From Struthio camelus (lineage: Eukaryota > Chordata > Aves > Struthioniformes > Struthionidae): a DNA stretch of 64,000 nucleotides. Made by a program: the position numbers and the translations under genes. The stretch spans positions 65,180,911-65,244,910 of the forward strand of contig NC_090942.1 of the NCBI RefSeq assembly GCF_040807025.1, in the 5' to 3' direction. This document shows positions 1 through 64,000 of this stretch, piece after piece. The notes below the pieces were generated by a model. That model saw nothing but the letters and a program-made list of their open reading frames with translations. It did no database searches and had not been told where the DNA came from. How positions within the stretch are numbered: the stretch's first letter is position 1; every line of letters starts with the position of its first letter.

Positions 1-3000
1 AGCAGATTATGCATGCCCAGGGCAGGGGAAATACAGGAAGGTGAAGGGATGGGCCAGCAGCAAAGACAAAAATGCAAATTAGCCCCCATAGTTCACTTGG
101 GAGACCCAGTGCCTCATCAGCTGGGTCACAGTACCTGACCCCACGCTCAGAAGCTACTTTGCCCTGATGTAGGGGGCACTCACTGGAAAATTCACCAGTT
201 CAACACTGTTTCCTCTTCGGGGGACTTGCCCTGTTTCCCCTCGGTGTTTTCTGGATGCTATTCTATCTGCAAGGAACAAAATGTCAGCAAATTAAAGAGA
301 GAAGAAGTGCACAAGATACCTTTTCTGGCTGTGAATACAGCTATCAGAGGGAAAGTAGCAAGTCCTTACTTGCTACCAGTATGGCACCAGTCACTCCAAC
401 AACTTTCCATTAAAAATGCCACGGCATTTGATCAGCCTATGTATGCTTCACTGAAAAGCAGTTAGTTGTGAAAGCCTTAAGCTTTTTTTCACGGGCACAG
501 GGCCCTAATCCAGCTCTTCGACAGCACAGGTTTTTCCTTGTTTAGAGATGAGCTACGCATTAAAGCGAGGGAGTGATCTGGAACAGGAAAAACAGTAGAA
601 AGTTCTGAGTAAAACGATGCAGTTATTAACATTCACCAACATTGGGAACTAGCAGAAGTTTGGAAGCTTCGATTTCAGAGCTTTCCTGCACAGGACAGTA
701 GCCCTGTATGAACAGCCAAGCCCATAACATGAGGTTGGCATCGCCTGGGCAATGGCTGAAACACGCTCACTGATGGGTTACAGTCACACACAAAGAGCTC
801 CCAAAATTGAGAGACAGATGATTCCGCTGTCAGCTGCATCAGGTTAATTTGTTTCAGTGTATAACAGGTACATGGCCATTACTACGGAAATGAACACCTT
901 GTGTAACCATGTAATTATTCAAGAAGGTTAATAATTTGCCACCTTGACTCAGGAATAAGAGACCCAACACAATCATCCTCAGCCCTTCTACAAGCTTAAA
1001 AAGCCCAAGATTCAGAGCAAGCCTGGACGATCAAACAGTTCAGGAGCTCTGTTGAAGCACCATTATCTTCTCAGCAGTTTTCTTTTAGTTTAGTTTTGCC
1101 TTTTTGGTTTTTTTTAACTACTAGTGCCCTGTCGTGTGCCCTCGGGTACTTATATTGGTAAGATAGTTAAAGCTCACTAAGGAAAGCACTACTAATCATG
1201 AGACTTCAACTGCGAAGCTCAGGCTATCACTAGTGAGTGTCAGCTTTTAGTTGAGAATAAAAAGGACATTTCTAGTTTATCATGGAAAAAGAAGCTTTAA
1301 AATGCTCCAATGCAGAAGGCAATAAAAAGAGCTCAAACATTAGCATTTTTAATGCTGGTTATTTTCATGAAAAAAATCTCAAGATATTTGAGAGTCAGCT
1401 CATAAGTTTTGCAAGTGTGAATCTGGAAATGCTGAAAAGGAGAAGAGTATGACAGGATAGACTGATTTTAGGATAGTCCATAAAAACAAGATGTGAAGGG
1501 CTTGAACAGTACTCAGATATTAACTGCAAGCCAGCACAGGCTCAAGACCACGTGCCCCTTGCTCCGTAAGGGACAGGTACAATCTGCAACAGCTGAAGAA
1601 ACCCTGTGCGTGTCAGCTGTACAACACCTATCACCACAAACTGACCTGCGGGGGCCAGACACATGCACGTCCATAATAACACATCTCCAAGGGCTGCTGT
1701 CTCTTTAGGCAAGTGACTTCCATCTGCTGACCATCCAAACCGAGACAGCCAGGCCTGCCTGAATTGCACGTCACACAGCCAAGGGCCCCTGCGCTACTGA
1801 AACAGACAGACCTACCTGCTGCCACACGACTTCCCGGGCAACGGGGGGCACCTCCGCATTGTCTCCTTACCTACCCGGCCCTTGTCTTGACCCACGCTGA
1901 GAAATGCACCATCCCCAAGAGATGAGGACACAGAAATGCTCAGCCAAAGGGCATTTGGGATGCAGAAATCACGTGGCTTCAAGCCACCTTGCCCTTTGTG
2001 CCAGGGCCTCCCCATAGAGAAGAGCACTGCAGGACAGCGAGCGGTGGAGACCCAACGCCCCTGAGGACACGGACAACCACCTTTCTCCTTGCTCCACTCA
2101 GCAGACAGCAGCCTGCTTCATTTTACCAGCCCCTCCACACGGCATGGTGCCAAGCTTGGTGGCAGCAATATCAAAGGTAAGATCAGGCCCAGAATAACCC
2201 AGGAGGTCACACAGACCAAGCATTCACCAGCCAGAACAGGAGCTCGTGCCCCGTTCCCCACATAACCAAACCTTCGCCACCCTAGAAGGGTGTTTGGGGT
2301 GAAGGATGGCCTTATACCAAACCAAAAACTCAGAAGTTTCTCGTCAAGATGCTACTGGCATAAATTTGGGCAAAGCTCCTCCATGAACTGTGAGTAGTCA
2401 TCCCGCTGTCTCCTCATCCTCTTCAGCACAGATGCACCAGGGACGGTGGGCAGCGGTGGCAGCTGCGCCCCACGCTCGAAGCCCCTGCGGCGGTATCACC
2501 GACCGAGGGCTGCACTTCCCATCCCGTTGTACTCCCGCAACAGGGTGGTTACGTGGCATTTTAGACAGGCAGCAGAGGAAACCTCCCTCCTTTGTCTCAG
2601 CCCATTTTCCATAGCTGAACAACTTGGCATTTTTAAAACACACCTCGGAAACAAACAGTGAAAGGAAGCATGATAAATAGGTTGCTAGAAGGACACCAAC
2701 GCGCAGTATCTTGTGCGCACCTAAAGACTAGGTACAGCAAGGGCGCAGAGAAGACGCTTCGTTTCTTTACAAGAAGGAGAACGGTTTTGGCCCTGACCCT
2801 GGTCCTTGAAATCGCATGACCTGTTTTTGGTTACGTGATTCCCCCCCAGCTTTCCATGGTGACGCTCCGGTTGCTCGGGCTACAAGGCCAAGATTCCTAC
2901 TTCTTTCGTTAGGATCAAAACCCAGCACGTAGCCAGAGCAAGCCCAAGAACCGCGATGATAAGGGAGCTGTAAATAAATATCCTGAGGCAAACATAGACC

Positions 3001-3150
3001 ATCTTTCATTGCAAACGGAACAGCCCTTTGACTGGAAGGAAGCCGAAGCCTTTGCGGAGAACGCTCGCCCTGATGCGGGGACTACGGCTTGAATTTTTCT
3101 TTGTTGTTGTTGTTGTTGTTGTTTTTCCCCCCTCCCTCCCGGTTTTCGCT
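1..3150. other. Upstream flank of ADCK2, no coding gene seen
   Basis: Both strands were read. The open frames here are short (81 residues or fewer), show no recognisable domain, and overlap each other in competing frames. In mammals DENND2A lies head-to-head with ADCK2, so a non-coding first exon of that gene could sit here on the minus strand, but nothing in the sequence shows it. A weak X-box-like sequence (CTTTCCATGGTGAC) lies near 2855-2868. A (TTG)n run occupies about 3102-3123. Confidence 0.5.
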
Positions 3151-3301
3151 AGCTTTGCCGCGGGCTGCCCGAGACGGCCGGCATCTGTGCTCGAAGCCCC
3201 CCGAAGCCGGAGCCTGCGCGGCGCCTTTAAGGGGCGGGGCCTCGACGCGACGCGGGGGCGGGGCCGCGGGGGCGGGCCGGGGCCGGGGCGCCCGCGCCGT
3301 G
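3150..3301 (+). promoter_or_regulatory. ADCK2: CpG-rich promoter / 5' UTR of ADCK2 with GC boxes
   Basis: The sequence turns sharply GC- and CpG-rich about 150 bp before the ADCK2 start codon and stays so through exon 1. Three GC-box (Sp1-type) motifs GGGGCGGGG or GGGCGGG are visible at about 3231-3240, 3254-3264 and 3268-3277. No TATA box is seen, which fits a housekeeping CpG-island promoter. The exact start site cannot be read from sequence. Confidence 0.6.
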
Positions 3302-6300
3302 ATGGCGGCGGGCGGCGCCGCGAGGCGGCTCGTGCTGCTGCTGCTGGCGGCGCGGCCGGCGGCGGCGCGGGGCGTCCGGGTCGGGTCCGGCGCCGCCGCC
3401 GCCGCCGCGGGGCGCCGGGGGGTGCTGCGGGCCGCCGCCGCCGCGTTGGCAGTGCCCGTCGCGGCCGGGGGGCCGGCGGGCGCTGGGGAGCGCTGCCCGG
3501 AGCAGCAGCAGTCGGCGCCGCTGCTGCTGCCGGCGCCTCGGGGGCTGCTGCGGCGGCTGGGCCTGGCCGTGCGCCTGGGCCTGCGGGCGTGCGGGCTGCT
3601 GCTGCGGTTCGGGCCCCTGCTGCTGCTCTACCCGCTGAGCCGCCTGTCGCCCCGGCTGGGCGGGCTGTGGCTGCGGCTGCTGCGCAGGGCCGCCGAGGCC
3701 GCCGGCCCCACCTGCGTCAAGCTGGGCCAGTGGGCCAGCACCCGCAGGGACCTCTTCTCCGAGGCCTTCTGCGCCGAGTTTTCCAAGCTGCACGTCGAGG
3801 TGAGCCCGCACCCCTGGGGCCGCACCGACGAGCTGCTGAGGAAAGCCTTCGGCGAGGGCTGGAGGGGCATCCTCGAGTTCCCGAGCCGGGAGCCCGTCGG
3901 CTCGGGCTGCGTCGCCCAGGTGTATAAAGCCTACGCCGACCTCGCGGCTGTTGCTGGCTCCCAGGCTCGGGAGCTAGCGAGACACTCGGTGCTTAGGTCC
4001 GCTTTCGAAGCGTGGGAAGTGTCTGGTTTTAGAGGTCTCTTCAAGTGGCTTGGCAGGAGGAAGCATGAGGAGATGCAGGAGGAGAGGAGCAGAGGGGAGC
4101 TGAGCCCAAAAGGCTGCTCCCCGGGAAGGCCAACGGGGGCGGCAGCCCTCATGGAGCCGATGGCCGAACCACTCCTGAGTGCAAACCCTTCATCAGCTCG
4201 ACATCTTACTCCTGTAGCCATTAAAGTAAGTCGTATATCTCACTGGTAGACATGTGAAAGTGTAGCATGCTGGACAAGGCTGATTGGAATTTAGTTCCCC
4301 TGAAGATGAGTAGACTGGCGGGGGGGGGGGGGAGGGCAAGTGCAGCAGAGGGAAGTGATGCTCACCCCCTCAGTATCTTTTATCTGTCCTTGGTTCCAGT
4401 CCTGCCTTGCAGCAACCCCAACTCTTGCCAATCTGGAGACCTCTAATATTCATACTGCCCATACCAGCATTTGGTGTGGCACGTGCGTACCAGAAATGGT
4501 CACAAGGGCCTAGATTAAATTAAAAGAATTGATGTGAAGCTAGGTTTCACCTTTCATAAAATGAAGCACTTCTCCATCTCCTCATGTGAAGAAAACTGGA
4601 CCAGAGAATTTATTTCCAGCAAAGTTTATTTAAAGAAGTCTTATTCAAGCTATTCCAAATGCTGATCAATACTACATGGCAGGGAGAGGGGAGGAGAGCA
4701 AAAGCAATGGGAATCGGTGAGATCATAGGCTCTAGCACAGAGGTATTCTGTTTCAAGGATATAAAGTGTTTCTTCACAACTTCATCCATGGAGAAATGCG
4801 AATCCTTCCCAGGACTAGCTAGTTAAGCCTTGTTAGCTTCCAGTTTTATAGGCTGAGTTCTGACTATTTGGAATGTATCGTTTTAGCTGATTGAAATGGC
4901 CTGTCTTCTTGTCAGTATTTTAACAGTTGATCTTGGCACTGTTCTTTCTTGCCCAGGTTCTGCACCCTGGGCTGGTCCACCAAGTCCAGATGGATCTGTT
5001 TCTCATGAAGATGGGTAGTCATATCATTGGACTTCTCCCTGGGTTCAAGTGGCTCAGTTTGACAGAGATTGTGGAGGAGTTTGAGAAGCTTATGATTCAG
5101 CAGGTACATGCAATGCCATGATCTCCATACACTGAAACACAGCTGCCCCTTTTTCTAGCTACTGACTAGCCAAGTCTGTTCTTGCTTTAACGCCGTTCAT
5201 ACTGCTACTTCCTAAAGGGTTTGATGGAGGCTGGCCTGTTCTTTAGTTATGTTTCCTCTAAGCAGTGTAACATTAATATTGGTGTAGGAAACCTCTTGCT
5301 CGCAGAGTACAAACGCAAGACAAAAAACAGTTTAACAATCTATTAGATTTAACAATGTTTGTTAAGACTTTGAGTAAGTTTTCTAGCAAACAAACCTGAA
5401 TAAGTGGTTAGCATAGTCACAATTCTTTTTGCAGGATTGCAAAAGAAAGAGAGACTGATGAGAGACCATTTCTTAGGCAAAGAATCTCTAAACATAGCTT
5501 TCAGGCATGTTGTTTTTTCTTTAAACCCAGGTATATGTTTGCAACCTGTACTCGTTGATTATGTTTATTAGCATTAAGATTTACGTTAACATAATTAATA
5601 TACTTTTAAATCACTTGATAACATGTTCTGTAGTGTATCATCATCAGAATCTCATAGTGTTGGTGAAAGTTAAACTTTGCAAGTAGCTCTGAAAGTAGCT
5701 ACTTCACTAATGTCTTATAGGACACAGCGCTAAAACATCCTTACTACCAAATTTACAAAGACTTCACCACACCGTTAATTGCTCTTGTGTTGCCATTAAC
5801 AGGAATTTAAGCTAAACTATTATCTGCTAATTTCACTTTCATGTCTAGATTCCAGAGTCTTCAGTCTGTTAGAAACCTTTCAAAATCTTAATTCTCTTCT
5901 AGTATTGCAAAAATCTACACAACAAAAAAACCCTGGTTGTAAGCTGTTGACTTTATTTGGATGTGTCCTAAGGTTCGTAGTGCCAGTTTAGTTGGGCAAC
6001 CTTTTAGTGGAGGTTCTGAAGACTTGGGATCAGGAGAGCACCTGACAGGCCTGTTGTCATTTCTTTTCATTTCTCTTTGAAAGAACAAGAGATATTCCTG
6101 GGATATTTCCATTCCCAGATGAGGGAGGTGAGGTAAGGTCGTTCTCCCTCCCACATCCTTGAACAGCAGCAGTGAACAGGAGAGGTGACTGGAGGATAAA
6201 GCGGAAGGTAAAGGAATGCTGCCTGAGCAGGAGAGAGGCCCTTGAATCAAGGCACTGGATCACCGAGGAGAGCGGGGGCCAAGGCTTTGCACAGTGGATT

Positions 6301-9300
6301 ATTTTGTATGGGTCACATTAAATTTTTTCCAGCTACAGCTGCCAACTTACAAAATGAGGCTAGGGCTGTAATTCTTCCTGTCTGTCTGTCTTGCTGTTTG
6401 ACAGTAAGCTTTGGCTTAGGATCTATCTCATCCTATTGAAAATAATGATTTTTTTTTTGTTCCTTTTGAGACCCCATGCCAATAGTAATGTGTATTTCTA
6501 AGGTGCTGGCTTGTGGGCTATTCGTTACCCAGTCTCTTACTCTTCCATCAGGAATGCTGTAAGTGTGTAAGAAGCAGCACTTCCCATTTTGTTTTCATTC
6601 TGGCTTTCTGATCACTTTTACTGGTAGAGGTGCTGCACTGTACAGTTGTATCCGCGTGCAGGATCTTCAAGGTCTAATTGCATCTAATTCTCAACCCTGC
6701 TTTTTCTTCTCCCTTGAGATTGATTTACGCTATGAAGCCAGGAATCTGGAACGCTTCCGACAAAATTTCTTGGATGTTGATTTTGTGAAGTTCCCAACGC
6801 CCCTTCACCCCTTGGTAACAAGAGATGTTCTAGTGGAAACGTTTGAGGTAAGAATAGCAGGGTCTGGGAATGGTGGTAGCAGTGAGATGGCCCTTAGGAG
6901 ACCATGCTAATGTACCTCCTTTGAGAAGGAGAGATCAGAGGCAGGAGGATGCTGTCTTTCTCTTATTTGCTTAATGAGATTGATGTCCTTCCTTTAGTGT
7001 CTCTTCTAGTCTTTGTTCATAAACAGTGCATTCCAAAAAAACAGGTGGCAGACACAACTCCCTGTAGAAGTGAACGCATGGCCTGAAGCCAAAGCCAACC
7101 AGCAGTGTGTCCAGCCACCCTGTGTTTGCCTGTGCTTTCCACTCCAGCACTGTGCTCTGGCTCTCCTCTGTGGTGGGTCACAGAGCAAGGAACTTGCAAC
7201 CTGACCCTTTCTGATGCTTGCTTTGCTTCCCTTGTGGATGTTTGAGTCAGTCCAAAGCTTGTTTTCTCAGCCTTAGTTTTCACGTATGCAGTCCTGGTGA
7301 GGATATTTCTGTCCTGGGCTATTTCACACTCTTTCCAAAGAACAAATCGTTTTCTTCTCCCATGTTCCCTATCGCAGTGGGTACAGCCTCCGTTTTTAGG
7401 GTATTTTTATTCTCTTCTCCCCCCCACTCTTTGCAGAAGTTGGTAGAGGTGTGGTTGAAGGGTGTGACCCAGGGTATTTTTGACTCCAGCTCTGTCTTTG
7501 TTTCAGGAGAGTGAGCCTATTTCCCAGTACCTGCATGCAGAGATTGCCACAGAGCTGAGGCAGAGACTTGCAAAGATGGGCATGGACATGCTCCTAAAGA
7601 TGGTAGGCACCATCAGCAGGGAGACCTGCTTGTACGCAGTAGGGACCTCAGGTGCAATTTGATCAGTGCATTGCTTAGGGAAACCCACTAATCCATTTAG
7701 TGAATATTCATGTGTTGTGCAAGTGCAATACAGTGCAACGTAATTAGCAAATATCATGCTCTCTGAAGAAACTGTGGATGCAGCCCACAGGGAAACTGCT
7801 AGCCTAGTTCACTCACTTGTATCCATCTCTCCTCCAAAACTACCATTTTCAAGGAGGTTAAAAAAGTTGCACATACATACAATATGTGTATTGTATGTAT
7901 AATCGCAATGGTTATGAGCAATCAAAAAAAGCAAACCAAATTCCAGTAGTAGAAAAGAATTAGCAATGGAACAACATGAAGGTAGTATGTAAAACAAGTT
8001 CCTGTTTCTTAAATACCTTGTGCAGTCCTAGTCCTTCCCTTCCATGACCTTCCATCTCAAAGCCTGTAATAGAATTAGAAAAGGTGCAGAGGAGGGCAGA
8101 GAGGATGACTTCTGGAGTGGAATGGCTTCCACACAGGAATGATGAAATAGATTGGAACTCTTAACTCTGGAAAGCAGAGAAGCGAGGGCAGCTTGTGACA
8201 GATATACGCATTCATGGGTGTATGACAGTGAATATGAATCTGTTATTTATGGTTTCTCAAAAGAGAACAACAAGGAGGCCACAAACAAAGCTATCAGAAG
8301 GCACTTTTTCAGACAACACCCAAAAAGCACTCCTCTTTTTTCATGCTGCTCTAATTTACGTGGCAATTAGACAAATTTGCAGGAGAAGGAAATCCATCAA
8401 ATATGAAGATAAGCCCCCTCGGGGCAGGAAGCCCTGCAGTGCCAGGTTGTTAGGAGGGTCAGCGGGGAGTATCACATTGTGTTTGCCCTGCTGTTACTCC
8501 TTTCTGCTGTTAGCCATCAGCAGAGGCAGAGGAGTGCTACATACCTCTGTCTCCTCTTTTCTTTTAACTTACTACAACGGTATAAAAAAGCGAGGAGAAT
8601 GTAGGTTGATGTGCTGGAGTAAACAAATCCTTAGTCATTCACTAAATCCCATACCAATGAATGGCAAAGGACCTATTCTTACTGCACTTCTCTTGGACAC
8701 TGGTGCGCCTTGGCCATCTAGTTTAGGGTTAATTGCTGAAGAGCAATTCCACTGTTCCGTGCTGGAACTGCTTGCTGTCTTACCAGACCTCTAGCAAATG
8801 TGTATGATTGCTTCACGCAGCTCTGCTGACGCCTCCAGGCTGACTAGCACCCATGCTTTTTCAGCACAGCTTGTCCTCAGCAGAAGTTATTCGCTGTGCT
8901 GTTGCATAGGGTGATGCATGTTAGTAATGGTGGGGAACAGACCAGAAATGAAATGGTATGATTTGCCTGGGAGTTTGGTATGGGCAGGTTTGGTTAGAAT
9001 GAGCTGCTCTAAGACTTGTCCTTTCTCCAGATCTTTGTTGACAACTTTGTCCATGCTGACCTGCACCCTGGGAACATCCTGGTCCAAGGCATGGCCCACA
9101 TCAGCGCAAGCAGCAAGGAGCAGACAGCCATCGTGGACCTGTGTGACACACTCGTGGTGGAAGTGCAGCCGCCCCACGGGCAGCTCTGCCTGGTGCTGCT
9201 GGATGCGGGGATTGTGGCGGAGTTGCAGACTGCTGACATGCAGAACTTCCGAGCGGTTTTCACAGCTGTGGTTCAGGGCCAGGTGAGGGCCGATATCACA

Positions 9301-12300
9301 GAGTTGGGGAGCTGAGGCTGGGGAAGGAAGACAGCTGGGAATCTCATGGCCGAAATGTAGTTTTCCTTGTTTCCCCTTACAATCCTCCTTAGGGGGAAAG
9401 AGGAGACTGGTGTACCTTTCAGCCTAGCTAGTAGCAAATCACAGATGAGATGCTCAGTTAAAGCAAGGCAGCCTCCAGAATGGAATGGTTTCAGGGGCCT
9501 GCGAGTGACAGGGTTTGATGGGAAGCAGTGGCTGCCACCCCCTGGTTTGCAGTGCTTTTAGCCCAAGTTAGGTGTGCTTGGGGAGCCACTTGCATTTCAG
9601 AGACTGTTGCAGAGTCTGCCAGATCTCACTAGAATACAGAAGGGAATGGATTAAAATCTTGACCTTCAACACACATTCCCTGCTGCAGCCTTCCATGCCT
9701 TACTGCTAGGAAGCCCACATGCCACTGTCCCTCCTGCTGTTGTGTCAGCATCTATAGAGAAAAGCCAGCAAGATAGGCAGGAAGTCTGACCTATGCCAGG
9801 CTTCTCTGTTCAAGGGGAATTTCTTTCTTCTTGTTTCCTCTTACTTTAAATACACTGATGGACTAGACAATCCAGTGGTGATGTCTTCTGTTCATTTTGA
9901 GAACAAGTATCAGTGCTCTTACTGGCATATTGCTATTTTTCAGCTGTGAGTTGGAGGGCTCACCAGCATATAGGAGGAACATGTTTTATCTCTGTTTTAT
10001 GTGCTGAAACATACCTAGAAGTCATGCTAACATCCATGTGTTTGGGATGTGCTGTGCTGCCAGACTTACTTCAGCTACTGAGTATCCATTCAATTAATTG
10101 CAAATCCTTCATGGTTCAGGCTGGGTATAATTCATGATATACAGGTAAAAAACATCTAGTGAAGTCCCATTGCTAAACCTGGGGCTTTGGGCTCTGTATG
10201 TCACTGTCATACAGCTTTGCCAATAAGAGCCATAAAGCTGCTCTTCTAAACGAAGCTTGCATATGACTCTTTCCCCTTCTTCGTTTTCTGTCCAAGCATA
10301 TGTTGGCACAGAATCAGCTCCCTCTTCTTCCACAGTTTGGAAATAAAGGTCCCATAGGAGAGTTTAATAGGTGCCCTTCTTTACAACTTTATCTCCTCTG
10401 ATATTAGTCCTGTGGCTTGTTTTTCCCCTTGAAATTTCTCCTCACTGGCTGACCAATGACCTGTGTTGCATCTCCCCTGCAAGAAAAATAAAGCAGGGTT
10501 TTGTGAGATACCAGCTAAGCCTGTTGGACCAGTTCTGCTCTTTCTGTACCTGCTTCTGTTAATCCTTTGGGTCCTTGTTAGTCCAAAAACTACTGGAAAA
10601 GGAGAGCATGGCCCTGGGAATTCCTTCCAGGAACCTTTGCAGCAGAGACCTTCCAGGGATGGTGGTGTACAGCTCCCTGTAGGCCAGCTGGTACCAGTTC
10701 TGCCGGTTTTTCTTTTCAACTTGTTCTTCAGGGGGAGAGAGTGGCAGAACTCATCCTTCATCATGCCCGTGCTAACCAGTGCCAGGATATTGAGCGATTC
10801 AAAGCTGAGATGGCAGAGCTAGTGACCAAGGCCCGGGGGAACACCATTGCCCTGGGAAAGGTAAGTGCACAAACAGTGTCTCACCCTCACTTACCTTTAA
10901 CTCAGCGCAGCTTTGCTTTCAGAGTGGTCTGGGTGCAAAGGCCAGCTCTGATCCCATCAGCACTGCCCACTACTTAGTTTTTAGTCTCTCCGATGGAGGA
11001 AAGTCCTTAATATCTTCTCTTGTTTCCTTTTAATTACAAAAGTAGTTTTATTTTTTATTATTTAACCTACAGTCTGCCAGGCCCCTGTGAGGTGTTGCTA
11101 AACGTGATATTAGAGCTTGCATCCTATTAGTCTGGGCACTTTAGAGAATGCAGTATGGTGGTACTGAGCAAACTAATGAATATTCTCTACAGCTGTGAGG
11201 TCAAATGTTCTCTACCTTCTTGGGCTGGTGAGTAAGCAGGAGAATGCGTATGTGCTGGGTCATAGCTGAACTCCTTTTCCCAGCATGGGTCACACCTTGA
11301 TGTTGGCTATTGTCAGCCCAGTAATCTTGTCCCACCACCAGGACAAAATTCTAACACTCAGAATTTTAATTCTTATCCTGCCTTTCATGCATGTGCTGAC
11401 CATAGGTTTGTATGTTTTTTGTTTCTCTTCCCTCTCTAATCAGCAGAATTAACTTCTCCTTTTGTATTCCAGCTTCAAGTGGCAAATCTCCTCTCGAATG
11501 TCTTTAAGTTATTGATGACCCATAAGGTGAGGTCTAGTCACTGCCTGCCTTCAACACCTGGAAGCTCATTTGGGGAGGGAGAACTACAGGGATGGATGGT
11601 GAAGGGTTGACAAGTAGGGGGACTATGACTTTTGAAATGAGCTGCTAGGAGGGGGACTGCAAGAATGCCTCCAAGTGTTTCAGGCATGCTGTTTCTCAGG
11701 GCTTAATACACATCCTACCAAGACCAGTTTCCATTTTGTTGAGTTTTGTCTGCAATACTGCATTTAATTGTTAGTATTACACACTAAAAGGAGAGTGCTC
11801 TCACACTTGTTTTTTTTCTGTATTATAGTCTCTTAGGAGCAGAAAGTGAAATCTTGTGTATGTTTCTATTTGTTTGTCATTGCAGGCTTCTTCCCTGAAC
11901 TTATTTCTTCCTTAATATGTGGTTATATAACAGCACTAGGCCCTTTTATTGGTTTGTTATAGACCTTGAGAGTGAGTTTTTCCACAGAGAAGAGATTCTT
12001 CTTTTTATAGTTAATACTTTTTGGGGGACAGGCTTCCAGTGTTGCAAGCAGTCTTGGAAATCAACAGAGCTATGGTGGCCTGAACCAGAAGAGATGAGGA
12101 TTGTTTAGATCAGCTGTAGGACTGGCCAGCCTGCAAAGGGCCCCCTTAAACTTGTTAAAATTCATTAAGCTGGTATCCAGTAACATCAAGTGCCATTTAA
12201 GCTGTCATGAAGCAAGTCCTGCTCCCAAATCCAGGACTCATTAATGCCCTTGTATGCCTTGAAACAATTCTAGTGCCTGGCTGGGAATTGGGCAGTAGTT

Positions 12301-12878
12301 TGTTCACATGCAAGCTGTTTCTCTGTGGTCTGTGGAGCTCTTTTGTGCCATTCAGAATGCACTTGAGTACAATGGATACTACTGCAGCTTATAACTGCCT
12401 TAGCAATGGTGACCATTCTTAGCTCCTGCTATTCCAGTATGAAGGAAAAAATCCCATTCCCCTACTTGGAATTGAAAAACATGAACTCTTGGGTTCCCTT
12501 AGGCTACTCCCTCTAAAACTGTCTGCTTCTTTTTGGACCTGCTGCTGGATTTTAGTATGTACTGAAACTCCAGGTGACAGAGTTGCAGTATGGTTTCAGA
12601 TGGGCTTGATGTTTTCACTCCCCAACCTGTTTCCTTTACTCCCTGCTTATCCAGAGCTGGTTCCTCTGTGGAATGGGTTGAGAAGAAAAAAGGGCTTCGG
12701 TCCACGGAGTCCATTCAGTCTCTTGTGGTTCTAGGTGAAGCTCGAAAGCAACTTTGCTTCCATCATCTTTGCCATCATGGTCCTGGAAGGGCTTGGTCGT
12801 TCACTGGACCCTGAACTAGACATCCTGCAGGCAGCTAAGCCACTGCTCATCAAAACTGCAGCTTCTGTCCTTGAATAG
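3302..12878 (+). CDS. ADCK2: ADCK2, aarF-domain (UbiB family) atypical mitochondrial kinase, 8 exons, complete
   Basis: Coding exons: 3302-4225, 4957-5103, 6719-6847, 7507-7602, 9031-9282, 10732-10860, 11473-11526, 12735-12878. All introns are GT-AG and phase 0, giving 624 residues (human about 626). The ATG at 3302 starts an Ala/Arg/Leu-rich N-terminus consistent with a mitochondrial presequence. Family marks: the KxGQ motif (CVKLGQWAST, K140 to Q143), the glycine-rich loop VGSGCVAQVYKA near residue 200, the ATP-site lysine in VAIK (K308) after a charged ADCK2-type insert, the catalytic segment VHADLHPGN (D442, N447), and LLDAG (D490) in the DFG position. UbiB kinases are tied to coenzyme Q biosynthesis; ADCK2 is linked to mitochondrial lipid and CoQ metabolism. 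All motifs are intact. It is transcribed towards the minus-strand C11orf16-like gene. Confidence 0.97.
4226..12734 (+). other. ADCK2: ADCK2 introns (7), mostly unremarkable
   Basis: Seven introns between the coding exons, the largest at 5104-6718, 7603-9030, 9283-10731 and 11527-12734. A 13-G run at 4320-4332 and the old LINE piece at 8064-8345 are the only features recognised. The small open frames (for example 10109-10333 minus) show no domain and are not called. Confidence 0.6.
8064..8345 (+). mobile_element. Old CR1/L3-type LINE fragment in ADCK2 intron 4
   Basis: The stretch starts with text like GAAAAGGTGCAGAGGAGGGC, a hallmark of the 3' part of CR1/L3 LINE ORF2. It ends with AGAAGGCACTTTTTCAGACA, matching the part of the reverse transcriptase tail that reads roughly 'RRxFF'. 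It is strongly diverged and has no intact frame, so it is an ancient copy. Edges are approximate. No target-site duplication was recognised. Confidence 0.6.
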
Positions 12879-15800
12879 ACTCTTGCAGTTGCTGCCTTCT
12901 CACTGTGCAGGGTTACCTCTGCTCTCTGTGAGCTGGTGGAGCAAGAAGCTGAAGGTGAGAATAGTCATGAGCCTCTCAATGCCATGCAGTGGATATTCAC
13001 CGTTAATGTTGCTTTCAGTCATATCATGCAAGCAGCAAACATGGGATGATCACAGAATTGCACACTGAATGGTTGAGGATGGAAGGGCTCTTTTAAAGAT
13101 CGTCTAGTTCAACCGCCTCGCTCAGTCTAGAGCAGGTTGCCCAGGACCCTATCTAGACAGCTTTTGAATAACTCCAAGGGTAGAGACTTCACAACTGCTC
13201 TAGGCAACCTGTTCCAGGGTTTGACCACCCTCCCAGCAAAAAAGCTTTTCGTTATGTTCAGATGGAACTTCCTGTGTTTCGGTTTGTGCCCATTGCCTCT
13301 TGTCCTGTCACTGGGTGCCGCTAGAAAAAAGAGGATGGCCCCCTCCATCCTCTTTATACCCTCCCTTCAGATATTTAAATGCATTGATAAGATTCCCCCC
13401 TCAGCCTTTTCTTCTCCAGACTGAGCAGTCCCAGCTCTCAGCCTTTCCTCATGTAAGGGAGGTCTGTTCCAAAAGCCAGGAAGATTTTTGCAGAGATGGA
13501 GAGTTCTGCCTCCCTTACGATTGCACAGTTCTATGAGATAACATGCTCTGGTAGTTCTTTAACTGGCAGTATCGGATACTTTAGGTGCACAAGATCACTG
13601 CAGTCTGACGAAGAAAGCAGGCTTACTCATCTGAATGTCTTTTTAAAAAACAAACAAACAAACTTATCTTTAAAACTTATTTAAAAGTCTAAAAAGGTAC
13701 TCAGTGAGCAAGTCTGTTTTTTCAGAACAATCAGGTTAAATATTTTAAGTTAATTTACTGAATGATCTGCTACTGTATAAGAAGTGATACTCTGATACCA
13801 CCTAAGCAAGTAATGCAGATCTTCAGACTATGAAATGTGAACAGGCTGTAAAAGCCAACGTACCTTTTTCTGTCTTTTGTAATTTAATTTCTACTTTTAC
13901 TGTAGATGTGTCCTGAGATCCCACTATGTTCCCACAGATCTGTTCTTAGTCATTTTGGATGATAAAAACAGGCCAGCCAATTTCATTTTCAGACTTCCAT
14001 ACTCTTAGCACAATACTATAGGAGTTTGTCTTATAAGCAGTAAAAGAAAAAATTTGTTTTAACAGAAAACCTAATTCCATAATAAAATCAACTTGCAATA
14101 TTTCTACTGGCCTTAGTTTTTGTTGAAGTTTTTAAAAAAAACAAAACAAAACAAAACCCTTTCCTCTTCTCTTTATTCCACTTTCGCTCCAATCCAAAGT
14201 CAACTCAAATCCTCACACTAACATGCAAATGCTTGTTTTCTGTCTCTGCTAGTCTACAAAACAAGGAGTCTATGCATTTTCACTAATAGATGGAAAACAT
14301 ATGAATGTTAACTATTTTATTATGATAAAGCCAACAAATGAGCTAGATCATGTATGCCTTTTACAGGCATTTTCACAGTATTCTTAAAATAAAGTTATAA
14401 AATGATTTTAATAGCAGGAAACAGTCAGTGAATGATGGGAAATATTTTAATTCTAAATATATTTCCAGGTATATTTTTCCTGAACTTGTGACACAAGGGC
14501 TCTGTAGTAGTATATTTTCAGATGGTTAAGCAAGGAAGAGAAACTACTTACATGGATATAGTGATTATAAAGTTAAGTTAATGATATAAATGAAGTCTGA
14601 AAAATAAGTTTAAAGTTCTGCTCTGTATTTTGTGTACTCTTCTCTAATCATTACATACTCTTATGTCCAAATGTTTGAGAATGAGAAACAGCAGTAGAGT
14701 TCAACAGCATCTTTTAAGTTTCAGGCTTGTTTTTGTGAATAAAGTCAAGGCAGACTTAAACTCATCACTAGCTACACAATTGTCCTAACTTGCACATGAT
14801 TTTGAGTATAAGGCAACTCTCTTCATGAAGAAACCATTTCTCCCTGCTCCAACTTTACATTAAAGAAAATCTCCATGTGTTCCAGCACCTGCTTTCACCC
14901 AGCTGTATTCATGCCCCTCTCCTGGCTCATTTCCACCTGGCTGGTAGAGGTTAGCTGTAGTGCTGCCAGCAAAGGCATTAGGCGCAGGTTTCTGGCACGT
15001 GCAGCCTGTGCTGAGCTCGTTAGTTAAGCCAGTGTCAGGCATAGCCACCCATGTTCTTGCTGAGCAAATTTTGGCCACGTTCATCCAGAGGATAAACGGA
15101 GGTTAAGTAAGAGGAGAAACTGCAGCATCTAAAGGCAAAACTCTGCTTTGCATGTAGTTTGCAAATATACAGCCCATTAGAATTTTTCAGAACGTCATTT
15201 CCAAAAAAGCCCCCAACCCTTCCTTTTTTTCCTTAAAAACAAAAAAAAGTTTCAGGATAGTTCATGTATATCATGGATCCTAAAGTTAAGAATACTCCAG
15301 TAAGACCTTAGAATACATTGTAAACATCTGGATGTACCATCTAGCTTTAACTTTCATTTTGGGGAAATCTGGAGGCATAATGTCCCAGTTATCTCTGCAG
15401 GAACATATAGTCTGAAACTTAATGCAAAGAGAGTGCTGGTGGCCATTAAAAAGATTAGATGGAATTTCAAAAAGTTTAACTAAGTTTTTTTTAGTTTTAT
15501 TTAGAAACTGCTGGCATCTCTGTTGCTGTGGTCCTGTAAGAGGTGCAATTTTTTTATCTTTAGTAATACCCATGCTCTTTGGTAAGTGATGTTCTAAAAT
15601 AGCATTATATGTTTCTAAGCATACACAAAATGTCAGGCAACAGCATTTTAATTTTTGTATTGTTTGGTTCTGGGCATTACTTAAAACAAGGCATCTCAAA
15701 TAAGCCTTATATAAATCTTATATTTAGCATACTGCTGTAGGAACTAAGAATGCCCTTTGATACAGCTCCAAGTGGTCCATCAAATGTGCCGTGTCTATTC

Positions 15801-17313
15801 TCATTTCCTAACTACCCCTGTGAAAATAACATGCAAATGGAACAGTTATGTTTTGGCTACCCAAAGCTGATGATAGCATTCTCTGTGACACAGCTGCTAT
15901 ACTTTATATTGCTGATGATATGAGGAAGGACAGCACTTGAGGATGTGACATCCATAACCTCCCTCCTTTGTGAATGAAGTTGCCTCTACTAGAGTACAAC
16001 ACATTCAAAAGCTTTTCCTCTTCTTTTCTCTTGTATAAAGCTGGCTCTTGGTGAGTCTTATTGTTTCCGGGGGGGGGGGGTGGGGGGGGCACGTAGAGGA
16101 GGGAAGAAGGTGGGTAGCTTGTCTGCGGGAGTGGCTGATAACTGCATGCTTCACTAAGAAGAGTGAGTGATGCACCTACACAATCAGGGCAGCACGTTGC
16201 ATCCTGGATGCCAGCTGGTAACTGTAGCCTGAATGGGGAACCTGTCTCCTCTCTTGGCTACTGCTACTGGCTACCACAGTTTGTGGTAAAATTTGTTCAC
16301 TTACCTTTCAGTTTACCAAATTATTTGTCTTAGTAGCAGTCTGCTCGCTTATTCATGGTGCAAGCCAAACCTATTTACTCTGAACAGGCACTCTACTTGC
16401 AAAGCTATTTCAGTACCTTCCTGACTCTCCCCACCGTAAAACTTCCTGCTTTTGTAGACAAGCCTTCAAGCAGGGCAAAAGGTAAAACAGATCAGACTCC
16501 CAAGCCCACCCTTGGATTCAGTGACTCTCCAGAGACATTTCAGAGAAGTACAGATATTTTCTTCATCACAGTGCTTTTCACCAGAAAACATCTTCCTTTT
16601 TGCATTTTGGAGCTAAGTCATTCGTCTTCTAGGGGAGCAGCCTGCACACTCCAAGGAGTGGGCCCTGACAGTGGAAGGCCCTCACCTAACTAATTCATCT
16701 CTGTCACCTGCAGCTTGAAATCAGCTATAGCCTGATGTCTGTTTGCCAGCCTCTAGACCTTGTGCTGTCTCTTTGAATTGCTTCTCTAACTCTCAGCCCC
16801 TCTTCTGTTCCCCTCTGCAGTGCCCCCATGATGTTTTCTTTGACCAGGCTCAAACCTGTACTGAACCCAGTACTACAGATGCTGACTCCTTGGAGTCCTA
16901 TGGAGAAAGCTAGGCCCCTCCAGATAGGGTTCAGTTCCTGCCCTAAAGGCAGCCCCTATAGTTACATTAGATACCAGCTTAGCCCAGCTTTGCAGAGTTG
17001 GGTCTGTCAGTTTGGTCACTCAGTACATCTAAGACAAGGAGAATAGTTTGACAGAATCGGGGGGGGGGGTGTACACACTGAACAGGTGGGCTAGAATAGT
17101 ACCTACAGAGAGGAAGGTTTGCAAAGGACAGAGTAGTGAAAATGCCCTCTGGCTGCAAAAAAAAGAAAGATATAAGATGTCTGCAGGAAATGTAGTTCTG
17201 CTTGTTACAACTGCACTGTTTCCTGAGCTCCAGCACACTGACTCACACCTACAAGAGATGCAGAGCAGGTTTGTGAAATGCTCAAGGACCTGCTTACCCA
17301 CACTGCAGCTTCT
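12879..17313. other. ADCK2 3' flank and intergenic stretch
   Basis: It contains the CR1 copy at 13048-13480 and then AT-rich sequence without a recognisable gene. Plus-strand AATAAA hexamers that could end ADCK2 are at 14081-14086, 14388-14393 and 14738-14743; none can be chosen from sequence alone. G-runs occur at 16069-16080 (followed by TGGGGGGGG) and 17059-17069. A 137-residue open frame at 15286-15699 (minus) matches nothing I know and is not called. The C11orf16-like gene ends at 17314, so the two genes converge across this stretch. Confidence 0.55.
13048..13480 (-). mobile_element. CR1 LINE, 5'-truncated copy with ORF2 C-terminus
   Basis: Read on the minus strand, 13348-13127 encodes the CR1 ORF2 tail, with motifs such as RTRGNGHK, FHLNITKSFF and VVKPWNRLPRAVV. 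It is followed by the CR1 3' end, whose reverse complement on the plus strand begins ATCACAGAATTG and continues through GGAAGGGCTC and ATCGTCTAGTTCAACC. The piece is 5'-truncated, as usual for CR1. It starts about 170 bp after the ADCK2 stop, in antisense, so it probably lies in the ADCK2 3' UTR. Moderate divergence suggests an older avian copy. Confidence 0.9.
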
Positions 17314-20300
17314 TCACTCTAGTAGTGATGCCCGGAGCGTCAAAAGATTCTGGTCTCTGAGGTATTGCTGGCGGTCACAGTGTTTTTGGCCTTCCTCTTC
17401 CATCTTCTGGTGGGAACGGTCTCTGTTCTGGAACGCTCTCCTTTTCGCAGCCTGGTGCTGCTTTTGCTGCCTGTCCTGCTCCTGTGATTCTTGTTCCCAC
17501 ATTTCTTGCCGTGACTGTATTCTGCTTCTGAGCAAATCCTACATAAAAATAATGAAAGAAAAGACATTTACTATTGTACAGCCAGCTTTCATGCTGAATT
17601 TAATCTACAACTATTACTGACAAAACTTAGAATTAGGTATAATAGTGAATTTGCCCTAACCAGCTTGTTGTATACAGTTGATAGGTAGTTCCCCACATGG
17701 GCTTCAACTGTGGAAATTCATCCCTTGCATACAGAAAGACGACTTCTGCCATAGAGATGGGGAATTTTCCTTCCCAATTTTACACGTGTTTAAAAAAGTC
17801 GCCCTTTTTTTGCCTGCATCTCCAAATGATAATTATATTGGATGGAAAACAAGTGAAAAATAAATATTCTAGGTGGTACCACTGCTGAAAACACAGTGGT
17901 CCAGGAAAGGCATTTGTGAAAGAGCCCATACCAGTCTCTCTTTCTCGTGTTCAAAGTTGCTTTCATTGTGTTCTGCGAAAAATGCCTCTCTCTCCGAACG
18001 CTGTGTCTTTAAGAACTGTAGCCTCTGACTTGCCTTTCTCTTCTCCTCCTCTAGCAAGGACGATTCCTTCCTGCTTCTCTCTGCCATGGCAGCTTGGAGC
18101 AGTGCCATGCGCTGGGAAGCTCTGTCTTTTTGCTCTTGCTGTTTCTCCAACACTTGCAATGTTCTCTGAAGCAATCGCTGCCTATTTCCAAAGTAAAATT
18201 GCTCAAATTTCTCAGAAGGAAAGAGAAGAGAAAAAACCCCAAACAAACTGTGCATCAGTCAGACATTCTGGCATTCTGACAATCTGGGGTCAGCTAATAT
18301 TCCAGGATGCTTTGTTAGGTTATGAATGTTAAACCTGTGTCCTGAACAGAGTTGGCCAAAATAAAAAATGGGTTGCCAGCTACCTGCAGTTGTCTGTTTA
18401 TCTGACTACACAGCCTGGTGCGGCCATGTGTTCTTGGTCCTGAAGACCAGGAAGGAGGGGAACGGATTGTGGACGCAGGACTGTCTCGATAGCGGAGGCA
18501 TAGGAGAGGTGGAAGGAGGTGGGTCACAGGGGCAAGGATGGGCTAAGCATAAAGGGACTGTGGGGCTGTGGTCAGGGAATGGGGGTTTGGAGGCAAAAGG
18601 ACTCTGGGGCTGAGGATGAGACTGAAGAGAATTTGCCCTTGGAACTAACGCAAAAGGCTATGGGACCGTGCATACCCACTCACCCATACCTTAGGCCTGC
18701 GTGTTACTCCCTCTCCCCCCACCTTTTTTTTTTTTTTTTTAAATAATTTACATGATTTTTCTTCCACTAGTGAATCACTAAGACCATCATGCACAGACAT
18801 GCACCAGCATAAGGCACAATGTGTGACATTTAGAGACTAAGAGCACTAGGGAGCAGACATTATCAACCATCTGATATTTGCTACAAGGAACCAGTTAGCT
18901 TCTAGATTTTGCTAAAACCTTCCATCTGCTTCTCAAGTTCTTCTTTGCTCTCCCTCCCACATCATTACCTCTGGTTGTCCCTGAGCAGCTGGCGTCGGAC
19001 ACCATCTGCCTTTTGCTGCTGCTCCCTCTTCAGCTGCCTCTGTTCCTCTTGGTGCCTTTTGTGCTCCATCTTGACTTCATTAAAATCCATCTCTTTCCGT
19101 TTTAATTCAGATGCACTCTTAAGGATTGATTTCTAAGACAAAAAAACAAAACAAGGCAAAAAAACCCTAAACCCTTAGTCCCATCAATATGTTTTTCTAA
19201 TGCAAACTGTAAACCTACAAAACTGGAATAGCTTAAGTCCTGTAATGCCATTCCTGAGCTCTGGAAGCCATACTGCCACATGCATAATATAGTGTCACTT
19301 GCCATCCATGAAAAGGCTGGGTCTGATGCTAAAACCCATATAAAAGATTAGGCTTAATCAACAAAGAGGTGCCTGAAAAATCCAAATATTTTAAGAGGAG
19401 TTCTTTTCAGGTCAGTAGGCATTGCTAATCCAGTTGTTCCAGTGCTGAGACAGTGCTTAAAACTGCCTATTCTTTGTGTCAGCTTCTGGATTAGATGGAA
19501 AATACAGGTCCCGACCACAAATTGTATTAAAGATTCCTTATCACATTTCATTAGAAAGAGGGATATCTGCCTCCCTCTGACCAAATGCAAAATCATCCTG
19601 AAGTTCTGTGCAGGTGCACTAACTCTTCACTTCCTATTGCATAAGATTTCTACCCACAGTCAAGCAGTGCTTGTGTTTTCTTCGAAATAGCTGCATTTTA
19701 GTGCTGAGCAGTGTTCCTAATTTGCAGTTGTAAATGCACTCTGCTGTGTAAAGAGATGAAGGAGCATTCACAAGGCTTCTCTTCACAATCATTGCACAAC
19801 ATTTACTTCTTCTGTACTCCTCGCAAGGCCTTCTATGAGGGAAGTGGCAAGGAAACATCCTATACTTAATCACCAAAATTTTGACATACATTTCAGTTTA
19901 CATTGCTAGAGCTGATTGGGGCTAGAACAAGCTTCCCCAAATTATTTTGCTGTCAAGAGTGAATTCTCCCTTCTTCTACTCCCAGCCACAATAAGCATGT
20001 TCTTGATGTTAGACAAGACAAACAGCTCCTTCCAGTTCTTTCCTCAGGGTATTTCTAATGTCACAAGCTGGGAAACACCTCTGGACCTTCAGATAACGCC
20101 CACTCTCTTCCTTCTTATTCTGACTATTCCTGTCAGTCTCATGTAGCATCTAGACTGATTTTTCTTAACAACTGGATCTGTATGGCTTCGCAGAGGCAGT
20201 AAGTATCTTTGTTCTTCAGTGTATTCCTATTTCTTTGCAAAAACTGCACCTCCTGGGTGGCTTGTTGTGTTTAACAACTTATAGATGGAAAAATCAAAGA

Positions 20301-23300
20301 CAGAATCAAAGTAGGTGGGAGATGTATGAACGGTATTATCTAGCAGGTAGAGGACTGGCTTGGTCCCATCCCAGCCCTGCCATGCGCTCTCCCTGTGGCA
20401 TTGGGCTGGCCAGCTAGCCTTTCTCTGTCTTGCTTTCAGTCTCTTTAAAGATGGAATAATTCTTTCCTGCCTTGCAGAGCTGTCTGAAAGGATTGGTTAG
20501 AAAGGATCTAAAATGAAAAACTCTATCAAAATGCTAAGTAATAATACCAGAAGTACCTTGTTCCTGTAAAGCACTGATTCCTAAGTGGAAACCTTATGTT
20601 TCTATTTATGCATATCCATTATGCTATGTATGCATAATTTTAAAAAGACCTTTTAGAAAGAGATCAACTGAGACTATGTTCTCACTGTATTCTAATAACA
20701 CATGACATACATAAATACATCCTAATAGCTAAAAACCAGCTGGGACCCAATACTTACTGTAACGCCCTTCTCTTTTACAAGATTTAGAAGATTTGTGGAT
20801 CTCTTAGCCTGCATATTGGAGATACTGTGTGGTCTCTGCACACGTAGAGCTGATTTGATGGTCAGGCTGTGTGTCTTTAGTGATTGATCTACTCGGTCAA
20901 AGAATCTTTGGTGCCTGAAAGGACCCAAAGCACTAGTTCTCGAAGGGCTCCTCTGAGAATGCTGGATTGCAGTTTCTGCCACTCTGCACTCAAAGAGACC
21001 TTTCAGACAAATTGGGGACATACCAGGTTATAGGCAGCTTATAAAAAGAAAGCAAATAGAAGAAAAGATGTGTTTGCATAAAATGTATTCGAGCAAGACT
21101 TTTATAACTAAGTACCAACATTTTTCTCTGAGAAAGCGAGATATTTTTAATCACCACAGAACAGGTCCCAGCTTTCAAAAAATAAGCTTGCTGTTACAAG
21201 CAGGAGTTTTACCTGATAATACAGATCACTGATTGCACTTGCAGCCACTCGTTCTGAGGGGTTATTTGCATGGTATTTTGCATACAGAGACAAGCTTCTT
21301 CTGCTAATGCTCTGAGACAAGTCATTAATTTCTTGATAATGCAAAGCCTGAGCTTTAAATTCTGCTGAGAGACAGGATAAATAAGCTTGGGTGCAACACT
21401 GTGCTAACACAGTTATGTAGCTTTTGGGTAACAGAATAAGGGCAGCGCTTGCTTGACCCTTTCTGCTAAAGACAGAGCAGACCTGAGCAGGAGACGTTGC
21501 ATGTAATGCCAGCTGAGAGGAAATGTGCACTTCTTTCCACTTTCCTTTCTCCCTCTAACACCAGTTACACAGAGGAGTACACAAGCAGTAACATCTGAAC
21601 AAAGATTTAGGCTTTTAGAATCCTTATTAAAAGGCCTGTATTTGTCACACAGATAGCTTAAATGAGAGGAGTACTGCTTAGAGTAGATTTGATTAAAAGC
21701 TTTTTAAAATCATGATCCAATCCCTTTTGAATAAATGTTTACTTTGATGACGTTATAAAGCAGTACTTTTCAGCACAAAGAAGAGAACGAGTGCTTCCTG
21801 CAGAACAGTCCTGCTGAAATCTTTTGCCATAGGCAGTCATAGTTGATATTACAGATGGATTTTTGAAGTCAAGGAAATTTTAGATTAGTAATATTCATAG
21901 TGAGCATTAAGATAAAGGTTAAACCCCCCCAAAGCTGCTACCGTAGTAGCTATCAGGGCCAAAAACCCCAATTTCCATCTGAGAATACTTCCATATTGAG
22001 AAGGTGAACAAATCCTCAAACCATACTACTGTTAATATCAAAAAATAAATATTGCTATATTATGCTGGCAATATTTGGCATAACGTTATGACAATTTCTT
22101 TTGAAGCACCAAGAACTATGGTGCTAGAAAAGAACCAGAAAAGACCTTAGACATGATGGCCCACTGCACTGATTTTGTGTGGCAAAACTTATAATTGTAT
22201 AAAACAACTACAATTTCAGTACCATGATCGTGTTTAAGATGAGCCTCAGTATTGTCTTTCTGCTGTCTGCTGTGTGCTTCTTCCTTGTGTACTGACTCCA
22301 TTAACCAGCTGTCTGTATTGACAGCAGTATTGACCATAGTATGAGCCATCTCCCTCTGAGGATGCTAGAAACAACAAAAAATGCTATCAAAATCCAAACC
22401 TGATAAGGAAAAGAACATAACTTACAAAATAAGTTGCTGTTTTGCAACTGAAGCTTGAGAAAGAATAAAAAAAATGTGTGAGGGGGAAGTTCTTTATTAA
22501 AGAATAATAGCTCTCGCAGGGCAATAGAGAAAAGCTAGGCAGTAGCTGGTGCACATTAACCTCCTCCTGACTGATCCGCATCCACTGCCCTTTCACAAAC
22601 GCCAAAGCAACTACAAAAGATCACAAAAGTCTCTCTTGGTCTTTGATACAGCAAGATGGCACCTCTGTTATGGGTAGAGAACTATCTTAATAGTAGTATG
22701 TCAGGGACTGCCTTGGTATGAAGGAATCCTTACCGTAATGCTTACCTGGCGCAAAGCCTTCTTCTCTGACACTTTTTCCTGCCTTTATTTCCTATACGCA
22801 GAGAGGCAGGATGAAAAGGGACTGGGCTCTGCTATGCTTCTGATATTCTGCACCCGTGGAAGAACTTCTAGGAGTCTATGCCAGCCAGTGACAAAGAATG
22901 GCAGCTTCTAACACTTTTCCAGATCAAAGGATCAGGAGGACAGTGGAGAGCTAAGTCTCTCCATTCTCTAGGGGGCATGGATAAGGGTCAAGCCCAAAAC
23001 CTCTAGTCATTTTTCAGTATCAAGAGCAGAAAGCATCATGTAACAGTGCAGAAACTACACAAGTATCAGACCACATATTAATGCAAGAGCTGGTGTGAAG
23101 CACTTGTTACCTTCTTAGGTTCTATAACCTCATTGTCCTCTTCCATGCAAGACTGAACATCTTTTGGCACATTTTCAGTCTTCAATCTCTTCTCTTCTTT
23201 TTTCTCTTCCTTTCTGGAAACACTTTCTGAAATGGAGATCTTCACTTCAGACAGCTGCTTTTCTATTTTTCTGCTCAGCTCTTCTTTAGTCAAGTTTGTT

Positions 23301-26300
23301 CCCGGGATGAGGGCATCTTCTTGTTGTACATTGCTCCTTGTAGGCTGTGTTGGTGCCCAGGCTGCAAGGCAGCAGTGGGGAAGTGAGATACACCTATAGC
23401 TGCACTTGACACACGGCTGAATCGAATACAGACCCCCTGGCCAGTAGTCCAGGTACGAATGATCCTGTCTGCAACAGCCTGAGGCTCTGTAACCCGGTGC
23501 CACAACGTATGGATAATCTGAGCTTGAAGCTATCACCATCTGCCTGGCTGCTAAAGGCATTTGCAGTTCTAGGATGATGCGTTCACTTAAGGGCAGAGGG
23601 ATCCGCAGAACTTGGTCAGAAGTTACCTCCTTAGTCTGCCCGTTCCAGAAATTCACAAGCACTCCCCTTCTGTTGTGTGCTGTGCATATTAAATAAAACA
23701 GAATGGCAAAGAATGTATGAGAAGCATGTCAACCTGTGTGATTTATCTCTTAGAAGCAAGGCAATAAAAGAATAGCTTGTGCTACATACAATTTGGTAAC
23801 CATTTTTTCTTTATAGGCTAAAGATTTGACCCTCTTTTGGACTTGCTAGGAAGAGACAACAGGTGAACAGCAGTAGCAAAACTCTCACTGGTCACAGTGA
23901 GCCAGGATTTTACCCTGTATGAAGCTGGAAACTAGACTAACAGGTGATCAGGTCAGTATTCAAGAGGGCCAGGAACATTTTTCTCCTTTTCTCCTTGTGT
24001 CAGGGGGAACGTTCTCCACCCCCCCCCCCCCCCATACTTTTTTAGAAAGCCTCCATTCACAGAATAAAGCAAGAATTCTAATTTGGGCTAATTCTGGAAG
24101 CAGCATTAATTCTGGGGCTGAAAAAAAAAACAGGCTGCTTAGTGCCAACAAAAAAAGAGAAAAGGAAGAGAAACCAAGCAGCAGTGGGTAAATTCTCCAC
24201 AGCTGAGACTGTTCTCTTTTCTGTATAGTGGCTAGCAAGTGTGGTGAGCCTAGCACTAATTGGAAAGCCAATACCTCGTACCTAAACGTGTCTCCTTGTC
24301 CTCCATAACCATTAACACAGTGCCTGGGCCAAAGCGCTCAGCTTTAGCCTCCCATGGTGCCAAGACCCTGTCTCCTGGAGCAAGTGGCTGTTGCCTGGCA
24401 TCTTCATAGTGAAGAATGTCATACAGAGGCGTTTCCTGCATGCGAAGCTGTACCTTGCCTTTCAGCGTGCGACTTTTGTCAAATTCAATTAGAAAGCGTT
24501 CCCCGGAGCCCTACAAGAGTAAAACATGCAGTTTGCAAGACAGACATCTGGGCCCAATTAACGGTCAAACATAAGTGCTAAGAGGGAAGTGGCAGAAATC
24601 CCAGGAAGCAGAACGTGATCTGTGAATGTAGTGTTCCTTCTCTACCAGGTTTTTCATTGTACTGTGTCCATATTGAACTTAAAAAGTAATTAAAAAGCTG
24701 GGGCTTACAGGGTTGACAGCCTTCTAGCCTTCTCTTCCCTTGTTTTCAGACTTAGGCTTTAGTAGGCTTATCTGGCTCAGAGGAACACAATTGGCATGCT
24801 AAGGAAGATCCCTATGAGTCCATCAGGAAAAGAGTTACCAAAATAAACTGCTGGGTATGATGCAGTTAGTTACATGGTAACCAAAAGCATTACAAACCAG
24901 TAAAATATCCTAACTGCCATAAATCTGACTGCTTTAATTTAAGCCTCCAGCACTGGGTGTGGGGCAGAGATTCCATGACCAAAATCTCACCCCCTCTGCA
25001 TATCTATAAATGCAACATACACAAATAATGCTGTCAGCCCCTACCCCAGCTAAAGTCACTTCATGTCTTCAGCTGTCTATAGCTGTTCCTCCCTTCACTG
25101 GAGTTTACAGCTACCCTTAGCTATACTAGCATCACTGTCTGTTTAAACTAACCTGTGAACTGGGAAATGAACTGGATTTTTAGAGAGAGTTGCAGGGGCC
25201 ATGTTCTGTCTGGCATCCTAAATCATCTCACAAATCCCAGGAACACAGAACGAAGAAAATAAGGAAAGCTCTCAGTCCAGCAAGGAGGAAGTAGTCCCTG
25301 GGGGCAGACATTTTGGATTACCATTATTAATGCTATTTAGCTTTACTGCTAGGTAAAACTAGGTGAAAATAGACAACAGGGATATAAGGGGCCTATTTTG
25401 TTCGACTGCTTCTGAATAACAACTCATTATAACCACTAAAGTGGATTGATTTCCAAGTTGCTTCTTCCTGCAGGACTCCTCACAGTAAACAGCCAGTCAT
25501 CCTCAGAAAACAGATGAAATAGGATGTGGGGAGAAAAGTGCGATTATGAAGTATGCTGTACAACCTACAGCAGGGACACGGAGCTGGGGAAGGGATGCAA
25601 AAGGACCGGAAAAAAGACACACAGGACTTAGGGAGAGCCTTTTACAAGCTTAGTTCCAGGTAAACACCTACCTTCACCTCTTTCACAATGTGGCCTCGGT
25701 AGTAATAGCCATCAGTTTCTCTCCTGGCCAGCACACGGGCCCCCCTCATGAAATTAGAAGCCTTTGGGGATGAATGGATTAAACTTCCTTCTGCTGAGGA
25801 TATCAAGGGCATACAAAGGAAATCTGGGCGCCACATGAAAACAGGAAAGCTGCAGAAAACAGAATACAAGTAAGGAAGGCCCTGGCAACAGAATTTCTGC
25901 ATGTTGCTGCAGTGAACTCAAACCAAATCCACTTGGGAGCCCCCTTCCTCTAATAACTGTCTTGGTTTCCTAGCTTTTCTTCTTCTCTGCATTATCAAAG
26001 TGATCCATCTACAGTTTTTGAACTTACTCTGTTGCTGGACATCCTGACAGCAAAGAGCCACAGGAATCTTTATTAGTGGTGTGACAACACTGGACACGCG
26101 AGATGGATGTGGAGCTTATCTGGAGGGGGGAAGGAGGAGAGGGAAGCAGAAGATGAACATGATTTCTGTTCCTAAATCCTTAAACAGGAATACTATTTAT
26201 AAAATTGAAATTTACTTTCCAGTATGTTACTTCTCTTTCTGTTTTAATTCTTACATCCTGTCTTTTGTTGTTCTATGCATTTTATTTGTAAGCGCCTCAC

Positions 26301-29165
26301 AAGCGTTCTCTCCTATTTTAAGAGATCAAGATTTAAAAGAAGGAATATTAAGAAAATAAAATATACAAACTATATGATAAAAACCCTTGTGTTTCACTCA
26401 CCTTCTTTCTATTTAGCTGCTAGATATGTAGCTGGTGAACCACTGTTTCTTCGGTCATGATCAGGCATGTTCAAACCACAAGGTGCCATTTCAAGTACAC
26501 TCAAAGCTCTAGTAGATATTCCTTGTTGGCCTATCTCAAATGCTATCATCATTTTGTTCAATTTTGAAGGAGGCACTAAGTATGTGATTTTTAAATCTGG
26601 ACAGTTTAGTTTCTTACTGATTATTATGGCAATCAGTTAATTGATTTTAGTATAGAGCTCTGAAGCTGGAAAATGCACCAATTTCTCAGGACAAGGCACA
26701 ACTGCAATAGAATGGAGACAGAGTGGGGGTTCTGGGGCTGCCTCTCACATCACCAGGAGCATATGCTCAGCACTAACATAGGAGTATCAATGCCCTTGGT
26801 TTCCTCCCAGTCAATCCGTCAATCTGTCCCTGGCTCTCAAATGGTAGCTTATGGACAGCTAGTGGTCACATGCACATTGGCTCTTCCTGCAACGAGCTTC
26901 TTATGCAAGTATCCAAACTCTGTAAGCAAGCAAGAGTTGTAAGGTCAAGACAGAACCAAGGTGAGGATTCAGTCTAGGAGGACCAAGTTGCCTTTACAGG
27001 TCCAAGTCACCAGTGGAGCCATGTGGCCTGGGCAGGAGGATGGAAAAAGGACCTAACGGCTGAGCAGCATGTGAAACATTTGAGAAGAGCAATGACTCAG
27101 GGAAAAGCATGCCAGAGACTACGAGAAGAGAGAAAAACTAAACACAAGGGACTGGGGAGGCTGAGTTGGCAACAAAACAATGAACCTTATAATAAAGCAT
27201 TCAAATGTTATGGAAAAAGATAAACTTGTATTGCATTAATTGAGTGTCAAGTAAAAAAAAAAAAAAAAAGCTTCAGTGGTTTCCCATTATTTCCTGTAAA
27301 CTGTTGCTGAAACTGCTTTAGGGCTGTTACAAGACTGTGAAGAAGAGTAAACTTAAAATGCCTTAGCTGCAAGGAGGCCCACAGAGTGGACAGGCAAAAC
27401 CCACGCTGTATCAGCACTGAGGATTGTTAGAGGTAGCAGTTGAGGACGTTAAATAAATAACAATATCATGCAAATCAATTATTTAAAAGGCAGTATTCAG
27501 CCACCCCTGCCAATGGGTAAAACAATACAAATCCATGAATCAGGGGGCACTGGACGTAGGCAAAGCTGTACAGTCAGCTAGCAAAGAAAATGCTTCACTT
27601 CTACCTGTTAGTGTTACCTCTTTCCAAGTGCTAGTCTGTAAAGCTTAGTGAAATCACTTTACAAGCCAAATCCAGTTTTGCAGAACTAAATGGAGCTAAA
27701 CGAAGATATACCTGAATTTGACCCCACATGTTCGTCACAATGCCTGTTGCACAGGAGCTACATGAACCGCTCCCTTTCCTACCAAGCAGGGATCTAAGGA
27801 ACAAGCAGTGCACATTTAGAAGGTGGATTTACCAAATTGGGATTTCAGGTATAGCCTGTCACAGAGATGCCAAATCTATTTTAAAACTCTGTTCACAGAC
27901 AACTTTGCTCATAAGCAGCCAGGCAAAATAAGGTTACCTTTCTAGAGAGTCATAAAAATTTTCCTCTTCACTCATTCTACCTGGTGAAATGCCATCCAAT
28001 AAAGATTCAGGAGGAACTAGTTCTTGGGCAATCTTCTATTGGTGGCATACCTTCTCAGAAGCAACATGAGGGAGCCTGATGACTTGAAAGGATCCCCCAG
28101 ACTGTCTGGCTACTTTTTCCATTGTTTGTTGCTTGCCTTTTTCATAACCATCTGAATCTCCCCAAAGGCATACGACATGTACTGGATGCAACTTGTTCTC
28201 CACAAGAATTTGACAGATTTGCTCTGACTCTTGCTCTGGGAGCATGTTGGTGAACAGATACACTTCCTCGCAGGCTGGGTCTTCAAATGCCACAGCCAAG
28301 CCACTTGCAGCATCTGTGCCATTCTCAAACTGCAGGGATCGAATCCAGGCTGCAGCTTCAGTGACACTGCAGAGTGAACATTTGACCAAGCAGTCGCACC
28401 ATTTTAATACCTATGGGGGGGAAAAAAAAGACAAAAAAGAAAAAGCCTCCTCCCCATTCCAAACTTGCAAATCTTTCCTAACGTGGGACAGATGTGAGAT
28501 TCTGTATTTAGTATTTCTGTGTTTCCCGATGTCATCCTCTATAGTAATGAAGGAATTCCCCACATCCTATGACAAAATCCCTGTGGTCAGGTAGGGCTGG
28601 AGAAGGTCAGGCAGCCTCTCCACAACCTATACATGCACTGTAAACTGCACGTCTTTTCCCCCTCAGAGACAGCAGTCTTATCACTTCCTCCACTGCTGAC
28701 ATTCCCTATACTTTACAGGCTTTTCTCATTCTTAGCTGAATGACAATCAAAGCAGCTGTTCTCAGCTGGGAAAAAGCTTTGAAATTTGCTGCTTTTACTG
28801 CACATTTGAAGAAGGACTTGTGTGCCCTAAAGCTCGTCTACTTTTCCAGCTATAGTGACCAGTCTAAAGAAAGACATTGGCTCTATTTGCAAACCTACGG
28901 TCGCTAACGCCTTTTCACTGTGACTGCTTTAAAGCCCCCTGTGACTCCCTGGCGGCGTTACCTTGCTGGAAAACGCTATGACATTGAACGCGGCCTCGGT
29001 GAGCCTGGCGGCCAGCTGGAAGAGAGTCCGTACGAGGTGCTCCTTCAGGTACCGGACCGCGGTGGCCGCGGCTCCCCGCACGCCGACCACAAAGGTGACG
29101 CCCTGCCCCCGGGGCTCGTCCGCCACCGCCGCCGCGGCGCGGCCGGCGCCAGCGAGCCCCGCCAT
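17314..29165 (-). CDS. C11orf16/VWA3B-like protein: VWA-like domain + DUF4537 + coiled coil, 11 exons, one in-frame TAG
   Basis: Coding exons in transcript order: 29165-28962, 28410-27938, 25849-25672, 24510-24282, 23679-23111, 22364-22223, 21364-21213, 20988-20758, 19132-18969, 18181-17932, 17538-17314. Each junction is GT-AG and the phase is kept through all ten, giving 938 codons. About 22-185 is a VWA-like fold (GVTFVVGVRGA, FNVIAFSSK, YLFTNMLPE) lacking the DxSxS metal site. About 263-400 carries two Tudor-like units (GARVLARRETDGYYYRGH; GDRVLAPWEAKAERFGPGTV; VLVNFWNGQ), as in human C11orf16. A Cys-rich patch follows near 429-465, then a conserved VNTAVNTD motif. About 727-938 is a Glu/Lys/Gln/Arg-rich coiled coil. 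Codon 193 is TAG. The ATG at 29165 has G at -3 and +4. The function is unknown; a cilium-related role is inference. Human has no such gene here as far as I recall. Confidence 0.8.
20340..20520 (+). mobile_element. MIR-like (CORE-SINE) remnant in intron 8 of the C11orf16-like gene
   Basis: The order of blocks follows the MIR consensus: AGGACTGGCTTGGTCCCATC (box-B side), CAGCCCTGCCATG, GGCATTGGGCTGGCCAGC, a CCTTTCTCTGTCTT-rich part, AAAGATGGAATAATTCTTTC, then CTTGCAGAGCTGTCTGAAAG. Divergence is high, as expected for a pan-amniote MIR copy. Ends are approximate. Confidence 0.65.
27938..28410 (-). other. Exon 2 of the C11orf16-like gene, interrupted by an in-frame TAG
   Basis: The exon reads VLKWCDC...RLPHVASEKVCHQ, then TAG at 28038-28036, then KIAQELVPPESLLDG and SEEENFYDSLE in the same frame. 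It ends at donor AAAG|GTAACC. The leftover two bases (AG) join the first base of exon 3 (C) to give Ser, which restores the frame used by every later exon. A possible inner donor GAGAAG|GTATGC lies at 28051/28050, but an intron from there to the AG just before the downstream coding part would be only 15 nt, too short to splice. The TAG could be a one-base change of TGG or CAG, a read-through codon, or a sequencing or assembly error. Confidence 0.75.
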
Positions 29166-29308
29166 AGCTGAGAGGGGCAACCGCACCGGCCAGCGCTATG
29201 GGGCGGGGGGCGGCACAGCCCTCTTCCTGCTTCGCCGGGGGCTTCCCGAGCGCCCCAAGCTCAGCTTGCCCGCGGACAGCCCCGCACTGAGACCTGGCGG
29301 CGCCGGCC

Positions 29309-29352
29309 GTTACTCCGCGCGTGGCCGGCCGTTACTCCGCGCGTGGCCGGCC
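29309..29352. repeat. 22-bp tandem direct repeat in the divergent promoter
   Basis: Two identical units beginning GTTACTCCGCGCGTGG and ending CCGGCC, back to back. They are CpG-rich and lie between the start codons of the C11orf16-like gene and NDUFB2, nearer to the former. Confidence 0.9.
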
Positions 29353-29395
29353 CTTACCGCCTCAGCGCGCGGCGCCAGAGGGCCCGCCGTTCCCC

Positions 29396-29408
29396 GTTGC
29401 TACGCAAC
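29396..29408. promoter_or_regulatory. RFX X-box-like palindrome
   Basis: GTTGC-TAC-GCAAC is a perfect inverted repeat with a 3-base spacer and fits the X-box pattern GTNRCC(N0-3)RGYAAC closely. It lies about 230 bp upstream of the ATG of the C11orf16-like gene and 550 bp upstream of NDUFB2. X-boxes bound by RFX factors commonly drive ciliary genes, but no binding is shown here. Confidence 0.5.
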
Positions 29409-29954
29409 CAGACGCCGTGGGCTGAACCAACTGGGCCATCTTGGGGGGAAGGGCCTTTTATTTTTAAAGCATCTTTCTTACGGAGGAGTAATGCCTGCGA
29501 CGCCTGCTCCCCCCACCCCACTCTGAACTGAGGCGTTTTTGCCCCAGAAGGTCACTGCAGTCCTTCTCTTGCCTTCTCTGTGGGCAGTGTCATTGTTTCG
29601 GGCTGAACAGCAACCCCCGCCGAGGACTTGGTTCCGCCTGCGCCGCTCCCAAGGGCTGAGAGCGGCGAGGGGGGGGTCACAGATATACTTGTGCTAACAG
29701 CGAGGAACCCCAGGAAGCCCCGAGGCGCGGGCAGCCGCGGCAGCGGGAAGGACCCTGAGTTACGGCTGCCGCCGCTGCCGCCTTGGGGCGGAGCGCTTGC
29801 CCAGTTCCCCTTCTCCCCGCCTCAGCCCCCTCCGCGGCCGGAGTTGGTAGGCGCCAGGCGGCGCGGCGGGCCAATCGCCGCGGCTGTTGTTGGGAGGCGG
29901 CCGGGTGACATTGGGGGGGAGGGCAGGAGGGTCGGTACCGGCGCGGCTGCCATC

Positions 29955-30442
29955 ATGCTGGCGGCGCTGGGGCGCTCGGCGGCGGCGCGGCTCCTCCGGG
30001 CCGGGGTCAGCGGCGGCGGCGGCGGCGGCGCGACCGGGCTGCGGCAGTGAGTGCGGGGGCGGCGGGGCCGGGGCGGCGCGGCGCGGCGCGGCGCGGTGCG
30101 GGCGGCGGTGGCCGGGAGTGACGCGGTGCCGGCGCGGTGTGTTGCAGCGCGGGCGGCGAGGTGCACATCGAGCCGCGGTACCGGCAGTTCCCGCAGCTGA
30201 CGCGGGCGCAGGTGATCCGGGGCGAGATGCTGTCGGGCTTCATGTGGTTCTGGATCCTGTGGCACTTCTGGCACAGCTCGGACATGGTGCTGGTGAGGCC
30301 GGCGCGGCGGGAGGGAGGGGGGTGCGGGCCGGGCCGGGCCCCGCTCTGAGCTCGCCTCTCGCCGCAGGGTCACTTCCCCTACCCCGACCCCGCGGCCTGG
30401 ACGGACGAGGAGCTGGGCATCCCCCCCGACGACGCGGAGTAG
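29955..30442 (+). CDS. NDUFB2: NDUFB2, complex I accessory subunit (AGGG/B2), complete
   Basis: Coding exons 29955-30046, 30148-30292 and 30368-30442 encode 103 residues (human 105). Exon 1 gives an Arg/Ala-rich presequence-like N-terminus with a Gly run. Exon 2 carries the near-invariant [17 protein letters not shown] and the single membrane segment [12 protein letters not shown]. Exon 3 ends with [18 protein letters not shown] and an acidic tail. The product is a supernumerary subunit of the membrane arm of mitochondrial NADH:ubiquinone oxidoreductase. Introns are tiny (101 and 75 bp) and GC-rich. The ATG at 29955 is the only one in frame ahead of the conserved part. It is transcribed away from the C11orf16-like gene and towards BRAF. 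Confidence 0.97.
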
Positions 30443-31398
30443 GCGCTGCCCGCAGCCCGCCGGTATGCGCTGCCCCCCCGCCGGCAGCCCCGCTCCCTCG
30501 CGGGAGAGACTTCTCAGCGCGGTTGTTTGTTTCGGTTTTTTATTCTTTATTTTGTTCTTTTTTTCTCCTCCCCGCGGAGCCCTATGAACGGGGTCGCAGT
30601 TCGAGCGCCTAGCGCTTAAGAGCGCACTTAGGCGGCCGTTCCTGCCTTGCACCTGGGTCGTGGTTGGCTTTAAACAGCCCTAAGCCTGAGCGGCCGCTGC
30701 GTGCACTGTCCGGGTTGTGTAGCCGTTGGACTGTATTTCTCTAAAGCTCCTGGCTGCAACAGCGTCAGGGGGTGCATGGCGCTCTGCAAAGCTCCTTTTC
30801 TTTCACTACTGCTAAAAGGGCCCCTGCTTTCTGCAGCTACTCGCACAGTTTCAAAGGCAAAGGTACCAAACCTGTCCTTTACAGAAAGCAAATTATTTTT
30901 GCATTGCTGTTGCTGAGGAGGATGATGGTGATGTTTTTTTAAACTATCTCCACGCTCTTTTCCTGGATGGGTAGCTGAAAGCTTGAGCCTCGGTAGTCTA
31001 GTTCTGGCAATACATGACTCTGTGCCATCCTACAACTTTTTTTTTTTTTTAAATGAGTTGTAGCTTAATTACTGCCATTTCAGAATTATTTTATGGGTTC
31101 ATGCTATACTATACACAATGGTCTCCAGCTTTGAGACATGCTTTGTTACTGGACAAAGACCCTTAAGAGTCTTCCTTTTACTAACGGTGTTGGGCTTCTA
31201 GCTTGTTCTTCTTTGCTTGTTCTCTCTTTAATTGCCCCATCACTTAAGCTGCTATTTCATATTATGACTGTAAAATTTTTAAGAGCTTCAACTATTGCTG
31301 AAGGCAGGAGGGCCACTGCTGAGGAGATCTTCCCCTGCCCTCAGCTGTGGGAGAGGGACTGGCAGAGAGATTCTGATTCTGTCTTCTGTTACTTGCAG

Positions 31399-31476
31399 GC
31401 TGTGTTGCGAGATCCCTGGAACTACAGCTTTGGCTCTTCTTCTGTCCTTTTTTCAATAAATATTACTTGTAATCAA
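31399..31476 (+). other. NDUFB2: NDUFB2 non-coding last exon with poly(A) signal
   Basis: After the stop in exon 3 a donor CCGCCG|GTATGC ends that exon at 30462. An acceptor TGTTACTTGCAG precedes 31399, and the exon carries AATAAA at 31455-31460, with cleavage expected near 31475. Human NDUFB2 likewise has a fourth, mainly 3' UTR exon as far as I recall. The intron in between (30463-31398) holds no gene. Confidence 0.7.
31455..31460 (+). terminator. NDUFB2: Poly(A) signal of NDUFB2
   Basis: AATAAA inside the predicted last exon, followed by a T/G-rich stretch from about 31490 (GTGTGTGGTTTTT), a normal downstream element. An 18-T run lies at 31509-31526. Confidence 0.7.
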
Positions 31477-32199
31477 ACCCTAACCTGAGGTGTGCTCTGT
31501 GTGTGTGGTTTTTTTTTTTTTTTTTTGAATGCGACATGACTCTTGGGGAATGAACACTTACAGCTTCAGAGGTGAGGTATTTCAGTCTGGATTAGCCTGT
31601 GTTGTTTTTGCTTGATAATATAATATGCTCCCCTCAAGAAGGTGCTACATCTACATTCACATGAAAGTTTAAAACTTATGTGACTAAGAACGCAGTAGGC
31701 AAGCATCCTATCACCTTATTGACTAGGTGGCAGACAATTAAAGTGGGGAAAGTTATATAACTTGTTGATGTTAGAACTGTGGTGAAACTAACTTAAAAAG
31801 GAATTTTTACTGAAGTCCTCAGGATCTTGGAGTAACAGCTTCTATAGGAGCAGGTAGAACTGCCATGAAGAAAACCCAGACTAACTTGCACCAAGCTTTC
31901 CCTAGGGTGAAAGGGACCTTCCCTTGGTGATTATAAGAGTCCAGATTAAATTTTGTGAAATACCTTTTTGCAAAGGTAAAAGTGGCTTAGGGCTAAGCAT
32001 ATTGTTCAAGGAGGCAGCAGTCCAGATAAGGAAGACTTGAAATTGGTTGGGTTATTTCCCCAACCATTTCCATGTTGTTTTGCCAGAGCTACGTTCTAAA
32101 TTAGCAAGGTTAAAGTACATTTGTGTTTTGCTCCCAGTAAGCCACCTTGGCTGCCCCTCTGGAACATCAGGGAGACGATTAAACAATCTCCTGCTTCAG
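31477..32199. other. Short intergenic gap between converging NDUFB2 and BRAF
   Basis: About 720 bp between the NDUFB2 poly(A) region and the distal BRAF poly(A) region. It has an 18-T run near its left end and no gene, element or RNA that I could recognise. Confidence 0.5.
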
Positions 32200-35100
32200 A
32201 CTTTTCCATGCAGTCAATCTTTATTATAGCAGTATTCTCATATTCACATCAAGTACATAGAACTTTTTGCCTTTTATATAATACAGAGTTCTTTAAATAA
32301 CTTTACACAGAAATAGTTTTCTTCAATCTGAATTCAGCTATCAAATTTTAATATGTTTTAAGTCTCCATGCTCTCTAGCCAAACTGGACAATATTTCCCA
32401 TTGTACAAATTTACATGAGAAAAACTCCAAAGTACAAATGAAGGGACAACAAAAGTAAAGGGTGGGGTGGGGGGGAACAAACAAGAAATAAGTTGTATTG
32501 GCAATTAAAGGGGACACTTGAGAAGGAAAGAAGGGGAGTTACCATGACCTATGTAACAGAAAACTGAAAATAAACATTTTGTTACCAATTAAAAAATAAA
32601 TACACTTTTCAAAACAATTACTCCATTGTAGATTTTAAAAAGCAGCTATGGAAATCTACTAACACAATTTTTTTTAATTGGACTGGACCTTCTACTTTGC
32701 AGTCATAAGCCCCTTGCAAACCCCTGGTGGTTAAAAAAATACAGCTGAAAGGAATGTTGTGTTAGCACAGAGTTTAAACTGGTGGGACATACATTTCATT
32801 GCACTAAGAAACCAAAACAAAAAAGTATAGAAATTTCCCTTTCCTCTCCTTACTAGATACTTTGCCTTTTATAAGCAAGCCTCTATATTATGAGGTAATG
32901 CCATTGCCTTGACTATACATAAAAAGTCAAGTTTAAAGGATATAGATTTATATACTATCTATATACTTTAAACAAACCAGTCCTCTCTTATTCCCCCACA
33001 GGGTCCAACTACTGAGTGCACTACCTTCCATCACTTTTTAATGAAACGTATGCATTGAGTCTTTTGTGGAAAGCCCCCCCAAGAGACTGGTGCACCTTTC
33101 CTAATCTAGGAAAAGCAGCATGCTCTCAAGTGAGAAACAGAGACAGTGCAACTACTGCACAACAGATTACAAACATGTATACCTATTCCTTCAAAACAAG
33201 GCAGAGTCACAGAAGGCAACAGTGGCCAGTCTGCATGTATGTTTTGACACAGAAAAAAGGGATCCAATTAGGGTGCTGAGGACTGATTAGCTTTGCAATC
33301 GCTAAAGAAAAAGGTCATCTGCCATTGCTAGAACTGGAAAAGGGAGATGGGAAGTTGCTACCTGAGCACACCAGCGCAGACAAGGGGCTGCAACGAACGC
33401 TGTCCTTGCACTCAGGACGATCGACAGAGCGCACGGTCTACCTCTTTCACCTGGAAGATTGGCAGACCTCACCCCAACTGGAACATGCCCCAGCACTAGC
33501 TCCCAAAGGAATTTCAAGGGTGGCAAGGAGTAGAGGCAGGACTTTCCTCAATCCTACCAAATGAGATGAAAAGAAAAGCAATGGTGTAATTTGGATAGCC
33601 AAAACATGCAAGTTGACCACTGTCAGGTTTCTGTCAGTTGAGGAGAAATTGTGCGGAGAGGGGGAAGGAAGGGGAGGCAGGAAGGACGCAAGGCTCGTGA
33701 AGGAATGATGTGCATGTTTTTTGTTTTTTTTCCTCTAAAGGTTCACAGCTTTGAATAAAAAAGCACATTTATTGCACTTACATTTTATTTTAGACAGAGT
33801 TAATTTAAATTAGGCCCTCACAACCCCCCACCATCCCAAAATAACCCAACACCCATGTTTGGTCCATTTTGCCCCCTAGACCCAACATCTGTGCCCAGAT
33901 GGTGGGCTTCACTGCTTCTCCTAATGTTCCATTAAACTCCCAAACACACAAACAGATTTTCTTTTCAACGAGGGTGAATACACAAATGCAACACAGAATG
34001 ACATTCATCAAAACAAAAATCAACCATTTTTCAAACCCAAACAAAAAGAATACATAATCTTTCGCTTTTGTGTTTTACTCGCTCAAAAGCAAATGTCACA
34101 CAAGGCTTACTCTTAAAGTACAGCTGCTGCAGATGCGATAACAAACTAGACAAAACGATTGGGCAGGCCACTGTTGGCTCTTAAGTAGGCTGAATGACTT
34201 GAACACACTGCTGCTGTGATGCTACAAAGCAAACGCCTAGGTAGTTTACAAGTTCATAAACGCTCCCATCAGCCCCCTTCTCTTGGCCAAACAGGGAAAC
34301 AGTTTCTGTATGAGTTTAATCAAAAAACACAACCATCATCTTAGGTGAACTTTTAGTGCAGAATTTGGGGTAGGTAAAAGGATTCCAGATAGTTCCTGGA
34401 ATGTTAGTAAAACTCTTTTAAAAAATTACACTATGATTTATAAAATGGAGCAAAGACAAATTAAAATCAGTCTAATATTTTATATGAACTGTGCATTTAG
34501 ACATAATTTTGTAATTTAGAATTATGTCCAAAGTCTTGTCCCAAAGAAGAAAGGGAAAAGATCTGAGAAAGCACTAACATGAAAAACCATTCTTTTGTCC
34601 TTACGGACAAATAGGTTAAATATGACACTAGTATTTAGGTACTGCCAGAAGCCTATGTAACAGTTTGAAATTTGAACAAATCAAATTCAAACACATTGGT
34701 TGTCCCTCGCCTGACAAGATACCTATTATCTCCCAAGGTTAATGTGCAATAACAGAATATGCGATCACTAAACTGGAGCCTGCATTGTTGAGAAATTGCA
34801 AGAGACCTGGAAAAGAACTAAGGAAACCTGCTGGTATTCCAAAAAACAAAACTAATTGCACCTTCTGGATCAGGAAATTAGTTTTATGCTCTGAATTGTG
34901 TAGACTTTGACTACATATGAGCACTAGACATGAATTTCCCGTAAGCTAGCTCTCATCCTTCATTTATTGTCTCATTCTCTGATGGTACAACTTTAAGCCT
35001 CTTCAAAGCTTTACAATACATTTCTTTAACAAGATCATTGTGTCTGGGCAGGGGGCGGGGAAGGCTTATTTACTTTTAAGTTAAATGAACCTCATTTTAT

Positions 35101-38100
35101 TTTTAACAGAGCAGATTTCAAGTAGCAGGTTTACTGTAACTGAATTAGGTATCCTTCAGTTCCTGGTTTTGAAATGATCATAGGTATTTGGGGGAATACT
35201 CTTTGTCCTCCTTGATTCTTTACATTTGTTTACCATCTCCAAAATTGCCAATCTAAAGTAATAGCTATATACAAAATTACTGCATCAGAAGTAAACCAAA
35301 GCCACTGCTCTAGTTACAAAGCACCTGGCTTACATTCTGTTGTTCTTTTAAATTGCGAAGGCACATGATCATTTGGCAAACTACAAAGACTGCTTTTGGG
35401 GGTCCCTACGTAAACCATTTAATGGAGGGTCTTGTTATCTTTCTTTTCTAAAGAGAGTATATGTGCTAATTTCCACTTCACCTTACTCTTGGTATCCTCT
35501 ATGTTCTGCGCTTTCTAAACAGCTTCCTCAATTCCACAATTTTCTAATTATTTACTGCTGTCATGGTGCTGACTTCACTAGTTTCTGTGTTAGCGTCCTA
35601 GAAACTTAAAGGCAAACAAAACAAATTAGTTTTACTCTGTTCTTTTGATGAGCTTACTTATTAAAAGATATTTATAATGTGTGCCAAAACAAATATGAAG
35701 TGCAAATGCATATTAACAAGGCAGCAGTAAATGGAAAGTTTGTTTGATAAACTATGTAAATGAGTAACAAAACTATAGAAAGCCCAGCACTTACAAATTG
35801 ATGCCATAATAGTCCATTTATGCAACTGATTTTTAACTGGACTTGACTGTACCTAGAAACTTTGCCTGTCATATTATGCTACTGGTCTTTTTTTTTTTTT
35901 TTTTTTTTTTCCAACAGCCAGAAGACACATTGTCTACAGTACTATGAATAGTTTGTGCTACACATGCTGCACTCACAGTCAAGAAGGGAATGAAATCTAT
36001 AGGCTGCAAAGATGTGAAATGTCTGCACGCTTCTTCCCTAAATTCAGCCCCTCCAGTCATCAAAACTTTAACTTCTACTTGATTGTAAGGTCTTTGGGGA
36101 TCTGGCTTCCCAAACGTTCTGTAAAATGCATTTACATCACCATACAAACATAGAAACAAACCTAGTTACATATGATCTTCAGTGTTTTTTTCCCTATTAG
36201 GGCATTTGTGGGAAGACATGATATTTATCAACAGTTAGCATTTCATTCATTTTATGTCATAAAGGCCAAATTTCTGCCTCTCATGAGCACACATTACTAA
36301 ACGATGTTGAGAGGCCATGATAAGATGCCAGTATTTGGCCTCAGTCCGCATCGTCATCAGATGCTAAAGCATTCAAGTACAACAAAAGATGCTTTAGATG
36401 AGCATAAAAAGCAGAAGTGAATTCATTTAATGACGTACATGAGTTTAGTGAAAAATAAATGACTGGACTAACTGTATCTTTGAAAATAATCAGGCCTCTA
36501 TATTCATACTATTTGGTTTAAGCTCCACCATGATGTTCCAGTTCTAGCAAATATGCCACAGGCAATAATCACGTACTGATGGGGAAGTGGCAACAGGGAA
36601 CGGCAGGTCTCTTCTAACGTATGGAAAAGGAAAGGCAGGGGGAGGCTGAAGAAGACAGAAGAGGTATGTGTGGGTGTGTGTGGTTAATTAAGACCTCAAG
36701 AAGAGGTAGTGGTAGTTTTGAAAATATCGTATGAGATATTAGATACTGTAGAGCTTAAAAGCAACATGACTCTCTAGACGTATGTCCTAACAGGTACACA
36801 CAAACAAAATATGTACCAACATATCCATACTATGGCATGGGCATGCGGTTGGGACATCACAGAGAAGCTTCAGAACTTTGGTGTGATCAGCATGAATGTA
36901 TCTGTCATTTCATTTCAATTTACTTCCTTCTGTATGGGGCATTCCACACTTGTCTACTCTTACCTCCCCATTCACTATACATCTACAGAGCACTGTTAAG
37001 ACTGATTCTGAAGGCGTGCAAGACATTCAGAGTAATTCCTGAAGATTAACAACAAAAAAAAAATCAATCAATTATTTACAAACCAAATTTACTCCAAAGT
37101 TTGCATGAGGACTAAGTGGGACCTTTTAAAGACAAAAACACATTACTACAGCTATCTGGAGGGAAACAAACAAATGTGAAAGCCAGTAGAAATGCATCCT
37201 GAAAGGACTTCTCTAAACAGCAGCCAAACAACTTGCACATTCCTCAGGGAAAAAAAAAAACAAAACAGAGAAACAAAATAACAAAACAAACAAACCTCAG
37301 TTAAAAAAAAAACCCCAAAGATCATGTGTTACTTATAAAGTGCTTTGCACGGACAAGGATAGCAGTTTTCCTTGTGCTTTTCCTATGGGCTCAAGAAGCA
37401 TATTGTAGACTAATGGCTAATGAATCATCACAAAAATAAGTTTGTTTTAAGCACAGATAGAGTGAAATTCCTAACAGTTATACTTTAGCGGAACAGTTTT
37501 CTGCTAACGTGACCTTGTGGAATGAAACTAGGGTTTTAAAATAAGCTCTGTGAAACAAATGGCTCTGGAACCACATGTACATGCTCTGGCAACAGCTTCT
37601 TCAAGAGAATACTAATTTCCAGTACGCCCGACATTTACAATTTAGGCCAAAGCCCATACATGGGGTGTAACAACGAGGGGGTCGGAAGGGGAATGAACAG
37701 TGACTTCACTCTCTTGGAGTTTATATTTGTAAATATTCTCACCTGTCTGCTGACTACATTGTCCCTAGACACCTTCCACCTCCGTTCAATATCTATCTTA
37801 GATTATCACTATGGTCTGTCACTGCATCAGCAGCGAGCGCCGTGACTTCACTGGTCTGCACACCACTGCTCACTTCACTAGCTTCTCCCTGCTAGAAAGT
37901 GGCTATTGCTACTATTCAAATTCTTGCCTATCTCAAGAAGAAACAAACATACAAACAAACAAAAAAAAACCCCTTAAAGCATCTGAAGACCCACAGCAGA
38001 CAAGAAAAAAGTTGTGCTTTCTTCTTCTTTTTTTTAATGCATTCTATACACAAAATCAATTCTATTCATGTACCAACATGAATCACTTCATTCTCATGGT

Positions 38101-40194
38101 GACTATTAAGTCATTCACTATTGCTGTCTTGCTAATGTTTGTGGAATTAATATGAATACACAGTATTTCAGTTATAATTCCCACTTCAGGTTAGCCTGGT
38201 CCCTATAATCCCAGTAAATATTCACTGACAAACAAATCAGACTACCAGCAGCACTGCAGAACTCCAGGGCTTTACAAGCATGTTCCACTACCAACGTGCA
38301 TTTTTCTCCCTCAGCCCGGGAGCGACCTTCTGCAGACAGAAACGGTCCAACTCTCCCAGTGAGGCAAAGACAGCGTCTTCACCCAATACACACACACACA
38401 TTTAGTAGAGACACATTTACACCCATTTAACTCCTTCATTTATTTGTCACGATTTTATTTACTCCTCTCTCACCAACCCCCTTCCCCCCAAAAATACCCC
38501 TCCCAGCTAGGGGCAGGTCAGTCTTCCTGCCTCATGTGGAGTGGTATAGGGCAGATATGAATTTAATTCTGAAAACTTCTGTCTGAGCTTGAATTTCTTT
38601 CTAATGTGGTCTGACTTGCCTCTGTACAAATAATTTACATTTAATACCACAACTCTGCAAACAGATCACATCACAAGATATTCCACTAGAGGTAAACAAT
38701 GTGCAGAACTTTGATTTTTTTTTTTTTTTTTTCCCTGACTGGGTAACTTGTCAGAAAGCTACCAACCATTTGGAAACCAGGACTGGAGGACAGGAAAACA
38801 AAGCACTCGAATGCAGATACCGCCACCTTCATCCTAGTTTGCAAAGTGTACAAAAGGGAAAGACGAACAGAAAGGATGAAGAGATTAAAGGGAAGAAAGC
38901 AATGAGAAGAGTAGTAGTCAGCGTGGATCCAGCAAGTACCGTTTCGTTGTGTTTTAATCCAACAGCTTGCCATTAGGACAAGATGCTCCACATTTATATA
39001 CACGCTATTCAGAGGACGTTTAGTTAACAGGATAAAAATCCTTTTAAAAAAAGCTCTCAAAAGTACCAAAACATATTTTTTGGAATGTCTAATTCTAGGG
39101 GGTTTTGTGTTTGTATTCAATTCAACCTGAGAACTTTTTTTCCCCATTTATGAAAACATTACATATTGGTAAGGTACCTGGCATTAACCTGCACCCTCTT
39201 TTAAAATAAAACTTTTAAAGTAGGTACATACACCATTCACAGTCTGTATCAGGAATTCTACAGACTTCAGATGCCACAGTAGCATCTCTGATAAATATAT
39301 TGTATCAGATGATACAAAAGGAAAAAAAAAAAAAAGAGGACAACCTCACCACATATTTTTTCTTAACTTCAGTTTGTTGCTGGACCAACAAAAGAAGGAT
39401 CTACCTAATCCTTCTAAGAGATGCCATATATGCACACACCAAGAAAATACTGAAAAAGGAAAAAGGTTAAGGTTGGTGGTTGTTTTTTGTTTTTCTTTGA
39501 AAAAGTGATAAAGTAAATCTGAAAACAGGTACAGCAGCATCCCCTTTTCCTTTAGATTAGCCTCTTTGACTTTAGAATAGCATCTTTTCCAGCTCCCGTC
39601 ACCCCGTAATTTTAATTTTACTCAAATAAAACCCAATAATATAGACAGATTGTGGTGTCTGACACTGCAATACAATGAAAAGGGGATACTGCATGGTCCA
39701 TAAATCAGTGAGCACACCAGGAAAAAAAGATCAGAACGGAGGATGATTCTTTTAATTAGCACTCATCAGATATTCAGCCTCTGATGATACGTTGTTAGAG
39801 GGAGAAAGCCGACTGGCAGACCATCCAAAGCAAGTCTCCTAAGTTGCAGCAGCAGTTCCATCCCCTCATGCCTGAGCACCAAAGTCAAACCACGAGTGCC
39901 CTCTCCTCTCTCCTGGGAATGATGCCAACGGCACAGGCAGCCACTGTGGGTCTCCGAATGCACGTGGTGTTTTGTGTTGAAGGAGAAACACTGGCAGCAG
40001 AGTATTCTGGTTCCTAAAAAGGTATTTTTTTTTCCCATTGTGTTGGACTGGCAGTTCCATTCTGCTCCACTTTTAAGCTTATGGATATCTTTTCTAAATT
40101 ACTTTAGGTGTTGAGGAGCAGAATAGAGTTTTGATGTTAAACTGTAGGAACACAAGACTTAAATAACAGAGTGGGTGCTGCCATGGTGCTGTGG
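32200..40194 (-). other. BRAF: Long 3' UTR of BRAF-X1 (exon 19)
   Basis: About 8 kb from the X1 stop to the distal poly(A) signal, with no intron or gene seen inside. It is AT-rich with many A- and T-runs (for example 23 T at 35888-35910 and 18 T at 38715-38732). Minus-strand AATAAA candidates include 33773-33768 and the distal 32225-32220. Long open frames on the minus strand (for example 38686-39147, 153 codons) are low-complexity and unlike any protein. In mammals this UTR is a target of many microRNAs. Confidence 0.75.
32220..32225 (-). terminator. BRAF: Distal poly(A) signal of BRAF-X1
   Basis: TTTATT on the plus strand, so AATAAA on the minus strand, in the context CTGCTATAATAAAGATTGAC. 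Cleavage is expected near 32200. It is the last strong signal before the NDUFB2 3' end. Confidence 0.55.
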
Positions 40195-40217
40195 CTACTT
40201 GAACGCTGCAAATTCTC
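40195..40217 (-). CDS. BRAF: BRAF-X1 alternative C-terminus (EFAAFK) at the start of exon 19
   Basis: Exon 18 holds an inner donor GGATACG|GTGGGT (exon end 46748). The acceptor CCTCCCTCTACAG lies before 40217. Joining them gives GGYG-EFAAFK-stop (TAG at 40197-40195), the C-terminus I remember for human BRAF-X1. The sequence after the stop (for example AGGAACCAGAATACTCTGCT and CACCACGTGCAT) also resembles the human X1 3' UTR as I recall it. Splicing over the 6.5-kb intron removes the usual last five residues (GFPVH). Confidence 0.88.
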
Positions 40218-40859
40218 CTGTAGAGGGAGGACAAGAGCTTGGTTTAAAAAGGTGGTTTCAATTATTAGGCGGTCAGAGATTCTCTCCAGACTAGTTAAAC
40301 ATTAGGTTAAATGTAAAAGATGCAAACTGTTAAAAATAAAGCATAAAAGACTACATAGTGAAAGAACACTGAATATAGAGCCAGCACATTTTACTTAAAA
40401 AAGAATTTCTTAAAAGCAAGCTGTACCCATTCTTCCCAGGACAGAGGTCTGAAAGTTCAAGCTATTGTCTAATTCATCATGCATTTAAAAATAAAGTCTA
40501 AGTTAAATTTCACTTTAAACTCCCTATTGCACATACATCCGGCTGAAAAGTGACAGTTGCGATAAATGTGTCAGACTGCAAACTAATCTCTACTCTACTG
40601 GTGGAAAACTGGTTTGTAACAAAGAACTATTCTACACACATATTAACCTTTAAGGACTCTATGCAGTAAAGTGCCTGAATATTAAACCAGTATTAAAGAA
40701 TATTAGAACCTGGCTTACACACCAACATAACAACCTACTGTGAGGAAAAAAAAAAACCCAAACCACCGAATTACATGATTGTCTATTCATTCCCAGATCA
40801 GAAGTTAGGGATCACAAACAGGGAACACAAGGAAACAGAGCAACCCTATGCTTACTTCA

Positions 40860-41115
40860 GAATCACTGAGTAAACAATAACTCTGTGCAGTGCTTTCCCA
40901 TGCAATGATCCCAAGATGCTCTACACCATTTATTTAGTCTCAGCAAGCTGTCATGCTGTCAGATATATGGTCCCATTTCAAAGACGATGAAACTATAGCA
41001 CAGAGCAAAATTGCTTCCCAAAGTCTTATAAAGTTTGCCACAGAGCTTTGCACAGAAGCTGCAACTAAGATACTCATCCTCTTGCTCTTAGGCATTAACC
41101 AAAAGTCTCTTTCAG
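40860..41115 (-). mobile_element. MIR/CORE-SINE-like remnant in the BRAF-X1 intron
   Basis: Read on the plus strand it follows the reverse complement of a MIR-type SINE: GGTCCCATTTCAAAGACGAT, GAAACTATAGCACAGAGC, TTGCTTCCCAAAGTC, GCCACAGAGCTTTGCACAGA, then CTTGCTCTTAGGCATTAACC. The left part (TGTGCAGTGCTTTCCCATGC) fits the SINE's 3' side. It is strongly diverged and very old. Ends are approximate. Confidence 0.65.
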
Positions 41116-44100
41116 CCACAAAGAAATAATGTCAAGTAGAATTTTTAGGAATGAGTGTCCAAATATGCTTAACCAAAAGGACTCAAGAGTGATGGAAAAA
41201 GAAATGTACACAGAACTTTCCATTGGTGGGTTTCATATGAATTAGGGGTTAATTTATGCCCCTTTCTTGACAGGATTTTTCAGAGCTCTTTTAATAATGG
41301 ATTGATAAATACATCAAACAGACCTTTTGTTCTGTTCAACAGAAGTGTGTGAATACTGTTACATCCAAACACCTCCTCTCTATCTTGGTGTCCTTCCATC
41401 TTTTTCAAGAACAAGAGTTTTGCTGATCTTGGTTTATGGGGCTTCTATTCTGCATATTGAAAACAAACCAGAAATGTCCCTGCAAAAAGAATTTTAGACC
41501 GATGACACTAACTCAGTGGAATGGTTTGCTCCATAAAGAAAGGGACCAAGAAGAGTGGCCAGCAGTCAGTATGGGGGGTGGGAGGGTAAAAGCAGCATGT
41601 ACAGGGCCTGCTAGGAACAGCTGCTATAGCTGATATAAGGGAACAGGAAGAAAATCAGCAAGTAGAGTAGAGAGGGTCCTGGAAATGAGAAGGGAGTGCA
41701 CCCAAGGTCTAAAGTGAGGCTGGCTGGCACAGCGGGCTGTGACTGACCCCAAGCAAAACGTGCCCTGATAGCCTGTGGTGGTAGCTCTAAGTTAACAACA
41801 GCATAAGGAGAAAAGCCAACACTTCGTGATGATTCTAATTTCTATTTTACTAGTCCTACCAAAAGATAAGACTCTTGCTCTGCAATACTCTATTTGGTAA
41901 TTGTTCTTGCTTCTATCTTGCACGTTTCTTTGATTTCCTAACTCTCTTCACAATACTGTCAATAATGCCTCAAGTTTTGCACTTTTTCTTCCTTTTTCTC
42001 CCTCTCCCTCCCCCTTCTTTTAAGGGGAGAAAGACAAAAGGTCACCAAGTATTGCCTGTGAAGCTAATTTTTTTTTTTTAAAGAATGACATTCATGCTTA
42101 GCTACACTTTCAAAACATGCTCTGCTTAATTTATTTTTCAGTCTGCTTTCCTAAACTGCTGATTACAGATCAATTTATAAACAAGAGATTGCTCCCTCAT
42201 TACTCATCTTGTCCTTCAGTCCATTTCTGCTAATAGTTCAGCTTTTAATAGTTGTACAGGGATTACAGAAGATAAAAGATGAACCATTAATTATGAAAGG
42301 GCAATGGAAAAACAGGACCAGAAGTCAAGAAGTATTTCAGCACAGTACCTAAAAGAGATTTCCAGACTTTTCTTCCGTTTAAGTAAAATCTTAGCAAAGA
42401 TATTTTTTGTGACAAGCTAAAACTAAATCTCCCCTTTCAAAACTCAGGTGCTAATCTGGTCTCCAATCAACAGGTGGCCAAATTAGGTAATATGTGCGTC
42501 TAACTGGCATTATATTGTTTGAATATGTATAAGATGTGGTTACCAGTAACAGATGTCCTTGGATGAGGAACGTAGCTGGCTCTACCTGTCTACACTGCAG
42601 GAACCCTCTATCCTGCTAGGTTTTAATAGCGCTTTTTGATGAGTAGCTAAAAAGTCTTTTGAATCACCCTTTCTAATCTGAAGATCTAAAGTATCTGTAG
42701 CTGGTTCTTTATCTTCCAGAAGAAAAACCCCGTCTATAGCAAGACTTGGACCAGCACAGGCAACCTATTCCCAAGACGTAGGATGCATGCAGTCAGGTGA
42801 CATAACTTGAACCATGAATTCACTGTTTTCTAGTAGGACAGGAAGATCTTGCCTGAGAGCAATGAACGGACAAAACGATGACAGCTTTGAGAATAGAGCC
42901 AACATACCTTGTCCTGCATGAACAGGATCATCCCAGTTCTACCCCACTAAATCTTTGGATGCAGTTCTGCAGCAGTCAGTGCCAATCTAAGCTGCAACTA
43001 CTGCATTCCCGCCCTCCCTCCTGGCCTGAGGTGGAGAGCACTGACCTCCCCGCTGTGCCACACTGGCGCTCATCTGGCTCTGCAGTGAGATGCCTCAAGG
43101 AGCTGACCTAGCAAATGCTAACTTGGGAGTTGAGAGCAGGGAGATTTTTCTAATGATTTTTGGAGAACTGCTCTGTTCTTGGTGGTGGTAAACCCACACA
43201 ATGCTGCGCTGAACTGACTCTCTGTGGAATCAGAGAGTATTTACCAATGCTAAGGTAGGTGCCAGGCTGCGGCTCTTCCAACTGAGATGTGGTTTTATAG
43301 CATGGTAAGCTGATATTTAAAAATTTGGAATGTGAAAAGACAACACACTTTTTCATTCATTATGAGATGGACATCTGATGCACCTTCTACATTTTCCCTC
43401 CTGCCACGCAGAACTCAGACACTTGCTTTGACCGATAACAAAGAAATTCATTCCCAAATGACATATGGCATTTGAAAATCTACATTTCTTACAGAGTGCT
43501 TTTAAGTTAGTTGCTACAGTCTTTTCATGTTTGTCACATGCCGGGCAAGTGGGCACTACTTCAAATGCACACTCGCAAAAATCTGTACTAAAAAGATTAA
43601 GTTATCTCATGGATCCACATAATATACTATAATGGCATGTTCTGAGTGAACCAGCTGCCTCTTGTTCCTGGAAGGATTTAAGGTGCAGTTTACCAGTGTC
43701 CACTCTGACAAATTTATAAGTAATCTGGACTCTTAAGGTCACTAAAGGATATATATGACATCTTAACTGTACTCCTTATTCCAGAGTAGATGCCACGTTT
43801 TCTCAGAAGGATCCTAATGAGAAGAATGTTTCCTTTCTAGGCCCATGCAAGCTGTGTCCACTGTGTAGAAACTGACTGGACTTATCAAAGGGAAAGTTTT
43901 TTCTACACCAAATCTGCCACCTTGCCTAGATTACGTTCACAGACACAGAAAAAAAGTATGACAAAGGCAGTTTTCTGTCAGATCTCGTAGCAATCTTCTA
44001 GTACGGCTACTCTCCACTGGCTAAATAAAAATTTGGAACATATCCTGAGATGGATAGTTGACATCCTCAGGAGAACGTACAGCAGCACTTAGGAGGCTCC

Positions 44101-46241
44101 GGTCCAGTAGAAGGTACCAAAACATATTTTGTTTCTGTACTCAGAGGAGGAGATGTAAAGATAAAAGTAATCTCATGTGGTATAAACTACCCCTCCAAAA
44201 AGCCTGGGTTCTCATATACCCATTTTCAGGACCTACAGACATCTGTTTCAGAACAATACAGCTGAGCTGCAGTCACTTTTTAAGAACCTTGACCAAATCT
44301 ACAGGTACTTAGGAATCTTCCTCCTATACATGTTGCAAAATCCTATTGAAACTGCAATTATAAACTACACAAGTTAAATGCCCAAATGCCTTTATGTCAG
44401 ATAAGGGCAATGATCACCAAAAAACAGCCTCCTTTTAGGTTTCATAAAAAATACTTTGTAGAAAGCAAAAATCATGTTCTCATCAAAGATGCAAGAATGG
44501 TGCTTGACATATAAGAAAACCTCAAATGGCACAAGAAAAATTCTAATGCACTGACCATAGATACAGCAGGAAATGGGGCCAAACATATTTAAGGATGCCA
44601 GCATTTTTTCCATAATTGTAGTTCCAATAACACTGAAAAACAATCTTAACAACAACAAGGATAACACTACTCCAAAGATTATCTTGCTCGAACTTATCTG
44701 GCAGACCCTAGAAAGAGTAAGACTGGGCAGAGCAGCGATGATGGTTCTGCATTCTCCTGAAATCCAAGTAAGTCTTTTCCACGTGCGATGCAGCATTTCT
44801 AGATTCTGCAGGAGACCCAGCAGCCCTCCTCTTAGGCTTACTGAGACAGGCATTGTAGCCTGCACCAAATACCATTCCCCAAGGCTTAAGAAGCATTTCT
44901 CTCAAGTCTGTGAAATAGAAAATTTAATGGATAAAAGGAAAAAAAAAAAAACCACTTAAATCCTCTTTCCATTTTAAGATAGGCCTACCAAGATGAGGTA
45001 GAAGTACCAGAAAGATGGGAAACAGATTTTTTGAGACAATAACAACTTCCGTCTTCAATAACTGTTTCCATAGAGCTAGATTTCAACAACGGAATTTTCT
45101 TGCATAATGTAACGAAAAAAGAAAAGTTAGTTCCAAAAACCGTTCCAACAATAGAAGCTAAAATGACCAAGAGATTCAGACCTGAAAAATGTAGAAATTA
45201 CCTATCCCTCTCTAAGCTAACTCCACCTCCCACTTTAAAAGACTCAGTTGCCAGAAAGAGAGCAGAAAAGAAAACCTTTTTGAATTTCTGATCTAATAAA
45301 AAAGCATATTGCTAGCAAAAGTGCAAACCTCTCTGTAAAAGCCATTAAGAACACTTCCGGCCCTTGAAGTCCTAACAGAAACAGCAATAGCTTGTTTCTG
45401 GTGCAAAACGATCTGTGAAAATGAACAGCTTAACAGTTTACAATAAGCAAAACCACCTGACTGCAAAATATGAAACAACACAGTTGTTACTGTTTTCATA
45501 TTTGACACCAAAGACTGCTACAACCTCAACCACTACTCTGATTCATCAGTTTCAGAGAAAAGGTCCAGCGAAAAATAGTCTTTCAAGTGAGCTAACCTAA
45601 TCTTGATAAGGTTTCTAGCTTTCTGTTAGGTTTCTAGTCTAACTGACTCACCTCCAATCAAACTAGCAGCTTTTATATGGAAGTGAAAAAAACAATCCCT
45701 CACTGAACAGAGGGTATGTTCTGTAGTATTAACAGCAATATTGAAGTAACTAAAATGTTTCATTTTAACAGAGTTCATAGTATAATACTGATTTCTATGA
45801 AAATAACTATGTTTTCAAATGCTCTTTTATTATTATGGGTATTAGCAGTGTTTTTCTTTTAAAGATTTTGGTTACGCTTCAGATAATTTTTCTTTAAATT
45901 TTGAAGTCCTTGCTAATTGAAGGGTACAGGGATCATTATTAGTAATATTCTTGTAGTTCAGCAAAACAGAGATTCAGAATTCCTTCTATGTTGCATTGTA
46001 AGAAAACACTGAGCTGTCTACACTATAGCACATTATAACATTTAGGCAAAAACCAAAAACAAATAAAAAAGCCCCAAACCACCACTCGTCTGCAGGAGGA
46101 GATGTTCTCTAAGCAGCGCTATTTTAAGCCTTAACTTTCAAAATAAAAGTCACATACCACTAAGATCTTTCTTTGGATTCTGTACCTGCTCACTTCTGCT
46201 GACCACAAAAAGTTTTGACTGAGCTCAGCCTTGCAGCTAAG

Positions 46242-46247
46242 TTTATT
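46242..46247 (-). terminator. BRAF: Candidate poly(A) signal for the reference BRAF transcript
   Basis: Minus-strand AATAAA about 480 nt after the reference stop codon (46730-46728). The human reference form has a short 3' UTR, so a site in this area is expected. I cannot prove that this one is used. Confidence 0.3.
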
Positions 46248-46727
46248 TTCCACCTTGTTTCCCACACATGAGAGTATTACTAACCGAAGAACCTAAAGCC
46301 TATTATTGCTCAAATATAATGACTTCAACTGGAAAAAAAAAAATGAAGGTAGCTTGAGCACTCGAGCAGATTAAAATTAAATACACTAGTGAGTAACTAA
46401 CTCCAATCAGTACACTAGGCAAAAAATGACACAACAAGCAAAAATGAAAACCAGTGATCTTAGGATGATTTTTGCTTGTTTTGAAGTGACTTTTCCCATT
46501 TCTCTGAAGTGACCTTATAATTCTTCTTGTGCCAGCTGTTCCAAAGGCATCCCTTACCAGCACAAACTTTGTACTTTGGACATCCGATGCCCAGCATTAG
46601 GAAGTGAATTTTCATTCCCTCAGCACACCCTAAGAAATAGCTGGTAGGAATTGAGAACATACATGTGTTGCACACATGGGAACACACGAGCACACAGACA
46701 CACTGGCACATGCTTTCACATTTCTTC

Positions 46728-64000
<17,273 letters not shown>

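Follow-up and report, generated by a model that had tools for sequence, protein, structure and literature searches.

A conserved ostrich gene beside NDUFB2, an apparent paralogue of C11orf16 with VWA and tandem-Tudor regions

A 64,000-nucleotide stretch of the ostrich genome (hereafter the window) contains, beside NDUFB2, a real and conserved gene, named copy A here, that is already annotated in databases and undescribed in the literature searched. Sequence comparison identifies copy A as a paralogue of C11orf16 (copy B) and not as the C11orf16 orthologue. In its protein a VWA fold is followed by a tandem-Tudor-like DUF4537 region and, towards the C terminus, by a helix of ~200 residues. We are close to certain of its identity and history, namely that A and B are duplicates and that the joint VWA and DUF4537 layout is ancestral; the explanation as a whole, which adds a scaffolding role and RFX-linked ciliary expression, we consider fairly probable. 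C11orf16 is an uncharacterised human gene, and its best-preserved relatives indicate its origin from a VWA and tandem-Tudor protein with a long helical tail in many full models. Copy A offers a way of testing ideas about DUF4537 proteins, is one more vertebrate gene whose mammalian counterpart was not found, and presents a case in which one domain apparently decays in each of two duplicates independently. The literature searched held nothing on the VWA-DUF4537 combination or on copy A, and the retrieved portions of PMC8986115, PMC11855755, PMC9281040, PMC12310455, PMC9663930, PMC4312118 and PMC2837379 give no description of it.

Gene model and chromosomal setting

The original prediction placed a gene of eleven exons and 938 codons between ADCK2 and NDUFB2. 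The position and the exon number stand, but we could not arrive at 938 codons. A model drawn from splice signs alone had 926 codons and a single in-frame TAG; the corrected model, built from the protein sequences of relatives, runs on the minus strand from 29165 to 17314 and has 11 exons and 884 codons without internal stops, with GT/AG introns throughout and compatible phases at every junction. The DUF4537 exons were located through stop-to-stop frames, a Pfam scan of ten single frames and a PF15057 search of the 1.45-Gb ostrich genome, which returned two matches at E ≤ 0.001: copy A and one on contig C5.

All exons lie on the minus strand. Exon 1 (28962..29165) opens with the start codon at 29165, encodes the first part of the VWA (FVVGVRGAAA, with the metal-site motif lost) and is found at 100% in the NCBI ostrich model P0001. 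Exon 2 (28051..28410; 120 codons, phase 0/0) supplies the remainder of the VWA, and exon 3 (26028..26119), present in P0001, is missed without the relatives. DUF4537 begins in exon 4 (25672..25849) with the first Tudor, VLARRETDGYYYRG, continues through GDRVLAPWE in exon 5 (24282..24510) and ends at FWNG in exon 6 (23111..23679), which also encodes a helical linker and a Cys-rich stretch. Exon 7 (22223..22364) carries an AVNTD motif common to some C11orf16 proteins, exon 8 (20758..20999) was defined from the relatives' proteins, and the long C-terminal helix begins in exon 9 (18969..19132), runs through exon 10 (17932..18181) and ends with the stop codon in exon 11 (17314..17538).

NCBI annotates the ostrich gene as P0001, a 730-aa protein called ‘CFAP45-like isoform X2’. 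This isoform skips the in-phase exon 2, as does turtle model P0082, and the skipping is possibly a splice switch that would remove most of the VWA. Relatives of copy A appear in databases as uncharacterized, trichohyalin-like, inner centromere protein-like or C11orf16 homolog; recognizing the gene would correct the misleading names among these, together with CFAP45-like, in many bird and reptile genomes.

The left neighbour is an ABC1-kinase match that we take as ADCK2 (9007..9285, C1:65189917-65190195, plus strand; 33.2 bits), whose single internal TAA suggests that it probably spans an intron edge. On the right lies NDUFB2 (30161..30433, C1:65211071-65211343, plus strand). The gene order is thus the ABC1-kinase match (+), copy A (−), NDUFB2 (+) and, just beyond the window, a RAF-type RBD match (−), presumably BRAF. 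Two passerine proteins, P0064 (Pitangus) and P0117 (Turdus), fuse BRAF to pieces of copy A, and these are most likely annotation errors spanning adjacent genes.

Two candidate segments were set aside. An exon at 28410-27938 had hinted at a pseudogene by its in-frame TAG and was dropped because the relatives mark the sequence past 28051 as intron; the intron stretch 28050-27938 (PESLLDGISPGRMSEEENFYDSLE) is protein-like and in frame with exons 2 and 4 except for the TAG at 28038-28036, and among the 256 proteins compared it had no match at E ≤ 1e-3 and one at E 0.14. An acceptor chain using 21364-21213 joins in phase, yet none of the 256 proteins matches it.

Domain architecture

DUF4537 (PF15057) is recognized at residues 255-381 with 77.5 bits against a curated cut-off of 27. 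The VWA assignment of the original prediction holds at the level of fold: Pfam VWA_3 scores 22.0 bits in the ostrich protein, below its curated 27, a value that is reached in the eagle and turtle orthologues, and structure comparison identifies a VWA fold, which rules out a chance match. By sequence, the VWA alone matches only ITIH chains in the PDB (E 0.02-0.27), and its best profile match is ITIH4 (E 1e-11). The VWA domains of inter-alpha-trypsin inhibitor heavy chains and of calcium-channel alpha2-delta are among the nearest folds. ITIH-type proteins are extracellular. Wild-type ITIH chains carry the metal-binding (MIDAS) DxSxS motif in the aligned stretch, whereas ostrich copy A, which reads FVVGVRGAAATA, does not.

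In the DUF4537 region, Foldseek finds the tandem Tudors of 53BP1, BAHCC1 and SETDB1, with the 53BP1 matches superposing loosely (rmsd about 7), and the sequence profile of the first Tudor finds the Tudor of PHF19/PHF1 at E 1e-4 to 7e-4 in short chains. These likenesses, to 53BP1 and BAHCC1 in fold and to PHF19 in sequence, are what could make copy A a chromatin reader, with a tandem Tudor that binds methylated lysine like 53BP1 and a VWA and helix that recruit partners. The alignment of Tudor 1 with PHF19 (VLARRETDGYYY vs VLCR-WTDGLYY), however, places a Glu of the copy A family where PHF19 has a Trp, presumably part of its aromatic cage. This substitution speaks against plain methyl-lysine reading, many Tudor folds have a different ligand or no ligand at all, and we regard a methyl-lysine reader as distinctly unlikely.

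The Cys-rich patch of the original prediction was also recovered; its long coiled coil corresponds to a long helix. In the eagle model the C-terminal tail is a single helix of about 200 residues, and by a crude purpose-made measure its hydrophobic heptad repeat is not significant (663 of 1000 shuffles score as high), so a classical coiled coil is not demonstrated. Residues 592-884 have no match at E ≤ 1 among PDB chains, and the name ‘CFAP45-like’ is thus without support from the PDB search. CFAP45 also has a long charged helix; to our knowledge it has neither a VWA nor DUF4537.

Between these regions, a loose AVNTD pattern occurs in 82 of 116 copy A rows and in several copy B proteins (alligator, paddlefish, tarpon, shark, ground squirrel), and is absent from all four invertebrate rows checked. 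Such a short motif may serve in docking.

Duplication, ancestral layout and erosion of the VWA domain

By calling the gene C11orf16-like, the original prediction named the right family; the gene is not the C11orf16 orthologue, as the ostrich has C11orf16 on contig C5 in addition to copy A on C1. In a tree of 51 rows over 170 columns of the DUF4537 core, copy A is set apart by one branch (100/94) and copy B by another (100/100), each with sharks, rays and bony vertebrates; an earlier tree, the source of the A and B group names, gave supports of 98 and 100. A constraint joining the A and B copies of sharks and rays was rejected (p-AU 5e-54). Invertebrate rows fall outside both clades, and the five such rows do not form one group. 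Copy A has its orthologues among the LOC proteins of sharks, amphibians and other sauropsids. C11orf16 (human 11p15.4) shares with copy A the DUF4537/tandem Tudor, the motifs VLAR, VLAPWE and FWNG, in some proteins AVNTD and, in the ostrich, a DENN-gene neighbour. It differs in its separate clade (100/100), its chromosome and its tetrapod rows, which have no VWA; copy B rows of shark, ray, paddlefish, lungfish and several teleosts have one, as copy A does. Mammalian C11orf16 rows measure 418-509 aa, 418 also being the lower length limit of the search.

Among 5.8 billion proteins, 123 matched the ostrich query at E ≤ 0.001 (lengths about 509-1620 aa; the 7992 candidates sharing most words were scored, and the best 120 of the 123 matches are listed), the top match being P0001. 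A shark C11orf16 query gave 81 proteins, made up of vertebrate copy B and relatives from amphioxus, tunicate, snail and sea anemone. VWA and DUF4537 occur together in four of the four invertebrate relatives scanned: Branchiostoma P0137, Phallusia P0134, Biomphalaria P0155 and Nematostella P0153 have the domain order of copy A and a similar length (843-1017 aa) and, unlike the ostrich protein, an intact DxSxS. Because these amphioxus, tunicate, mollusc and cnidarian proteins already join the two domains, the layout is ancestral, a new fusion is rejected, C11orf16 is a shortened copy, and the original description of a gene that ‘fuses’ them was misleading. The two domains stood together in one protein before the vertebrates, and a duplication then produced copies A and B.

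That the ostrich model falsely joins an adjacent VWA gene to a C11orf16-like gene is scarcely credible. The 1.9 kb between exons 2 and 3 and the NCBI ostrich isoform without exon 2 could be read in that way, but single models hold VWA and DUF4537 in turtles, crocodile, squamates, amphibians, sharks and gar, as in the four invertebrates. Two separate genes in orthologues had been named in advance as the finding that would count against the prediction; in turtle, crocodile, lizard, newt and shark, VWA and DUF4537 stand in one model.

The chromosomal neighbourhood bears on the kind of duplication. DENN-domain matches lie 68-78 kb from copy A and 179-200 kb from the copy B match, and the DENN genes at C1:65.12 and C5:23.06 Mb, which we take to be DENND2A and DENND2B, are mutual best matches among the 12 of 15 DENN places that were compared. 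Mutually closest neighbours at the two loci are as expected of a whole-genome-duplication pair. The split predates the jawed-vertebrate crown and postdates the invertebrates, and paralogous neighbours, one pair, are found at both loci. An old small-scale duplication would fit a comparison confined to this one DENN pair, with a B-side neighbour as far as 179-200 kb away; the location of the copies on two chromosomes, each near the mutually closest DENN paralogue, and a split older than sharks and younger than the sampled invertebrate lineages make it very unlikely. Copies A and B most likely arose in the early vertebrate genome duplications, jointly with the neighbouring DENN-domain genes.

Among rows covering the motif, DxSxS is intact in five invertebrate rows, three shark or ray A rows and gar A, and is lost in every tetrapod A row. 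In copy B it is present in Heterodontus, two rays and paddlefish; the second Ser is missing in lungfish and teleosts, and tetrapod rows are without the VWA. Loss of the motif in tetrapod A implies that any metal-dependent partner binding is gone there and that the VWA is perhaps becoming dispensable. The loss of the metal motif in tetrapod A rows, and the absence of the VWA from tetrapod C11orf16 and from most bird A models, are new here.

For the ostrich itself, this erosion raises the reading that the VWA exons are relics and that the main product skips exon 2, leaving a tandem Tudor and helix as the working protein. P0001 skips exon 2, the metal-site motif is lost, and most bird models resemble the shorter form: of 76 bird A rows (several isoforms of one species and two rows classed as bird-like included), 6 match exon 2 in full, 11 in part, and 5 have exon 1 with full exon 2, against 27 of 31 other sauropsid A rows with exon 2. 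On the other hand, exon 2 is open in the ostrich and 75-85% identical to its full counterparts in six bird models (crane, eagle, kiwi, stork, harpy, shearwater), slightly under the 80-91% of the DUF4537 exons in the same rows, and models in GC-rich DNA often miss or misplace first exons, so the low bird count is a lead and not a proof. We judge a relic VWA unlikely and keep the three-part protein as the product of copy A.

Copy A persists in sharks, gar and lungfish, in amphibians, and in turtles, crocodiles, squamates and birds. Mammals number 0 among the 118 species-labelled rows of the best 120 of 123 protein-collection matches to ostrich A. A search at shorter lengths (about 189-602 aa, 82 rows) gave four mammal rows, all C11orf16, with ≤40% identity over ≤43% of the query, and a further 21 rows from three protein searches are of sauropsid A or B type. 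No mammalian copy having been found in the protein collection, copy A appears lost, or decayed past detection, in mammals. The original suggestion, that the gene may be an ancestral form or a paralogue which mammals have lost from this locus, came close: copy A is a paralogue that predates the jawed-vertebrate radiation and keeps the ancestral layout. Teleosts may have lost A too; all six teleost rows in the tree are copy B, while gar has a copy A row. Ostrich copy B (C5, about 23.257-23.264 Mb, L005-L006) has DUF4537 exons and weak helix-region matches, one with stop codons, which suggests that its tail may be decaying. Searching 70 kb around it by tblastn with the VWA-bearing shark B protein P0119 and with copy A revealed no VWA exons, although an extreme remnant could escape such a search; the sole VWA-region matches (E 0.5-1.9) lie on the strand opposite to the copy B exons.

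Shared promoter and proposed function

The start codons of copy A and NDUFB2 diverge across a 789-bp interval (29166..29954; 69% G+C, CpG o/e 0.84) that is likely a shared promoter. It contains an RFX-type X-box-like site, GTTGCTACGCAAC (29396..29408), a perfect GTTGC-N3-GCAAC located 231 bp from the copy A start codon. Perfect sites of this type number 1189 in the 1.45-Gb ostrich genome and occurred in 17 of 20000 simulated intervals; the reversed-pattern control (129) contains a CpG and is an unfair comparison. A looser pattern, RYYRYYNNNRRNRAC, has 11 sites in the window against 13.75 expected, none of them in the promoter, and the strict pattern with one mismatch has 2 against 2.32 expected, no excess over chance, so the candidate is distinguished by its exactness and place. 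A turtle model that reaches into the promoter region reads HGVWLPGNG where the ostrich has HGVWLRSNG, so this stretch is conserved; the codons of the turtle permit an X-box. Close upstream of ostrich copy B, no X-box-like site was seen. Promoters of genes that play no part in cilia can also contain X-boxes, and NDUFB2 could be the gene that the candidate site serves. RFX factors act through the X-box on ciliary genes, according to the portions retrieved of PMC2375033 and PMC5838959.

On balance, we predict that the copy A product is a non-enzymatic intracellular scaffold. Given that its metal site is lost and that the Pfam scan assigns it to no enzyme family, docking of partners is the most likely activity: the VWA face and the Tudor pair would dock partners, and the charged helix, roughly 30 nm long, could act as a spacer or join subunits. 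The X-box in the shared promoter suggests RFX-driven expression, which makes ciliated cells or sperm the likeliest site; that copy A acts there is a serious possibility to which we give somewhat less than even weight.

A wider and more speculative reading, which we hold only tentatively, would unite these observations in an unnamed VWA, tandem-Tudor and long-helix family that works in motile cilia or sperm, predates the cnidarian-bilaterian split and was duplicated with the vertebrate genome. The metal-binding VWA would be eroding in parallel in the two copies, in B through a weaker motif in lungfish and teleosts and loss of the domain in tetrapods, and in A through loss of the motif in tetrapods, of the domain in many birds and of the gene in mammals. 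Human C11orf16 would then be what remains of a larger axonemal adaptor, and a leftover A transcript could survive as the human antisense RNA NDUFB2-AS1, which we take to start opposite NDUFB2.

The literature search found no paper with both C11orf16 and ‘ciliated’. In the retrieved part of PMC9663930, one lung-cancer signature includes both C11orf16 and DNALI1, which weakly supports a link to ciliated cells, and in that of PMC12310455, VWA3B, a protein outside the C11orf16/DUF4537 family, is detected in cilia. C11orf16 is also named in a figure legend of fold-matched proteins in the part retrieved of PMC8986115.
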